From Rhodospirillales bacterium (GTDB lineage: Bacteria; Pseudomonadota; Alphaproteobacteria; Rhodospirillales; WMHbin7), in the NCBI GenBank assembly GCA_016214125.1, contig JACRPC010000030.1, forward strand, positions 124,001 through 188,000: a DNA stretch of 64,000 bases, written 5' to 3'. The notes beneath the pieces were generated by a model. That model did no database searches and was not told the DNA's origin. It saw nothing but the letters and a program-made list of their open reading frames with translations. Each line of letters opens with the position of its first letter. Within the stretch, counting starts at the first letter, position 1. Positions 1 to 64,000 of the stretch are shown one piece after another. The translations under genes and the position numbers were made by a program.

Positions 1-485
1 GCGTATTCGCTTTGATGGGCGACCGTCGAGGATTTGGCGGCGTGATCGTCGCCGGCCAGCACCAGAACGCCGCCCTTGGCGGCGGTGCCGGCGTTGTTGG
101 CGTGCTTGAAGACGTCGCCCGAGCGATCGACGCCCGGCCCCTTGCCGTACCAGAGGGCGAAGACGCCGTCATAGCGCGCCCCCTGGAACAGATTGACCTG
201 CTGGGTGCCCCAGCAGGCGGTGGCGGCGAGGTCCTCGTTGACGCCGGGCTGGAAATGGATGTGGTGGCTTTGCAGATGCACCTTGGCCGCCCACAGCTCC
301 TTGTCGAGCCCGCCCAAGGGCGAACCGCGATAGCCCGATATGTAGCCGGCGGTGTTGAGCCCGGCCTTAAGATCGCGGTCGCGTTGCAGCATCGGTAGGC
401 GCGCCAGGGCCTGCGAGCCGCTGAGATAGACCCGGCCCTTCTCGACCACGTATTTGTCGTCCAACCGGACCGACTTCAGGGTCAT
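1..485 (-). CDS. Indolepyruvate ferredoxin oxidoreductase, N-terminal part (cut by window edge)
   Basis: Only the first 161 residues are in the window; the gene runs off the left edge. It starts at an ATG (485-483) about 8 nt after a GGGAG-like ribosome site. The protein opens with a short lead-in, then TAGYISGYRGSPLGG and a stretch ending in GVDRSGDVFKHAN, which is the thiamine-diphosphate/pyrimidine-binding start of the long single-chain indolepyruvate:ferredoxin oxidoreductase of proteobacteria. This enzyme decarboxylates aryl-pyruvates to aryl-acetyl-CoA, passing electrons to ferredoxin, in aromatic amino-acid breakdown. The family is usually well over 1,000 residues with fused alpha, gamma and beta parts; whether that holds here cannot be seen. 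Family assignment is strong from these motifs; substrate is inferred from family. Confidence 0.85.
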   Translation of the reverse strand, partial: MTLKSVRLDDKYVVEKGRVYLSGSQALARLPMLQRDRDLKAGLNTAGYISGYRGSPLGGLDKELWAAKVHLQSHHIHFQPGVNEDLAATACWGTQQVNLFQGARYDGVFALWYGKGPGVDRSGDVFKHANNAGTAAKGGVLVLAGDDHAAKSSTVAHQSEY

Positions 486-650
486 CGACGTCTCCCGGCG
501 CGCTTGGCTTGGCGCCCATTTTTATCTTTCGGATACTTTGGGTTCTGACGGCGCGTCTGTAAAGACGGCAACGAAAAAAGACGGAAAGCTGCGCCATCGG
601 GTCGGGCGCGGGGGCAAGCTTGCGCCTGGGCGGTCCGGCTCGAAAGCTTG

Positions 651-3305
651 TTACGCCGCCGCCGGTCGCAGCCTTGCGGAGGGCAGGCGCACGGTCACTG
701 TCGTGCCTTGGCCCCGGGCGCTCACAACGGCAAGGGTGCCGCCATGCGCCTCGACCAGACCCTTGGTGAGCGGCAGACCCAAGCCCGTGCCCTCGAAGCG
801 CCTTGCCAGCGTGCTGTCGACCTGGCCGAAAGGCATCAGGGCCTTGGCGATGCCGTCTTCGTCCATGCCGATGCCGGTATCGGTGACCGTCAGCAGCAGC
901 GCGCCCTCGGCGTCGAGACGGGCGGCCAGGGTAACGCGCCCGCCCTCCGGGGTGAATTTGACGGCGTTGGACAGAAGATTGAGGAGAATCTGCTTCAAGC
1001 GCCTGGTGTCGGCGATCACGGTGGGAATCTCGGGCGCCAGGGCGACCTCAAGCGCGATGTTGTTCTTCTGGGCGCGGGGTCGGACCAGCCGCAGGCTGCT
1101 GTGGACGATCGCCTCCAGATGGACCGGCTCCTCGCTCAGATTGATCCGGCCGGCCTCGATCGCCGCGATGTCGAGAATGTCGTTGATCAATTCCAAGAGA
1201 TGCTGGCCGGAATCGCGGATGTTGCCCAGATAGTCGCGGTAGCGCGGATTCTCGATCGGGCCGAAGGTCTGGCCCAGCATGACGTCGGAAAAGCCCAGAA
1301 TGGCGTTCAAGGGGGTGCGCAGCTCGTGGCTCATGGCGGCCAGGAATTCCGATTTCGATCGGCTGCCCGCTTCGGCCAGCTCCTTGGCTTCGCGGATGCG
1401 CGCCGTCGCCCGCTCGCGCTCGAGGACGCGACCGATCTGGAAGGCGATCGGATCGAGGGCCCCGATCAGGTTGGCGTCGGCCACAACATGGGCGGGCGTG
1501 AAGAATTCCAAGACCGCCGCCACCCGGCCCTCGACGAAGATGGGAAAGGCAAAGGCGCTGTGGATGCCCAATTGGCGCGCCAACTGGGCGCGCGAAAACC
1601 AGGACAGTTTTGCGATCTCGGCAAACCACAAGGGCCGGCCGGCGGCGGCGACGCGGCTGGGCAACCCTTCGCCCGGCGGCAAGGTCAGGCGTCGCGTCTG
1701 CTCGTCCCATGTACCAAAGCGCTGGAAATCGCCGACATGGCGGTAGACCGAGGCGCGAAAGACATCGGGTTCGTTGGGATCGGCGACGAAGGCATGGCCG
1801 ATCGGCCAGCCGATCTGGGTGCAGATGCGGTCAAGCGCGGCCTGCAGGACCTCGCCGCCATTGGTCGCCTGATTGGCCGCCGCGCTCACTTTGCCCAGAA
1901 GATCGAGAATCTCCAGATGGCGTCGGGCCCGCTCCTCCGCCTCCTTGCGCCGCGTGATGTCGCGGTCGATGCCGCGATAGCCCCGGAAGGTGCCGTCGGG
2001 GCCAAAGACCGGGGTGCCGCTGGTCTCCACCGTCACCGGATGTCCGTCCTTGCGCCTGTTGACGTTGACGACGTTGGCGATCGGCAGCCGGGCCTTGAAC
2101 AGGGCGGTGAAGGTCGTCCAGGCGCCCTGGCGCTCGGCCTCGGCCATCAAGTCCAAGGGCGAGCGGCCGATCAGTTCCTCGGGCGTGTAGCCCAGCATCT
2201 CGGTCACCCGGGCGCTGGCATAGGTGAGCCGGCCCTGGGCGTCGATTTCCCAGATCCAGTCGGGCGAGCTGTCCAGGATGTCGTGGTAGCGCTCTTCGCT
2301 CTCGCGCAGCCTTTCCGCCACCTGGCCGCGTTCGCGCGATTGGCGGAAAACCAGCGCGAAGGCCAGTCCGCCCGCCAATACGGCCAGCAGGGCGACCAGG
2401 ACGACGATGCGGACCGAGGCCATCCAGGATTCGAGCACGCCCGCGCGGTCGATCAGCACCATCAGGGCAAGCCGGTTGTCGAGCAGCAGGCTGTGGGCGA
2501 ACAGATGCGGCATGCGATCGCCGGGAAAAACCAGAGTGCTGTGTCGGCCGGCCGACTCGCGCAGCGCGCCGAGAAGTCGGTCGCCCAAGCCCTCGGCCTC
2601 GGGCAGGGCGTTTTCCGGCCAGGTCACCAGCAAGGTGCCGTCGGTCCGGAACAGGGCGATGTGCAGCTCGCTTCGGTATTCGATCGCCTGGAAAAGCTCG
2701 TCGAGCCGGTCAAGCTCGACCGACGCCACGGCGATGCCGGCAAAGCCGCCATCGGGCGCGTTCAGGCGGCGCGAGATGAAAAAGGTTCTCTTGCCGGAGA
2801 TGCGGCCCGTTACCGGCTGGCTGACATGCGGGACTCGCGAATCGGTGCTCTGGTGGTGGACAAAATAATCGCGGGCGGCCACCGAAAGGGTGGGAACCGG
2901 AAAGCGCAAGGAGTCGTTCAGCACGGCGCCCTTGGCGTCGACCAGGATCAGCCCGCGCTGATAGGGAATGAGCGCCGCCCATTCCTGCAATTTGTCGTGG
3001 CTCGCCCGATCGCCCGGCCGCAGCAAATTCGGATCGGCCGCAACCCGTTCGGCCAGGCGCAGCAGCCCCTGATCGATGATCTTGATCTGGGTTTCGATCT
3101 GGCCGGCCAGGATGCGCGCGAAATTGGCGGCATCGCGCTCGCCCTGATCGATCAGAATCTGCCGTTCCCGCCATTGATGGCCGCCCAGCCCGACCCCGAG
3201 CAGCACGATCAGGCCGATCCCCAGACCCAGAAGGCGCGCCAGGCGCGGCGGTTCGGCCGCCGGTCGGGCGGTTGGCAAGGCGGGTCGATGGGGGGTGGTG
3301 GTCAC
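651..3305 (-). CDS. Membrane PAS-GAF sensor histidine kinase
   Basis: About 884 residues. A first membrane segment near residues 25-45 and a second near 300-322 enclose a roughly 250-residue periplasmic sensor region of the double-Cache type. Then follow PAS (about 335-455), GAF (about 465-625), HisKA with the H-box MSHELRTPLNAILGF (phospho-accepting His660), and HATPase_c with DTGIGM (809-814) and GTGLGL (839-844). It should autophosphorylate in response to an external signal and pass phosphate to a partner regulator. There is no receiver domain and no response regulator next to it, so it is an orphan kinase. Start: GTG at 3305 has a GGCGGAG-like site 8 nt upstream; a TTG one codon earlier is possible. 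Divergent from the epimerase at 3464. Signal and partner are unknown. Confidence 0.9.
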   Translation of the reverse strand: MTTTPHRPALPTARPAAEPPRLARLLGLGIGLIVLLGVGLGGHQWRERQILIDQGERDAANFARILAGQIETQIKIIDQGLLRLAERVAADPNLLRPGDRASHDKLQEWAALIPYQRGLILVDAKGAVLNDSLRFPVPTLSVAARDYFVHHQSTDSRVPHVSQPVTGRISGKRTFFISRRLNAPDGGFAGIAVASVELDRLDELFQAIEYRSELHIALFRTDGTLLVTWPENALPEAEGLGDRLLGALRESAGRHSTLVFPGDRMPHLFAHSLLLDNRLALMVLIDRAGVLESWMASVRIVVLVALLAVLAGGLAFALVFRQSRERGQVAERLRESEERYHDILDSSPDWIWEIDAQGRLTYASARVTEMLGYTPEELIGRSPLDLMAEAERQGAWTTFTALFKARLPIANVVNVNRRKDGHPVTVETSGTPVFGPDGTFRGYRGIDRDITRRKEAEERARRHLEILDLLGKVSAAANQATNGGEVLQAALDRICTQIGWPIGHAFVADPNEPDVFRASVYRHVGDFQRFGTWDEQTRRLTLPPGEGLPSRVAAAGRPLWFAEIAKLSWFSRAQLARQLGIHSAFAFPIFVEGRVAAVLEFFTPAHVVADANLIGALDPIAFQIGRVLERERATARIREAKELAEAGSRSKSEFLAAMSHELRTPLNAILGFSDVMLGQTFGPIENPRYRDYLGNIRDSGQHLLELINDILDIAAIEAGRINLSEEPVHLEAIVHSSLRLVRPRAQKNNIALEVALAPEIPTVIADTRRLKQILLNLLSNAVKFTPEGGRVTLAARLDAEGALLLTVTDTGIGMDEDGIAKALMPFGQVDSTLARRFEGTGLGLPLTKGLVEAHGGTLAVVSARGQGTTVTVRLPSARLRPAAA

Positions 3306-3463
3306 CAAGCGCGCTCCGCCGATCCGGAAGACGCCCCAGACTAATCCGGAACGCCGTTGATTTCCTAGGGGGTTGCGGGGTCATTGGGGGCTTGCCGGAC
3401 CAATCTTTCGGATGATTTTCCCCCACGATCGGGATATAGAAGCGCCCTAAGGAGCCCTTTCGC

Positions 3464-4444
3464 ATGCCCGTTCTGGTTACCGGCGCCGCCGGCTTCATCG
3501 GCTTTTCGCTCTGCCGCGCCCTGTTGGCGCGCGGCGAGGCGGTGATCGGCGTCGACGATCTCAACGATTATTACGATCCGGCGCTCAAAGAAGCCCGGCT
3601 TCATCGGCTTCGGGAATCGCCCAGTTTCGTCTTCGAGCGGCTCGACATCGCCCAGCGCGACGCCATGCTCGATCTGGCCCGGCGCCATCCCACCATCGAC
3701 CGGGTGGTCAATCTGGCCGCCCAGGCCGGGGTGCGCTATTCGCTGGTCAACCCGCACGCCTACACCCGCTCGAACGTCGAGGGTTTCCTGGTGGTGCTCG
3801 AACTGTGCCGAGCGCTTTCCCGGCTCACCCATCTCGTCTATGCCAGCTCGTCGTCGGTCTATGGCGGCAACACAAAGTTGCCCTTCGCCGTCGAGGATCG
3901 GGTCGACACGCCGATCTCGCTCTACGCCGCCACCAAGCGGGCCAACGAGCTGATGGCCCATTGCTACAGCCATCTTCATCGCCTGCCGACCACCGGGCTG
4001 CGCTATTTCACCGTCTATGGCCCCTGGGGCCGGCCCGACATGTCGGCCTACATCTTCACCAAGGCGATCCTCGAGAATCGGCCGATCCCGGTCTTCAACC
4101 AGGGCGACATGCGCCGCGACTTCACCTACATCGACGACATCGTCGCCGGCACGCTGGCCGTGCTCGACCGCCCGCCCGCCGATCCGGGAACCAGCCCGCC
4201 CTATCGGCTCTACAACATCGGCAACCACCGCTCCGAGCCCTTGATGCGCTTCATCGGCCTGATCGAAGAGGCGCTGGGCAAGAAGGCCGTCATCGATTTC
4301 CAACCCATGCAGCCGGGCGATGTGCGGGAAACCTACGCTGACATCGCGGCGCTCAGCCGCGACACGGGCTACCGCCCCGCCACCGCCATCGATGAAGGGA
4401 TTCCCCGCTTCATCGAGTGGTACCGCGCCTATCACCGCCTTTAG
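3464..4444 (+). CDS. UDP-glucuronate 4-epimerase family NAD-dependent epimerase
   Basis: 326 residues, an extended SDR. The NAD-binding loop GAAGFIGF is at residues 7-14. The stretch DDLNDYYDPALK just after it is typical of UDP-glucuronate 4-epimerases (LspL/GAE group), which make UDP-galacturonate from UDP-glucuronate for capsule or LPS. The catalytic pair is YAATK, Tyr154 and Lys158. The start is fixed by TAAGGAG (3448-3454) ten bases before the ATG. The next gene begins 10 bp after its stop, so the two are probably co-transcribed. The family call is strong; substrate choice between UDP-glucuronate and a related UDP-sugar is inference. Confidence 0.88.
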   Translation: MPVLVTGAAGFIGFSLCRALLARGEAVIGVDDLNDYYDPALKEARLHRLRESPSFVFERLDIAQRDAMLDLARRHPTIDRVVNLAAQAGVRYSLVNPHAYTRSNVEGFLVVLELCRALSRLTHLVYASSSSVYGGNTKLPFAVEDRVDTPISLYAATKRANELMAHCYSHLHRLPTTGLRYFTVYGPWGRPDMSAYIFTKAILENRPIPVFNQGDMRRDFTYIDDIVAGTLAVLDRPPADPGTSPPYRLYNIGNHRSEPLMRFIGLIEEALGKKAVIDFQPMQPGDVRETYADIAALSRDTGYRPATAIDEGIPRFIEWYRAYHRL

Positions 4445-4454
4445 CCGATCGGGC

Positions 4455-6110
4455 ATGGCGAAACCGGGCGATCGTGCCAGCCTGCGCCACGCCGAAGCCA
4501 TCCGGGCGCTGCTGGCGGGCGAGTTCGGCCTGGCCGAGGAACGGTTTCGCCAAGCGGTGGCGCTGCGGCCCGATTTCGCCCACGCCCACAACGATCTCGG
4601 CCTTTTGCTGGTCGCCCAGGGACGACGGGGCGAGGCGATCCCCCATCATGTGGCGGCGATCCGCCTGGCGCCCGAAAGGGCGCTCTTCTGGTTCAATTTT
4701 GGCGCCGCCCTGAACGAGGTTCGCCTCGCCAAGGCCGATCCGGGTTTTCGGGCCGATCTGCTGCGCGCTTTGACCGAACCGGGTTGCGACGCCCGCCATC
4801 TGGTGGCGCCGGTGCTGACGCTGGCCGAGAACGATCTGGGCGAAGCCGGCTTTGCCGATCCCGATCGTCTGGCGGCGCACCCCTTGCTGATGGCGCTCTT
4901 GGCGCGAATCCTCATCGCCGATCGCAAGGCCGAGGATCGCCTGACGGCGCTGCGCCGTCTTTTGCTTGAGCGGCGCAGGGCCGGCCAAGAGGTTCCCCGC
5001 GATCTGGCGCTGGCGCTCTCCCGCCAGGCCTATTATGGCGAATACGCCTGGGCCGTCGCGGCCGAGGAAGAGGCGCTTCTGGCCGGGCTCGATGCCGCCG
5101 ATCCTATCGGCGCCGCCTATCGGCCGAGCGCGTCGGTGCCCGAGCTGGCGGGGTTGATGGTCGACGAGCCGGCCCAGGAGCGCCGCCTGGCGGCCGAGCT
5201 GGCGGCGCTGACGCCGATCGAGGATGCGGTGTCGCAGGCGGTGCGGGCGCAATACGAAACCCATCCCTATCCGCGCTGGATCAATCTGCCCCGCCCCGAC
5301 AAGGCCAGGCCGCTGGCCGAGCATCTGGGGCTGCTGTTTCCCGGCCGCGCCTGGCCCACCCCCGCCGCCCGGCCACTCCAAGTGCTGATCGCCGGCGCCG
5401 GCACCGGGTTGCAATCGATCCTGGCGGCGCTGCGCTACGCCGATTGCCAGGTGCTGGGCATCGATCTGAGCCGCGCAAGCCTTGCCTATGCCGAGCGCCA
5501 GCGCCGCCGGTTGGGCGTGGACAATCTCGCCCACGCCCAGGCCGACATCTTGCGCCTGCGCGATCTCGGGCGGCGCTTTCATCTGATCGAATGCTATGGC
5601 GTGCTGCACCATATGGCCGATCCCTTAGCCGGGCTGGCGGTGCTGGCCGACATTTTGGACCCGAACGGCTATATGCTCTTGGGGCTCTACAGCGAACGGG
5701 CGCGCCAGGACATCGTGGCCGGACGGGCCTTCATCGCCCGGCAGGGCTTTGCCCCGACCGACGACGGCATCCGCCAGGCCCGCCAGGCCATCCGCGCCCA
5801 AGATCCGCAATCGCCGCTGGGCCGCCTGGTCACCTCGGTCGATTTCTATTCCCTAAGCCTGTGCCGCGATCTTCTGTTCCATGTCCAGGAACATCGGCTG
5901 ACCTTGCCGGCGATCGCGGCGATGTTGGACCAAACGGGGCTGGAGTTCCTGGGCTTCGATCTGGCCGATCCGGCGGCGCATAAGGCCTATCGGGCGCGCT
6001 TTCCCGCCGACCGGCTCATGGCTTCGCTGGGCAATTGGGCCGCCTTCGAGGCCGATAACCCCGGCACCTTCGCCAGCACCTACCGCTTCTGGGTGCGCAA
6101 GCCCGGCTAA
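4455..6110 (+). CDS. TPR-repeat protein fused to class I SAM methyltransferase
   Basis: 551 residues from the ATG at 4455; an upstream in-frame ATG at 4320 lies inside the epimerase gene and is not credible. The N-terminal ~100 residues are tetratricopeptide repeats (AEERFRQAVALRPDFAHAHN, then a second unit ending APERALFWFN). The C-terminal half is a Rossmann methyltransferase: SAM loop IAGAGTG at 312-318, acidic strand end GIDLS, and ECYGVLHHMADP, where methyltransferases often carry a post-strand-4 motif. TPR-methyltransferases of this type are common in alphaproteobacteria near surface-sugar genes, which fits the epimerase 10 bp upstream. Target molecule is unknown. Its stop overlaps the stop of the convergent GST gene. 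Confidence 0.82.
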   Translation: MAKPGDRASLRHAEAIRALLAGEFGLAEERFRQAVALRPDFAHAHNDLGLLLVAQGRRGEAIPHHVAAIRLAPERALFWFNFGAALNEVRLAKADPGFRADLLRALTEPGCDARHLVAPVLTLAENDLGEAGFADPDRLAAHPLLMALLARILIADRKAEDRLTALRRLLLERRRAGQEVPRDLALALSRQAYYGEYAWAVAAEEEALLAGLDAADPIGAAYRPSASVPELAGLMVDEPAQERRLAAELAALTPIEDAVSQAVRAQYETHPYPRWINLPRPDKARPLAEHLGLLFPGRAWPTPAARPLQVLIAGAGTGLQSILAALRYADCQVLGIDLSRASLAYAERQRRRLGVDNLAHAQADILRLRDLGRRFHLIECYGVLHHMADPLAGLAVLADILDPNGYMLLGLYSERARQDIVAGRAFIARQGFAPTDDGIRQARQAIRAQDPQSPLGRLVTSVDFYSLSLCRDLLFHVQEHRLTLPAIAAMLDQTGLEFLGFDLADPAAHKAYRARFPADRLMASLGNWAAFEADNPGTFASTYRFWVRKPG

Positions 6111-6775
6111 AAATCGAGATCGGCGTAATGGCGTGGCGGGGCGGCGCCCGGAATGTGATCGGACAGGATGGGGCGGAAAGAGGGGCGCGATTTCAGCCGC
6201 ACATACCAGTCCTTGACCTGCGGATAGTCGCTCCAAGGCACGTCGCCGCAATAATCGACCGCCGACAGATGCGCCCCGGCGGCGATGTCGGCCAGCGAAT
6301 AGGCGTCGCCGGCCAGCCATTTGCGCCGATCGACCAGCCAGGTGAGATAATCGAGATGGGTGCCCAGATTGATCGCGGCGGCGCGAATGGCCCGCGAATC
6401 GGGTTCGCCCTGATTGAGCACCCGCTTCATCACCTTCTCGGCCACCAGGGGCCGGCTTACCTCGTGATCGAATTTGGTGTCGAACCAGGCGGCCAGACGC
6501 CTTGCCTCGGCGCGGGAAAAGGGATCGGCGCCGATCAGGGTCGGTTCGGGATAGGCCTCGTCCAGATATTCGCAGATGGCGCCGTGATCGGCGATCGTCT
6601 GGCCCTCGGGCTCGACCAGCACCGGCAGATCGCCGGCCGGATTGAGCGCCAAAAAGGCGGTGCGCCGCTCCCAGATCGGCTCCACCTCCAGATGCACCGG
6701 CAGCCGCTTTTCCTGCAACAGGATGCGCACCTTGCGGCACTGGGGGGACAGCCAGAGATGATAGAGCGTTCGCAT
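6107..6775 (-). CDS. Glutathione S-transferase family protein
   Basis: 222 residues. Thioredoxin-fold N-terminal half: MRTLYHLWLSPQCRKVRI, then the cis-Pro strand DLPVLVEPEG and the glutathione-contacting turn near IADHGAICEYLDE; the C-terminal half is all helical. It would conjugate or reduce electrophiles with glutathione in the cytoplasm; substrate cannot be told. I chose the ATG at 6775, which gives the usual GST start, but a TTG at 6784 with a GGAAG upstream is also possible and would add three residues. Its 3' end overlaps the convergent methyltransferase gene by four bases. Monocistronic or the last gene of the minus-strand run from 8292. Confidence 0.9.
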   Translation of the reverse strand: MRTLYHLWLSPQCRKVRILLQEKRLPVHLEVEPIWERRTAFLALNPAGDLPVLVEPEGQTIADHGAICEYLDEAYPEPTLIGADPFSRAEARRLAAWFDTKFDHEVSRPLVAEKVMKRVLNQGEPDSRAIRAAAINLGTHLDYLTWLVDRRKWLAGDAYSLADIAAGAHLSAVDYCGDVPWSDYPQVKDWYVRLKSRPSFRPILSDHIPGAAPPRHYADLDF

Positions 6776-6808
6776 GACAATCAATTTACCCGGCTTCCGC
6801 CTGGCCCT

Positions 6809-7672
6809 TCAAGCCGACCCTTCAAGCCAGCCCTTCAAAATCGCCGCCAGGCCCTGGCGGTAATCGGGATAAAGCAGACGATAGCCCAATTCCTCCTTGA
6901 GCCTGCGGTTGCTCACCCGCTTGTTGTCGGCGTAGAAGCTTTTCGCCATGTCGGAAAGCCCGGCCCGGTCGAACGGTATGGCGGGCGGCGGCTCGATCCC
7001 CAACAGCCGGGCAGCCTCGGCAATGACCGCTTCGGGCGGCGCCGGATCGTCGTCGCACAGATTGTAGATGGCGCCCGGGCGGGGCCGGTTCATCGAGGCC
7101 CAAAGAGCGCCGGCGATGTCCTCGACATGGATGCGGGAAAAGACCTGGCCTTCCTTGATCACCCGGTGCGCCTTGCCGGCCTTGAGCGCGTCGAAGGCGC
7201 TGCGCCCCGGCCCATAGATGCCGGCCAGACGGAACAGATGCACCGGCACGCCCCGGCTTTGCCACAGCTCCAGCCACTGATCCTCGGCCTTGGCGCGCCG
7301 CTTGGCCCGCTCTAGGCCGGGCCGGCGTTCCGAGTCCTCATCGACCCAGCCGCCCTGGCGGTCGCCATAGACTCCGGTGGTCGACAGATAGCCCACCCAG
7401 ACCAGGCCGGGCTGGGCGGCGATCGCCGCTCCGGCCTCGTCGATCACCGGATCGCCGCTGTCGTCGGGCGGCACGGTCGAAAGGATGTGGGTGATTCCCG
7501 CCAGGGCCTGCGCGGGCAAGGGATGGCCGCGCTCGAACGCCAGCGGCGGGAAATCCAGGCCCTTGGCCTCGTCGGGATGGCGCACGGTGCCCGTCACCGC
7601 CACCCCATGCTTGGCCAGCAAGCGGCCCACCGCCTTTCCGCTATAGCCCAGCCCGAAAATAAAGACCCTCAT
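6809..7672 (-). CDS. NAD(P)-dependent SDR/epimerase-like protein (YeeZ type)
   Basis: 287 residues. N-terminal nucleotide loop FGLGYSGKAVG, an internal YLSTTGVYGD that matches the SDR active-site strand, AGIYGPGRS, and FSRIHVEDIAGALW. This resembles the YeeZ-like branch of extended SDR proteins, whose reaction is not established. The classical YxxxK is not clear: the Tyr of GVYGD is in the place where many members keep only part of the triad. ATG at 7672 overlaps the TGA of the response-regulator gene (ATGA), so the two genes are translationally coupled. Confidence 0.8.
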   Translation of the reverse strand: MRVFIFGLGYSGKAVGRLLAKHGVAVTGTVRHPDEAKGLDFPPLAFERGHPLPAQALAGITHILSTVPPDDSGDPVIDEAGAAIAAQPGLVWVGYLSTTGVYGDRQGGWVDEDSERRPGLERAKRRAKAEDQWLELWQSRGVPVHLFRLAGIYGPGRSAFDALKAGKAHRVIKEGQVFSRIHVEDIAGALWASMNRPRPGAIYNLCDDDPAPPEAVIAEAARLLGIEPPPAIPFDRAGLSDMAKSFYADNKRVSNRRLKEELGYRLLYPDYRQGLAAILKGWLEGSA

Positions 7673-8292
7673 GCCAGCCGATAGCCCCCCGGCTCGGTGA
7701 CCAGCAAGGCGGCATGGCGCGGATCGGCCTCGATCTTCTGGCGCAGGCGGTAAATATGGGTCTCGACGGTGTGGGTGGTGACGCCCTCGCCATAGTTCCA
7801 CACCGCCGACAGCAGCTCCTCGCGCGCCACGGTGCGGCGCTGGGCGGCCAGATAATCGAGGATTTCCACCTCTTTGTCGGTCAGGCGGAACTGCCGGTCG
7901 GGACCCGACAGGGTGCGGGTGAGGGGGTCGAGCCGAAAGGGGCCGATCTCGCGTGCCTGGGTGGCGCGCGCCCGGGCCACCAGCCCCAGCACGGTCTCGG
8001 CCAGCCTTGCGGGCCGCACCGGCTTGGCCAGCACCGCCGAGGCCAGGCCGGACAGTTCGCCCACCCGGGCGGGCGGCGCCAGAAGCAGCACCACCCCGGC
8101 CCAGCCCTCGACCTGGGTCGGGTCGAGGCCGGGCAGATCGGCGTCGATGACGGCGGCGTCGGTCGCCTCCTGGGGGACGGCGCCCAGCGCCAGATGGCGC
8201 AGGATCATGGCATGGGGGGCCAAGGAATCGCCGATCGCCCGCGCCAAGGCCGGTCGGGCCGCCACCAGAACCGTGATCGGGCTGTCGTTCAT
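7669..8292 (-). CDS. OmpR-type response regulator with degenerate receiver
   Basis: 207 residues. The C-terminal ~95 residues are a winged-helix DNA-binding domain of the OmpR/PhoB kind (FRLTDKEVEILDYLA, then VETHIYRLRQKIE and EPGGYRLA). The N-terminal receiver is odd: the acidic pair that binds Mg2+ is replaced (VLVAARPAL, residues 8-16, where VEDD-type residues are expected) and the Thr/Ser position reads LLLAPPA. The probable phospho-acceptor Asp50 (VIDADLPG) and the Lys of LAKP remain. This looks like a transcription factor that works without normal phosphorylation. It is divergent from ribA, with about 100 bp between the starts, and coupled to the SDR gene downstream. Confidence 0.85.
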   Translation of the reverse strand: MNDSPITVLVAARPALARAIGDSLAPHAMILRHLALGAVPQEATDAAVIDADLPGLDPTQVEGWAGVVLLLAPPARVGELSGLASAVLAKPVRPARLAETVLGLVARARATQAREIGPFRLDPLTRTLSGPDRQFRLTDKEVEILDYLAAQRRTVAREELLSAVWNYGEGVTTHTVETHIYRLRQKIEADPRHAALLVTEPGGYRLA

Positions 8293-8394
8293 GACCGAAT
8301 CGCCTTGCTTTCGGCCAAGATTGTATCATATCGGAAGGCTAAGGGGACGCTTTCCCCAAACGGTGTTTCCCGATAAGGTGCGTTGCAACAAGCC

Positions 8395-9543
8395 ATGACC
8401 AAGCCCTTGACCCTCACCCCCCAGGTCGCAACCGCCGCGCCCAGCGCGCTTCGGGCGGTGGATCGGGCCGTGGCGGAATTGCGCCGGGGCGGCCTGGCGC
8501 TTCTGGTGGCCGAGGATGGGGCCGCCGGTCTGGTGCTGGCGGCCGAGGCGGTGACGCCGGTCGCCCTGGCCCAGATGACCCAGATTGCCGGCGCTAGGCC
8601 CCTCTTGGCGATCACCGGGCGGCGCGCCGCCGTGCTGGGGCTTTTGCCCAGGGGCGACGATCCGGCGGTGACCCTGACGTTAAGCGAGGCGATCGACGCC
8701 GCCCAGATTCACGCCCTGGCCGATCCCCAGGAAACCGCCCAGGCCGATCCGGCCTTCGCCAAGGCGGCCATCGCGGTGGCCGAGGCGCGCTGCTGCGCCG
8801 GCGCCGCCGTGCAATTGGCCAAGCTGGCCCGCCTGCTTCCCGCCGCCCTGATGGCGCCCTTGGCGCCGGGGCGCGATCTGGCCGGCTTTGCCGCCCGCCA
8901 CGATCTGTTGCTGGTGGCGGTGGCCGACATCCTGGCCTATCCCGAGCATTCGGCGAAAAGCCTTCGGGCGGTGAGCGAGGCGCGCGTCCCGCTCGACCAG
9001 GCCTTCGAGACCCGAGTGATCGCCTTTCGCCCCGGCGATGGCGGCATCGAGCATCTGGCGATCGTCATCGGCGAGCCCGACGGCGACAAGCCGGTGCTGG
9101 TGCGGCTGCATTCCGAATGCTTCACCGGCGATCTTCTGGGCAGCCTGCGCTGCGATTGCGGCGATCAGCTTAGGGGCGCCATCGGCGAGATCGCCAAGGA
9201 AGGTTCGGGCGTGCTGCTCTATCTGGCGCAGGAAGGGCGCGGCATCGGGCTGGTCAACAAGCTGCGCACCTACCAGCTCCAAGACGACGGATTCGATACG
9301 CTGGACGCCAACGGCCAACTGGGCTTCGACGACGACGAGCGCGTCTATTCGCCGGCCGCCGAAATGCTGCGCCAATTGGGCATCGGCCGGGTGCGGCTGC
9401 TCACCAACAACCCTTCGAAGGTCGAGGCGCTGGCCGGCCACGGCATCCAAGTGAGCGAGCGGGTGCCGCACGTCTTTCCCGCCAACGGCCACAACGAATT
9501 CTACCTGCGCACCAAGGCCACCAAGGGCGGGCATTTGTTTTAG
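8395..9543 (+). CDS. ribA: GTP cyclohydrolase II with degenerate RibB-like N-terminus
   Basis: 382 residues. The C-terminal ~190 residues are GTP cyclohydrolase II, the first step of riboflavin synthesis: zinc cysteines 242, 253 and 255 (C-x10-C-x-C around SLRCDCGDQL), then LAQEGRGIGLVNKL and the C-terminal LLTNNPSKVEALAGHGI. The N-terminal ~190 residues sit where a DHBP synthase (RibB) domain would be, but the acidic catalytic stretch of RibB (DREDEGD type) is not there, so this half is probably not catalytic. Start: ATG 8395 with AAGGTG upstream; a TTG at 8383 is less likely. A demethylase-like gene follows 15 bp later and is probably co-transcribed. Confidence 0.93.
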   Translation: MTKPLTLTPQVATAAPSALRAVDRAVAELRRGGLALLVAEDGAAGLVLAAEAVTPVALAQMTQIAGARPLLAITGRRAAVLGLLPRGDDPAVTLTLSEAIDAAQIHALADPQETAQADPAFAKAAIAVAEARCCAGAAVQLAKLARLLPAALMAPLAPGRDLAGFAARHDLLLVAVADILAYPEHSAKSLRAVSEARVPLDQAFETRVIAFRPGDGGIEHLAIVIGEPDGDKPVLVRLHSECFTGDLLGSLRCDCGDQLRGAIGEIAKEGSGVLLYLAQEGRGIGLVNKLRTYQLQDDGFDTLDANGQLGFDDDERVYSPAAEMLRQLGIGRVRLLTNNPSKVEALAGHGIQVSERVPHVFPANGHNEFYLRTKATKGGHLF

Positions 9544-9558
9544 GAAAGGGCGATCCCG

Positions 9559-10902
9559 ATGGGCAAGCCGGCCGAACCCCGCCTGTTGCGCCACACCCCG
9601 GAAATTCCTTTCGATCCCGACATCGGCACCTACACGATTTTTCCGGCGCGGGGCGGCAGCTACGAGCCCTACGAATACACCGGCTGGATCGACGAAAGCC
9701 TGTCTTGGAAGGAAACCTGCTACATCGGCGACTGGTCGCCCCTTAACAAATTCCAGGTCAAGGGCCCCCAGGCGCTCCACTTCTTCTCCGACGTTGCCGT
9801 CAACAGCCTTGCCAAGTTCGAGGTCGGCCAGGCCAAGCATCTCGTTTTGTGCAACGCCGACGGCAAAGTGGTCACCGAAGGCGTTTGCATGCGCTATGGC
9901 GCGGAGGAACTGGTCTACAGCGCCGGCACCATCCATTGGCCGGCCTTCCAGTTCGAGAGGGGCAATTATCGGGCCGAGGCGCGCTGGCTCGAGCGCGAGG
10001 AATTCATCATTCAGGTCCAAGGCCCAACCGCCCTGTTCGTGCTCGAGAAGGCGGCGGGCGAAAGCCTTCGCGACATCGGCTTCATGCGTTTCCGCAAGGG
10101 CCGGATCGCCGGGCGCGCGGTCACCATCTTGCGCCAGGGCATGTCGGGCGACATCGGGTTCGAACTGCACGGCCCAAGTGCCGACGCCCTGGCCACTCAC
10201 CAAGCGATCCTCGATGCGGGCCGGGAATTCGGCATCCGCCGGCTGGGCGGCCGAGCCAAGATGGTCAACCATGTCGAGGCCTGCTTCCCCACGCCCTCGG
10301 TCGATTTCATACCGGCGGTCTATGGCGAAGAGAATTATTTCGCCTGGATGCGGACCAAGTATCCGGGCTTCTCCGGGCGGCGAATGGCGACGGCGGGCAG
10401 CTTCGAATCCGACGACATCCGCGCCTATTATCGCAGTCCGGTCGAACTCGGCTGGATGAAGAATATCAAATTCGACCATGCCTTCATCGGCTCTGCCGCG
10501 CTGGAGGCCGAGGTCGCCCGGCCCAAGCGCGTCATGACCACCCTGGTCTGGAATGCTGAAGACGTCATCGATGTCTACGCTTCGCTCTTTCAGGGCGGCG
10601 CGCCCTTCGACTACATGGAGATGCCGCGCGCCCTTCTCAACCGCATGGAGGCCGATCAGGTGATGAAGGATGGTCGGCTGGTGGGGGTGTCGACTTCGCG
10701 CTGCTACAGCCATTTCTTCCGCCAAATGCTGTCGCTGTGTACGCTCGATGTCGGCAGCGCGGCGCTCGGCACCGAGGTCGCGGTCGTCTGGGGTAGGCCG
10801 GGCGGGCCGCAAAAAACCATCCGCGCCACCGTGGCGCCCGCTCCCTACAAGTCCGATCGGCGCCGGACCGATCTTTCCGCCTTGCCGCCCTATCGCGGGT
10901 GA
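9559..10902 (+). CDS. GcvT-family folate-dependent methyltransferase (LigM/DesA-like)
   Basis: 447 residues. It has the aminomethyltransferase (GcvT) fold seen in sequence as FQVKGPQALHFFSDVAVN near residue 73, then RQGMSGDIGFELHG, and a C-terminal beta-barrel. The closest type I recognise is the tetrahydrofolate-dependent O-demethylase group (LigM, DesA), which moves a methyl group from vanillate or syringate to folate. A related choline or DMSP-type demethylase (DmdA-like) is possible. The start is ATG 9559, with AGGAAAGG upstream. There are no other aromatic-degradation genes in the window; the only neighbour on the strand is ribA. Family call good; substrate unknown. Confidence 0.75.
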   Translation: MGKPAEPRLLRHTPEIPFDPDIGTYTIFPARGGSYEPYEYTGWIDESLSWKETCYIGDWSPLNKFQVKGPQALHFFSDVAVNSLAKFEVGQAKHLVLCNADGKVVTEGVCMRYGAEELVYSAGTIHWPAFQFERGNYRAEARWLEREEFIIQVQGPTALFVLEKAAGESLRDIGFMRFRKGRIAGRAVTILRQGMSGDIGFELHGPSADALATHQAILDAGREFGIRRLGGRAKMVNHVEACFPTPSVDFIPAVYGEENYFAWMRTKYPGFSGRRMATAGSFESDDIRAYYRSPVELGWMKNIKFDHAFIGSAALEAEVARPKRVMTTLVWNAEDVIDVYASLFQGGAPFDYMEMPRALLNRMEADQVMKDGRLVGVSTSRCYSHFFRQMLSLCTLDVGSAALGTEVAVVWGRPGGPQKTIRATVAPAPYKSDRRRTDLSALPPYRG

Positions 10903-11159
10903 AAGGCGGTCCTTGCGCGCGTTGGGTCCTTGGCGCTCCGAGAGCGGCCGCCATGATTACGGTCTCGTTCGAGAGGTGCACTCAAGGGCGGGCATCAGTT
11001 ATAGGCCTGGCCGGCCAAGTCTCGCAGGCCAACACGGCCCGGGCCGACGGGCTCCCGGGCGATCATCCTTGCAAATTAAAAACGCCGTTTTCGATTTGCG
11101 GGGATCATGAGGGGTTAAACACGGCCGAAGCGTGACGCCACGCCCTCACGCCCCCTTTC

Positions 11160-11249
11160 CGTCATCGCCGGGCTTGACCCGGCGATCCATGTCTAGCCGA
11201 CGGCGGACGAGAAAGACGTGGATGCCCGGACCAAGTCCGGGCATGACGG
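11160..11249. repeat. Composite double-hairpin intergenic repeat
   Basis: Two hairpins face each other. The first has 9-bp arms ATCGCCGGG and CCCGGCGAT around a 5-nt loop; the second has 8-bp arms TGCCCGGA and TCCGGGCA. The outer parts are also inverted copies (CGTCAT at the left, ATGACG at the right). I recognise this as the common alphaproteobacterial intergenic repeat built on a TCATCGCCGGGCTTGACCC-like core. It may act in mRNA ends or be a non-autonomous mobile element. Confidence 0.8.
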
Positions 11250-11410
11250 CAATGGGAGGCGGATAGACGCCGCGCTCTGCAGCCGCGCCCTTCCCCGCGC
11301 TCGCCGCGCGCTCCGCGTTTCGCCCTTTTCGTCACCCCACCTTCACCGCCGCCCAGGCCGGGCAACCCCCCTTAAGTTGCCAATAACAACCAAACGAAAG
11401 AAAATTTGCC

Positions 11411-11440
11411 TTGACAGCCCCGCCAAATAACGGGAACAAT
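11411..11440 (+). promoter_or_regulatory. Sigma70-like promoter candidate
   Basis: A perfect TTGACA (11411-11416) is followed after 18 bp by AACAAT (11435-11440, 4 of 6 to TATAAT), in locally AT-rich DNA. A start site about 7-9 bp after the -10 box would fall at or just before the ATG at 11449. No experiment supports it. Confidence 0.35.
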
Positions 11441-11448
11441 ACGCTAAC

Positions 11449-11637
11449 ATGCCAGGCCAAGCGGCTTGGGGCGGCTGTAAGACAACCGAAGAAGCCAATT
11501 TTTTCAACGGCATCAAGCTATTGGCCCAATATCGGCACCGCCACCTGCGAACGAATCGCAAAATGACAGAAATCAGTCAATTCTTTCAAGGCGCTACCAA
11601 TAAAAATACTAAAAGATTGCGCCGATTTCGGGGGTAA
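11449..11637 (+). CDS. Possible small basic protein, 62 residues
   Basis: An open frame in an AT-rich pocket just after a TTGACA promoter candidate. There is no Shine-Dalgarno site before the ATG, so it would need leaderless translation. The protein is basic at the C-terminus (RTNRKM, then TKRLRRFRG) and has no signal peptide, membrane segment or motif I know. Base composition differs from flanking genes. It could equally be a non-coding transcript, or chance. Not recognised. Confidence 0.2.
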   Translation: MPGQAAWGGCKTTEEANFFNGIKLLAQYRHRHLRTNRKMTEISQFFQGATNKNTKRLRRFRG

Positions 11638-11672
11638 ATCGAGCCAGATCAACGACTTAGTTGAGTCAAAGC

Positions 11673-11747
11673 GGCGCCAATCGAGCTATATCCGGTCTCA
11701 AACCGGTGCCAATCGGGCGCAAATCGGCGCGAAGCGGGCGCAAAGCT
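11673..11747. repeat. Degenerate ~10-bp direct repeats
   Basis: Variants of one unit occur close together on the plus strand: GCGCCAATCG (11673), GTGCCAATCG (about 11706), GCGCAAATCG (11717), GCGCGAAGCG (11727), GCGCAAAGCT (11738). The last three are nearly in tandem. A small hairpin, CCGGT/ACCGG, lies between the first two. Role unknown. Confidence 0.45.
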
Positions 11748-11824
11748 GGCTAAGATCGGCGTCCATCGGCCGCAAGCGGGGCAGGGGGTGGGCGGCGCCC
11801 GAAGGCGGGCGACAGGCTCGGGCC

Positions 11825-12490
11825 TCAGTTCCCCAAGGGCATCTTCAACTCGCCCGCCTTAGGATCGGCGAATTCGAACAGCTTGCCGTCGAGCGCGATG
11901 CCCGGCTGGGCGTCGAACAGCGAGACGGTGGTGATCTGGCCCTGCGGGTCCTTCACCTTCCACTGCCGAAGCTGGAAGGGCTGCTGGGTGAAGACCAGGG
12001 TGATCTCGCCCGCCGCCGCATCCTCGGTCTGCACCAGCGACACGGCGGTCAGCCCGGCCTTGCGCTCGACCCGGGTGACGGTGACGTCGCCGCCCTCCAG
12101 CACCAGATTGCGCCGCACCAGAATGCCGGCCGGGGTAGAATTGAGCAGCACATAGCTCGTCTGCTTCAATTCGCTGTCGTGATAGACCAGCCAAGTGCCG
12201 GTGGCGACCACCAGGATCGGCACCGGTGGATCGTATTGCAGCCTAAGCTTGCCCGGCCGCGAGAGGTACAGATCGCCCTCGCTGGTGGCGCCCGAGGGCG
12301 CGACCTGCAGGAAGCGCCCCTTCAGGGTGCCGATCTCGTTGAGATAGCCCTCGACCCGGCCCAGCTCCTGGCGATCGTCGGCCGACAGCTTGGCCGGAAC
12401 CGGCTTGGCAAAGGCGGGCGGGGCGAAGACGGCAAAAGCGGAAGCCAGCGCCAGAAGGGCGGCGAGGAGAGGGGGGGCAAGGCGACGCAT
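11825..12490 (-). CDS. lolA: Outer-membrane lipoprotein carrier protein LolA
   Basis: 221 residues with a signal peptide (MRRLAPPLLAALLALA, cleavage about APPAFA-KP). The mature part matches LolA: an early GTLKGRFLQVAPSG, YLSRPGKLRLQYDPP, TGTWLVYHDSELKQ, and a C-terminal beta-strand series. LolA carries lipoproteins through the periplasm from the LolCDE exporter to the outer membrane. It is 11 bp downstream of ftsK, the frequent ftsK-lolA order in alphaproteobacteria, and probably the last gene of an aminotransferase-ftsK-lolA operon. Length is close to the family's usual ~200. Confidence 0.92.
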   Translation of the reverse strand: MRRLAPPLLAALLALASAFAVFAPPAFAKPVPAKLSADDRQELGRVEGYLNEIGTLKGRFLQVAPSGATSEGDLYLSRPGKLRLQYDPPVPILVVATGTWLVYHDSELKQTSYVLLNSTPAGILVRRNLVLEGGDVTVTRVERKAGLTAVSLVQTEDAAAGEITLVFTQQPFQLRQWKVKDPQGQITTVSLFDAQPGIALDGKLFEFADPKAGELKMPLGN

Positions 12491-12501
12491 GCCGCCTTGT
12501 A

Positions 12502-14871
12502 TCACTCCAGCGCGCTGCGGATCAACACTTCCCGCTTGCCGACATGGTTGGCGGCGCCAACCACGCCGCGCTCTTCCATGATGTCGACGATGCGCGCCGC
12601 GCGGTTGTAGCCGATCTGCAGATGGCGCTGGATGAAGCTGGTCGAGGCCTTGCGCTCGCGCAGCACCAGGGCCAGGGCCTGCTGGTAAAGGGGATCGGAC
12701 TCGTCGGCGCCGTCGCCCAAGGCCGGTTCCTCCTCCTCGTCGACGGTGACCTCCTCGAGATAGACCGGCTCGCCCTGGGCGCGCAGATGATCGGCGACCA
12801 TCTCCACCTCGCGGTCGCTGGCAAAGGGTCCGTGGACGCGCTGGATACGCCCACCCGCCGCCATGTAGAGCATGTCGCCCTGGCCCAAAAGCTGCTCGGC
12901 GCCCTGTTCGTTCAAGATGGTGCGGCTGTCGATGCGCGACGTCACCTGGAAGCTGATGCGGGTGGGGAAGTTGGCCTTGATGGTGCCGGTGATGACATCG
13001 ACCGAGGGGCGTTGGGTCGCCATGATGAGATGGATGCCGGCGGCCCTGGCCATCTGCGCCAGGCGCTGGATGGCGGCCTCCACTTCCTTGCCGGCCACCA
13101 GCATCAGATCGGCCATCTCGTCGACGATGACGACGATGAAGGGCAGGGGCTCCAGCGTCAGGGGCTGCTCCTCGTAGATCGGCTTGCCGGTCTCGGGATC
13201 GAAGCCGGTCTGCACCGTGCGGGCCAGCTTCTCCTTTTTGGTCTTGGCCTCCTCGAGGCGCTGGTTGTAGCCGGCGATGTTGCGCACCCCCAATTGGCTC
13301 ATGGCGCGGTAGCGGTTCTCCATCTCGCGCACCGCCCATTTGAGCGCCACCACCGCCTTACGGGAATCGGTGACCACCGGCGAGAGCAGATGGGGAATGC
13401 CGTCATAGACCGACAGCTCCAGCATCTTGGGGTCGATCATGATGAAACGACATTGCTCGGGAGTAAGGCGGAAGACGAGCGAGAGGATCATCGCGTTGAC
13501 GCCCACCGACTTGCCCGAGCCGGTGGTGCCGGCGATCAACAGATGCGGCATGCGCGCCAGATCGACCAGCACCGGCGTGCCGCCGATGTCCTTGCCCAAG
13601 ACCAAGGTGAGCGGCGCCCCCGAGCGCTCGAAGGATTCGCTGGCGATCATCTCGCGCAGGAACACCGTCTCGCGCTTGGCGTTGGGCAGTTCGATGCCGA
13701 TGACGTTGCGCCCGGGCACCACGGCGATGCGCACGCTGATGGCGCTCATCGAGCGGGCGATGTCGTCGGCCAGACCGATCACCCGGCTGGTCTTGATGCC
13801 GGGCGCCGGTTCGAGTTCGTAAAGCGTGACCACCGGGCCGGGGCGGACCTTGACGATCCGACCCTCGACCCCGAAATCGGCCAGCACCGATTCCAACAGC
13901 CGGGCGTTCTGGGCCAGCGCGTCCTCGTTGGCGGCCTGCACCCGGTCCTCGCGGCCGGGCTGGGCGAGCAGCGACAAGGGCGGCAGGCGGAAGGCGGTGC
14001 TCTTCTTGCCCCTGGCCGCCAGATCGAGCGCGCCTTGGCGCGGGCTCCGGGGCTTGCGCGAAGGCGCCGCCTCGACCAGGCCGGGGTCTTGGCTGGGTTC
14101 GCTCAAGGCGGGCTCGCTGGGCGGGTGGGGGGCCGGGCCGTCGAACAGCCGGGGCTCCATCCGGCCGGGCCGGGGCGCGAGGAAGGCGCCGGCGCCCGCC
14201 GCCATGCCCCCCATCCGCCGTCCGGTCCAGGCTCCGGCGCGGCCGACCATGGCGCCCATGGCGAACAGCCGCGCCGCCGCCGCCTGCCAGTCGCGCCAGG
14301 GGATGTCGAGCGACAGGGCCAGCGCCAAGAGGGCCAACAGGGCCGCCGGCCCACCCAAAACGATATCGATGATCCGGGTCGGCAGGCCCAGGAACCAGGG
14401 CAGCGCCACCTCTTCCAGGCGGGTCAGGGCCAGCTTGCCCAGGAATCCGCCCAGACCGGCCTCCCAGCCGCCAGGCGCGGGCAGAAGCGCCAGGGGCAGG
14501 GTGGCGACAAGGGTGGCGAAGGCCAGAAGAAGTACGCGCAGCAGCGCCCGCCCGGGCGGCCGAAGGACCAGAAGCCTTAGGCCCCACAGCGCCGGCACCG
14601 CCACCAAAAGGGCCGAGGCGATGCCCAGCGTCTGAAGAAGAAGATCGGCCAGGATGGCGCCCGGCCGGCCCAGCGCGTTGCGCACCGGCCCGTCGGTCAC
14701 CGTGTTGAGCGAGGGATCGTCGGGCGCGAAGCTCGACAGCGCCCAACCCAGACCGATCGCCGCGGCCAGGATCGCCAATCCGCAAAGCTGGATCAGGCGC
14801 CGGCGCAGGAAATCGGCGGTGCCGCTGGGCAGGAAGGCGTCGGGACGCGACAAGGCGGGGTGGGTGGCCAT
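12502..14871 (-). CDS. ftsK: DNA translocase FtsK
   Basis: 789 residues. The first ~200 carry about four membrane segments (the first [17 protein letters not shown]). A short Pro/Arg-rich linker follows, then the motor: Walker A GTTGSGKS at 448-455 (Lys454) and Walker [11 protein letters not shown] with Asp584-Glu585. The C-terminal gamma domain ([16 protein letters not shown]) would read polar KOPS sequences on DNA. FtsK sits at the septum, pumps DNA and helps resolve chromosome dimers at dif. The linker is short compared with the long one in E. coli. The ATG at 14871 has a GAGGAG site inside the end of the upstream aminotransferase gene, so the two are tightly coupled. Confidence 0.96.
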
Positions 14872-14872
14872 C

Positions 14873-16060
14873 TCAGTAGCCCTCCTCAAGCGTGCGCGCC
14901 AGACGCTCGAGCGCGCCGGCGACGGTGTCGGGATCGTGCACCAGGGCAACGCGAATGCGCCCCTGGCCGGGATTGACGCCCTGCTCGTCGGGGCGGGCGA
15001 GATAGGCGCCGGGCAGAACGCGGATGCCCGCCTTTTGCCACAGCGCCTTGGTGGCGGCCTCGCCGTCGCCGACATCGAGCCACAGGAAGAAGCCGCCCGG
15101 CGGGCGGGCGAAGCCGAAGCGGTTGCCCAGGAATCGTTCCGCCAGATCGAATTTGGCGCGGTAGAGAACGCGGTTGGCGACCACATGCGCCTCGTCGCCC
15201 CAAAGCGCGATCGAAGCTTCCAGAATGGGCAGCGGCAGCACGGCGCCGCCATAGGAACGCAGGCGGGTGAAGGCGGCGATCAGCTCGGGATCGCCCACCA
15301 CGAAGCCCGAGCGCAGGCCGGGCACGCTCGAGCGCTTGGACAGCGAGTTGAACACCAGAAGATTCTTCAAGCCGCTGCCCAGACGCCTCGCCGCCTCAAG
15401 CCCGCCCGGCGGCGGCTCGCGGTCGTAGATTTCGCCATAGCATTCGTCGAGGGCCAGCGTGAAACCGAAGCGCCGGGCCAAGGCGAGGTTGCGGGTGAGC
15501 AGATCGAGATTGGCGACCCCACCTTGCGGATTGGCGGGCGAGCAGAGATAGGCCAGGGCCACCCGCGCCAGCAGGGCATCGGGCAGGCGGGTGTAATCGG
15601 GCGGGCCCATGCGGGCGTCGACGAACTGCACCTCGGCCCCGGCGATCAGGCCGGCGCCGGAATAGACCTGATAGAAGGGGTTGGGCACCAGCACGATGGG
15701 CTTCTGGCCGTCGATCGAGTCGGGCACGCAGAGCGTCGCCGCCATGTAGAGCGCCTCGCGGGTGCCGGCCACCGGAAGGATATGACGGTCGGGCGCCAGA
15801 TAATCGGCGGGCAGGGCGTAGCGGCGCCCCAGCCAGGCGGCCACGGCGGCGCGGAATTCTGGCGTGCCCGCCACCGGCGGATATTTGCCCCAAAGCGCCG
15901 GCGACCGCGCCAGGGCCTCGGCCAGCAGCGCCGGGGGCGCGTGCTGGGGCTCGCCGATCGACATGACGATGGGCGGGCCGCCCGGCCGCAATCCCTCCAA
16001 CAACGCCGTGAGGCGCTGGAACGGATAGTCCGTCAAAGCGTCGAGCCGATTGTTGCGCAT
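14873..16060 (-). CDS. Class I/II aminotransferase, DapC-like
   Basis: 395 residues, a fold-type I PLP enzyme. Visible motifs: [10 protein letters not shown] near the start, [12 protein letters not shown], the SPANPQG turn, [10 protein letters not shown], and the PLP lysine Lys242 in [16 protein letters not shown]. The sequence resembles the alphaproteobacterial group annotated as N-succinyl-diaminopimelate aminotransferase (DapC), a lysine/peptidoglycan enzyme; another keto-acid aminotransferase is possible. It is the first gene of the ftsK-lolA run. Its 5' side contains a structured stretch with an intrinsic terminator on the same strand (16117-16290), which may attenuate this operon. Confidence 0.85.
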
Positions 16061-16116
16061 GTCCGTTCACCCTCTGTAGCCGATAAAGGGTTAACAACCA
16101 GCAAATTTCGGCCGCG

Positions 16117-16148
16117 AAAAAAGGAGCCCGGCAGGGTCTGCCGGGCTC
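16117..16148 (-). terminator. Strong intrinsic terminator on the minus strand
   Basis: A perfect 11-bp inverted repeat, GAGCCCGGCAG (16124-16134) with CTGCCGGGCTC (16138-16148), has a 3-nt loop. On the minus strand it is followed after one base by TTTTTT (16122-16117). No minus-strand gene ends here; the next minus-strand gene starts 57 bp downstream. It therefore serves either a small RNA or a premature-termination (attenuation) event. Confidence 0.75.
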
Positions 16149-16290
16149 AAGTCCAGGGAGGATAAGATGCACGAAGCGATCGGCCTGAAGGCGGGTCCGA
16201 GAACCCGATCGCCCTTCCGAGGGATCACTTGCCAGGGAAGGAAGGGCGGGCCGATCCGGGCCAAGGGATCAAACAGGGGAAAGACCCCTT
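16117..16290 (-). ncRNA. Candidate structured leader or small RNA
   Basis: Read on the minus strand, this gap holds a series of possible stems. AGGGG/CCCCT (16275-16279 with 16285-16289). GGAAGGGC/GCCCTTCC (16240-16247 with 16211-16218). GCGATCGG/CCGATCGC (16176-16183 with 16205-16212). Last comes a strong terminator at 16124-16148. The two middle stems share bases 16211-16212, so they exclude each other, as in switches. It could be the 5' leader of the aminotransferase gene (start 16060) or a separate small RNA. It matches no RNA family that I recognise; a short frame, MAIGQRGLSPV, lies at its start. Confidence 0.35.
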
Positions 16291-16413
16291 TGCCCGATTG
16301 CCATTAGACCAAAGACAAGTGAAAGAATGATTAACGGCGATTGCCGATGCTCCGAAGCCCGCCTTGTGCTAGGACTGAGGCCAAGCAAGAAAACCGACGG
16401 GGAGGATCGAGGC

Positions 16414-17262
16414 ATGGTCCGCGCCAAGCCCGAAGAGGCGATCAAGGAGCAGGCGGCCAAGCTGGGCGCCTGGGTGGTGGGCATCGCCAGCGCCGAGGCG
16501 ATCAACAAGATCGCCCCCAAGGGCCATCGGCCCGCCGACCTGATGCGCGGCACCAAGAGCGTTGTCGTCGTCGGCACTGGCGTCACCAGCGCCGGCTCCT
16601 GGCGCGCCCCCAGCGCCCGCATCCAGGCCTCGATCGCCTACAACCGCACCCTCAACATCGTCATCGCCCAGCAGTTGGTGCCCTTCATCGAAAAGAATTT
16701 CGGCCATGCGGCGATGCTCTGCCCGCCCGGCTCGGCCAATGGCCGCCACCCCTATATCAGCCTGAAGCTCCTGGCCGAGATGGCCGGGCTGGGCACCCGC
16801 TCGATGGCGGCCGGCATTCTGCTCAACCGCCAGCATGGGCTTCTCTATTTCGGCGCCGCGCTGACCACGCTCGAGCTTAAGGCCGACGGCCCGCTCGACG
16901 AGCCGGTCTGCCCGCATCCCTCCTGCGTCAAGCTGTGGGAGAAGAAGGGCGTGCTGCCCTGCCTCGATTCCTGCCCGACCTGCCTGGACGGCGCGCTGGA
17001 AGACGGCGCCATCCAATGGATGGAGTACCGGCAAAGCTATTGCCTGCCCCGGGCCCAGACCTCGGCCATGGCCTCGTTCCAGAAGCTGATCCTAGAAGCG
17101 ATGAACGAGCCCGATCCGCAAAAGCGCAAGATGATCGTCTATGGCAATCATTTCTCGCGCGCCGTGGCTTCGCTCGGCTATTCGGCCGAACTGGTCGGCC
17201 AATGTTTCGAATGCATGCGCAAATGCCCGGTCGATATGGCGGCGCGGGCGAGGCTCGCATGA
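16414..17262 (+). CDS. 4Fe-4S protein resembling epoxyqueuosine reductase
   Basis: 282 residues from ATG 16414, with GGGGAGG (16399-16405) upstream. The C-terminus has QCFECMRKCP, half of a ferredoxin-type cluster site, and the middle has more cysteines (VCPHPSC, then PCLDSCPTC). The N-terminal half resembles the QueG-like domain that binds a corrinoid in epoxyqueuosine and dehalogenase-type reductases. A true QueG has two full 4Fe-4S motifs and is longer, so this is a shorter relative whose reaction is unknown. The gene is divergent from the aminotransferase, and a 102-residue protein follows 22 bp later. Confidence 0.65.
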   Translation: MVRAKPEEAIKEQAAKLGAWVVGIASAEAINKIAPKGHRPADLMRGTKSVVVVGTGVTSAGSWRAPSARIQASIAYNRTLNIVIAQQLVPFIEKNFGHAAMLCPPGSANGRHPYISLKLLAEMAGLGTRSMAAGILLNRQHGLLYFGAALTTLELKADGPLDEPVCPHPSCVKLWEKKGVLPCLDSCPTCLDGALEDGAIQWMEYRQSYCLPRAQTSAMASFQKLILEAMNEPDPQKRKMIVYGNHFSRAVASLGYSAELVGQCFECMRKCPVDMAARARLA

Positions 17263-17284
17263 TCCCTTCCACGAGGTGCGCCCG

Positions 17285-17593
17285 ATGAGCGGATTCCTCT
17301 CGCCCAAGCTTTACGAAAAACTGAAGGCCGATGTTCTAAGGCTCACCAACGCCACCCAGCGGACCGAACGGGGCAAGCCGCATCGCGGCCATACCGACCT
17401 CGAGATCGCCAAGCGCTTCGGCATCAGCGAAAAGCAGGCCGCCGACATCCGCACCATCGCCGAGTTGGAGGCCATCGACACCAGCCGCTTCCTCGAGGCC
17501 GACGACTGGAAGCAAGAAAGGCTCGAGCGCAAGAAGGTGGGAGGACCGGGCGGTGCGGCAAAAAAAACCGCCAAGCGGCCCGGCAAGGGTTAG
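17285..17593 (+). CDS. Small protein with HTH-like core and basic tail
   Basis: 102 residues from ATG 17285. The middle (HTDLEIAKRFGISEKQAADI) reads like a helix-turn-helix; the end is rich in Lys, Arg and Gly (AAKKTAKRPGKG). No family recognised. It starts 22 bp after the Fe-S protein gene and is probably co-expressed. It could bind nucleic acid, by composition only. An upstream in-frame ATG at 17141 lies within the Fe-S gene and is not preferred. Confidence 0.6.
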   Translation: MSGFLSPKLYEKLKADVLRLTNATQRTERGKPHRGHTDLEIAKRFGISEKQAADIRTIAELEAIDTSRFLEADDWKQERLERKKVGGPGGAAKKTAKRPGKG

Positions 17594-17607
17594 AGGAAAT
17601 TCGTATA

Positions 17608-17653
17608 CTGTCACCGATTTACCTGTCACCGATTTACGCTGTCGCCGATTTAC
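17608..17653 (+). repeat. 15-bp tandem repeat, three copies
   Basis: CTGTCACCGATTTAC at 17608-17622 and again at 17623-17637; after one extra base, CTGTCGCCGATTTAC (one change) at 17639-17653. Immediately downstream of the 102-residue protein gene. Confidence 0.9.
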
Positions 17654-17680
17654 GGCCGCCTCGGGCTATAGGGACAAACC

Positions 17681-17742
17681 AACCACCAAGACACGAAGGC
17701 ACAAAGATCACCGATTCTTCGTGTCTTGGTGCCTTGGTGGTT
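17681..17742. repeat. Large hairpin-type intergenic repeat
   Basis: The ends AACCACCAAG (17681-17690) and CTTGGTGGTT (17733-17742) are perfect inverted copies. Inside, CCAAGACACGAAG on the left is answered by CTTCGTGTCTTGG on the right. The sequence looks like a widespread bacterial intergenic repeat built on the words ACCACCAAGACACGAAGG. It could fold into a long stem in RNA. Confidence 0.8.
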
Positions 17743-17883
17743 CGCCTTCTTCAAACATCATCGGCGTTGGTTCGGAGTTTTGGCGGGCGGCGGGAAACGT
17801 CGCAAGGTGCGGCCCGCATGCTTCGAGACGGCCGCCCAAGGGCGGCCTCCTCAGCACGAGGCAATCATGAACCTCACCCCGAG

Positions 17884-17931
17884 GAGGACCGAAGGTCCGT
17901 CACGAGGGGTGGGGAGGACCGCAGGTCCGTC
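17884..17931. repeat. Two copies of an 18-bp palindromic unit
   Basis: GAGGACCGAAGGTCCGTC (17884-17901) and GAGGACCGCAGGTCCGTC (17914-17931), one change. Each holds the palindrome GGACC/GGTCC. Confidence 0.85.
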
Positions 17932-17947
17932 GTGAAGACCGCGACCC

Positions 17948-18044
17948 GTTGATCCGTGTGGTTCCGTGTTGATCCGTGTCGATCATCGGGGCGGAAGGCG
18001 ATCAACGACACGGATGGACACAGATGGACACGAATGAACACAGG
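17948..18044. repeat. Short tandem units of the GTGTCCATCCGTGTC type
   Basis: GTTGATCCGTGT occurs at 17948-17959 and 17968-17979. Then 10-bp units follow: GACACGGATG (18007), GACACAGATG (18017), GACACGAATG (18027) and a partial AACACAGG (18037). The second group is nearly the reverse complement of the first in motif (CCGTGT with ACACGG), so the two can pair. It resembles a repeat seen between genes in many genomes. Confidence 0.75.
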
Positions 18045-18070
18045 CAGGCCGGTCAACGCTCTTGGCGCTC

Positions 18071-18553
18071 CTATTCCACGAGGGTCTGGGCTTGGCGCAT
18101 CGTTGTCAGGGTTTTCTCGTCGCGGACTCGGGGGATGAGTAGTGGATCGGCGCTTCCCTTCATCTTTATCGTCGCTACCTTTAGGTCTTTGGCCGCAAAA
18201 TAATCGCCCACCGCCCGGGCGCGCTTTGTGCTGAGGATCAATCTTTCCGAGGTCGTTGGGGCCTCGGCATCGTCGGCGAAGGCGATAATCGCGATCGTGA
18301 TGTTCGGGTATTTGGCGAGAATCGTCGCCTGGCGATCGAGCGTTGCCTTGCTTTCGGCCGAGAGGGCGGCCGAAAGGGATTCGAAGAAGACGCGACGATC
18401 CGCATCGGGAATCGGATTGACCGGGCGGGTGAAACAGGGAAGGGAAAAATCGATGCCGTCCTTGGCCGGTGGGGCCGGGCAATCCTTTGCGTGTAGCGGG
18501 AAGCTGCCGGCAAGAGTGAAAAAGGCGATGGCAAAAGGGATCGAAAAGCGCAC
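18071..18553 (-). CDS. Exported single-domain OmpA-like protein
   Basis: 160 residues from a GTG at 18553, chosen because it gives a clean signal peptide (VRFSIPFAIAFFTLAG, cleavage about LHA-KD) and has GAGG ten bases upstream. The mature part has an OmpA C-terminal-like pattern: LDRQATILAKYPNITIAII, then TSERLILSTKRARAVGDYF. The usual GHTD-x-G loop reads AFADDAEAP, so peptidoglycan binding is uncertain. There is no barrel. It would be periplasmic. It ends within 60 bp of the repeat cluster. Orphan gene. Confidence 0.65.
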   Translation of the reverse strand: MRFSIPFAIAFFTLAGSFPLHAKDCPAPPAKDGIDFSLPCFTRPVNPIPDADRRVFFESLSAALSAESKATLDRQATILAKYPNITIAIIAFADDAEAPTTSERLILSTKRARAVGDYFAAKDLKVATIKMKGSADPLLIPRVRDEKTLTTMRQAQTLVE

Positions 18554-18853
18554 TGACAAGACCTCGGGGGCTCGGTCATTTAACCACATGCTACCGCTGG
18601 GCGAGATTTGCTGCAAGGGGTGGCGGATATTACCGTTGAGTACGCCGAGAGCGCGGAAGAAGGGGCCGCGGGACGAGGCGCGGCCAGTGGGCGTAAAACG
18701 CCGGGGCGGTAAAGGATCGCCCGGTTCTTCCGTGTCGTTTCATATACATCCGTGTTTGAAAAAGCCGATCTTCATAATTGACACCAGCGCAGCCCCTTGC
18801 CCAATTTGAACCCGCTACCTAACATGGTTACATACCAACCGGAGCGTGTACCC

Positions 18854-19504
18854 ATGGCCGTCCTTCTTCACGATTGCCCGCATTGCGGCGGCGGAAAAAT
18901 GACCTTCCAGATAATCGCCCAGAACATGTGGAAAAATGATAGGGGAATGACCTATTGGGATGTGATGGCAGTTTGCGCTAACTGCCAACGCGCCATCTTG
19001 GCCTTTCTGGATGGGTATTCCCTCCAACCGGGATTCGTGGAGCCAAAGAGCGCCACCAATCCGCTAAAAGACGGCATGTATTTCTTGGCCGGGGTCGAAC
19101 CTAAACCGCCGCCACTCGATGCGCCGGAATACACGCCTGAAAACATCGCTAGCCCCTTTCGCCAAGCGATGGACAATTTTCACCGTGGAAATTGGGACGC
19201 TTGCGGCATGGCGGGGCGCAAGGCGCTCGACCTTGCCACCAAGCATCTTGACCAATCTTTAGCTGACACAAAACTTGTCGGGCGCATTGATGCGCTCGCT
19301 GAGGCTCACCGAATCACACCCGACCTAAAGGAATGGGCGCACGAGGTGCGTAGGCTCGGAAATGATGCTGCCCATGAAGACGATCCGTTTAGTAAAGACG
19401 ACGCCGAGGCGTTGATCAAGTTCACGCGAACCTTTTTGGAATATGCCTTTACTTTGCCCGGCAGTTTAGCCAAACGCCGAGCAGAAAAAGCGAAGACGGA
19501 TTAG
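18854..19504 (+). CDS. DUF4145-domain protein with zinc-ribbon start
   Basis: 216 residues from ATG 18854 (GGAG nine bases upstream); in-frame starts at 18797 and 18824 lack a site. The N-terminus has a CPHCGGG...CANCQ zinc-ribbon pair (about residues 8 and 42). The C-terminal half is DUF4145 with its WAHEVRRLGNDAAHEDD signature. DUF4145 proteins are of unknown function; some lie beside restriction or other defence genes. Here the neighbours are repeats and housekeeping genes. Base composition is less GC-rich than flanking genes, which suggests transfer. A TTGACA at 18778 has no good -10 partner. Confidence 0.8.
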   Translation: MAVLLHDCPHCGGGKMTFQIIAQNMWKNDRGMTYWDVMAVCANCQRAILAFLDGYSLQPGFVEPKSATNPLKDGMYFLAGVEPKPPPLDAPEYTPENIASPFRQAMDNFHRGNWDACGMAGRKALDLATKHLDQSLADTKLVGRIDALAEAHRITPDLKEWAHEVRRLGNDAAHEDDPFSKDDAEALIKFTRTFLEYAFTLPGSLAKRRAEKAKTD

Positions 19505-19578
19505 ATGGCATCACCGCGCCCGAAGAAAATTTGCAATAATGGAAACATATAATTACGGCGACAAGAAGAGCATTTTTC

Positions 19579-19962
19579 CTACCTTCTCTCCGGCTCGCGG
19601 CTTTTGCCGGCCTCGGTCAATTCGGCCAGATAGCCGGCCCAGCGTTCGCTCTGCTCGTCGCCCAGCTCGTAGAGGTAGTCCCAGGTGTACAGGCCGGAAT
19701 CGTGCAAATCGTCGAAGACCAGCCGGACCGCGTAATTGCCCACCGGCTCGACTTCGAGAATGCCGACATGGGCGCGGCCATGAACGAGCTGGCGCTGTTC
19801 GGGCGCGTGGCCCTGCACCTCGGCCGAGGGGCTCATGACCCGCAGATATTCGGCCGGCAGCGCAAAGGCCCGGCCGTCTTCGAAGGTGACGGCCAAGATC
19901 TTCTCCGCCCGCTTGAGGCGGATTTCGCTGGGCGCGTGTTTCTGGGCGTAGGTGCCGCTCAT
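19579..19962 (-). CDS. DUF971 family protein
   Basis: 127 residues. The DUF971 signature is visible as [23 protein letters not shown] and, later, [18 protein letters not shown] and a C-terminal WDYLYELG. The domain is shared with the N-terminus of gamma-butyrobetaine hydroxylase, where it binds zinc, and is often linked with Fe-S assembly genes. Its own role is not settled. ATG at 19962 overlaps the stop of the Trm112-like gene by four bases, so the two genes are coupled. Confidence 0.85.
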
Positions 19963-20165
19963 GGCTTGGCGTCGGTCGGCCTTGCTTCGTCGACCAGCAT
20001 GATCGGGATGCCGTCGCGGATCGGATAGGCCAGCCCGGCCTTGTCGCTGATCAGCTCCTGCGCCGCCGCGTCGTAGCGCAACGGCCCCTTGGTGAGCGGG
20101 CAGACCAGGATTTCCAGCAGCTTGGGATCGACGGTCTTGCGTTCGGAGGTTGGGGCTTCGCTCAT
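19959..20165 (-). CDS. Trm112-like / UPF0434 (YcaR) small protein
   Basis: 68 residues: [20 protein letters not shown], then [19 protein letters not shown]. This is the short Trm112/UPF0434 zinc-ribbon type, though only one cysteine remains, so metal binding is doubtful. Trm112 in other domains activates methyltransferases; the bacterial short form has no proved role. The gene lies between the co-chaperone gene (13 bp upstream) and DUF971 (4-base overlap), all on one strand, so this is a three-gene operon. Confidence 0.88.
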
Positions 20166-20178
20166 GACGATCGCTCCC

Positions 20179-21138
20179 TTAGGAGAAAAGGATCGAGGAC
20201 AGGCGCTTGCGCGCCTCGATGGTGAGTGGGTCGGTGGGGCCGAAGGCCTCGAACAGCTTGACGAGCTGCTGGCGCGCCGCCTGCTCGTTCCAAGCGCGGT
20301 TGCGCCTGACCAGCTCCAACAGTTCGTCGACGGCGGCTTCGCGTTCGCCGGTGCCGTAATAGGCCATCGCCAGATCGAAGCGGGCCTGATGGTCGTTGGC
20401 GTCCAAGGCCAGCCGCTTGCGCAATTCGGCGGTCTGGCCGGCGGCGCCGGCCGAGGCCTTGGCCAAATCGATGGCGCTTTTCACCTGCAGAATGGCCGGG
20501 TGGTTGGTCAGCTTGGGCGGCACCTGGGCCAGCACCTGCTCGGCGCGCTCCTGATCGCCCACCGCCAGATAGCAGCGCGCCACGCCGCCCAAGGCAGGGC
20601 CGTTCTCGGGATCGAGCTTCAAGATTTCCGCGAAAAGCTGGCTGGCCGCCGCCGCGTCGCCCTGGGCCAACAGGGCGTCGGCCTCGGCCAGCACGTCCTC
20701 GATGCCGGGGCCGGCGTCGGCCCCGCCCATCAGGCGGCCGATGAAGGCCTTGATCTGGCTTTCCGGTTGGGCGCCGACGAAGGCGTCGACCGGACGGCCG
20801 CCGGCAAAGGCGTAGACGGTGGGCACCGACTGGATGCGCAATTGCGCCGCCAGATCCTGGTTGCGGTCGATGTCGATCTTGACCAGGCGGACCTTGCCGT
20901 TGGCCTGGCGGACCAGCTTTTCCAACAACGGGCCGAGCTGCTTGCAGGGTCCGCACCAGGTGGCCCAGAAATCGACGATCACCGGCACCTTCTTCGAGGC
21001 CTCGATGACGTCGGCCATGAAGGTTGCGGCGGTAACGTCCTTGATCACATCGCCCGCCGGGCCGGCCCCGCCGCCCATGCCCGGTGCGCCGGCTCCGGCC
21101 CTAGCGCCGCCGCCGCCTTGATTGATGATGAACTCCAT
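20179..21138 (-). CDS. Thioredoxin-TPR protein of the CnoX (YbbN) type
   Basis: 319 residues from ATG 21138 ([11 protein letters not shown]). A glycine-rich leader of about 30 residues is followed by a thioredoxin domain with an intact active site, [16 protein letters not shown], and the cis-Pro turn SVPTVYAF. The C-terminal ~190 residues are TPR-like helices. CnoX is a holdase and redox protector that hands clients to chaperones. E. coli CnoX has lost one active cysteine; this one keeps CGPC, as in Caulobacter-type members, so it may reduce disulfides. Start of the operon with Trm112-like and DUF971 genes. Confidence 0.85.
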
Positions 21139-21294
21139 GACCCTTCCGGCCCCCTGGCTATCCGTCCTGGCCCCATAGATGGAGAAAGCCGGCCGATCTG
21201 GCAAGGGCTTACCACGGGCCGGGGGTTAAAAGCCGCTTGCAAAGCCGTCTCGGTTTCGTATTATCCCGCCTCCGGCCCGACCGGGCCGTTGGAC

Positions 21295-21369
21295 GCGGGC
21301 GTAGCTCAGGGGTAGAGCACAACCTTGCCAAGGTTGGGGTCGAGGGTTCGAATCCCTTCGCCCGCTCCA
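21295..21369 (+). tRNA. tRNA-Gly (anticodon GCC)
   Basis: A cloverleaf can be drawn by hand: acceptor arms GCGGGCG (21295-21301) and CGCCCGC (21359-21365), D arm GCTC...GAGC, anticodon stem around CTTGCCAAG with GCC at 21327-21329, and T arm GAGGGTTCGAATCCCTT. CCA is encoded (21367-21369). It decodes GGC and GGT. Confidence 0.97.
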
Positions 21370-21385
21370 AATTTCAGACTGTCAT

Positions 21386-21411
21386 AAAGCCGCGTAACGA
21401 CGCGGCTTTTT
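21386..21411 (+). terminator. Intrinsic terminator after tRNA-Gly
   Basis: Stem AAAGCCGCGT (21386-21395) with ACGCGGCTTT (21400-21409), 4-nt loop AACG, followed by more T. It lies 17 bp after the tRNA 3' end and fits a single-gene tRNA transcript. Confidence 0.9.
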
Positions 21412-21584
21412 GCGCTTTCCGGGGTGGCGCTTTGGACCGAAATCGCCCCCCAAGCCGGCGCGCCGACCGCCCGGTTCCTTGCCGATCCCCGGTGCAACGC
21501 GTTTGGGACGCTAATAGGGTTCGGCTTGACAGGGTTTCGCAAAGGAAGGAAAGCTGCGAGAACGCGGATTGCAAGGGGTCGCCC

Positions 21585-23228
21585 ATGCCCACACGACGCA
21601 AATTCCTGCTCTCGGTCGCCTCGACCGGTGCCGCGGCACTGGGCACGATCTTCACCTCGCCCCTCAAAGCCGCCACCGCCACCGCGCGCGCCAGCGCCGA
21701 CGCGAACCGGTCGGAGGCACAAGGCCTTGTGCATCTTCTTCCCACGGTCAATCACGAACGATTCCTCATCAAGGCATCCTTCCGCCACCCCTTGACCAAC
21801 GCCCCCGTGCTGCGGATCGGAAGGAATGGGAAGGTTCGCGGCCTGCGCACCGATGGCGCCGGCGAATGTTGGCAGTTCGACGCGACGGGCTTGCGACCCT
21901 CCACCGCCTATCCGCTTGCGATTGCCAGCGCCGATGGGCACGCCCTTGGCGACCCTTGGACCTTGCGGACCTTTCCGGCGCCCGACGATCGACCGCAGAC
22001 GTTGCGGGTGCTGATTTACACCTGCGCCGGAGGGCATGACGCGATTCCGATGGTCAACGGCAAGACGGCCTTCTTGCCCCTGGCCGTGCGCCAAAGGCTG
22101 TTGCGTCGGGCCTTGGCCTTCAAACCCGATGCGGTGATCGCCAATGGCGACCATGTCTATTGGGACCTTACCGCGCCCCGGGCGTCTCCCCTGCTTGGCG
22201 CGTCGCCGCAGGCCAAGGACTATGCGGGCGTCTTTGACCCCAAGCAGCCGATCCTCGGCACGGCCAACGAACGATTCCTGAAGCGCGCCGGCGGCGAACA
22301 GATCGCGCCGCTCTACGGCACCCTCTGTCGGTCCACCCCGGTCTTTTTCGTCCAAGACGATCACGATTTCTTCGACAACGACGAAGCCACCGACGAGGTC
22401 GTGACCTTTCCGCCGAAATCTTGGATGACCGCCCTGGCGCGGACCACCCAGCGCCTCTATTACCCGGAATTCCTGCCCGATCCGACCCGGCCGAACGGCC
22501 TTCCCGGAGCCTCGGCGCTCGACCGTCCGCCCGGGGTTTCCGAGTGGTTCGGAACCTTGCGCTATGGCAAGCTCGCCGAATTTCTCCTCTATTCCGTGCG
22601 CCCGACCACCACCCTTGCCGGGCCGAGCGCCGTATTCCTCGATCCCGAAGTCGAGACCTGGTTGAAGGCACGAATGGCCGCCCAGGACACCGCGCATCTG
22701 ATCAACGTCCCCTCCAATCCGCCGGGATGGAGCGCCGGAAAATGGGGCGAATGGTATCCCGACGTCTTGGGGCCCGACGGCAAGCTCACGACCGCGAAGC
22801 CGAAACCCTATTGGCAGACCGGTTGGCTCAAGCAGCATGATCGCCTGATGGAAGCGGCCTCGGCCATGTCCGGGCGCGTTCCGCTGTTCGTGAGCGGCGA
22901 TCTGCACGCCCTGGCCGAAGGCCGCATGCTGCGCACCGGCGCCATCGATCTGGGCAAGAATCCGGTCGTTGTCGTGCTTTCGGGGTCGATGGGAACCGGC
23001 GATCAGGGTTGGCCCTCGAGCTTCAGGGGGATCGGGGCCATGCCCTCGGTTCATCTCGACCTTCAAGAAGACCTGAAGCCCCTCGAGGAGAACGGGTTCA
23101 TCATCGCCGATCTGACGCCGGACAAAATCGTTCTTCGCTATTTCCGCTGGAATGTGCGCCGCGATTCGGTTGAATCCCTTGATACGCTCGAGCCGTTCCG
23201 CCGCACCGAATTGGCGCGTCCGGGGTAA
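21585..23228 (+). CDS. PhoD-like metallophosphatase with Tat signal
   Basis: 547 residues from ATG 21585 with AAGGGG upstream. The N-terminus is a twin-arginine signal (TRRKFLLSVASTGAAALG). The catalytic part has PhoD-like metal motifs: IANGDHVYWD, then VQDDHDFFDND, and late VSGDLHALAEG. PhoD enzymes are exported, Ca/Fe-dependent phosphodiesterases or alkaline phosphatases that release phosphate. Longer frames on the same strand that begin before the tRNA are not real starts. The gene stands alone, with a MAPEG gene 80 bp downstream. No phosphate-box search was possible. Confidence 0.85.
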   Translation: MPTRRKFLLSVASTGAAALGTIFTSPLKAATATARASADANRSEAQGLVHLLPTVNHERFLIKASFRHPLTNAPVLRIGRNGKVRGLRTDGAGECWQFDATGLRPSTAYPLAIASADGHALGDPWTLRTFPAPDDRPQTLRVLIYTCAGGHDAIPMVNGKTAFLPLAVRQRLLRRALAFKPDAVIANGDHVYWDLTAPRASPLLGASPQAKDYAGVFDPKQPILGTANERFLKRAGGEQIAPLYGTLCRSTPVFFVQDDHDFFDNDEATDEVVTFPPKSWMTALARTTQRLYYPEFLPDPTRPNGLPGASALDRPPGVSEWFGTLRYGKLAEFLLYSVRPTTTLAGPSAVFLDPEVETWLKARMAAQDTAHLINVPSNPPGWSAGKWGEWYPDVLGPDGKLTTAKPKPYWQTGWLKQHDRLMEAASAMSGRVPLFVSGDLHALAEGRMLRTGAIDLGKNPVVVVLSGSMGTGDQGWPSSFRGIGAMPSVHLDLQEDLKPLEENGFIIADLTPDKIVLRYFRWNVRRDSVESLDTLEPFRRTELARPG

Positions 23229-23307
23229 TCGTTTCGCGCCGGGCTCCGAGCGCATCGCGCTCGTCGACGCGCGCCGCCGATCGCCATCGACCGAGGAGGA
23301 TACCGTC

Positions 23308-23700
23308 ATGAAAACCGATCTCGTCTACCTCGCCTACACCGCGATGCTGACCGCCGCCCTTTGGATTCCCTATGTCGTTTGCCAAGTGAAGACCAACGGC
23401 TTTCTGGCGCCGCCCAATTATGTCGATCCGACGCCGCGCCCGGTTCCCTTGTGGGGCAAGCGCGCCGATCGAACCTATCTCAACGCCGTGGAGGTGTTCG
23501 CGCCCTTCGCCGCCCTGGTGCTGGTGGCGCACGTCACCGGCAAATCCAACGAGATGACCGCCTTCTGGTCGGTCAGCTTCTTCTGGCTGCGCGTCATCCA
23601 CGCCGCGGTCTATCTTCTGGCGGTGCCCTATGTGCGGACTCTGGTGTTTACGCTGGGCTTCGTGTCGGTGGCCGGGATTTTCTGGGAAGTGGTCAAGTAG
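23308..23700 (+). CDS. MAPEG family membrane protein
   Basis: 130 residues, four predicted membrane segments (for example LVYLAYTAMLTAALWIPYVV at the start and RTLVFTLGFVSVAGIFW at the end). The loop RADRTYLNAVEVFAPFAALV carries the Arg/Glu/Asn pattern of the MAPEG family (membrane proteins in eicosanoid and glutathione metabolism). Bacterial members are of unsettled function. GAGGAGG site upstream of ATG 23308. Separate from, but on the same strand as, the PhoD-like gene. Confidence 0.85.
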   Translation: MKTDLVYLAYTAMLTAALWIPYVVCQVKTNGFLAPPNYVDPTPRPVPLWGKRADRTYLNAVEVFAPFAALVLVAHVTGKSNEMTAFWSVSFFWLRVIHAAVYLLAVPYVRTLVFTLGFVSVAGIFWEVVK

Positions 23701-23846
23701 CCGCGCCCTTTCGTCCCGCCGGACCGCTTCTAATCAAAAGATATTTTCTTTACAGTGACCGCCTCGACCGGACATCGTGATCCGTGGGCCGCCCTCGTCG
23801 AGGAGAGCCCGCGAAGCGGCCGGGAAATTGGGGGGGCGACGCGCCG

Positions 23847-25019
23847 ATGTACTCGGGATTGATCCAGGACTGGCCCAAGCGGGTCTGCTTCGGCCCGGGC
23901 AGCCTGGCCCGCCTGCCCGAGGTGATGGATGGCCTGGGCGCCAAGCGCGCCCTGGTCGTCTGCGGCCAATCGGTGGCCGGCGGGCCGATGCTGGTCAAGG
24001 TCCGCCAGGCGCTGGGCGATCGGCTGGCCGGCGTCTTCGACGGCGTTCCCGCCCACACCCCTTTCGAAAGCGTCGAGGCGGCGACGGCGCGGGTCAAGGC
24101 GCTGGGCGCCGATGCGGTGATCAGCGTTGGCGGCGGCAGCGCCATCGATTGCGGCAAGGGCGTGGCGCTGCTCTTCGCCACCGGCGGCGTCTTTGCGCCC
24201 TACGTCATCGATTTCGGCACCACCGGCATGACGCGGGCGCCGATGCCGGCCCCCGGCCTGGTGCACATCGCGGTGCCGACCACCGCCGGTTCGGCCAGCG
24301 ACGTGATGCCGACCGCCGCCATCCGCGACGCCAAGGCCGGCAAGAAGATGCTGTTCTGGGACGCGCGCATGGTGCCCGACGCCACCATCCTCGATCCGGA
24401 AATGGCCGTCTATGCCGGTCCTTTCCTGAGCGCCGCCACCGGCATGACGGCGATGGCGCGGGCCATCGAATGCCTCTATTCGGCCGATCGGCACCCGATC
24501 TCGACCGGTCTGGCGCTGCACAGCGCCCGCCTGTTGCGCACCGCCTTGCCGCGCTCGATCGCCGATCCGGGCGATCTGGCGGCGCGCGCCGATTGCCAGA
24601 TGGCGGCCCTGATGTCGGGCACAGCCTCGATCAACGCCATGGTTTCGGTCGTCCACGCCATCGGCCACATCGTCGGCGGCAAATTCGGCCTGCAGCACGG
24701 GGTGTCGCACGCCATCTTGCTGGCGCCCGCCATGCGCCGGATGCTGCCGGCGATCGGCGCCGACCAATATTACGCGCTGGAAGCGATGGGCGAGGCCCCG
24801 ACCGGCCTTGACGCCGACACCGCCGGCCAGCGCGCCGCCGACCGGCTCCAAGCGATGGTCGATACCTTGCCGCTGCCGCGCCGGCTGCGCGATTTGGGCA
24901 TGAAGGAAGAGGAGATTCCGGCCATCGCCACCGCCACCATGAAGGACTACATGATGGCCCATGTGCCGCGGCCGACGCCACAGAGCGCCGTCGAATCCCT
25001 CTTGCGCGAGGCTTTTTGA
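23847..25019 (+). CDS. Iron-type alcohol dehydrogenase family protein lacking two metal ligands
   Basis: 390 residues from ATG 23847. The NAD site GGGSAIDCGKG and the family's C-terminal helices are clear. Four residues normally bind iron. The last two are present (His270 and His284 in HAIGHIVGG...LQHG). The first two, usually Asp and His in a GMDALTHAIE-type stretch, are Thr201 and Arg205 (GMTAMARAIE). Maleylacetate reductases, a metal-free branch, also depart here, so this may be a maleylacetate reductase-like or other metal-independent reductase. It overlaps the PrpD gene by one base and heads a probable operon with it and a TRAP transporter. Confidence 0.82.
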   Translation: MYSGLIQDWPKRVCFGPGSLARLPEVMDGLGAKRALVVCGQSVAGGPMLVKVRQALGDRLAGVFDGVPAHTPFESVEAATARVKALGADAVISVGGGSAIDCGKGVALLFATGGVFAPYVIDFGTTGMTRAPMPAPGLVHIAVPTTAGSASDVMPTAAIRDAKAGKKMLFWDARMVPDATILDPEMAVYAGPFLSAATGMTAMARAIECLYSADRHPISTGLALHSARLLRTALPRSIADPGDLAARADCQMAALMSGTASINAMVSVVHAIGHIVGGKFGLQHGVSHAILLAPAMRRMLPAIGADQYYALEAMGEAPTGLDADTAGQRAADRLQAMVDTLPLPRRLRDLGMKEEEIPAIATATMKDYMMAHVPRPTPQSAVESLLREAF

Positions 25020-26371
25020 TGGCGCCACTGCCCTTGGCCGCCGAACGCCTGGCTGCCTGGAGCACCGCCCTCGCCTGGGCGGAGTTGCCCGAGGATCAGC
25101 GGGCGCTGGTCGGGTTGCGCGTTCTCGACACGGTCGGCCTGATCCTGGCCGGGCTGGAGACCGAGGCCGCCCGGGCGGTCCTTGCCCTGGCCGATCGGCA
25201 GGGCGGCAACCCGGAAAGCGCGCTCTATCGGACCGGCTTGCGCCGCCCCGCCGCCCTGGCGGCCCTGGCGCAGGGCACCATCGCCCATTGCCGCGATTTC
25301 GACGACACCTTTCTCGAATCGGTGGTTCATCCGGGCTCGACGGTGATCGCCGCCGCCCTGGCGGTCGGCGAGGCGGTGGCGGCGCCTGACGAGGAAATCG
25401 TCCTTGCCATCGCCATCGGCTACGAGGCGGCGGCGCGCCTGGGCGCCGTCGCCGGACGGCGCCTTCACGCCCGCGGCTTTCACGCCACCAGCGTGATCGG
25501 TCCGCTGGCCGCCGCCCTGACCGCCGCCCGCCTTTACCGCCTCTCGGCGGCGGCCACCGCCGACGCGCTCGGCCTGGCCGCCAGCATGGCGGGCGGCCTG
25601 ATGGCATTCGTCGACGATGGGGCATGGTCGAAATGGCTGCATGTCGGCTGGTCGGCCCATGGCGGCATCCTAGCCGCCCAACTGGCCCAGCAGGGCTTTC
25701 GCGGCCCGCGCGGCGTCTTCGATGGCCGCCACAATCTGTTCGCGGCCTTCCTAGGTGAAAGGGTGCCCGAAGCCGAGGCGCTCGATGCCGATCTTGGCCG
25801 GCGCTGGCAAGGCGCCGGCGCCCATTTCAAATATTATCCCTGCGCCCATGTCATCCAACCCTATCTCGACGCCGCCCTGGGGCTGCGCGCCCGCCACGCC
25901 ATCGCCCCCGACGCCATTCGCCGGGTGAGCTGCGCCATCGCGCCCTGGGCGGTGCCGATCGTCTGCGAGCCGCGCGCCCCGAAGCTCGCCCCCGAGACCG
26001 ACCTCGACGCCATCGCCAGCCTGCCCTATCAGGTGGCGGCGGCGTTGATTGACGGCAGGGTCGATCTCGAAACGCTGGGCCCCCGGGCGCGGACCCGTGC
26101 GGCCGTGCGGGCCTTGGCCGAGCGGGTCGAGCACCGCGCCGATCCGGCGCTGGGCCAGGGCTTCGACGGCACGCTCGTCCTCACGCTCCACGATGGGACG
26201 ATCCACCAGGCGACGGTGACCGCGGCGCCGCCCGATGTCGCCAAGCTGCGCGCCAAATTCCACGCCAACGCCGGGCGCGCCCTCGATGCCGCGACGGTCG
26301 CGGCGACCGAGGAGGCGATCCTGGCCGGCGCGTCGCCGCGCTTTGGCCGATTAACAGAGATTTTGGGGTGA
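25019..26371 (+). CDS. MmgE/PrpD family protein
   Basis: 450 residues, all-helical MmgE/PrpD family: LDTVGLILAG near the start, CRDFDDTFLESVVHPGST, GLAASMAGGLMAF, and the middle WSAHGGILAAQLAQQG. Known members dehydrate 2-methylcitrate or aconitate-like acids, or isomerise such acids; which of these applies here is not visible. ATG overlaps the stop of the dehydrogenase-like gene (TGATG), so they are coupled. A TTG one codon earlier is possible. A TRAP binding protein begins about 110 bp downstream. A multi-step use of an imported carboxylate is a reasonable inference. Confidence 0.88.
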   Translation: MAPLPLAAERLAAWSTALAWAELPEDQRALVGLRVLDTVGLILAGLETEAARAVLALADRQGGNPESALYRTGLRRPAALAALAQGTIAHCRDFDDTFLESVVHPGSTVIAAALAVGEAVAAPDEEIVLAIAIGYEAAARLGAVAGRRLHARGFHATSVIGPLAAALTAARLYRLSAAATADALGLAASMAGGLMAFVDDGAWSKWLHVGWSAHGGILAAQLAQQGFRGPRGVFDGRHNLFAAFLGERVPEAEALDADLGRRWQGAGAHFKYYPCAHVIQPYLDAALGLRARHAIAPDAIRRVSCAIAPWAVPIVCEPRAPKLAPETDLDAIASLPYQVAAALIDGRVDLETLGPRARTRAAVRALAERVEHRADPALGQGFDGTLVLTLHDGTIHQATVTAAPPDVAKLRAKFHANAGRALDAATVAATEEAILAGASPRFGRLTEILG

Positions 26372-26479
26372 ATGCCGGGGCGGACGGGCGCGGCTTGACC
26401 GTTCGGTGCCGCCGTCCCTATTGTTGAACCCAGAGCGGCCCGCCTTGCCAAGGGACCGCAAGCGCGGAGGAACGCAGCC

Positions 26480-27451
26480 ATGAAGCGAAAGATCCTTTGG
26501 ACCGGGGCAATCGTCCTGGCGGTTGGACTGGCAACCGGCTCGGCCGGCGCCCAGGAGGTTTCCCTGCGCGCCGTCAGCTTTGTTCCCAAGAACCATCCGG
26601 TGATGGCCCAGGGCAATGTCTGGGTCGACACCATCAACGAGAAGCTGGCCGGCAAGGTGAAGATCAATTACGTCGGCGGTCCGGAAGTGATCGGACGGCA
26701 CCAGCAGCTCAACGCGCTGCGCACCGGCATTCTCGACGTGCTGATGTCGGTGACCTCGGACTTCCAAGACGAGATCCCCGAAGTCAGCGCCTTCACCCTC
26801 TCCAAGCTCGGCCCGGAGGCCGAACGCAAATCGGGCTTCTACGATCTGATGGTCAAGACCCACGAGCGGGTGAACGTCCGCTACATCGGCCGCGTTCAGT
26901 ATGGCGGCTTCTATCTGTGGACCAAGAAGAAGCCGGAAACCCTGGCCGATCTGAAGGGCCTCAAGATGCGCACCGGCTCGCTCTACGACAAGATGATGCG
27001 CGAGCTTGGCATGGTGCCGGTCAGCATCAATCAACCGGAAACCTACACGGCGCTTGAACAGGGCACGGTCGACGGGCTTGGCTGGCCGGTGTTCGGCGTG
27101 CGCTCGATCGGCTGGACGCGGCACGTCAAGTTCGCCGTCGATCTGCCCTTCTACGAGACGAGCAACATGATCGCCGTGATGAATCTCGACAAATGGAACA
27201 AATTGCCGGCCGAGGTGCAGAAGGCCGTGCTGGAGACCACCGCCCAATACGAACCCAAGATGGTCGCCTTCTTCAAGGAGGGCGAGGCCAAGGAATGGGG
27301 TGAACTCGACAAGGTGGTGACCCGGGTCAAATTCTCCGAGGCCGAGAACAAGAAATATCTCGACACCGCCTACGATGTCGAATGGGCGGCGATCGCCAAG
27401 CGCGTCTCGCCCGATACGCTGGCGCAACTGCGCAAGGCCACCGGCAATTAA
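26480..27451 (+). CDS. TRAP transporter substrate-binding protein (DctP family)
   Basis: 323 residues. Signal peptide MKRKILWTGAIVLAVGLATG with cleavage about GAQ. Mature DctP features: WVDTINEKLAGKVKINYVGG, then DLKGLKMRTG, which positions the conserved Arg that grips a substrate carboxylate, and LEQGTVDGLGWPV. It should deliver an organic acid to the QM permease encoded next. A 7-bp hairpin between this gene and the small permease subunit may set the higher level usual for binding proteins. The ligand is unknown. Confidence 0.92.
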   Translation: MKRKILWTGAIVLAVGLATGSAGAQEVSLRAVSFVPKNHPVMAQGNVWVDTINEKLAGKVKINYVGGPEVIGRHQQLNALRTGILDVLMSVTSDFQDEIPEVSAFTLSKLGPEAERKSGFYDLMVKTHERVNVRYIGRVQYGGFYLWTKKKPETLADLKGLKMRTGSLYDKMMRELGMVPVSINQPETYTALEQGTVDGLGWPVFGVRSIGWTRHVKFAVDLPFYETSNMIAVMNLDKWNKLPAEVQKAVLETTAQYEPKMVAFFKEGEAKEWGELDKVVTRVKFSEAENKKYLDTAYDVEWAAIAKRVSPDTLAQLRKATGN

Positions 27452-27470
27452 CAAGCCGGGCGCCGAAACC

Positions 27471-27493
27471 GGCGGGCGGGGTCTCGGCCCGCC
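27471..27493 (+). other. Hairpin between TRAP binding protein and permease genes
   Basis: Arms GGCGGGC (27471-27477) and GCCCGCC (27487-27493), 9-nt loop, with no T run. Hairpins in such gaps often protect the upstream mRNA part and lower expression of downstream permease genes; that is inferred here. Confidence 0.55.
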
Positions 27494-27514
27494 CCGAGGC
27501 CGCGGGGGGATGAC

Positions 27515-28024
27515 GTGAAGGGATGGCGGCGCGCTTTGACGGCTTGCGAAAACGCCTTCGCGGTCCTGGGCTGCGCGATCTTCGTCTTCATCACCCTTGG
27601 CGTCTGCGCCGAGGTCTTCTTCCGCTACGGCTTCAACAGCCCGATCCATTGGATCGTCGAGATCAGCGAATACGCCCTCCTTTGGATCACCTTCCTCGGC
27701 GCCTCCTGGGTGCTGCGCCAGGGCGGTCATGTCCGTGTCGACATCCTGCTCCAGCATCTGTCGCGGCGCGCCTTGCGGATCTGCGGCATGCTCTCGGCCG
27801 CCTCCGGCGCGCTGGTCTCGCTGGTCCTGGTCGGCTTCGGCGTCAACGTGACCTGGGTGGCTTTTCTGCGCGGCTCGTTCCGCTCGACCGGTCTGGACGT
27901 GCCGACCTGGATGATCGTCATCGTCATTCCCCTGGGCAGCCTGCTCCTTGTGCTGCGCTTTGCCGATCTGTTCGTCGAATACTACACGCGCCGGCGCGAT
28001 TTCGGCGCCGAAGCGGGCCATTGA
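27515..28024 (+). CDS. TRAP transporter small permease (DctQ family)
   Basis: 169 residues with four membrane segments: CENAFAVLGCAIFVFITLGV, then ISEYALLWITFLGASWVL, and two further ones. The Arg/Glu pattern in GHVRVDILLQHL is typical of DctQ. It is the small integral partner of the DctM subunit. Start: GTG 27515, with a GGGGGGA site upstream; there is no closer ATG. Ends 10 bp before the large permease start, so it is in one operon. Confidence 0.9.
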   Translation: MKGWRRALTACENAFAVLGCAIFVFITLGVCAEVFFRYGFNSPIHWIVEISEYALLWITFLGASWVLRQGGHVRVDILLQHLSRRALRICGMLSAASGALVSLVLVGFGVNVTWVAFLRGSFRSTGLDVPTWMIVIVIPLGSLLLVLRFADLFVEYYTRRRDFGAEAGH

Positions 28025-28034
28025 GGAGAGCGCG

Positions 28035-29360
28035 GTGGAGTGGTACTGGACGCTGACCATCATCTTCGGCGCCTTCCTGCTTCTGATGGCGCTGGGGCTG
28101 CCGATCGCCTTCGCTTTCTTGGCGATCAACGTCGTCGGCACGTTCGTTTTCTGGAACGGCTTCGCCGGCTGGAACCAGCTTGTGCTGTCGATTTCCGATT
28201 CGGTCACCCACTTCACCATCGTCAGCGTGCCGCTGTTCGTGCTGATGGGCGAGGTGATGTTCCGCTCCGGCATCGCCACCAAGATGATGGATGTGCTCGA
28301 TTCCTGGTTCGGCCGCCTGCCCGGCCGGCTGGCCCTGATCTCGGTGGCCGGCGGCACGGTGTTCGCCGGCCTGACCGGCTCGGGATCGGCCGCCACCGCC
28401 ATGCTGGGCAAGCTGCTGGTCCCCGACATGGAAAGGCGCGGCTACGGCAAGGCGATGTCGCTGGGGCCGATCATGGGCGCCGGCGGCCTGGCGATCATGA
28501 TTCCGCCCTCGGCCTTGGGGGTGTTGATGGCGGCGCTCGGCCAATTTTCGGTTGGCGATTTCCTGCTGGCGATCATCGTTCCCGGTCTGATGATGTCGGC
28601 GGCCTATGCGCTTTACATCGTCGGCCGCTGCACCGTGCAGCCGCATCTGGCGCCTGCCTATCCGGTGGCCCCGGTGCCGCTGGCGCGCAAGATCGGCCTC
28701 ACCGTCCTCTACATCTTTCCCCTGTTCTTCATCATGTTCCTGGTGGTCGGCCTGATCTTCCTGGGCGTCGCCACGCCGACCGAATCGGCGGCGCTGGGGG
28801 CGGTCGGCACCTTCGTCCTCGCCGCCCTCTATGGCGGCTTGAGCGGGGCCTTGGTGCGGGAATCGCTGCTCTCTTCGCTGCGCATCACCGTCATGCTGCT
28901 GATCATCGTCACCGGGGCGACGGCGTTTTCCCAGATCCTGGCCTTCACCGGGGCGACCACCGGCCTGGCGGGGCTGGCGGTGTCCGCCCAGGCGACGGTG
29001 GGGCCGATGACGGTGGTCGTCATCATGCAGGCGGTGCTGATCGTCATGGGCATGTTCATGGAGCCGCTGTCGATCATGATGCTCACCGTTCCCATCTTCT
29101 TTCCGGTGATCAAGGCGTTCGGCTACAACGAGATCTGGTTCGGCGCCGTCATGCTCCTCAACATGGAGATGGCGACCATCTCGCCGCCCTTCGGCCTCAA
29201 CCTTTTCGTCATGAAGGGTGTGGCGCCCAAAGGCACGACGATGGGCGACGTCTACGCGGCCAGCGTGATGTTTCTGCTGCTCGACTTGGTCGTGATGGCC
29301 CTTCTGCTGGCCTTTCCCGATCTGGTGCTCTGGCTGCCCGGCCTGATGGAGAAGGGGTAG
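28035..29360 (+). CDS. TRAP transporter large permease (DctM family)
   Basis: 441 residues, about 12 membrane segments. DctM motifs seen: VPLFVLMGEVMF, GLTGSGSAATAMLG, IPPSALGVLMAALG, and VATPTESAALGAVG; near the end MATISPPFGLNLFV. It forms the Na+-driven transport channel, with DctP and DctQ, for an organic acid. GTG start at 28035 with GAGGAG (28023-28028). Ends the PrpD-TRAP run; the next gene is on the other strand. Confidence 0.93.
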   Translation: MEWYWTLTIIFGAFLLLMALGLPIAFAFLAINVVGTFVFWNGFAGWNQLVLSISDSVTHFTIVSVPLFVLMGEVMFRSGIATKMMDVLDSWFGRLPGRLALISVAGGTVFAGLTGSGSAATAMLGKLLVPDMERRGYGKAMSLGPIMGAGGLAIMIPPSALGVLMAALGQFSVGDFLLAIIVPGLMMSAAYALYIVGRCTVQPHLAPAYPVAPVPLARKIGLTVLYIFPLFFIMFLVVGLIFLGVATPTESAALGAVGTFVLAALYGGLSGALVRESLLSSLRITVMLLIIVTGATAFSQILAFTGATTGLAGLAVSAQATVGPMTVVVIMQAVLIVMGMFMEPLSIMMLTVPIFFPVIKAFGYNEIWFGAVMLLNMEMATISPPFGLNLFVMKGVAPKGTTMGDVYAASVMFLLLDLVVMALLLAFPDLVLWLPGLMEKG

Positions 29361-29382
29361 AGACGAAGCGGGCGATTGCCCC

Positions 29383-30315
29383 TTAGGGCACGGCGAGCAC
29401 GATGCGGCCGCAGCCTTGGGTGCCGGCCTCGATGCGGCGGTGGGCTTCGGCGCAATCCGCCAGCGGCAGCACCGCCGCCACCTGCGCCTTGAAGACGCCC
29501 TCAGCCACCAGCGCGATCACCCGGCGCAGCCGTTCCGCCGTTTCGTCGATAGCGGCCACCACGGTGCGGACACCGAATTGGGCGCCCTGATCGACGAACG
29601 GCAAGGCGTTCAGGCAGACCAGAGTACCGCCGGGCCGCAGAACCCGATAGCTGCGCGCATGGGTCTCGCCGCCGATGGTGTCGAGGACCACGTCGAAGCG
29701 CTCGGGCGTGGCCGAGAAATCCTCGCGGTCATGGCAAAGGACCGCCGCCGCGCCAAGGCTGCGCAGGTAATCGGCCTTGGCGGCGCGGGCGGTGGCGACC
29801 ACCCGGGCGCCGCAATGGCGGGCCCACAGCACCGCCTGACCGCCGATCGCTCCGGCGCCGCCATGGATCAGCACCGACTGGCCGGGCTTCAGGCCGGCCA
29901 CCTCGTCGAGCGCGATCAGGGCGCAGAGCGCCGGCTGCACCACCGCGCTGGCCGCCCGTTCGTCGAGCGACGGGGGCAGGGCAACGATCTGCTCGGGTCC
30001 GCGAACGATGAATTGGGCGGCGCTGCCCGGTTCGCTGTGGCGGGCAAGAAACGCCACCCGCAGGCCGGACCGGGCATAGGTAACGCCAGGGCCGCAGGCC
30101 ACGACCACGCCGGCGCCGCTGCGGCCGGGAATCTTGGGCAGGGCGATCGGATGCTGCGCTTGCAAGCGGCCGGCCCGCAGCTTGCAATCGCCCGGCCCGA
30201 CGCTGGCGGCCTGCACCGCGATCAGAAGCTGATGGGGCCCCGGTTGCGGATCGGGCCATTCGCCCAGTTCCAGCACCTCCGGCCCGCCATAGCGCTTAAA
30301 GCTGATCGCCTGCAT
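29383..30315 (-). CDS. MDR family NADPH:quinone reductase / zinc-type ADH-like protein
   Basis: 310 residues from ATG 30315 (MQAISFKRYGGPEVLELGEW). NADPH-binding Rossmann loop HGGAGAIGGQAVLW and the GGTLVCLNA strand are clear. The zinc-ligand pattern of true alcohol dehydrogenases is absent, which points to the quinone-oxidoreductase/enoyl reductase branch. Convergent with the TRAP operon, divergent from the RidA gene. An in-frame start at 30384 would add a sequence lacking the family's start pattern. Substrate unknown. Confidence 0.85.
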   Translation of the reverse strand: MQAISFKRYGGPEVLELGEWPDPQPGPHQLLIAVQAASVGPGDCKLRAGRLQAQHPIALPKIPGRSGAGVVVACGPGVTYARSGLRVAFLARHSEPGSAAQFIVRGPEQIVALPPSLDERAASAVVQPALCALIALDEVAGLKPGQSVLIHGGAGAIGGQAVLWARHCGARVVATARAAKADYLRSLGAAAVLCHDREDFSATPERFDVVLDTIGGETHARSYRVLRPGGTLVCLNALPFVDQGAQFGVRTVVAAIDETAERLRRVIALVAEGVFKAQVAAVLPLADCAEAHRRIEAGTQGCGRIVLAVP

Positions 30316-30487
30316 GATTCCTTCTGCCTTGGCTTGCCACGAGCCTACCGTCCCCTTTGGGCGCTTCCAAGCGGCGATGAGCAAATGTTCCCGCCCGCTC
30401 GGCCGGGCGAAAATGATTCCGAAGGAGCGGGACAGACACTAAGATTGACCTCCACCATCCGTTGCCGCTCGTTCAAGGGGGAGCACC

Positions 30488-30883
30488 ATGTCGCAGAAAG
30501 AGACCTTTCATCTGGGCAAGATTTCCGACGTCGTCAAGGCCAAGAAGGCGCCGCTTTCGGCGGTGACCAAGGGCGGCGGGCTGGTCTTCGTTTCGGGCCT
30601 CCCACCCTTTGACCTCGAAACCGGCGAATTGATCCGCGGCGACATTCGCGTCCAGACCCGGCGGTGCCTAGAAAATCTGAAAGCCGCCGTCGAAATTGCC
30701 GGGTCTTCGCTCGAAAAGGTTCTCAAGGTCACCGTCCTGGCCAGCAACTGCGCCTATTGGGACGACATCAACGCCATCTACGCCGAGTATTTCATCAACG
30801 ATCCGCCGGCGCGGAGTTTCATCACGGTGGGCTCCTGGGCCCAGCCCTTCGACATCGAGATCGAGGCGGTCGCGCTCGCCTAG
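30488..30883 (+). CDS. RidA (YjgF/UK114) family protein
   Basis: 131 residues from ATG 30488. Family pattern: FVSGLPPFD, TRRCLENLKAAVEIAGSSLE, INAIYAEYF, and an end PARSFITVGSW. RidA proteins hydrolyse reactive enamine/imine intermediates and form trimers; some subfamilies do other reactions. The arginine that anchors substrate carboxylate seems to be the one in PARSF. An upstream GGGG site precedes the ATG. Divergent from the MDR gene, and may belong to the same catabolic region. Confidence 0.9.
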   Translation: MSQKETFHLGKISDVVKAKKAPLSAVTKGGGLVFVSGLPPFDLETGELIRGDIRVQTRRCLENLKAAVEIAGSSLEKVLKVTVLASNCAYWDDINAIYAEYFINDPPARSFITVGSWAQPFDIEIEAVALA

Positions 30884-30915
30884 GCGCCCGGCCTCGCGGC
30901 GCTTTATAGCAATCG

Positions 30916-30939
30916 GCGTTGATCGTGCCCGATCAACGC
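30916..30939. repeat. Palindromic repeat with GCGTTGATCG core
   Basis: Perfect 10-bp arms, GCGTTGATCG (30916-30925) and CGATCAACGC (30930-30939), loop of 4. A close copy with 11-bp arms sits at 55906-55933. No T tract, so it is not a classic terminator. Between the RidA gene and the convergent EthD gene. Confidence 0.75.
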
Positions 30940-31068
30940 GCCCTCAAGCGGCCCAAGCGCTCGCCTCCGGCTCGCTTGGCTTTCGCGCCATAGGGCGCGC
31001 GGCCCCCAGGCACGGTACTCGGCGCGGCCGACCAAGATGCCATGAGTCACCCTCATCGCATCTTGGTA

Positions 31069-31758
31069 TCAGGGGCGCAAAACGCGCGTCGTCATCGGAA
31101 AGTGGGTGGTCTTGCCCGCGAAGGGCGGAAATTTGTTGTAGTCGGCGCGCATCGCCTGGCGCACCGGCGAGTTGAGCGCCGCCGTAAGGGCGGCCGCGTC
31201 GTCGAACGCCACCTTGTTCCGCTGCATGAGATCGTCCCGCTTCCAGGGCAGAAAGCTTACCCAATCGACGCGGGTGTAGATTTCAAGCTCGCGTAGGCCC
31301 GGCATGGTGGCCATGATCGGCGGGTGGTGCGCCAGATAATGGCCGTGCCAGGCGTTCAGATCCTCGGCCGGCCCCTCATAGCCGACCAGATAGGTGCAAT
31401 GGGGCGCATGGCGAAGCGTGGGGTCGGGAACGGCGAAGTCGCGCACCAGCATCGCCTGCTGGGAGACCGAAGCGCCGGCCAAGGACAGCAAGGCCTGGTC
31501 GCCCACCAGCCTTTGCAGAGGGCCGTCGTGGGCGGCGGCGGCTTCCAGGGCCGGCAGCGTCGGAAAATAGAGCTGGAGGGCGAAGGGCGGCGGCGGGCCG
31601 TCATTGAGAAAGGGATCGCTCGCCTGGTCGGGCGTGTAGAGGTGGGCTTTGGTGAGTGCCGGAATCGATTTCAGCAGGCGGGCAAGATTGTCCCACGCCG
31701 CGGCGCTCGGTTGAAAGGCAGGACCATCGTGGTGGATAATGAACAGGCAAAAGCTCAT
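31069..31758 (-). CDS. EthD-domain / dimeric alpha-beta barrel protein
   Basis: 229 residues from ATG 31758 (MSFCLFIIHHDGP). Two ferredoxin-like repeats are suggested: the first near YTPDQASDPF, the second with CTYLVGYEGPAEDLNAWHGHYLAHHPPIMA, which is the EthD-type signature (an H-x3-H pair before PP). EthD-like proteins bind small hydrophobic or ring compounds in degradation pathways; a direct reaction is not certain. Divergent from the PanE-like gene. An earlier in-frame start at 31845 has no supporting site. Confidence 0.72.
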   Translation of the reverse strand: MSFCLFIIHHDGPAFQPSAAAWDNLARLLKSIPALTKAHLYTPDQASDPFLNDGPPPPFALQLYFPTLPALEAAAAHDGPLQRLVGDQALLSLAGASVSQQAMLVRDFAVPDPTLRHAPHCTYLVGYEGPAEDLNAWHGHYLAHHPPIMATMPGLRELEIYTRVDWVSFLPWKRDDLMQRNKVAFDDAAALTAALNSPVRQAMRADYNKFPPFAGKTTHFPMTTRVLRP

Positions 31759-31900
31759 CGTGAGAAGGTCTCCGGCGTTGGGCTCGCCTCGTCGCGGTCG
31801 AGGAATACGGATCGGCGGGGCGAGCGAAGCTTGAGGGTAGCGCACCGGTCAACGCTGTTCCAGGACGAACCGGACGCGCAAATCGGCGAAGGGAAAATCG

Positions 31901-32821
31901 ATGCGGGTGGCGATCGTGGGGGCGGGCGGGGTCGGCGGCTATCTCGGCGTCCGCCTCGCCCAGACCGGACAAGAGGTGGCCTGGTTGGCGCGCGGGCGCA
32001 ATCTCGCCCATCTGCGCGATCGGGGAGTCACGCTCACGAGCCCGCTGGGCGATGTCACGTTGGGGCCGCAACGGGTGAGCGACAAGGCCGAGGCGCTGGG
32101 AGCGGCCGATCTGATCATCCTTGCCGTCAAGCTTTACGATCTCGGCGAACTGGCCTCGCGGTTGCGGCCGCTCCTTGGCCCCGGCAGCGCCGTCCTGCCG
32201 CTTCAAAACGGGGTCGAGGCCCATGCCATTCTGGCCGCTCACCTGCCCACCGAGGCGCTTCTCAAGGGAACGGTTTCCATCAAGTCGCGTCTGGCCGGTC
32301 CGGGCGAGATCGTTTGCAAATCGCCCTTTTGCCGAATCACCTTCGGCGAGGGCGCCGGCCCGCCCGGCCCGCGCGCCCGCGCCATCGCGGCCACGCTTAA
32401 CGCCGGCCAAGGCGTCGAGGCCGCCCTCTCGCCCGATATCGATGCCGCGATCTGGAAGAAGTTCGTGATGCTGTCCAGCTTCTCGGCGGTGTCCTGCCTG
32501 TCCCGCGCATCGATCGGCGAAATCCTCGCCAGCCCCGAGGCGGTCGAGCTGGTACTGGCCGCCGCCAACGAGGCGGCCGCCGTCGGTCGGGCGCTGGGCG
32601 TCGCCCTGCCCGAAGACATTGCCGAACTCGTCCATTCCCAGGTCCGCGACATGCCGAAGGACGGCCGCGCCTCGATGCTTGAGGATCTGGAGGCCGGCCG
32701 GCGCCTGGAACTCGATTTCCTTTCCGGCTCGGTGGTCAAGCTTGGCCGCCAAGTGGGCCAGGCCACGCCGGTGCATTGGACCGCCTATCAGGCGCTGGCG
32801 CGGCACGCCGGCGGGCGTTGA
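31901..32821 (+). CDS. Ketopantoate reductase family protein (PanE-like)
   Basis: 306 residues. NADPH loop VAIVGAGGVGGYLGVRL begins at residue 3. The C-terminal helical domain has AAIWKKFVMLSSFSAVSCLSR with the catalytic-type Lys, and a later Glu. Family members reduce 2-dehydropantoate in CoA synthesis, but alphaproteobacterial paralogues in catabolic regions may act on other 2-keto acids. GAAGGG site nine bases before the ATG. The stop is inside a GGCGGGC/GCCCGCC hairpin (32810-32835). Neighbours are catabolic, so the CoA role is not assured. Confidence 0.8.
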   Translation: MRVAIVGAGGVGGYLGVRLAQTGQEVAWLARGRNLAHLRDRGVTLTSPLGDVTLGPQRVSDKAEALGAADLIILAVKLYDLGELASRLRPLLGPGSAVLPLQNGVEAHAILAAHLPTEALLKGTVSIKSRLAGPGEIVCKSPFCRITFGEGAGPPGPRARAIAATLNAGQGVEAALSPDIDAAIWKKFVMLSSFSAVSCLSRASIGEILASPEAVELVLAAANEAAAVGRALGVALPEDIAELVHSQVRDMPKDGRASMLEDLEAGRRLELDFLSGSVVKLGRQVGQATPVHWTAYQALARHAGGR

Positions 32822-32876
32822 TCGTCGTGCCCGCCCTTGCCATTCCTGAACGAGGCCAATAGGGCGCCCCAAGCCC

Positions 32877-34379
32877 TCAGGGCTTCGCCTTGGCGTCCGG
32901 CGGGTCGGGCTCCTCATCGGGATCGGCCAATCGTTCCTCGTCCTCCTCAAGCGCCTCTTCGATTTCGGCGGCGGGCGCCGGCGCGGTCTCGGGGCCCGCC
33001 CTGGTGCCATCGCCGGCCTTTTCGCCGGACACCGGCTTGGCGATCGGCGCCTGCTGCTCGACCCCATACAGCTTCTCGGGCAGCCAAAGCCCGATCTGCG
33101 GGAAGAAATAGAGCAGCGCCATGGCGACGAAGACCATGGCCACGAACGGGTAGACGCCCTTGAAGATGTTGTCGAGCGTCACCTGCTTGGGCGCCACCCC
33201 TTTCAGATAGAAGGCGGCCATCGCCACCGGCGGGGTGAGGAAGGAGGTTTGCATGTTAAGCGCCACCAGCAGGCCGAAGAACAAGGGATCGATGCCGTAA
33301 TGCTGCAGCAGCGGCAGGAAGATCGGCATGAAGATGACGATGATCTCCGTCCATTCCAGCGGCCAGCCGAGCAGGAAGATGATGAACTGGGCCAAAATGA
33401 GGAAGCCGGTCGAGGACAGGTTGAGATAGTCCATGACCTGTTTGACCACCTCGTGGCCGTTCAGATAGGCGAACACCGCCGAGAAGGTGGCCGAGCCCAC
33501 GAACAGCCAACACACCATGGCCGAGGCGCGTGCCGTCAGGAACACCGACTCCTTCAGTTTGACGACGGTCATTTCCCGGTAGGCGGCGGCCAGCAGGAGG
33601 GCGCCCAGCGAGCCAACCGCCGCCGCTTCGGTGGGTGTGGCCAGCCCGAACAGGATGGCGCCCAGCACGGCCACGATCAGCAGGCTCAAGGGAAAGAACG
33701 AGGTGAGCAGAGCCTTGACCACGGTCAGCAGCGGGACGTCCATCTCATGCTTGGGCGGGCGCGGGCAAAGCGAGGGATCGATGATGGCCCGCCCCACCAC
33801 ATAGAGCATGTAAAGACCGGCCAGCATCAGGCCGGGCAGGAAAGCGCCGGCATAGAGCTTGACCACCGAAACGCCGGCGGTGGCGCCGTACAGGATCAGC
33901 ATCACGCTGGGCGGGATCAGAATGCCAAGACAGCCGCCGGCGCAGACCACCCCGGCCGACAGGCGCTGGTCGTAGCCGCGCTTTAGCATCGCCGGTAGGG
34001 CCAACAGGCCCATTAGGGTGACGACGGCGCCGACGATGCCGGTGGCGGTGGCGAACAGGGCGCAGGTGGCCAGCGTCGCCACCGCCAGCGAGCCGGGAAT
34101 ATGCTTGGTCGCCAATTGCAGGCTGTGGAACAGGCGATCGAGGATGTTGGCGCGCTCGATGACGTAGCCCATGAACAAAAAGAGCGGCACCGAGATCAGC
34201 ACGTCGTTCGCCATCACGCTGTAGGTGCGCTGGACGAAGAGCTGAAAGATGTGATCGCCCATGGCGTAGTAGCCGAAGGCGACGCCGGTGGCCATCAGGG
34301 TGAAGGCGATGGGAAAGCCAAGCGCGATGGCGACCAGGAAGACCGCCAGCATCAGCATGCCGACTTGAGGGTCCGTCAT
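32877..34379 (-). CDS. TRAP transporter large permease with long acidic tail
   Basis: 500 residues. DctM core (about 1-435): LISVPLFLFMGYVIERAN, VTLMGLLALPAMLKRGYD, IPPSVMLILYGATAG, ATPTEAAAVGSLGALLL, SFLTPPVAMAAFYLKGVAP. A tail of about 65 residues follows, rich in Glu, Asp and Pro (for example EEALEEDEERLADPDEEPD). Most DctM proteins end without such a tail; its role is unknown. ATG overlaps the stop of the small permease gene by four bases. Confidence 0.92.
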   Translation of the reverse strand: MTDPQVGMLMLAVFLVAIALGFPIAFTLMATGVAFGYYAMGDHIFQLFVQRTYSVMANDVLISVPLFLFMGYVIERANILDRLFHSLQLATKHIPGSLAVATLATCALFATATGIVGAVVTLMGLLALPAMLKRGYDQRLSAGVVCAGGCLGILIPPSVMLILYGATAGVSVVKLYAGAFLPGLMLAGLYMLYVVGRAIIDPSLCPRPPKHEMDVPLLTVVKALLTSFFPLSLLIVAVLGAILFGLATPTEAAAVGSLGALLLAAAYREMTVVKLKESVFLTARASAMVCWLFVGSATFSAVFAYLNGHEVVKQVMDYLNLSSTGFLILAQFIIFLLGWPLEWTEIIVIFMPIFLPLLQHYGIDPLFFGLLVALNMQTSFLTPPVAMAAFYLKGVAPKQVTLDNIFKGVYPFVAMVFVAMALLYFFPQIGLWLPEKLYGVEQQAPIAKPVSGEKAGDGTRAGPETAPAPAAEIEEALEEDEERLADPDEEPDPPDAKAKP

Positions 34380-34996
34380 CGCCCGCCCTCCGCCGCCCCG
34401 GCCTTCTGGGCTTCGATGGCCTCATGGGCGGCCTGGTACTCCTTCTCGTGCAGGATGGCGGTTTCCAATTCCTCGACGTCGTGCAGGCGCGAGGGCCAGG
34501 CGCCGGTGCGCAGGCACATCACGCAGCGCGCCACCTCGGCCATGCCCTGCAAGACAAGCAAGATTCCGGTCAGAGGGATGATGGTCTTGAAATGGTAGAT
34601 CGGCGGGCCGTTGGGACTGGCGGCGCTGTGCTCGTGCATCAGCCAGGACAGCTTGGCGAAATGGAAGCCCGCATAGACGAGGGCCAGCACGCCCGGAAAG
34701 AAGAAGATGAAATAAAGCAGCAGCTCGACCGCCGCCTGGCGCCTTGCCGGCCATTCGCGGTAGAGCCAATCGCCACGCACATGGCCGTTGCGAGCCAGCG
34801 TATAGGCCCCGGCCATCATGAACAGGGTACCGTAAAGAATGTAGGCGGCGTCGTAGGCCCATTCGGTCGGCGCCTTGAAGACGTAGCGGGCGAAGACCTC
34901 GTAACTGGTGGCGAAGGTGAGGAGCACGATGCACCAGCCGAAGACCTTGCCGACCCAGGTGTTGATGGTGTCGATGGCGAAGATGAATTTATTCAT
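34376..34996 (-). CDS. TRAP transporter small permease (DctQ family)
   Basis: 206 residues, longer than most DctQ. Four membrane segments; the first after MNKFIFAIDTINTWVGKV, the second in AYDAAYILYGTLFMMAGAY. RNGHVRGDWLY matches the conserved loop. The C-terminus extends some 40 residues past the last membrane segment (ELETAILHEKEYQAAHEA), which with the tail on its DctM partner suggests an interacting cytoplasmic pair. Hairpin upstream, 4-base overlap downstream. Confidence 0.9.
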   Translation of the reverse strand: MNKFIFAIDTINTWVGKVFGWCIVLLTFATSYEVFARYVFKAPTEWAYDAAYILYGTLFMMAGAYTLARNGHVRGDWLYREWPARRQAAVELLLYFIFFFPGVLALVYAGFHFAKLSWLMHEHSAASPNGPPIYHFKTIIPLTGILLVLQGMAEVARCVMCLRTGAWPSRLHDVEELETAILHEKEYQAAHEAIEAQKAGAAEGGR

Positions 34997-35039
34997 GACC
35001 GTGCCGGGAGAATGCCGTCGAGAGGAACGCCGAGACGAT

Positions 35040-35068
35040 GGCCGGAACGGTGTGAAACCGTCCCGGCC
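35040..35068 (-). other. Hairpin between TRAP binding protein and permease genes
   Basis: GGCCGGAACGGT (35040-35051) pairs with ACCGTCCCGGCC (35057-35068), one mismatch, loop of 5; no T tract. It occupies the same place as the hairpin in the first TRAP operon, downstream of the binding protein gene and upstream of DctQ. Confidence 0.6.
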
Positions 35069-35094
35069 CGATCGTCGTCTCCGATCGTCCGATC

Positions 35095-36255
35095 CTACCC
35101 GGATTTCTTCTTGGGAGCGAAGAAGTGGTTGTAGGCGGCGATGGTGCTGGGCGTGTTCTTGACCTCGAAATTGACCACCCGCTTGGCCCAGGCCATCTGC
35201 GATTGGATGACCTTGGCGAAGAACGGTTCCGCCGATTGGGCGGCCAGAACCTTGTCCCAGGCGGCGAGCTGGGCATCGAGCACCGACTTGGGCGTGGTGT
35301 GGACCTTGACCTTGTGCTTGGTCTGCAGCTCTTCAAGATCCCTGGAATAGCGGTCCATCGCCTTCCACGACATGTCGGCCGAAGCGGCTTCGGCGGCGTA
35401 GCGGATCACCGACTGCAATTCCGCCGGCAGCGATTCGTACTTCGTCTTGTTGAAAATGATCTCGAAGCACTCGCAAGCCTGGTGGTAGCTCTGCAGCATG
35501 TAGTCCTTGGAGACGTCGGGGAAGCCCAGGAGCCGGTCCGAGGATGGGTTGTTGAACTCGGCCGCGTCAAGCACGCCACGATCCATCGAAGGTACGATCT
35601 CGCCGCCGGCGATGATGGTGACCGCCGCCCCCATCTCCTTGAAAACGTCGGCCGACAGGCCGACGGTGCGGTATTTGAGGTTCTTAAGATCGTCGGGCTT
35701 GGTGACCGCCTTCTTGAACCAGCCGAGCGGCTGGTTGGGCATCGGCCCCGAGAGGAAGCCGACCAGATTGAGCTTAAGAATATCGTTGACCAGCTCTTTG
35801 TAAAGCTGCTCGCCGCCGCCATACTTCATCCAGCCGATCATCGCGTTGGCCTGCCAGCCGAAGGCCGGCGGGGTGCCGAACAGCGAAAAAGCCTTGTGCT
35901 TGCCGTACCAGTAGGCGCAGACGCCGTGACCGCCATCGAGGACGCCGGTATGGACGGCATCCTGCATCTGGAAGGCCGGCACCACGGCGCCGGCGGCCAG
36001 CAGGTCGAGCTTGAGCCGGCCGGCCGACATATCGTTGACCTTGGTGACGAAGTCCTGGGCGAATTCGTGGAAGATATCCTTGGTCGGCCAGGTGCTCTGG
36101 AATTTGAGGGCGACCGTTTGCGCCCGCGAGACGCTGGGCATGGCGACGGCGGCGGTGCCGCCGGCCATCGCGGCGACGCCGGCCTTGAGGAAGCGGCGGC
36201 GCGTGGTGCCGGGCGGAGTGGCTTTCTTGGCCGGCTTGGCAGTGTCGTTGGACAT
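35095..36255 (-). CDS. TRAP transporter substrate-binding protein with Tat signal
   Basis: 386 residues. A twin-arginine signal (TTRRRFLKAGVAAMAGG) means it is folded before export. The mature part has LKFQSTWPTKDIFHEFAQDF, LAAGAVVPAFQMQDAVHTG, and RTVGLSADVFKEMG, a pattern close to TakP-type binding proteins, which bind 2-keto acids such as pyruvate with a cation and form dimers. Substrate is therefore likely an alpha-keto or related acid, by analogy. First gene of a second TRAP operon (with 34376 and 32877). Divergent from a lipoprotein methyltransferase gene. Confidence 0.9.
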   Translation of the reverse strand: MSNDTAKPAKKATPPGTTRRRFLKAGVAAMAGGTAAVAMPSVSRAQTVALKFQSTWPTKDIFHEFAQDFVTKVNDMSAGRLKLDLLAAGAVVPAFQMQDAVHTGVLDGGHGVCAYWYGKHKAFSLFGTPPAFGWQANAMIGWMKYGGGEQLYKELVNDILKLNLVGFLSGPMPNQPLGWFKKAVTKPDDLKNLKYRTVGLSADVFKEMGAAVTIIAGGEIVPSMDRGVLDAAEFNNPSSDRLLGFPDVSKDYMLQSYHQACECFEIIFNKTKYESLPAELQSVIRYAAEAASADMSWKAMDRYSRDLEELQTKHKVKVHTTPKSVLDAQLAAWDKVLAAQSAEPFFAKVIQSQMAWAKRVVNFEVKNTPSTIAAYNHFFAPKKKSG

Positions 36256-36550
36256 GTTCGCTCCTTCCTGGATTTCAAGACGCCTTAGACAACGATCCCC
36301 GGGGGGCTCTTGTGCAAGATCTCGAAGGCGGGACGTCCGAGCCTCGGCGTTTCAGCTCTCTTCGCCGCGTTCCAATTGCGCAGGTTGATCCTGCCCATCC
36401 TCCCCAAACGACAATCACGACAACACCCCAATATACGGTGAGTTGTGCCGCCCTTAAAGGGGCGATCAAGGAAAATCCTGGCTTGTCGTGGTAGGATGGG
36501 CGGCAGGACGCTACTTATGCAAGGATCGCATGGCACCCAGGGAGGACGTC

Positions 36551-37402
36551 ATGAAGCACACACAGCCCCTTTTGTCGGCCATCCTGATGCTCGGCGCCGG
36601 CCTGGCGCTTGGCGCCTGCGCCCAAGGGCCGCAACCGCTGGCACCCGAGCGGATCGCCGCCATCATCGCCAGCCCCGATCGCAGCCAAGCCGACCGCACC
36701 AACGATCAGCGCCGCAAGCCGGAGCTGATCTTGGGCTTCATCGCGCCTTGGCCGGGCATGGCGGCGCTCGATCTCAGCGCCGGCGGCGGCTACACCACCG
36801 AGCTTCTGGCGCGATCGGTCGGGCCCAGCGGCGCGGTGTACGGTCAAAGCCGGCCCGCCACGCCCAACCAGCGCCCACCGGCCCAGCCCGAAGGCGGCGC
36901 GGCGTCCCCCGCTGCCGGCGCGCCCGCGGCGCCGCCGCGCCCGCCCTCGCCGGTGGCCTTGGCAGCGCGCGCCCAGAAAATGCGCGAGGCGGGCGTGGCG
37001 GCGGCGCCGATCACTGCCATCGTGCGCGCCTTCGAAGATCCCATTCCGCCCGAACTGGCGGAAGGGCGCCTCGATCTGGTGACGTTGATGTTCAATTACC
37101 ACGATCTGGGCCATATGGGCGTCGACCGGGCGCCGATGAACCGGGCGGTCTTCAAGGCCCTGAAACCGGGCGGCCTTTATGTCATCGCCGACCATTCCGG
37201 CCGGCCGGGCACCGGCATCTCGGAATCGGGCACCCTGCACCGGATCGAGGAAGCCTTCCTAAGAGCGGAAGTGGAAGCGGCCGGATTCAAACTGCTCGCC
37301 CAAGGCAATTTCCTGCGCAATCCCGCCGACCCCAGGGACAAGAACACCCCCGATCCGCCGATGCCGAAGGACGAGTTCGTCTTGAAATTCGTCAGGCCCT
37401 GA
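36551..37402 (+). CDS. Lipoprotein with SAM-methyltransferase-like fold
   Basis: 283 residues from ATG 36551 after GGAGG (36541-36545). A lipoprotein signal ends in LALGAC with Cys23 as the lipid site. The mature part has a Rossmann methyltransferase look: GMAALDLSAGGGYTTELLA and RAVFKALKPGGLYVIADHSG, and a FNYHDLGHMG strand. Between them is an insertion of about 50 residues rich in Ala, Pro, Gly and Gln. It fits the group of predicted methyltransferases (COG4798-like) that carry export signals, although SAM is not known in the periplasm. Function unknown. Ends three bases before the convergent efflux gene. Confidence 0.7.
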   Translation: MKHTQPLLSAILMLGAGLALGACAQGPQPLAPERIAAIIASPDRSQADRTNDQRRKPELILGFIAPWPGMAALDLSAGGGYTTELLARSVGPSGAVYGQSRPATPNQRPPAQPEGGAASPAAGAPAAPPRPPSPVALAARAQKMREAGVAAAPITAIVRAFEDPIPPELAEGRLDLVTLMFNYHDLGHMGVDRAPMNRAVFKALKPGGLYVIADHSGRPGTGISESGTLHRIEEAFLRAEVEAAGFKLLAQGNFLRNPADPRDKNTPDPPMPKDEFVLKFVRP

Positions 37403-37405
37403 GCG

Positions 37406-38833
37406 TTAAGGCGGCGGCGCGCTTCCCAGCGCCTTGAAGAGGCCGACGGCGGCGTTCAGGCGGGCCAAGCGGACCTGAATGGCGCCGTCCTCGGCTTGAA
37501 GGAGCGTGCGCTGGGCCTCCAGCACCGCCAGATAATCGACCGCCCCCTCGCGGTAGCGGATGTCGGCCAGACGCTGGGCCTCCTTGGCCGCCATCACCGC
37601 CTGAGTCTGCGCGTCCTCCTGCAGGGCCAGCCAGCGGGTGGCGGCCAGCCCGTCCTCGACATCCTTGAGCGCCGCCAGGATGGCGCCCTGATAGCTTTCC
37701 GCCAGTTCCTTCATCTTGGCCTCGGAGAGCCGGACATTCGCCAACAGCTTGCCGTGATCGAACAAGGTGACGGCAAGGTTGCCGCCCAGGGTCCAGAAGG
37801 CGCTTTTGGGGTCAAGAAGCGTGTCGAGATAGATCGAGGAATAGCCGCGATCGCCGGTCAGAGTGATCAACGGAAAAAGCTGGGCGCGGGCGATGCCGAT
37901 GTTGGCGTTGGCGGCCTTGAGATTGGCCTCGGCCTTGCGGATGTCGGGCCGGCTCAAAAGAAGCGCCGCCGGCAGGCCGGGCCGAACGGCGGGCACCGGC
38001 AGTTCGCCCAGCGCCACCCGATCCGCCAACCCCGCCGAATTGGTCAGGCCGCAATAAAGCGCCAACGTGTCGAGCGCCTGGCGACGCTGCAATTCCAGCG
38101 CCGGCACCTGGGCCTCGATCAGGGCCACGGCGCTGCGCTGCTGCGCCGCCTCGAGCGCCGAGGTCTTGCCGAAGGCTTCCTGCTTTTCGGCCAGCTCCAG
38201 CGATTGGCGGGCGATCTCGAGATTGCGCTTGGCCGCCGCCACCCGCTCGGCCAGGGCCAAGGCCTGGAACCAGGTGGTGGCGACGTTGGCGGTGAGCGTA
38301 AGCGCCACCGTGTCGCGGTCGAATTCGCTGGCCGCCAGACCCTGCTCGGCCGCCTCGATGCCCGAGCGGGTCTTGCCCCAGAAATCGATCTCGTAGCTGG
38401 CGGTCAGGCTGGCCTGATAGCTGCGCAGTGTGCCCGCCGAGCTGGTGGTGGTGCGGGTCGAGGATGAACTGCTGCTGGCCGAACTTGAGCGCTTCGCCAC
38501 CTGGCCCTGGCCGCTTAGGCCGAAGGTCGGCCAGAGCGGCGCGCTGGCGGCGTCGGCCTGGGCCTGGGCCTGCTCGATGCGGGCGATCGCCGCCTTGAGA
38601 TCGCGGTTGTTGGCAAGCGCCCGCGCCTGAAGGGCGTCAAGGTCCGAGCTGGCGAATTCCTTCCACCAGGCGCCGGGCGCCGGCATCTCGAGGGGCGGCT
38701 GGGCGGGCGGGGGCGGATCGGCGTTCGTCCACCAGTCGGGCAGCGCCAGATCGGGCAGCCGGAAATCGGGGGCCAGCGAACAGCCCGACAGCGCGACCGC
38801 CATCAGGACCAGCGCCGGAAGGGGGGCGCGCAT
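37406..38833 (-). CDS. Outer-membrane efflux lipoprotein (NodT/OprM type)
   Basis: 475 residues. Lipobox VALSGC (Cys18). TolC-family repeats: NRDLKAAIARIEQAQAQAD in the first half and LSRPDIRKAEANLKAANANI in the second. It would form the trimeric channel through the outer membrane for the MacAB system encoded just upstream (three bases between). There is a serine-rich stretch near residues 120-130. Length is normal for the family. Confidence 0.92.
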   Translation of the reverse strand: MRAPLPALVLMAVALSGCSLAPDFRLPDLALPDWWTNADPPPPAQPPLEMPAPGAWWKEFASSDLDALQARALANNRDLKAAIARIEQAQAQADAASAPLWPTFGLSGQGQVAKRSSSASSSSSSTRTTTSSAGTLRSYQASLTASYEIDFWGKTRSGIEAAEQGLAASEFDRDTVALTLTANVATTWFQALALAERVAAAKRNLEIARQSLELAEKQEAFGKTSALEAAQQRSAVALIEAQVPALELQRRQALDTLALYCGLTNSAGLADRVALGELPVPAVRPGLPAALLLSRPDIRKAEANLKAANANIGIARAQLFPLITLTGDRGYSSIYLDTLLDPKSAFWTLGGNLAVTLFDHGKLLANVRLSEAKMKELAESYQGAILAALKDVEDGLAATRWLALQEDAQTQAVMAAKEAQRLADIRYREGAVDYLAVLEAQRTLLQAEDGAIQVRLARLNAAVGLFKALGSAPPP

Positions 38834-38836
38834 CGC

Positions 38837-40795
38837 CTACTCCGCCGACAGGGCGATGACGGGATCGAGATGCGCGGCCTTGCGGGCCGGCATGTAGCCA
38901 AACAGCAGGCCGGTGGCGAAGGCGCAGCCGAAGGCCAGCAGAACCGGCGGCAGGGAAAAGAGCGCCGTCTGGCCGAAACGTTCGGCCATGAGCGCGGTCG
39001 CCAGGCCGCCGGCCACCCCCAGCACGCCGCCGATGGCGCAGACCACCATCGCTTCGGTGAGGAATTGAAGCAGGATGTTGACGGTGCGGGCGCCGGTCGC
39101 CATGCGGATGCCGATCTCGCGGGTGCGCTCGGTGACGCTGACCAGCATGATGTTCATCACCCCGATGCCGCCCACCACCAGCGAGATGGCGGCGATCGAG
39201 CCCAGGAGCAGGGTCATGGTGTTCTGGGTCTGGGTGGCGGTGTCGAGAATGGCCGCCATGTTGCGGATCTGGAAATCCTGGGTGCGGTGGCGGGCGATCA
39301 GGAGCTGGGTGATGCGGTCCTGGGTGTCGGGGATGGCGCTCACATCCTCGACCTGGACGGTGATCGAGCGCAGATGGCGCTGGCCGAACAGGCGCAGGCT
39401 GCCGGTGGTGAGCGGCACGAAGGCGGCGTCGTCCATGTCGGAGCCGAAGGGAGTGGCGCCCTTGATGCCCATCACCCCGATCACCTGGAAGGGCACGTTG
39501 TTCATCAGCACGTAGCGGCCGATGGGATCGACGCCCCGGGGAAAGAGATTGTCGACCACCGTTTGGCCGAGCGCCACCACCGGCACGTAGCTTTTCACCT
39601 CGTCGGGGGTGAAGAAGATGCCGCGCGCCATCGGCCAATCGCGCGCCAGGGGATAGTCGGCCGAGGTGGCGGTGGTCACCGTCTGGTAATCGGCGTTGCC
39701 GGTGCGGATGGTCACCGCCCCGCCCATTTCCGGAACCGCGGTGCGCACATTCTCGAGCCGGGCGATCTCCAGGGCGTCGTCGGGCACCAGGGTGGCGACC
39801 GAGCCGCTGGCGAACCGCAGATTGGGGGCGCCCGGGCGGATCAGCAACAGGTTGGTGCCCATGGCCTGAATGCGCGCCAGCACCTCTTGCTTGGCGCCGT
39901 CGCCCAAGGCGAGCATGGCGACCACCGAGCCGACGCCAATGACGATGCCCAGAAGCGTCAGCACCGAGCGGAACAGATTGGCCCGCAGCGAGCGAAGGGC
40001 CATTTTCACCGCTTCCGCAACATCGGTGAACGCGCCGACCGAGCGCTGGGGGTCGGGCGGCGGCAGGGCGATGGCGCCCGGATCGCCGGTACCCGGACCG
40101 CCGCCTTCGGTTCGGGAAACCACCACCCCGTCGGCCAGGGTGACGATCTCGCTGGCCTCGGCGGCGATGCGCGGATCGTGGGTGATGAGGATGATGGTGT
40201 GGCCGTTGGCGTTCAGTTGATGGAGCAGCGCCAGAACCTCGCGGCCGCTCGTGCTGTCGAGCGCGCCGGTCGGCTCGTCGGCCAGGATGATGGCGCCGCC
40301 ATTCATCAGCGCCCGGGCGATCGACACCCGCTGCTGCTGGCCGCCCGACAGCTGGTGCGGCCGGTGGTCGAGGCGATCGCCCAAGCCCAGGCTGGCCAGG
40401 ATGGCTCGCGCCCGCGTCTGGCGTTGGCTCTTGCCAAGCCCGGCATAGACGGCGGGAATTTCCACATTCTCGACCGCGTCGGCGGTGGCGAGCAGATTGT
40501 ATTGCTGGAAGATGAAGCCGAAGGTGTCGCGCCTGAGCAGGGCCAATTCGTCGCGGTCGAGATTGGAAATATCGCGCCCGCCCAGCCGATAGCGGCCCGA
40601 GGTCGGGCGATCGAGACAGCCCAAAATATTCATCAAGGTGGTCTTGCCCGAGCCCGAGGCGCCCATGATGGCGATGAAGGCGCCCTTGCGGATGGCGAGC
40701 GAGACCCCATGCAGCACCTCGACCGCCAGGGTGCCGCGCCGGTAGGTTTTGGTCACCCCGTCAAGCTCGATCAAGGGTTCGGCGGCCAAACTCAT
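38837..40795 (-). CDS. macB: MacB-type ABC transporter, ATPase-permease fusion
   Basis: 652 residues. ATPase: Walker A GASGSGKT, signature LSGGQQQR, Walker [12 protein letters not shown]. Then a first membrane segment ([20 protein letters not shown]), a periplasmic domain of about 200 residues, and three more membrane segments ending with [20 protein letters not shown]. MacB drives efflux of macrolides, peptides or lipids, using a periplasmic adaptor and an outer-membrane channel. All three parts are here in one operon. ATG overlaps the stop of the adaptor gene (ATGA). The actual substrate is not visible. Confidence 0.94.
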
Positions 40796-42057
40796 GGCCG
40801 AGGACGGGCCGGCTGTTGGCCGGAGGCCGGCGGTGCGACGCCGCCGCCCGGCGGTCCCGAGGGCGGGCCGGCTCGTTTGGCTTCGGGCAGGCGCCGCCCG
40901 ATCACCACCTCGTCGCCCTCGGCCAGCCCGGAAAGAATCTGGGCCTGGACCCGGTTGCGCACGCCGACGGTTACCGGCCGCGCCTCGGGCTTGCCGTCCT
41001 TCACCACCAGAACGGTGCCGCGGCCGCGATCGGGCGGTCCGCCCTCGCGCCGCTTGCCCGCCGCACGATCCTGGCCGGCCTCGGCCTGCGCCAGGGCGGC
41101 GATCGGCACCAAAAGCGCGTCCTGGGCGGCGGCGTGCACGAAGAAGACTTGGGCCGACATCTGGATGCCGAGATCGCCTTCTTGGTTGGCGATGTCGAAC
41201 AGGGCGTTGTAGAGCACGACGTTGTTCAGCACGTCGGGGGTGGGCAGAATTTGGCGAAGCCGGCTCGACCGCCTACGCTCGGGCTGGCCCAGCGTGGTGA
41301 AATAGACCTCCTGGCCCACTTTAAGCTTGGTCACGTCGGCTTCGGAGACCTGGGTCCAGACCGTCATGGTCGCCAGATCGGCAATCCGCACGATGGTGGG
41401 CGCCTGCTGGGTGGCGTTGATGGTCTGGCCCTGGCGGGCGATCTGGGTCACCACCGTGCCGGTCATCGGCGCATAGACTTTGGTGTAACCCAGATTGGCC
41501 TCGTCGCCCTTCAGATTCGATTCGATCTGCTGGATCTGGGCGCGCAATTGCGCCACCTGGGCCTGCGCCGTCTTGAGCGCGGTCTGGGCGCTCTGGAAGG
41601 CGTCCTGGCTGGTGGCGTTGGCGCGGATCATCCGGCTTTGCCGTTCGAACTGCTCCTCGGCCAAGGCGAGCTGGGCCTGCTTTTCCGACAATTGGGCGCG
41701 CAGGCTTTGCAATTGGGCGCGGCCGGCATCGACCCTGGTGCCGTAGATGATGGGGTCGATCTCGGCTAGGAGCTGGCCTTCCTTGACCGTCTGGCCGATC
41801 TCGACATGGACCCGCCGCAATTGGCCCGACACCTGGGTGCCGACATCGACGTAATTGACCGGCTGAAGGGTGCCCAGCGCCGTGGTGGTGTCCTCGATGT
41901 CGCCCTTCTGAACCTTGGCGGTGAGAAACGACGCCTCGCTGGACCCCGGGCGGGCAAAGGCGTACCAGCCGCCCGCCGCCAGGATGGCCAGGGCCAAAAC
42001 GGCCAGGACGCGGGGATGGGCGAGGGGAAACCGGGCGATCACGGTCAAAAGCGACAT
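40792..42057 (-). CDS. macA: MacA-type periplasmic efflux adaptor
   Basis: 421 residues. One N-terminal membrane segment ([18 protein letters not shown]), a lipoyl half, a coiled coil (about residues 110-175, [20 protein letters not shown]), the second half-lipoyl part ([16 protein letters not shown]), and beta-barrel and membrane-proximal domains. The C-terminus is a Pro/Gly-rich tail (about 30 residues), as seen in many MacA. First gene of the macA-macB-nodT operon. Specificity unknown. Confidence 0.92.
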
Positions 42058-42150
42058 AGGGGCCTGTCGGTCGGAACGGTCCCCAGTGTGGGAGAGATTC
42101 CGCCCGCCGTCGAGCCCCTCTTGGTAACGATATGTATCGGGGCCGACGCC

Positions 42151-43812
42151 TTAACCCTTGCGCTTTCGTTTCGTCGCCGGCTTGGCCGCCGCCGCTTTGG
42201 CCTTGGGCTTTGCCGCCTTTTTCTGGGCGGGCTTCGCCTTGGCCTTTCCGGGCGGGGCCTCGGGCGGCGCCGAGACCGAGACCTGGTCGAGACGCGAGCG
42301 CAGATCCTCGGGGATCTTGGGCGCCTTCTTGCCCAGCGCCGCTTCCAACCGATCGCAATAGGCGTTGATGATCCGCAGGCGGGCGAAATGCTTGTCGTTG
42401 CCCTCGATCAGCGTCCAGGGCGCGATGCGGGTGCTGGTGCGCTCGACCAGATCGTGGACCGCCAACTCGTAGAGGTCCCATTTCTCGCGGTTGCGCCAAT
42501 CCTCGTCGGTGAGCTTCCAGCGCTTGTATTCGATCTCCTCGCGCGCCTTGAAGCGTTTGGCCTGCTCGTCCTTGGTGATGTGGACCCAATATTTCATCAG
42601 CACGATGCCGTGCTCGACCAACTCGCGTTCGAAATCGTTGATCTCGGTGAAGGAGCGCATCCATTCATGCTCGGTGGCGAAGCCCTCGACCCGCTCCACC
42701 AGCACCCGGCCGTACCAGCTACGATCGAAGATGGTGACCCGGCCGGCGCGGGCGACATGGCGCCAGAAGCGCCAAAGATAATGCTGGGCGCGCTCCTCGT
42801 CGGTCGGCGCCGCCACCGGCACCACCCGGTAATCGCGGGCGTCCATCGCCGAAGTGAGACGGCGGATGGCCGAGCCCTTGCCGGCCGCGTCCCAGCCCTC
42901 GAAGACCATGATCGAGGAAACGCCTTGGGTGCGCGCCGCCCGATAGAGCATGTTGAGCCGGGCGCGCGCCTTGCGCATTTCCTCGCTGTAGGCTTCCGGC
43001 CCGGTCATGCGCAGGGTCATGTCGAGCCCGTCCAGAACCGAGCGCGCCGGGCGCAGGCTGGGCAGCTTGGCCGGCACCGGCTTGCGCGGCGTCTTTGCCG
43101 CTTCTTCGTTCATCCGGGTCTGGATGGCGTCGCGCAAGCGGGTGGCGACGATGAGCGAGCGGTAGCGCGGGTCGGCGCCCTCGACGATCACCCAGGGCGC
43201 CTGGCCGGTCGAGGTGCGCATCAAAGCGCGCTCGGCGGTGTTGGTGAATTTCTCATAATTGCGCCAATTCTCCCAGTCGGTGGGCGTGACGCGCCAGGCG
43301 GTGCGCGGGTCCTTTTCCAGATTCTTGAGCATCTTCTTCTGGGCCGATTTGCCCAGATGCATCCAGAATTTCAAGATCAGCGCGCCGTCGTCGGCCAGCA
43401 CTTTTTCAAACGAGATGATGCGGTCGAGTTCGGATTCGAAGGCCTTGGCGCTGATCGTGCCATGCACCCGATCGAGCACCGGCGCCGAATACCAGGAGCG
43501 CAGGAACAGCCCGATCTGCCCCTTGGGCGGCAGATCGCGCCAATAGCGCCAGAATTCCGGGCGCTCGCGCTCCTCGTCCGAGGCCACGCCATAGGCCCGG
43601 GTCACGATCCAGCGAGGGTCCATCCATTCGTTCAGGAGATTGACCGTCTCGCCCTTGCCGGCGCCGTCGACGCCGGCGAAAACCAGGATCACCGGAAACT
43701 TGCAGCCGCGCAGCGCCTGCTGGATATGGACCAGCTCGTTGCGCAGTTTGGGCGCCAGGGCGTCGAACTCTTCCTTGGCGATCTTCTGGCCCAATTCCGC
43801 CGTTTCAAACAT
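42151..43812 (-). CDS. pap: Polyphosphate:AMP phosphotransferase (double PPK2)
   Basis: 553 residues with two PPK2 domains. The first has Walker A-like GVDGAGKGETVNLL near residue 47, and the second has GWDAAGKGSAIRRL near residue 305. Two-domain class II PPK2 enzymes move phosphate from polyphosphate to AMP to give ADP. The C-terminus is a Lys/Ala/Pro tail of about 50 residues (for example KAAKPKAKAAAAKP), which may aid binding to polyphosphate. Stands alone, divergent from the sugar-phosphate transferase gene. Start ATG 43812. Confidence 0.9.
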   Translation of the reverse strand: MFETAELGQKIAKEEFDALAPKLRNELVHIQQALRGCKFPVILVFAGVDGAGKGETVNLLNEWMDPRWIVTRAYGVASDEERERPEFWRYWRDLPPKGQIGLFLRSWYSAPVLDRVHGTISAKAFESELDRIISFEKVLADDGALILKFWMHLGKSAQKKMLKNLEKDPRTAWRVTPTDWENWRNYEKFTNTAERALMRTSTGQAPWVIVEGADPRYRSLIVATRLRDAIQTRMNEEAAKTPRKPVPAKLPSLRPARSVLDGLDMTLRMTGPEAYSEEMRKARARLNMLYRAARTQGVSSIMVFEGWDAAGKGSAIRRLTSAMDARDYRVVPVAAPTDEERAQHYLWRFWRHVARAGRVTIFDRSWYGRVLVERVEGFATEHEWMRSFTEINDFERELVEHGIVLMKYWVHITKDEQAKRFKAREEIEYKRWKLTDEDWRNREKWDLYELAVHDLVERTSTRIAPWTLIEGNDKHFARLRIINAYCDRLEAALGKKAPKIPEDLRSRLDQVSVSAPPEAPPGKAKAKPAQKKAAKPKAKAAAAKPATKRKRKG

Positions 43813-43972
43813 CTTCTAAATCCCCCCCGATAACCCTGAAGGAAGTAAGGGTAGCCGATTTATCCACAGGACGCCAGACGGTTAGGCTGGAAAATCCCCA
43901 ACGTCTTGGAGCCGGGAATTTCCGTTCCTTTCGCATGGCGAGGCCGGCCGAATTTCAGTAGGTTGGCTGCCG

Positions 43973-44959
43973 ATGCTGTTGGCAACCCTCTTGGCCTTGG
44001 CCGCCTTTCTGTTCAGCCTCGCCGCCGTTCGCGGCGTGATGGTGCTGCTTGTCCGCCAAGCCATTCTCGATCATCCGAACGAGCGCTCGAGCCACAGCGT
44101 TCCCACGCCGCGCGGCGGCGGCATCGGTCTGCTGGCGGCGGTGCTGGCGGGCGGGTTGGTTTTGATCGGCCTCGGCCAGGCGCCCCGCGGTCTCGACGCC
44201 ATCCTGATCCTCGCCCTGGCTTTGGCCCTGCTGTCCTGGATCGACGATCGGCGCGGCCTGTCGCCCTTGGCGCGCTTTCCCGTCCAGGTCGCCGCCGTCA
44301 TCGCCGGCCTCTTCACCTTTGCCGCTCCGCCTTTGGTGCTGGGCCAAGCCGCCACCGGTTTCGACTGGGTGCTGGCCGGGATTTTCTGGCTGTGGTTCGT
44401 CAACCTCTTCAATTTCATGGACGGGATCGACGGCATCGCCGGCGTCGAGACCGCCGCCATCGCGCTGGGCGCGGCCTTGATCGCCATTCTGGCCGGTTCC
44501 AGCGACGGCGTGATGCCGCTGGCGATGATCCTGATGGCCAGCGCCATCGGGTTCCTGGTTTGGAATTGGGCGCCGGCCCGCATCTTCCTGGGCGATGTCG
44601 GCAGCATTCCCCTGGGCTTTCTGCAGGGCTGGCTGTTGCTCAAGCTGGCAGCCGGCGGAGCCTGGGCCGCCGCCCTCATCCTGCCCGCCGCCTATCTGGG
44701 CGACGCCACCCTCACCTTGCTGCGCCGTCTGATCCGGGGCGAAAAGATTTGGCAGGCGCACCGCAGCCATTTCTACCAGCGGGCCGTACAAAACGGCCTT
44801 GACCACGCCCAGGTGTCGCTGCGCTTCCTGATCGCCAACCTCATCCTGATCGCCCTGGCGGTGCTGTCGCTTGTCCATGCCTGGATCGCCCTGGCCCTGG
44901 CCGCGCTCACGGTGGCCGGGCTGCTGGTCAATCTGGCGCGCGCCAAGGCCGGGCCATGA
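43973..44959 (+). CDS. Undecaprenyl-phosphate sugar-1-phosphate transferase (WecA/WbpL family)
   Basis: 328 residues, about ten membrane segments. WecA-family motifs: RSSHSVPTPRGGGIGLL, SWIDDRRGLSP, NLFNFMDGIDGIAGVE, and FLGDVGSIPLGF. It moves a HexNAc-1-phosphate onto undecaprenyl phosphate on the inner face of the membrane and so starts an O-antigen unit. The next two genes make the matching dideoxy sugar, which is why I suggest a QuiNAc or FucNAc substrate (as with WbpL/WreU) rather than GlcNAc. ATG at 43973. Overlaps the next gene by four bases. Confidence 0.88.
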   Translation: MLLATLLALAAFLFSLAAVRGVMVLLVRQAILDHPNERSSHSVPTPRGGGIGLLAAVLAGGLVLIGLGQAPRGLDAILILALALALLSWIDDRRGLSPLARFPVQVAAVIAGLFTFAAPPLVLGQAATGFDWVLAGIFWLWFVNLFNFMDGIDGIAGVETAAIALGAALIAILAGSSDGVMPLAMILMASAIGFLVWNWAPARIFLGDVGSIPLGFLQGWLLLKLAAGGAWAAALILPAAYLGDATLTLLRRLIRGEKIWQAHRSHFYQRAVQNGLDHAQVSLRFLIANLILIALAVLSLVHAWIALALAALTVAGLLVNLARAKAGP

Positions 44960-45906
44960 AAGGTGCGGTCCTGGTCACCGGCGCCTCGGGCCTGGTGGGC
45001 GGCGCGGTCCTTCGCCATCTGTTGGCGGCCGGGCATCCGGTGGTCGCCGCCTTGCGCCGGCCGATGCCGATGCCCGATGGGGTGACGGTCCGCCCGATTG
45101 GCGATCTTGGCCCCGCCACCGATTGGCGGGCCGCCCTGGACGGCGTCGACGCCGTGGTGCATGCGGCGGCGCGCGTTCATCAGATCGACGAACCGCTTGG
45201 CGACGCCCTGGCCGTCTATCGCCAGGCCAATCGCGACGGCACGCTTGGGCTGGCCCGGCAGGCCCAAGAAGCCGGAGTCCGGCGCTTTGTTTTCATCAGC
45301 ACCGCCAAGGTGATGGGCGAGTCCTCGGCCCTTGGCCATCCTTTCACCGAAAACGATCCGCCCGCCCCCGCCGACGCCTACGCCGTCAGCAAATGGGAGG
45401 CCGAACAAGCCGTGATGGCGCTTCCCGGGCTGGAAAGCGTGGTGTTGCGCCCGCCCTTGGTTTATGGGCCGGGCGTCAAGGCCAATCTCCAATCCCTGAT
45501 GAAGGTTCTGGTGCGCGGCCTGCCGCTTCCCCTGGGTGCCGTTCGCAACCGGCGCAGTCTGGTCGGAGCGACCAATCTGGCCCAGGCGGTTCGCCTGGCC
45601 CTGACCCATCCCCAGGCGGTGGGGCGGACCTATTTGGTGAGCGATTGGACGGCGTCCTCGCCCGAACTGGTGCGCCAGATCGCCAAGGCCTTGGGGCGGT
45701 CGGCCCGCCTCTTGCCCGTTCCAAGCGGGCTCATCCGCCTGGGCGGCTGGCTGCTTGGGCGCCCGGAAATCGTCGAACGGGTCTTGGGATCGCTGGAAAT
45801 TTCCGCCAAGCGGCTGACCGAGGAGTTGGGCTGGAACCCCACCCTTCCGCCCGCCTTGGAACTGGCCCGCATGGCGGATGAATTTCGGGCCAAGCAAGGC
45901 TTGTAA
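44956..45906 (+). CDS. NAD-dependent 4-reductase/epimerase (WbpV/WreQ-like)
   Basis: 316 residues. NAD loop VTGASGLVGGAVL near residue 6; active-site FISTAKVMGES and the YAVSKWEAEQ pair (Tyr, Lys). Group of UDP-HexNAc ketoreductases that convert the 4-keto product of a WbpM-type dehydratase to UDP-QuiNAc or UDP-FucNAc. ATG overlaps the preceding gene by four bases; the dehydratase gene follows 49 bp later. Product stereochemistry at C4 is not readable from sequence. Also close to general UDP-glucose 4-epimerases, so the reaction is inferred from neighbours. Confidence 0.8.
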   Translation: MKGAVLVTGASGLVGGAVLRHLLAAGHPVVAALRRPMPMPDGVTVRPIGDLGPATDWRAALDGVDAVVHAAARVHQIDEPLGDALAVYRQANRDGTLGLARQAQEAGVRRFVFISTAKVMGESSALGHPFTENDPPAPADAYAVSKWEAEQAVMALPGLESVVLRPPLVYGPGVKANLQSLMKVLVRGLPLPLGAVRNRRSLVGATNLAQAVRLALTHPQAVGRTYLVSDWTASSPELVRQIAKALGRSARLLPVPSGLIRLGGWLLGRPEIVERVLGSLEISAKRLTEELGWNPTLPPALELARMADEFRAKQGL

Positions 45907-45955
45907 GAGGCCGCCCGAACCCCCAAAATGCGCCCGCCTTAAGAGGGTTTCGGAT

Positions 45956-47875
45956 TTGCCTTACCAGTTCAACCGCGGCCACCTGGTCTACCTGCATGAC
46001 GTCGTCATGGCGGGCCTGTCCTTCTTTGCCGCCCTCTATCTGCGCCTGGGCGACGAGACCTGGCAGCGCTTCGATTCCCGATCCCTTTTGTTGGGCATCG
46101 GGCTGATGGTGCTGATCGCCGCCGGAGTCTTCTGGTCGCTCAAGCTCTATAACGGGGTCTGGCGCTACGCCTCGCTCAACGATCTGATCGCCATCACCAA
46201 GGCGGCGACCCTGGTGATCTTGATTTTCGTGCCGCTGCTCTTTGCCGTCCTGCGCCTCGACGCCATGCCGCGCTCGGTGCCCTTCATCAACTGGTTCGTC
46301 CTGATGGCGCTTTTGGGCGGGCCGCGCTTTCTCTACCGCATGGCCAAGGACCGCCACATCACCTTCAAGATGGAGCGCGACGGCGTGCGCCGCATCCCGG
46401 TGCTTCTGGTGGGCGCCGGCGACGCGGCCGACCTGTTCATCCGCGCCATGGCCCGCGAGGGCGCGCCCTATCAGGTGGTGGGCATGCTGGCGATCAGCGA
46501 CGCCCGGGTGGGCCGCGCCATCCAGGGGATCGAGGCGCTGGGCACCCCGGCCGATCTCGAAGGCGCGGTGGCCGAGCTGTCCCGCCGGGGCCAGAAGCCG
46601 CAACGCCTGATCCTGACGCGCGACGATTTCGACGGCGCCCTGGTGGGCAAGCTGCTCGAAGGGGCGGAAACCCTGGGTCTGACCATGGCCCGGCTGCCCA
46701 AGATGACCGAATTGAAGGACGGCATTTCCGAGCGCGTCGAGCTTCGCCCGGTGGCGATCGAGGACCTTTTGGGCCGCCCGCAGACCGTGCTCGACCGCGA
46801 GGGCATGAGTGCCCTGGTCGCCCACCAGGTGGTGCTGATCACCGGCGCCGGCGGCTCGATCGGCGCCGAGCTGTGCCGGCAGGTGGCCGCCATGACGCCC
46901 TTGCGCCTGATCCTGCTCGACAACTCGGAATACGCCCTCTATTCGATCGATCTCGAGCTTTCGGAACTGCACCCCGCCGTTCCCCGGGCGGCCCGGATCG
47001 CCGACGTGCGCGATGGTCCGGCGCTCGCCCGCCTGATCGCCGAGACCCGCCCCGACATCGTCTTCCACGCCGCCGCCCTCAAGCACGTGCCGATGATCGA
47101 GGCCAATCCGATCGAAGGGGTGCTGACCAACACGATCGGCACCCGCAACGTTGCCGGCGCCTGCCGATCCGCCCGGGTCAAGGTGATGGTCACCATCTCC
47201 ACCGACAAGGCCGTCAACCCCACCAACGTTCTCGGGGTCAGCAAACGCCTGGCGGAAAGCTATTGCCAAGCCCTCGATGTCTACGAGCGCGATCACGATC
47301 ACGGCACCCGGTTCATGACGGTGCGTTTCGGCAACGTGCTGGGCTCGACCGGTTCGGTGGTGCCGCTCTTCCAGCGCCAATTGGCCGCCGGCGGGCCGCT
47401 CACCGTTACCCACCCCGAGGTGACGCGCTATTTCATGACCATCCGCGAGGCGGTCGAGCTGGTCTTGCAGGCCTCCGCCCTGGGCGCCAAGGGCGAGGAA
47501 TATCGCGGCAAAATCTTCGTGCTCGATATGGGGCCGCCGGTCCGCATTCTCGATCTGGCCCGCCAGTTGATCCGCCTGGCCGGGCTGCATCCCGACAAGG
47601 ACATTCCGATCGTCTTCACCGGTCTGCGGCCGGGCGAGAAGCTTTATGAGGAAATCCTGCACGCCGCCGAATCCACCCAGCCCAGCGAATGCGCCGGCAT
47701 CCTGGTGGCGGCGCCGCGCGCCGCCGAACTGGACGAGCTCGCCGCCGCCATCGCCAAGCTGGAAGCCGCTTGCCGTCGGGGCGATGCCCCCGCCGTGCTG
47801 GCCCACATCCGGACCCTGGTGCCGGAATACCGTGAACCCGACCACCATCCGAAATCCAAGGAGCCCCCTCCGTGA
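45956..47875 (+). CDS. Membrane UDP-HexNAc 4,6-dehydratase (WbpM/PglF family)
   Basis: 639 residues from TTG 45956 with AGAGGG upstream; an ATG at 45878 sits inside the previous gene. Four N-terminal membrane segments, a first nucleotide-like domain ([13 protein letters not shown]), and the catalytic [13 protein letters not shown] (296-305), [21 protein letters not shown]. The active triad in WbpM/PglF is Thr-Met-Lys; here it is Thr416, Leu426, Lys430, the Met being Leu. It should make UDP-2-acetamido-2,6-dideoxy-4-keto-hexose. Its end overlaps purH by four bases. Confidence 0.9.
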
Positions 47876-49449
47876 CCGACCGTCCCATCCGCCTGGCCCT
47901 GCTTTCCGTTTCCGACAAGACCGGATTGGTCGAATTTGCCCGCTATCTCGTCGGCCGGGGCGTGACGCTGCTCTCGACCGGCGGCACCGCCAAGGCGATC
48001 CGCGAGGCCGGCCTGGCGGTCACCGAGGTTTCCGACCATACCGGCTTTCCCGAAATGCTGGACGGCCGGGTGAAGACGCTGCATCCCACCGTGCATGGCG
48101 GGCTTCTGGGGGTGCGCGGCAACGCCAAACACGAACAGGCGATGGCCCAGCACCGCATCCCGCCCATCGATCTTCTGGTGGTGAATCTCTATCCCTTCGA
48201 GGCCACCGTGGCCAAGGGCGCCGATTACGACACCTCGGTCGAGAACATCGATATCGGCGGACCGGCGATGATCCGCTCGGCAGCCAAGAACCATGATTCG
48301 GTGACGGTGATCGTCGATCCCGCCGATTACCCCCGCGTCCAGGCGGCCATGGACGCCAATCAGGGCGCCACCACGCGGACCTTGCGCCAGGAACTGGCCG
48401 CCGCCGCCTACGCCCGCACCGGGGCGTACGACGCCGCGATCGCCGCCTGGTTCGCCCGCGAGCTGGGCCAGACCTTCCCCAAGCGTCTGGTGCTGGCCGG
48501 CGAATTGAAGCAGACGCTCCGCTACGGCGAGAATCCGCACCAGGCGGCCGCCTTCTACATTCACTCGACCAAGCGGCCGGGCGTTGCCACGGCGCGCCAG
48601 CTTCAGGGCAAGGAACTGTCCTACAACAACCTCAACGACACCGACGCCGCCTATGAGCTGGTGGCCGAGTTCGAGGAGCCGGCGGTGGCGATCATCAAGC
48701 ACGCCAACCCCTGCGGCGTGGCGGTCGGCCGAACCCTGCTTGACGCCTACGCCAAGGCGCTGGCCTGCGATCCGGTGAGCGCCTTCGGCGGCATCGTCGC
48801 CGTCAACCGGCCGCTCGACGGCGCCACCGCCCAGGAGATCGCCAAGCTGTTCACCGAAGTGGTGATCGCGCCCGAGGCCGACGACCCGGCGACGGCCGCC
48901 TTTGCGGCCAAGAAGAATCTGCGGCTTCTGGTGGCGGGCGGCCTGCCCGATCCGGCGGAAGCCGGCATGGGTCTGAAGGCGCTGGCGGGCGGCTATCTGT
49001 TGCAAAGCCGCGACGGGGGCCGGGTGACCCAGGACGCGCTCAAGCTGGTGACCAAGCGCGCGCCTAGCGCCGCCGAGCTGGCCGATCTGCTGTTCGCCTT
49101 CCGAGTCTGCAAGCATGTGAAGTCGAACGCCATCGTCTACGCCAAGGACGGCGCCACGGTTGGCGTCGGCGCTGGTCAGATGAGCCGGGTCGATTCGGCG
49201 CGCATCGCGGCCTGGAAATCGGCCGAGGCCGCCAAAGAGGCCGGACGGGCCGAACCGCTCGCCAAGGGCTCGGTGGTGGCCTCCGACGCCTTCTTCCCCT
49301 TCGCCGACGGCCTGTTGGCCGCTGCCGAAGCGGGCGCCACGGCGGTCATCCAGCCCGGCGGCTCGATGCGCGACGAGGAGGTGATCAAGGCCGCCGACGA
49401 AAAAGGCTTGGCGATGGTCTTCACCGGCCTGCGCCATTTCCGCCATTAA
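47872..49449 (+). CDS. purH: Bifunctional purine enzyme PurH (AICAR transformylase/IMP cyclohydrolase)
   Basis: 525 residues. The N-terminal MGS-like IMP cyclohydrolase domain shows [30 protein letters not shown] and [12 protein letters not shown]; the C-terminal AICAR formyltransferase has [24 protein letters not shown], and [10 protein letters not shown]. It carries out the last two steps of IMP synthesis. ATG overlaps the dehydratase stop (4 bases), so a housekeeping purine gene is coupled to a surface sugar operon. A YbjQ-family gene follows 15 bp later. Confidence 0.97.
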
Positions 49450-49464
49450 CCCAGGGAGGAAGCG

Positions 49465-49788
49465 ATGATTCTCACCACCACCGGCTCGGTCGAGGGCAAG
49501 CGGATCGTGGCCTATCTCGGCATCGTTTCCGGCGAGGCCATACAGGGCACCAACATCTTCAAGGATTTGTTCGCCGGCATCCGCGACATCGTCGGCGGCC
49601 GCTCCGGCGCCTATGAAGGCGAAATCCGCAAGGCGCGCGACGCGGCGATGAAGGAGATGGCCGACGAGGCCGCCCAGTTGGGTGCCGACGCCGTGGTCGC
49701 CATCGACATGGACTATCAGGCGATCGGCGGCGACGCCAAGACGCTCCTCATGGTCAGCGTCAACGGCACCGCCGTGAAGCTGGGCTGA
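49465..49788 (+). CDS. YbjQ/UPF0145 family protein
   Basis: 107 residues: [55 protein letters not shown]. This is the YbjQ (UPF0145) family, a small pentameric fold sometimes annotated as heavy-metal-binding; function unknown. GGGAGG site before ATG 49465, 15 bp after purH, so probably co-transcribed. Convergent with the glutamate dehydrogenase gene, 30 bp between ends. Confidence 0.9.
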
Positions 49789-49795
49789 GGCCGCC

Positions 49796-49827
49796 CCGGC
49801 GCTATTTGCCCCCCGGCGTTATTTGCC
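49796..49827. repeat. 15-bp duplication at the end of the glutamate dehydrogenase gene
   Basis: CCGGCGCTATTTGCC (49796-49810) and CCGGCGTTATTTGCC (49813-49827), one change. The second copy holds the last two codons and the stop of the dehydrogenase gene; the first repeats Gly-Lys-stop just beyond it, in another frame. Confidence 0.75.
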
Positions 49828-52800
49828 CAGGCCGGCGCGGAGTTGGCGGGAGACGAAGGCCAGGCCGGCCACATCGGGCTGGCCGTGGCTTTTCAATTCC
49901 GCCAGCAACTGATCGACCCGTTCCACCGCCGCCTTGTTGGCCTCGATCCAGCGCTCGAGCGCCCCCTCGGCGGTCCCACCCTCGGCCAGCGCCAGGCGGG
50001 CCAGGTCACGCTGCAGCCCGTGGAACTCCTCGATCAGCGAGGCCAGGGCCAGCTTCTGCCAATGGGTGCCGCCGGTGGCGCTTTCCGCCGAGCGCCGCAA
50101 CCAGCCCAGGCCGAAGCGGGCGCCGACCGCGAAATAGAGCCGGGCCACCTCGGCGATGGCGCGCTTGAATTCGGCCCCGATGGCGATGATGTCGGGCGCG
50201 GCGGCCAGGATGACTAGGCTGGCCACCCGCCAGGCCAAATCCTTGGGCGCGCCCTGGTCGGTGAGCTTGCGGGCCCGTTCCTCGACCGGGCGGCGCACAT
50301 CCTCGCCCAGCACGCCCGCCAGCGCCTCGGCCATGTCGGCGACGCCGGGCGCCAGGCTCGCCACCTGGGCGCCGATGTCGAGGGTTTCGCCCTGGCGCAA
50401 AAGCCACAGCGTCACCCGCTCGACCAGCCGGTTGGTTTCCAAGAGCATGTGGGTCTGGGTGGGGGCAGGAATCGATTCGTCGGTCATCACCTCTTCCCAC
50501 AGCTCGCGCAGGCCGAAGCTGTCGCGCACGATCATGTAGGAGCGGGCGATGGCGATCGGCGGCATGCCGGTCTTTTCCATCACCTGGGCGATGAAGGTGG
50601 CGCCCACCCGGTTGATCATCGAGTTGGTGACGTGGGTGGCGATGATGTCGCGCTTCAGGCGGTGCTGGCGGATGGCTTCGGGGTAGCGCTCGTAGAGCGC
50701 CTTGGGGAAGTAGCGCATCAGCTCGCCTTCCAAAAGCGGCTGGTCGGGCAGATCGCTTTTCAGGATGTCGTCATAGAGCCAGATTTTCCCATAAGCCAGC
50801 AACACCGCGATCTCCGGACGCGTCAGCCCCTTGCCGGCGGCCTGGCGCTCGGCCAGGGCCTCGTCGTCGGGCAGGCCCTCGATCGCCCGGTCGAGCCGGC
50901 CCAGCCGCTCCAGATGGCGCATCAGCCGGGCCTGCTGGTCGAGAAGATCGACCCCCTGCACCTCGGCAAGCGTGATCGCCAGGGTCTGCATGATGTTGTC
51001 GCGCAGCACCAGGGCGGCGACCTCGTCGGTCATCTCGACCAGAAGTTGGTCGCGCTGCTTGAGGGTGAGATCGCCCTGGGCGACGATGGCGTTCAGGAGA
51101 ATCTTGATGTTGACCTCGTGATCTGAGGTGTCGACGCCGGCGGAATTGTCGATGGCGTCGGTGTTGATCCGCCCGCCCTTCAAGCCGTAGGCGATGCGCG
51201 CCGCCTGGGTCATGGCCAGGTTGGCGCCTTCGCCCACCACCTTGCAGTGAAGCTGCTCGGCATCGACCCTAAGCGCGTCGTTGGCGCGATCGCCGGCCTC
51301 GGCGTTGCTTTGGGCGCGCGCCTTGACGAAGGTGCCAATGCCACCGAACCACAACAGATCGACCGGCGCCTTCAGGAGCGCCTTGGCGAGTTCGGCGGGC
51401 GGCAGGGAATCGGCCTCGATGCCGAAGCGGGCCTTCATCTCCGGGCTGAGCTTGACCGCTTTGGCGGCCCGCTCGAAGATGCCGCCGCCCTTGGAGATAC
51501 GCTTGGCTTCGTAGTCGGCCCAGGAGGAGCGCGGCAGCTTGAACAGCCGCTCGCGCTCGGCGAACGAGGCCTGGGGATCGGGATCGGGATCGACGAAGAT
51601 GTGGCGGTGATCCATCGCCGCCACCAATTTGATGTGCTCGGAGCGCAGCATGCCGTTGCCGAAAACGTCGCCCGACATGTCGCCGACGCCGACCACGGTG
51701 AAATCCTGGCTTTGGGTGTCGTGACCCATTTCGCGGAAGTGGCGGCGCACCGCCACCCAGGCGCCGCGCGCCGTGATGCCCATGCCCTTGTGGTCGTAGC
51801 CCTTGGAGCCGCCCGAGGCGAAGGCGTCGCCCAGCCAGAAGCCGTAATCTTCGGAAATGGCGTTGGCGATGTCGGAGAAGGTGGCGGTGCCCTTGTCGGC
51901 CGCCACCACCAGATAGGGATCGTCGCCGTCCAGCCTTTTGACGTCCCTGGGGGCGACGATGGCGCCCGCCACCAGATTGTCGGTGATGTCCAAGAGCCCG
52001 CGCATCAGGGTGCGGTAGCATTCGATGCCCTCGGCCAGGAAGGCCTCGCGGCCGCCTTCCTTGGGCGGGCGCTTGACGACGAAACCGCCCTTCGCCCCCA
52101 CCGGCACGATGACGGCGTTCTTCACCATCTGCGCCTTCATCAGGCCCAGAATCTCGGTGCGGAAATCCTCGGGCCGGTCCGACCAGCGGATGCCGCCGCG
52201 CGCCACCATGCCGCCGCGCAGATGCACCGCCTCGACTCTTGGGCTGTAGACCCAGGTTTCCGCCATCGGCCGCGGCAGCGGCAGATCGGTCACCGTCCGG
52301 CTGTCGATCTTGAACGAGACGTAGGCTTTGGGCGATCCGTCGGGGGCGGGTTGGAAGAAATTGGTGCGCCGGGTCGATTCGATCAGATTGAGGAAACGGC
52401 GCAGGATGCGGTCTTCGTCGGCGTTGGTCACCTGGTCGAGCGCCTGGGCCAAAGCCGCCTCGATTGGCGCGCCGTCGCCCGCGCCCTTGGGATCGAAGCG
52501 GGCGCGGAACAGCCGGGCCAGATCGCGGGCGATGCCCGGATTGGCGGCCAGCGCGCGCTCCATGTAGGCCAGGCTGAAGCCGATGCCGGCCTGACGCAGA
52601 TACTTGGCCAGGGCGCGCAGGACCGTGACTTCGCGCCAATCAAGCCCGGCCAAAAGCACCAGGCGGTTGAGGCCGTCATCCTCGAGCGCGCCCGACCAGA
52701 CCTTGGCGAAGGCTTCCTCGATCCGCTCGCGCACCGCCAAGGGATCGGCACCGCCGGCATCAAGCCCGAAATCATGCAGCCAGACCGTGGGGCCGGCGTT

Positions 52801-54561
52801 GTTGGCAGGCGTGATTGGGTAGGGGACTTCGCTCAGCACCCGAAAGCCCAGATGCTCCAGCATCGGCAGCACATCGGAAAGCGCCACCATCTTCTCGGGG
52901 TGGTAGATCTTGAACCGCACCCCGGCTTCCTGGGCATCTTGGGGTTTGTAGAGCGACAGTTCCGGCTTGCCCGACGCCAGGACGGCGGTGAGGCGCTTGA
53001 TGTCGGCCATCGCCACCGGGGCGGGGAACCGTTCGCGGTAGGCAAGCGGGAAGGAGCGCCCCAGACGCCGGTAGAGCGCCAGGCCCTCGGCCTCGCCCAG
53101 CGTGTCCATCAGCGAATGGGCGAGGATGTCGCTCCAGGAGCGGGCGGCCTGCGCCAGGCTCGCCTCCAGCGCCGCGTGGTCGTAAACCGGCGGCTTGCCG
53201 GGCTTGAGGCGGATGATCATCTGCAGCCGGGCCAGCGGCTCGTCGGTGACCCGGGTGTAATAGGCGATCGTCGGCCCGCCGAAGGCGTTCTCGAGGATCG
53301 TCTGGATGCGCTGGCGAAGGGGCGTGTCGTAACGGTCGCGGGGAATGTAGACCAGGCACGACAAGAAGCGCCCGAATTCGTCTTTGCGCACGAAGAGGGC
53401 GGCGCGCCGCCGTCCTTGCAGATCGAGAATGCCGAGCGCGATTTCCGACAGCGCCGGCACCGAACCCTGAATCAGTTCGTCGCGCGGCAGGGTTTCCAGA
53501 ATATGGACCAGGGTGCGGCCGTCATGGCTGTCGGGCGCGCAGCCCGCCTCGGCCAGGATGCGGGCGATCTTGCGCTTGACGAAGGGAATCGCCATCGCGC
53601 TGCCGGTGTAGGCGTCGGCGGTGAACAGGCCGGCCAGGACGAGAAGGCCGGTCGCCTTCGCCCGTCCGTCATAGATTTTCACCCCCACCGTGTCGAGCGG
53701 CACCGCCCGATGCACGGTCGAGCGCAGATCGGCCTTGGCGACCACCAGGGGATCGGGACGGGTGATCACCGGCCCATTGTCGCCGGAAAGCCCGGCCAGA
53801 TCGCCGGTGACGTCGAACAGCTTGCGGCCGGGATCGGCGAGGATGCCCTTGCCGCTGTCGGCCTCGAGCAGCGCCATGTCGCCTTCGAGGCGGTAGCGCC
53901 TTGTTCCCAGGAAGGTGAAGTGATTGGCGGCCAGCCAATCGAGGAATTCGCGGGCCTCGTCCTTCAGGGCCTGAGCGGCCTGGGCGGCCGCCTCGCGCAT
54001 CGCCGGCCAATCGCGCACCGCGGCCCGCACATCGGCCAGGACCGCCAGAATTTCCGCCGCCAGCGCCTCGCGGACGGCGGCGTCGGCCTCGCGGTCGATT
54101 GCCAGATGCATGTGCGATTCGCGCAAGCCCCCGCTGAGATCGAGCAGCCGGCCGGCTTCGTCGCGGTTCACCGAAAGGATGGGATGAATGACCAGATGGA
54201 CCTCGACCCCCTTCGCCTGCAGGGCGCCCATCACCGAATCGACCAGGAACGGCATGTCGTCGTTGACGACCTCAAGCACGGTGTGGCGGGAACTCCAGCC
54301 ATGCGCCTCGGGATCGGGATTGACGATGCGGACCCGGGCGCTGCCCGGGTCGCGTTGGCCCGCGAGCCCGTAAAGCGATAGGGCGGCGCCCAGAAGCTGG
54401 TCGGGTTCGCTTTTGAGAAGGTCGCTGGCCGGCGCATTGGCCAGGAATTGACGCAGATAGCGTTCGGCGCGCTCGGCCTCGGCGGCGGCGACCCGGCTTC
54501 GCACCAATCCCGCTAAGCGCTCGATCAATCCGGTCTTGACCTGTTCGCCTTGCCCCGCCAT
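49819..54561 (-). CDS. gdhB: NAD-specific glutamate dehydrogenase, 180-kDa class
   Basis: 1,580 residues, the large bacterial NAD-GDH class. The first ~700 residues are regulatory (ACT-like) domains; the catalytic core has GGIRWSDRPEDFRTEILG around residue 793 and AVIVPVGAKGGFVVK, and the NAD-domain start VVGVGDMSGDVFGNGM around residue 962. It oxidises glutamate to 2-oxoglutarate and ammonia in glutamate and arginine use; allosteric control is usual in the class. ATG 54561 has GGGAGG upstream. The gene is alone on its strand. Confidence 0.95.
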   Translation of the reverse strand: MAGQGEQVKTGLIERLAGLVRSRVAAAEAERAERYLRQFLANAPASDLLKSEPDQLLGAALSLYGLAGQRDPGSARVRIVNPDPEAHGWSSRHTVLEVVNDDMPFLVDSVMGALQAKGVEVHLVIHPILSVNRDEAGRLLDLSGGLRESHMHLAIDREADAAVREALAAEILAVLADVRAAVRDWPAMREAAAQAAQALKDEAREFLDWLAANHFTFLGTRRYRLEGDMALLEADSGKGILADPGRKLFDVTGDLAGLSGDNGPVITRPDPLVVAKADLRSTVHRAVPLDTVGVKIYDGRAKATGLLVLAGLFTADAYTGSAMAIPFVKRKIARILAEAGCAPDSHDGRTLVHILETLPRDELIQGSVPALSEIALGILDLQGRRRAALFVRKDEFGRFLSCLVYIPRDRYDTPLRQRIQTILENAFGGPTIAYYTRVTDEPLARLQMIIRLKPGKPPVYDHAALEASLAQAARSWSDILAHSLMDTLGEAEGLALYRRLGRSFPLAYRERFPAPVAMADIKRLTAVLASGKPELSLYKPQDAQEAGVRFKIYHPEKMVALSDVLPMLEHLGFRVLSEVPYPITPANNAGPTVWLHDFGLDAGGADPLAVRERIEEAFAKVWSGALEDDGLNRLVLLAGLDWREVTVLRALAKYLRQAGIGFSLAYMERALAANPGIARDLARLFRARFDPKGAGDGAPIEAALAQALDQVTNADEDRILRRFLNLIESTRRTNFFQPAPDGSPKAYVSFKIDSRTVTDLPLPRPMAETWVYSPRVEAVHLRGGMVARGGIRWSDRPEDFRTEILGLMKAQMVKNAVIVPVGAKGGFVVKRPPKEGGREAFLAEGIECYRTLMRGLLDITDNLVAGAIVAPRDVKRLDGDDPYLVVAADKGTATFSDIANAISEDYGFWLGDAFASGGSKGYDHKGMGITARGAWVAVRRHFREMGHDTQSQDFTVVGVGDMSGDVFGNGMLRSEHIKLVAAMDHRHIFVDPDPDPQASFAERERLFKLPRSSWADYEAKRISKGGGIFERAAKAVKLSPEMKARFGIEADSLPPAELAKALLKAPVDLLWFGGIGTFVKARAQSNAEAGDRANDALRVDAEQLHCKVVGEGANLAMTQAARIAYGLKGGRINTDAIDNSAGVDTSDHEVNIKILLNAIVAQGDLTLKQRDQLLVEMTDEVAALVLRDNIMQTLAITLAEVQGVDLLDQQARLMRHLERLGRLDRAIEGLPDDEALAERQAAGKGLTRPEIAVLLAYGKIWLYDDILKSDLPDQPLLEGELMRYFPKALYERYPEAIRQHRLKRDIIATHVTNSMINRVGATFIAQVMEKTGMPPIAIARSYMIVRDSFGLRELWEEVMTDESIPAPTQTHMLLETNRLVERVTLWLLRQGETLDIGAQVASLAPGVADMAEALAGVLGEDVRRPVEERARKLTDQGAPKDLAWRVASLVILAAAPDIIAIGAEFKRAIAEVARLYFAVGARFGLGWLRRSAESATGGTHWQKLALASLIEEFHGLQRDLARLALAEGGTAEGALERWIEANKAAVERVDQLLAELKSHGQPDVAGLAFVSRQLRAGLGK

Positions 54562-54700
54562 GGCCGTCCTCCCGGTCCGCGCACTCCCCCACCCCCGGTA
54601 ACGCTAACGGAAGCCAGGGCGGAAATACAGAAACATCTAGGCAGGCCCAAGGGATTCGCCTTATTGTGGGACCTGTTCAAAAGTCAGGGGGAACCTTCCG

Positions 54701-55045
54701 ATGAACCGCGATGCGGCCAATTTCGGACCCGGGAGCGACAATTTGTTCGCTCAGCCGCCCGACGGCCGCGCGTCGGCGCCCAGCGATCCCAGCGGGCCCA
54801 GCGAAACCCGGCCCTGGCGCGGTCACCGGATCAATTTGCGCTTGAGCGTGCCGCTCCCCGGCCGGCGAATGTATGTGGCGGTGGTGGGCGGGTTCGAGCG
54901 GCGCGACACCGACCGGCGGCGCAAGGACCGATCGGAAAACCCGATGCTGACGCTTGGCAACTTCCTGTTCGTCTTGGGCGTCGGCGCGGTCTTCTACATG
55001 GCGGCGATTTTCGCCATCTTCCTCTACAGCGCCTTCCTCGAATAA
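54701..55045 (+). CDS. Small membrane-anchored protein of unknown function
   Basis: 114 residues. The N-terminal ~75 are soluble and rich in Pro, Ser and Arg (FERRDTDRRRKDRSEN), the end is one membrane segment (LTLGNFLFVLGVGAVFYMAA). No family recognised. GGGGGAA upstream of ATG 54701. About 40 bp before fpr, on the same strand, so co-expression is likely. It could be a small partner of an inner-membrane complex; this is only a guess from shape. Confidence 0.6.
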   Translation: MNRDAANFGPGSDNLFAQPPDGRASAPSDPSGPSETRPWRGHRINLRLSVPLPGRRMYVAVVGGFERRDTDRRRKDRSENPMLTLGNFLFVLGVGAVFYMAAIFAIFLYSAFLE

Positions 55046-55084
55046 ACGGACCGTTTCGGGCCCGTCATCCCCCTTAAGAACGCC

Positions 55085-55894
55085 ATGTCCGACCTCTATA
55101 ACGCCACCTTGATCGCTCGCATCGAGATCACGCCCCGTCTGGCGATCTTTCGGGTGCGTGTGGATGATCGGGTGTTCGACTTCACGCCCGGCCAGTACAC
55201 CGTTTTGGGCCTCACCGGTGAGGCGCCCAAGCTGCCCGAGGCCGGGGGCTCGGACGCCCTTGCCGCCGACCCCAAGAAATTGATCAAGCGGGCCTATTCG
55301 ATCTCGTCGGGCAGCCGCGAGCGCGACTTCCTGGAATTCTACGTCTCGCTGGTGACGAGCGGCGAACTGACGCCGCGCCTTTTCGCCTTGCCCGAGGGCG
55401 GGCGGCTGTTCGTGGGCGGCAAGCCCAAGGGCCTGTTCACCCTGGCCGGGGTGCCGGCCGAGAAGGCGGTGCTGCTGGTGGCCACCGGCACCGGCCTGGC
55501 GCCCTATGTCAGCATGCTGCGCACCCATTTGTTGGATGCCCCCGACCGACGCCTGGCGGTGCTGCATGGCGCCAGCTATTCCTGGGACCTTGGCTATCGG
55601 GGCGAATTGGAATCTCTAAGCCGCATTCGGCCCCATTGCCGCTATCTGCCGATCGTCTCCCGCCCGGCCGACGATCCCGATTGGGGCGGGCGAACCGGCC
55701 GGCTTACCACCTGGCTCGCCCGGGCCGATTTGGCCGAGGCTTGCGGTTTTCCGATCGATCCCGGGCAGGCGCATGTCTTTTTGTGCGGCAATCCGGGCAT
55801 GGTCGAGGAGGCGGCGCGCCTTTTGGAGGCCCGGGGCTATGCCCAGGGCGCCCGGGCCAACGCCGGCCCCTTGCATCTGGAAAAATATTGGTAG
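55085..55894 (+). CDS. fpr: Ferredoxin-NADP+ reductase
   Basis: 269 residues. FAD-binding half: FTPGQYTVLGL and RAYSISSGSRERDFLEFYV (RxYS). NADPH half: VLLVATGTGLAPYVSMLR. The C-terminus ends in LHLEKYW, a Trp/Tyr-type end as in the bacterial Fpr group. It balances ferredoxin/flavodoxin and NADPH, and could relate to the ferredoxin-linked oxidoreductase at the window start, though they are far apart. ATG 55085. Confidence 0.9.
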   Translation: MSDLYNATLIARIEITPRLAIFRVRVDDRVFDFTPGQYTVLGLTGEAPKLPEAGGSDALAADPKKLIKRAYSISSGSRERDFLEFYVSLVTSGELTPRLFALPEGGRLFVGGKPKGLFTLAGVPAEKAVLLVATGTGLAPYVSMLRTHLLDAPDRRLAVLHGASYSWDLGYRGELESLSRIRPHCRYLPIVSRPADDPDWGGRTGRLTTWLARADLAEACGFPIDPGQAHVFLCGNPGMVEEAARLLEARGYAQGARANAGPLHLEKYW

Positions 55895-55905
55895 CGAAAC
55901 AAAAA

Positions 55906-55933
55906 CGGCGTTGATCGGGCTTGATCAACGCCG
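55906..55933. repeat. Palindromic repeat with GCGTTGATC core (second copy)
   Basis: Arms CGGCGTTGATC (55906-55916) and GATCAACGCCG (55923-55933), loop of 6. Same core as at 30916-30939. Located 11 bp after fpr; an A-run precedes it, so on the minus strand it could also end transcription. Confidence 0.75.
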
Positions 55934-56001
55934 CTATCGACCCTCGCGTGGCGGCGCGGTCCGCCGTTTGTGATCGCGCCTTATTCTGCTAGGATTTCCT
56001 C

Positions 56002-56967
56002 ATGGTTGCCGCCCGCCCGCTTTTGTCGATCGTCGTGCCCTTCTTCAACGAGGGGGCCAATGTCGAGCGCTTGTTCTTGCGCCTGACGCCCTTCCTGGAA
56101 TCCTTGGATCTCGCCTGGGAGGTGGTGTGCGTCAACGATGGCTCGCGCGACGACACGCTGGACCGGTTGCTGGCGGCGCATGGGCGCGATTCGCGCATCA
56201 AGGTGATCGACCTTTCGCGCAATTTCGGCAAGGAACTGGCGCTGTCGGCCGGGCTGGCCCATAGCCAGGGCGACGCGGTGGTGCCGATGGATGCCGATCT
56301 CCAGCATCCACCGGAAACCGTACGCGACATGATCGCCAAATGGCGCGAGGGTTATGACGTCGTCTACGCCATCCGCCACGCCCGCATCGGCCAGGGGCTG
56401 GCGGCGCGGCTGTTCGCCCGCGGCTTCTATTGGACCTTCGAGCATCTGGCGGAAATTCCCTTGCCGCGCGAGGCCGGCGATTTTCGCCTGATGGACCGCA
56501 AGGTGGTCGACGTCATCAACCGCATGCCCGAGCGCTCGCGCTTCATGAAGGGCATCTTCGCCTGGGTCGGCTTTCGCCAGATCGGCATTCCCTATCAGCA
56601 GGGCGAGCGGGTCGAGGGCGGCACCAAATGGGGGTTCGTCAAGCTCTTGCGCTTCGCCTTTGACGGGCTGACCTCGTTCTCCAACTTTCCGCTGCGCGTC
56701 TGGAGCTATATCGGCGCCATGATCGCCGGTCTTTCCTTTTTCTACATCGTGATCCGGGTGATCCGCACCTTGATTTACGGCGTCGACATTCCCGGCTACG
56801 AATCGATCCTGATCATCATGCTCTTCCTGGGCGGCATGCAGCTCTTGACGCTGGGCATCCTGGGCGACTATCTGGGCCGGGTGTTCAACGAGGTGAAGGG
56901 CCGGCCGCTCTATATTGTGCGTTCGACGCACGGGTTCGAGGACGGCGATTCATCGAGGCGCAAATGA
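56002..56967 (+). CDS. GT2 glycosyltransferase with two membrane segments (GtrB/ArnC type)
   Basis: 321 residues. GT2 pattern: LLSIVVPFFNEGANVERLF, CVNDGSRDDTLDRLL, and MDADLQHPPE with the metal-binding DAD. Two C-terminal membrane segments near residues 235-255 and 270-290. Such enzymes attach a sugar to polyprenyl phosphate, used for side-chain glucosylation or lipid A changes. ATG 56002. Its stop overlaps the start of the ligase gene by four bases. Confidence 0.88.
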   Translation: MVAARPLLSIVVPFFNEGANVERLFLRLTPFLESLDLAWEVVCVNDGSRDDTLDRLLAAHGRDSRIKVIDLSRNFGKELALSAGLAHSQGDAVVPMDADLQHPPETVRDMIAKWREGYDVVYAIRHARIGQGLAARLFARGFYWTFEHLAEIPLPREAGDFRLMDRKVVDVINRMPERSRFMKGIFAWVGFRQIGIPYQQGERVEGGTKWGFVKLLRFAFDGLTSFSNFPLRVWSYIGAMIAGLSFFYIVIRVIRTLIYGVDIPGYESILIIMLFLGGMQLLTLGILGDYLGRVFNEVKGRPLYIVRSTHGFEDGDSSRRK

Positions 56968-58196
56968 GCCCTCACGCCTCGGGCGATTCGGTGATCGTGC
57001 GCTCGGTTCTCTATGCTGAAATCCTTCTCACCCCAATTCTTGCGGCACTGGCCCCTTTGGGGTTGGCCACCCTGATTTGGTTGGGAGGTATGACGCTCGC
57101 AGCGGATGCCGCGACGCGGCAGGCGCTAACAGCTAAGGCCCCGCCGCCATTTTATCTATTGCTGGCAGGCCTGGCGGGTTGGGGACTGCTTTCGTCGGCC
57201 TGGTCGGTTCACCCCGAACAAAGTCTCTGGTCGGGAACGCGTCTGCTCTTGCTGGTTCTGATCGCCCTGCTGCATTTAAAGGCGGTGGAAACGCTTGGGC
57301 CGGAACCTCGGCGGCGGATCCTTCGTGGGATGGCTTTTGCGGGTCTCGGCTACCTGTTGATTGTGACTCTGGCAGTCGGCAGCGAGAGTCCTTTGGTAAA
57401 GCTGTTTCACCTAATTGATCCAAAAAATTTGGATGACGACAAATCCCGGTTTAACCGTGGAATTGCGGCCTATACCGTCCTTTGCAGCGCCTACGTAATG
57501 GCCTGGATACGCTACCGGGGCGCTCTCTGGGGCATAGCGTTCGGTTTCCTTTCCGTCGCCGTATTAACCCACGGAATGTCCATGGCGGTGCCCCTGACCA
57601 TACTTGGAGCGGGTTTGATTGGTACACTCGCTTGGAAACTCGGCCGGCCTGTCGCCTTCGCGGCCTACGGGATCATGCTCGCGCTCTTCTTGCTTTTGCC
57701 TCAAATCTTTGCGGCACTCTATTCACAAGACTGGGTCAAAGAGCTGCTCAGAAACACGATGTCCTGGAATATCAAGCATCGCCTGATTATTTGGCAATTT
57801 GCAACCGAGCGCTATTTCGAGCACCCATTGCTTGGCTGGGGTCTGGACGGGTCACGGCGACTTCCCGGGGGCAGCGACAGCATTCCGGGTGTCGAGGGTG
57901 CCGAATTCATGCCTCTGCATCCCCATAACGGCTTCTTGCAAGTTTGGTTGGAGTTGGGAGTGCCGGGCGCAATCTTGTTGGCGATTTCTTTGGCGCTACT
58001 GGCGCGATACCAGATGGCAAACCTCGGTGATGCCAAATTGCGCCTTGGCTTGGTTCTCGCCGCCAGCTTCGCGTATTTCATCCAAGGTTCGGTCAGTTAC
58101 GGCATCTGGCAGAACTGGTGGATCGCGGTCGCCTTGCTGAGCGCGCTGCATTTTGCCATAACAGCGCCGTTCAATCCATCTCGGCCAACGCCGTAA
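56964..58196 (+). CDS. O-antigen ligase / polymerase family membrane protein (WaaL type)
   Basis: 410 residues with about ten membrane segments. The Wzy_C/ligase signature lies near the end: HPLLGWGLDGSRRLPGG and HPHNGFLQVWLELGVPG. In this family a periplasmic His and Arg bind the lipid-linked glycan, which is joined to lipid A-core (ligase) or lengthened (polymerase); the two are hard to separate by sequence. Base composition is slightly lower in GC than neighbours, typical of O-antigen genes. Coupled to GT2 by a 4-base overlap. Confidence 0.85.
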   Translation: MSPHASGDSVIVRSVLYAEILLTPILAALAPLGLATLIWLGGMTLAADAATRQALTAKAPPPFYLLLAGLAGWGLLSSAWSVHPEQSLWSGTRLLLLVLIALLHLKAVETLGPEPRRRILRGMAFAGLGYLLIVTLAVGSESPLVKLFHLIDPKNLDDDKSRFNRGIAAYTVLCSAYVMAWIRYRGALWGIAFGFLSVAVLTHGMSMAVPLTILGAGLIGTLAWKLGRPVAFAAYGIMLALFLLLPQIFAALYSQDWVKELLRNTMSWNIKHRLIIWQFATERYFEHPLLGWGLDGSRRLPGGSDSIPGVEGAEFMPLHPHNGFLQVWLELGVPGAILLAISLALLARYQMANLGDAKLRLGLVLAASFAYFIQGSVSYGIWQNWWIAVALLSALHFAITAPFNPSRPTP

Positions 58197-58372
58197 CCAA
58201 CGTTTTGCCAATGAGGGCGTGATCGGCGGACAAAGAACGACCACCTCGGCACGCGATCGCTCAGACTGGGTCGGAGCGAGACAATATCGCCCGCGCGCAC
58301 CTCGCTGGTCTGGGCGCCCGTCTTGAGACGCCGCGCCCGACTTGAACACCGCGATCGTCTTGCGCAAATCCC
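58197..58372 (-). other. Gap with possible remnant of a polysaccharide-export gene
   Basis: Between the ligase and galE ends. On the minus strand, one frame reads MRDLRKTIAVFKSGA and another, shifted, continues RLKTGAQTSEVRAGDIVSLRP. Together these could be the decayed C-terminus of a SLBB/Wza-type export protein, which tends to end in a GDIV-type strand. Too short to be sure. Confidence 0.2.
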
Positions 58373-59359
58373 TCATCCTGAACGTGGCCTACCTTCCCAG
58401 GCATAAGCAGACGCCACGATCACGTTCAAATCCTCGTGCTGAGGATTCCAGCGCAACATCGTCTTGATCCGCGTCGAATCCGCAATCACCACGGCGCTGT
58501 CGCCTGCCCGCCTGGGCGATTCGAGGGCCGATAGTTTTTTTCCTGAGGCTCGCTCGACGGCCTCGATCACTTGGCGTACCGAATAGCCTCGTCCATATCC
58601 GAGATTGAAAGTGAGCCGACCGCCCTGTGCCTGCAAGTGGTCGAGCACTCTCAAATGCGCCGACGCCACATCCGAAACATGAATGTAGTCGCGCAGCGCC
58701 GTGCCGTCGGCCGTCGGATAGTCGGTACCAAAGATCTCCATGCCGGGCCGCTTGCCGAGTGCGGTCTCGCAGGCGATGCGCAAGAGATGGGTGGATTCCG
58801 GACCGCATTGGCCGCTCCGGCCCTGGGGATCGGCGCCGGCAACATTGAAATAGCGGAGCACGACATAATTCAAATCCCAGGCCGACGCCGCATCCTCAAT
58901 CAACCATTCCGCCGCCAGCTTGGCACGGCCGTAGGGATTGAGGGGATGAAGGGGCGCATCCTCGCCAATCGGCTTCTCGCTCGCCTCGCCATAGACCGCG
59001 GCGGTCGAGCTGAAAACCAAATGTCTCACGCCCTCCCTTTGGCAGGCTTCCAACAACGAGCGCGTACCTTCGAGATTGACCGACCAATAGGCCAGGGGCT
59101 CGCGCACCGATTCCTCAACCGCGATCTTGGCGGCCAAGTGGATGGCGGAATCGCAGCCATGGCGCCGGATAACCGCACCCACGAACCCGCTGTCGCGCAC
59201 ATCGCCGATTTCCAAGGGAATGCCCTTGGGAACGAGAGATCGGTTGCCCGTCGAAAGATCGTCGAGTACGACCACGCTCCGCCCGGCATCGGCGAGCGCC
59301 AGCACGGTGTGGCTGCCGATATAGCCCGCGCCGCCGGTAATCAGAACGGGAGCACTCAT
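58373..59359 (-). CDS. galE: UDP-glucose 4-epimerase
   Basis: 328 residues from ATG 59359. NAD loop ITGGAGYIGSHTVLAL, AAKIAVEESVREP, FSSTAAVYGE, and the pair YGRAKLAAE (Tyr and Lys of YxxxK), then RYFNVAGADPQGRSGQ and IFGTDYPTADGTALRDYIHV, a strong GalE signature. Interconverts UDP-glucose and UDP-galactose for surface sugars. Its ATG overlaps the stop of the fused glycosyltransferase gene (ATGA), so it is part of the asnB-GT-galE operon. Slightly short compared with ~338 of E. coli. Confidence 0.93.
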   Translation of the reverse strand: MSAPVLITGGAGYIGSHTVLALADAGRSVVVLDDLSTGNRSLVPKGIPLEIGDVRDSGFVGAVIRRHGCDSAIHLAAKIAVEESVREPLAYWSVNLEGTRSLLEACQREGVRHLVFSSTAAVYGEASEKPIGEDAPLHPLNPYGRAKLAAEWLIEDAASAWDLNYVVLRYFNVAGADPQGRSGQCGPESTHLLRIACETALGKRPGMEIFGTDYPTADGTALRDYIHVSDVASAHLRVLDHLQAQGGRLTFNLGYGRGYSVRQVIEAVERASGKKLSALESPRRAGDSAVVIADSTRIKTMLRWNPQHEDLNVIVASAYAWEGRPRSG

Positions 59360-61758
59360 GCGTTGATCCTCTCGACCGCGGCGCCCTGCCCCCGGGCCGC
59401 CATGCTCAGCGCCTCGATCATCTGTCGGGCTTGATGCTCGCGGCTGTGCAGCGGCGCTGCAGCCAGGCTCTGTTGCGTCAATCGGGTGAGCAGCCCGGCA
59501 TCGTCCTTCAAACGCCCGGCGGCCGCGGCCAGGGCCAAGGGATTGCCGGCCGGCACGCACAGTCCAGCCTTGTCGCCCTGCACGATCGCCGTCGCCTCGC
59601 CCTCGGGGGCGGCGAGCAGGATCGGCAGACCCATGCCCATGGCCTCGAAAATCTTGGAGGGGATCACTTCGGCAAAGGCCTCGGCGTCCTTGAGATGGAC
59701 GAGGGCGACGTCGAGCAAGCTCCAGATCACCGGCATGCGCTCCTTGGGCTGCGGCGGCAGAAAAACGACGTTCGCAAGGTTGCGCCGCTTGGCCTCGTCG
59801 ATCAGCATCTGGCGCTCGGCGCCGGCACCGACCAGGACGAAACGGATGTCGTCGTGCCCCTGCAGGCTTGCGGCGGCGTCCAGAACATTGATCAGCCCAT
59901 GCGCCATGCCGTGCGTGCCGACATAGCCGACGACGAACTTACCCGAAAGCCCCCATTCCTGGGCTAGCGCCTCGTCACGGGGCCTTGGCGCATAACGCGG
60001 CAGATCAACGCCGTTTCGCACCACGGCGATCTTGCCCGCCGGTATGGCGCGGCGCACCAGATCGGCCTTGAAGGCGCCGGTCAGGGCGATGATGGCGGCC
60101 GCGCGGCGGTAGAGGAACAGCTCAACCCACTCCATTATCGCCAACAGCCATTTCTGGCGCATGGCGCCGACGGCGACGATTGAGCGCGGCCAAAGATCGC
60201 CCAGTTCGAAGACGAAAGGCACCCGGCGGAACGCGCCCAGCATCCAGCCCGCCACGGCGGCGAAGAATTGCGGCGAGGTGGAGACCACCAGATCGGGCTT
60301 GCGTTCAAAGAGACCCGCTAACACGGCGGAGCCCATGAAGCTCATGAAGTCCAGCGTGCGCAGAAGAACGCCTTCGTTGGCGGTGATGAAGGTCTTAACG
60401 CGCACGACGCGCATGCCGCCGATCTCCTCCACCTGGCGCCAGCGGTTCTCGTAGCCCTCGAACAGCTTGCCCTGCGGGAAATTGGGGGCCGAGGTGATGA
60501 TGGTCACCTGATGGCCCCATTGCACCCAATAGAGCGCACGCTCATAGACGCGAGTCGCCGCCGCATTGGTCTCGGGCGGAAAATTGTCGGCCACGAAAAG
60601 GATGGAGAGCCTGTCCCGGCCAAAACCGGGATTGATCCGCGCCAGTTGCTCCTCATAAACCGCTAGGTGCCTCTCGATCACCAGCTCGTCGCGGAACTCG
60701 AGGATGGCGCGCCTGCGGGCGGCTTGGCCCATGCGGCTGCGCAGCGCGGGATCGGCGACAAGGCGCTCGATGGCGCTGGCCAACGCTTCGATATTGCGGG
60801 AAGGAACCAGGTAGCCGGTTTCGCCTTCGATCACCACCTCGCGGCAGCCCGGCACATCGGTGGCAACGATTGGCCGACCGCAAGCGGCGGCTTCGAGCAG
60901 GCTTTTCGGCAGGCCCTCGCGGCGCGACGGCAGGGCGGCGATATGCGCCTTCGACCAGATTTCGCGCACATCGTTCTGGAATCCAAGCCAGTCGATGCCG
61001 TCGCGCCGGTCCCACTCCTCAAGGGTCGCTGCGGGAATCGAGGCGGGATTGTCCGGATCGGGGTCGCCCACCAGATTGAGCCGCACCGGCACGCCCTTGG
61101 CGCGCAGGCTGGTCACCGCTTCGACCAGATTGTGGATGCCCTTGTCCCACAGCATGCGCGAGACGACGGCCACCGTCACCTCGCCGGGAGGCTCGGGCTG
61201 GGGATGGAAGTGATCGATGTCGATGCCCGATCCCCGGATCAGGCGCACATGGCGCTGATCGAGGATGCCCAATTCCTTGAGCAGCCCGGCATCATCCTCA
61301 TTCTGCAAGATGACCAGAGTGCGCTTGTTGTTGAGCAGCAGGCGCAAGAAGGTTTGGATGAAGGGGCGCAAGAGACGGGCCTGCGACGAGCCCGAGGTGA
61401 ACACGTAGCCCAGACCCGCCACGGCGTTGACGATGGCGGGCGAGCCGGCGATCAGGGCGGCCAGCGTACCGAACAGGGTGGGTTTCAAGGCGACGTGGTG
61501 AACGATGTCGGGCTTTTCGCGCCGATAAAGGCGGACCAGCTCCCAGATCGTCGCCAATTCGTGAAGGATGTTGCCAAAGCGGCGACGCATGCGGATGGGG
61601 ACGACGCGAAAGCCTTCGGCCTCCATGACCGGCCCGTGATCCCGTACGCGGGTCGCCACCACCACCTCATAGCCTTTGGCCTTGGCGGCCCGGGCGATGG
61701 CTAGGCGGTGCGAGCAGAAATACCAATCCTCGGTGACCAGAAAGAGCAGCTTGGGCAT
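59356..61758 (-). CDS. Double GT4 glycosyltransferase fusion (PglA-like + WbuB-like)
   Basis: 800 residues from ATG 61758; an in-frame start 99 bp upstream lies in asnB. First GT4 unit about 1-375: FLVTEDWYFCSHRLAIARAA, NAVAGLGYVFTSGS, and EGLPKSLLEAAACGRPIV with the E-x7-E pair, close to PglA/WbpU-type HexNAc transferases. Second unit from about 384: ILFVADNFPPETNAAATRVY, TIITSAPNFPQGKLF, FEAMGMGLPI, like WbuB. A short linker joins them without a stop. Both E-x7-E motifs are intact, so both may be active, adding two sugars in turn. One-base overlap with asnB, four with galE. Confidence 0.88.
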   Translation of the reverse strand: MPKLLFLVTEDWYFCSHRLAIARAAKAKGYEVVVATRVRDHGPVMEAEGFRVVPIRMRRRFGNILHELATIWELVRLYRREKPDIVHHVALKPTLFGTLAALIAGSPAIVNAVAGLGYVFTSGSSQARLLRPFIQTFLRLLLNNKRTLVILQNEDDAGLLKELGILDQRHVRLIRGSGIDIDHFHPQPEPPGEVTVAVVSRMLWDKGIHNLVEAVTSLRAKGVPVRLNLVGDPDPDNPASIPAATLEEWDRRDGIDWLGFQNDVREIWSKAHIAALPSRREGLPKSLLEAAACGRPIVATDVPGCREVVIEGETGYLVPSRNIEALASAIERLVADPALRSRMGQAARRRAILEFRDELVIERHLAVYEEQLARINPGFGRDRLSILFVADNFPPETNAAATRVYERALYWVQWGHQVTIITSAPNFPQGKLFEGYENRWRQVEEIGGMRVVRVKTFITANEGVLLRTLDFMSFMGSAVLAGLFERKPDLVVSTSPQFFAAVAGWMLGAFRRVPFVFELGDLWPRSIVAVGAMRQKWLLAIMEWVELFLYRRAAAIIALTGAFKADLVRRAIPAGKIAVVRNGVDLPRYAPRPRDEALAQEWGLSGKFVVGYVGTHGMAHGLINVLDAAASLQGHDDIRFVLVGAGAERQMLIDEAKRRNLANVVFLPPQPKERMPVIWSLLDVALVHLKDAEAFAEVIPSKIFEAMGMGLPILLAAPEGEATAIVQGDKAGLCVPAGNPLALAAAAGRLKDDAGLLTRLTQQSLAAAPLHSREHQARQMIEALSMAARGQGAAVERINA

Positions 61759-63665
61759 CAGCCGGCCCCTCCGCCCTGGGCGTTCCAGGCCTGGAACATG
61801 AGGATATTCCACAGCGCATGGTGCCGCTTCGTGCGCCCCGATTGATGGTCGCGCCACCAGCTCTCCACCAGACCGACGTCAAACAGTCCCTGGCGCTTCA
61901 GCCGCTCCGGCGCCAGCAAATCCATCGCCCAGCCCTTCAGCGGACCCTTGAGCCAGGGATCGATGGGCACGGCGAAACCCATCTTCGCCTTGCGCTCGAA
62001 CAAGGGAGTCGGCAGCCTGCGAGCCAGGGCTCGGCGCAACAGCGCCTTGCCCTTGCCGCCCGCCACTCTTTGCCGCGGCGTGGCGGCGAAGGCGAGGGCA
62101 AACAGGCGGTGGTCAAGAAGTGGCACGCGCACCTCTAGGCCGCAGGACATGCTGGCGCGGTCGATCTTGGCCAGCACGTCATCGGGCATATAGTGCTGGA
62201 TATCAGCCAGTTGCATGCGGTCCAAGGGTTCGAGATCCGTCCTTGGCTGCGCAAGGTAAGGGCTAGAAGCTTGTCCGGCAAGCGGGGTTTCGTCTTCGGC
62301 CAAGCCTTGCGCCGTCAATAGGCTGTGGATGCGCTCCAGATCCGTCTCGCCCAGCAAGGCGGCCAGTTTCTGCGCTTTCTCGCCCATCAGGCGGATGCCT
62401 AGGCTCAGACCCAACTCATCCCAGATTTCCGGCTTCACCACCCCCAAGGCGCCGGACCCAAGCCCGCGCAAGGGGCGCGGAATGACCTGAAGGAGCGGCC
62501 AGGCGCGGGCAATGAAGACATGGCGGTTGTAGCCTGCGAACATTTCATCGCCGCCATCGCCGGACAGGACAACGGCAACCCGCTCGCGGGCGAAGCGGCA
62601 CATGAGGAGCGTGGGAATCTGCGAGGAATCGGCGAAGGGCTCGTCATAGATACTTGGCAGTTCCTCGACAAGGGCCAGCGCATCTTGCGCCGTGACAAAG
62701 GTCTCATGGTGCTTGGTGCCCAGATGCTGGGCGATTCGGGCGGCATCCACGCCCTCGTCATAGCCGCCTTCCGCAAAGCGCATCGTGAAGGTTTGGATGG
62801 GCGGGCCGCCCTGGGCGGCCAGATGGGCTACGACAACCGAGGAATCAAGACCGCCCGAAAGGAACGCGCCGATGGGCACGTCGGACACCGTCTGACGACA
62901 GACGGCGTCGGCGAGCAGCGCGTCCAGCTCGCCCGCCAAATCCTCGAGAGGGACTTGGCCCCGGCGGGCCAGACCCTGGCCGATGGCGTGGCTCGCATTC
63001 CACCAGCGTTCGATGCAAGGCGGCTTGCCATGGGTCAGGATCAGCAGATGCCCAGGCTCCAACTTGCGGGCCGCCCGCCAGATCGAGAAAGGTGCGGGAA
63101 CATAGGACAGGCGCAGGAAATGGGCCAAGGCCTCGCGGTCGAGTTCGCGCTCGAAAGCGGGATGGGCCTCCAGCGCCTTCAGTTCAGAGCCGAAGAGGAA
63201 AAGGCCCGGAAACGATGCCCAATAGAGCGGCTTGACGCCCATGCGGTCGCGGGCCAACGCAAGGGTGCGGGACTCGCGGTCCCATAGCGCCAGGGCGAAG
63301 ATGCCGTTGGCCATCTCCAGAGCCGCCCGAAGGCCGAAGCGGGCGGCGTATTCGAGCAGGGCCTCGGTGTCCGACGTGCCCCGCCAGGGATGGCCGGGCA
63401 GTTCGGCGCGCATCTCCTCGGCGTTGTAGATCTCGCCGTTATAGACGAGGACAAAGCGCCCCGAGGCCGAGACCATTGGCTGCGCGCCTGCGGGCGTAAG
63501 GTCACGGATGGCCAGTCGCGCATGGCCGAAGGCCAGCCCGGCCGCCCGGTCCTCCCACGCGCCTTGCGCGTCGGGTCCGCGATGGGCCAGCGTGGCCGCC
63601 ATGCGCTTCGCGTGGCTGCCCGCTTCGGTCGCCCTGTCGGTCAGAAGGCCTGCGATGCCGCACAT
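61758..63665 (-). CDS. asnB: Asparagine synthase (glutamine-hydrolysing)
   Basis: 635 residues. Starts MCGIAG, with Cys2 as the glutamine amidotransferase nucleophile. FVLVYNGEIYNAEE and GTSDTEALLEY follow in the glutaminase half; in the synthase half SGGLDSSVVVAHLA is the ATP pyrophosphatase loop and SGDGGDEMFAGY is the second motif. In polysaccharide loci, AsnB-like enzymes (WbpS type) often amidate uronic acids rather than making asparagine. Given the neighbours, either role is possible. ATG 63665. Confidence 0.93.
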   Translation of the reverse strand: MCGIAGLLTDRATEAGSHAKRMAATLAHRGPDAQGAWEDRAAGLAFGHARLAIRDLTPAGAQPMVSASGRFVLVYNGEIYNAEEMRAELPGHPWRGTSDTEALLEYAARFGLRAALEMANGIFALALWDRESRTLALARDRMGVKPLYWASFPGLFLFGSELKALEAHPAFERELDREALAHFLRLSYVPAPFSIWRAARKLEPGHLLILTHGKPPCIERWWNASHAIGQGLARRGQVPLEDLAGELDALLADAVCRQTVSDVPIGAFLSGGLDSSVVVAHLAAQGGPPIQTFTMRFAEGGYDEGVDAARIAQHLGTKHHETFVTAQDALALVEELPSIYDEPFADSSQIPTLLMCRFARERVAVVLSGDGGDEMFAGYNRHVFIARAWPLLQVIPRPLRGLGSGALGVVKPEIWDELGLSLGIRLMGEKAQKLAALLGETDLERIHSLLTAQGLAEDETPLAGQASSPYLAQPRTDLEPLDRMQLADIQHYMPDDVLAKIDRASMSCGLEVRVPLLDHRLFALAFAATPRQRVAGGKGKALLRRALARRLPTPLFERKAKMGFAVPIDPWLKGPLKGWAMDLLAPERLKRQGLFDVGLVESWWRDHQSGRTKRHHALWNILMFQAWNAQGGGAG

Positions 63666-63873
63666 GAAGCTGAAGTCATTTCTCTAATTGCTGTTCAGGC
63701 CGCCCTCTTGCGGTGCCTTCGCTCGCAGAAGACCCGCCAATGCCAGGGCATCCAACGCGCTCAATTGGCGCCACGATTCGGGACTATTCTCGCCCCATAA
63801 TACATTCTTCTCCTACCGCTCAATAGCGGGCCTAGGCGCTCTCCAGACGAGCAGAGGGCCGGAGTGGCGCCAA
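63666..63873 (-). other. Short gap with a startless open frame
   Basis: On the minus strand, 63812-63684 is a 42-codon open frame reading VLWGENSPESWRQLSALDA then LALAGLLRAKAP. It looks protein-like but has no start codon in its first part. An AGGAG site sits just before it, in front of out-of-frame ATGs. It may be a fragment of a lost gene. Confidence 0.25.
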
Positions 63874-64000
63874 TCATTTTTGCGACAGGCTTCTGCGCAC
63901 GCGCGAAATCTGATCGGCAAGAAAGCCCGCCAGCAGGAGATTGGCCGTCAGAACCAGCAAGGCCAGCGTCGACTTGCTGACGTTGTTTTGCAGCAGATCG
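63874..64000 (-). CDS. C-terminal end of a membrane protein (cut by window edge)
   Basis: The last 42 residues of a gene that enters from the right. They hold one membrane segment (LALLVLTANLLLAGFLAD) and a basic end (SRVRRSLSQK). The position upstream of asnB in a polysaccharide region suggests a chain-length, transport or glycosyltransferase membrane protein, but too little is present to name it. Confidence 0.55.
   Translation of the reverse strand, partial: DLLQNNVSKSTLALLVLTANLLLAGFLADQISRVRRSLSQK

Follow-up and report, generated by a model that had tools for sequence, protein, structure and literature searches.

A likely CUCCC-type small RNA upstream of a DapC-like aminotransferase-ftsK-lolA operon in Rhodospirillales

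The alphaR8 family of small RNAs comprises MmgR of S. meliloti and SisA-D of C. crescentus and is represented in Rfam by the suhB model (RF00519). According to the accessible part of the report on these RNAs (PMC12559287), Caulobacter SisA represses its targets through an anti-Shine-Dalgarno 10-mer, UUUCCUCCCU, at the ribosome-binding site, and some genomes carry several alphaR8 copies. UpsM of R. sphaeroides, in the sections available of its description (PMC5089854), is a 206 nt RNA derived from a 268-nt dcw leader with about 1% read-through, and is described there as confined to Rhodobacteraceae. The SmelC671 family of Rhizobiales carries a single-stranded CUCCCUGU flanked by highly variable hairpins, of which the one on the 3´ side is a terminator (PMC3927594, as far as the text was accessible). 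Our literature search gave a single marginal entry for the order Rhodospirillales and found no paper tying dapC or ftsK to a small RNA and a terminator in Alphaproteobacteria.

In the window analysed here, a stretch of 64,000 nt from a Rhodospirillales genome, the minus strand probably encodes a small RNA of the CUCCC type, about 180 nt long (16117..16297), that would be driven by a promoter and act in trans; it ends 56 nt before a dapC-like-ftsK-lolA operon. The assignment is based on the sequence, the fold, similarity to a known family and the position before dapC in two genera.

Gene order and the terminator

The operon consists, in order, of genes for a DapC-like aminotransferase (14873..16060, minus strand; TIGR03538, 414.8 bits, below the cut-off of 474.6), ftsK (12502..15252, minus; FtsK_SpoIIIE, alpha, gamma and 4TM domains) and lolA (11825..12475, minus, start approximate; PF03548). 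A tRNA-Gly called by ARAGORN within ftsK (14127-14211, minus) lacks Rfam support at the gathering score and is probably a false call. Between the ATG of the first gene at 16060 and a divergent plus-strand gene (16411..17262; weak similarity to QueG, 20.8 bits against a cut-off of 200), the minus strand holds a T-rich element, a -10-like hexamer, a GC-rich structured stretch, a core UAUCCUCCCUGGACUUGA and an intrinsic terminator.

The terminator (16117..16148, minus), supported by terminator scans and shuffling and with counterparts in two sister-genus genomes (G001 and G002), has 11 Watson-Crick pairs (16148-16138/16134-16124) and a loop of 3 nt, followed by a C and six T at 16122-16117. None of 2000 dinucleotide shuffles of 15900-16600, each scanned on one strand, contained a perfect stem of 10 bp or more with five or more T, and the two strands of the 64-kb window together have just two such sites. 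The second of these lies at 55890-55935 on the minus strand (GGCGTTGATC...GATCAACGCC, TTTTT). A looser scan gave no excess (one site, 0.8 expected), which leaves the strict test as the informative one. A sequence-only reading of this DNA had reported the 11-bp stem with six U, had placed it 57 bp before the aminotransferase start and had noted that no minus-strand gene ends there. The stem is as described and the distance measured from its end is 56 nt. The minus-strand ORFs upstream, 16269-16622 and 16369-17034, are antisense to the plus-strand gene starting at 16411, so there is no credible minus-strand gene end at the terminator.

Family similarity, core and predicted fold

When all Rfam families were searched, the best match was to suhB/mmgR (RF00519), which aligned over the entire covariance model (16110..16185, minus) with 32.6 bits, below the gathering score of 41; SorY (RF02651) followed, also full-length, with 29.5 bits, far under its gathering score of 111. 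Against the whole of its own genome, the suhB/mmgR model placed the locus (E 1.0e-4) behind a copy on another contig with 62.1 bits (G000:C12:23935-24020), and two further matches scored similarly to the locus. A model built from 15 other family sequences with the locus itself left out (R1, roughly calibrated) gave it the top rank among all sites in 644 kb (27.6 bits, E 1.9e-6). The suhB/mmgR family is general in the order, since 138 of the 150 genomes searched matched at E <=0.01, a level at which controls gave matches in Caulobacter, a known carrier, and also in Thermus, and 74 exceeded the cut-off.

The suhB/mmgR alignment marks an anti-Shine-Dalgarno core, UAUCCUCCCU (16155..16164, minus), which agrees with the alphaR8 10-mer in nine of ten letters and is followed directly by the terminator. 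The part that the RNA would expose is UCCUCCCU (16162-16155), of which 16162-16160 is weakly paired with 16154-16152 in the predicted fold. Because the score lies below 41 and the 10-mer is not exact, we do not file the RNA as alphaR8; the full-scoring copy of this genome is also the one on the other contig. The 149 nt that precede the terminator contain four copies of UCCCU against 0.89 expected, a count reached in 1.4% of shuffles for what was one of five patterns tried; one copy is in the core and two, within UUCCCU and AUCCCU, are in a hairpin loop further upstream.

Two other small-RNA loci of this genome were noted in passing. The full-scoring mmgR copy (minus strand) has TGCGTTGCAGCAAA upstream, which resembles a PhaR site, and TTGCASTGCAGCAA-type repeats similar to it precede mmgR in several relatives. 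A second CUCCC-type RNA (G000:C46:20957-21037, minus), with ATATTGCGTCGCAGCA upstream, consists of GGGTCYTCGGAYCCTACGTCTCCYAGACGTGAAGCCTCCCTGTTTGACTT and then a terminator. Its motif resembles SmelC671, and RNAs of this type recur in several genera of the order (L155-L162, L170 and L171), with a deviating 5´ part in L159 and L160.

The region 16300-16110 has a predicted folding energy of -88.9 kcal/mol, compared with -72.4 +/- 4.3 for shuffled sequences (z -3.88; 0/200 shuffles as good). In the best fold of 16297-16118, a 5´ hairpin (16257..16296, minus) is followed by a three-way junction (16178..16256, minus), then by a weak hairpin that encloses the core and, last, by the terminator. The junction has an outer helix (16256-16249/16185-16178), a stem at 16248-16240/16218-16210, whose loop holds the two UCCCU copies, and an inner hairpin (16207-16202/16197-16192).

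The sequence-only reading had seen the layout of a transcription switch in this region, and an attenuator or riboswitch ruling the operon through mutually exclusive stems would explain why two 8-bp stems, 16247-16240/16218-16211 and 16212-16205/16183-16176, share bases 16212-16211 and why a terminator precedes the start codon. The sequences and the overlap are as described, and the first stem is part of the predicted junction. The second, however, is not expected to form, as forcing it costs 12 kcal/mol in constrained folding (-76.3 against -88.3 for the best fold), and neither stem touches the terminator arms. Constrained folding gave no antiterminator, since forbidding the terminator pairs left the rest of the fold unaltered (-65.1 against -88.3 kcal/mol), and in a transcript ending before the 3´ arm the 5´ arm met weak local pairs only as competitors. 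The predicted structures of the G001 and G002 units differ from this one and no riboswitch family of Rfam matched the locus, in line with the earlier remark that it resembles no recognised riboswitch. We therefore consider such a switch very improbable. Attenuation through a leader peptide was dropped, as none of the short frames inspected by eye in 16300-16100 resembled one. Among the attenuator, the riboswitch and the small RNA that had been offered together, it is the small RNA that the sub-threshold suhB/mmgR match, the sister-genus units and the conserved upstream element support.

Upstream element and conservation before dapC

A -10-like hexamer, TCTAAT (16303..16308, minus), would place the start of the RNA at about 16297, and an upstream element, TTAATCATTCTTTCAC (16319..16334, minus), is common to this genome and the sister genus at the locus. 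A simple scan found no consensus sigma-70 promoter here. The derived pattern TTAAYCNTTNYTTNAC occurs once in each of the genomes from which it was drawn (G000, the genome studied, G001 and G002), always at the dapC locus, so that its presence there is given and the result is its rarity elsewhere: G003 has a single copy, at an unrelated site, and neither G004 nor the reversed control gave any. From the TTAATC element to the hexamer the spacing is 20 nt for TCTAAT here and 18 nt for GTTAAT in the sister genus. The upstream element also resembles the CtrA consensus, TTAA-N7-TTAAC; control by CtrA was dropped, as the perfect pattern occurs three times in the genome against 19 for reversed controls.

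The aminotransferase was found at E <=1e-60 in 24 of 40 relatives (the genome itself counted), including two of four sister-genus genomes, G001 and G002, the two without it being 87% and 81% complete. In both, the same-pattern element, TTAAT, CUCCUCCC and a terminator precede dapC, and the gene upstream of the unit is different in each of the three genomes, the only ones in which a comparable unit was found. The G002 unit matched suhB with 23.1 bits (genome E 0.025) and has a fold z of only -1.8; the suhB model did not match the G001 unit at E up to 3, and R1 scored it at 10.1 bits (E 1.2). Compared with each other, G001 and G002 agree at 26/33 positions of the promoter part, 83/123 of the body, 25/31 of the terminator, where one pair is altered on both sides in a compensatory manner, 40/41 of the spacer and 287/300 of the dapC start. 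The body thus evolves fast, as the contrast with the dapC start shows. A global alignment of all three units failed to align the terminators and was discarded; as far as sequence comparison goes, the unit of this genome and those of the sister genus share a plan, with a body that is not alignable between them. Two loci, L129 and L130, share CGGGACUCC, GGAGU and ACUCCUCCCG in the body, and alternative pairings are possible in them. Judging from the sequence, the conserved upstream pieces CGGGA and GGAGU can mask the anti-Shine-Dalgarno core in the sister genus.

Beyond these genomes, 35 of 102 Rhodospirillales dapC loci, which include some contigs twice, have a terminator-like site within 350 nt of dapC. 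The upstream gene in the loci shown is mostly amtB (recognised by eye), and the sites could be the terminator of amtB. In the gaps before dapC, the suhB model matched L103 (25.5 bits) and L129 (23.1 bits), and L107, L126, L130, L132 and L144 gave nothing at E up to 3; among the five loci tested outside the taxonomic family, only L103 matched (17.9 bits with R1), and the presence of a small RNA there is patchy. A motif scan with TCCTCCCT, which missed variants, found nothing at this position in 80 loci. A DNA search of 60 relatives gave one other match, in G027, which does not adjoin dapC on the stretch seen; a reading frame of that stretch matched no Pfam family. The G028 gap holds several CUCCC motifs, placed in predicted hairpins, and gave no model match. 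The amtB-dapC gap of L132 combines a terminator with hairpins and linkers that carry CUCCC motifs ([CT]TCCC four times against 1.3 expected), and resembles a further small RNA or a 3´-UTR RNA of amtB.

The frequent amtB-terminator-dapC order elsewhere in Rhodospirillales, the location of the amtB copies of this genome at other sites and the fast evolution of the body would all suit a leftover terminator of a lost upstream gene, such as amtB, with no functional RNA. The similarity to a small-RNA family extends beyond the terminator, though, two genera retain the upstream element and the fold has a z of -3.9, so we give this explanation very little weight.

A different question is whether the promoter also serves the operon. 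As in UpsM, one promoter might drive the RNA and, by rare read-through, the dapC-like-ftsK-lolA genes, the RNA being a by-product or a dual-function leader. The geometry is that of UpsM (about 180 nt here, with 56 nt to the ATG), the unit keeps its place at dapC while upstream genes change, and the dapC spacer of this genome has no -10-like hexamer better than shuffles (85% as good). Against this, the 41-nt spacer between terminator and dapC in G001 and G002 is nearly identical and contains TATATT, which lies 10 nt ahead of the ATG (7.5% of shuffles do as well) and by its sequence could plausibly belong to a promoter of dapC itself. Many other Rhodospirillales have dapC behind amtB and its terminator, an order in which dapC needs its own promoter or read-through. 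A -10 common to dapC orthologues is too weak to claim (mean best score 7.98 against 7.50 for shuffles, 41/65 above; of 80 loci with a usable start, 65 remained once near-duplicates had been removed). On balance, we think an UpsM-like leader RNA unlikely. A second, independent case of the UpsM kind, in which a base-pairing anti-Shine-Dalgarno RNA arises by termination inside the leader of this operon for peptidoglycan precursors and chromosome segregation, and a single promoter sets both the RNA and the level of read-through, seems to us similarly doubtful.

Comparison with described small RNAs

A trans-acting small RNA is thus the explanation we favour, with two points in the sequence comparison tempering it: the suhB/mmgR and SorY scores lie under the curated cut-offs, and the body appears poorly conserved, the G001 unit lacking a suhB match. 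We infer that transcription would start at about 16297 from a promoter near TCTAAT and stop at the terminator (16148-16117), giving an RNA with variable hairpins on its 5´ side, then UCCUCCCU, which would be largely exposed, an ACUUG stretch and the terminator. By analogy with SisA of Caulobacter, UCCUCCCU could base-pair, presumably with the help of Hfq, to the Shine-Dalgarno sequences of target mRNAs, and pairing at ribosome-binding sites would lower their translation. The locus would thereby add a likely small RNA to the Rhodospirillales, and suggests that a fast-evolving CUCCC-type RNA can remain tied to one operon despite changing upstream neighbours.

The RNA shares with alphaR8 the single-stranded UCCUCCCU core, an ACUU stretch, a terminator straight after it and the full-length model match. 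It differs in its sub-cut-off score, the one deviating letter of the 10-mer, an additional 5´ structured part of about 110 nt, a different genomic neighbourhood and the separate full-scoring copy in the same genome. With SorY of R. sphaeroides it has in common the full-length match and a GGACUUG before the terminator, at a score far from the cut-off of 111 bits. UpsM has a similar length and spacing and likewise ends at a strong terminator a short way ahead of a division and cell-wall operon, a likeness of geometry and location; UpsM lies at mraZ/dcw, whereas the RNA described here lies at dapC-like-ftsK-lolA. If read-through does drive the operon, this would be a second UpsM-like link of small RNAs to cell-wall and division genes. 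SmelC671, compared by the accessible part of its description, likewise presents a single-stranded CUCCCU motif amid variable hairpins and a terminator, with CUCCCUGU there and CUCCCUGG here. We regard the RNA as a likely additional member of the CUCCC-type trans-acting small RNAs.
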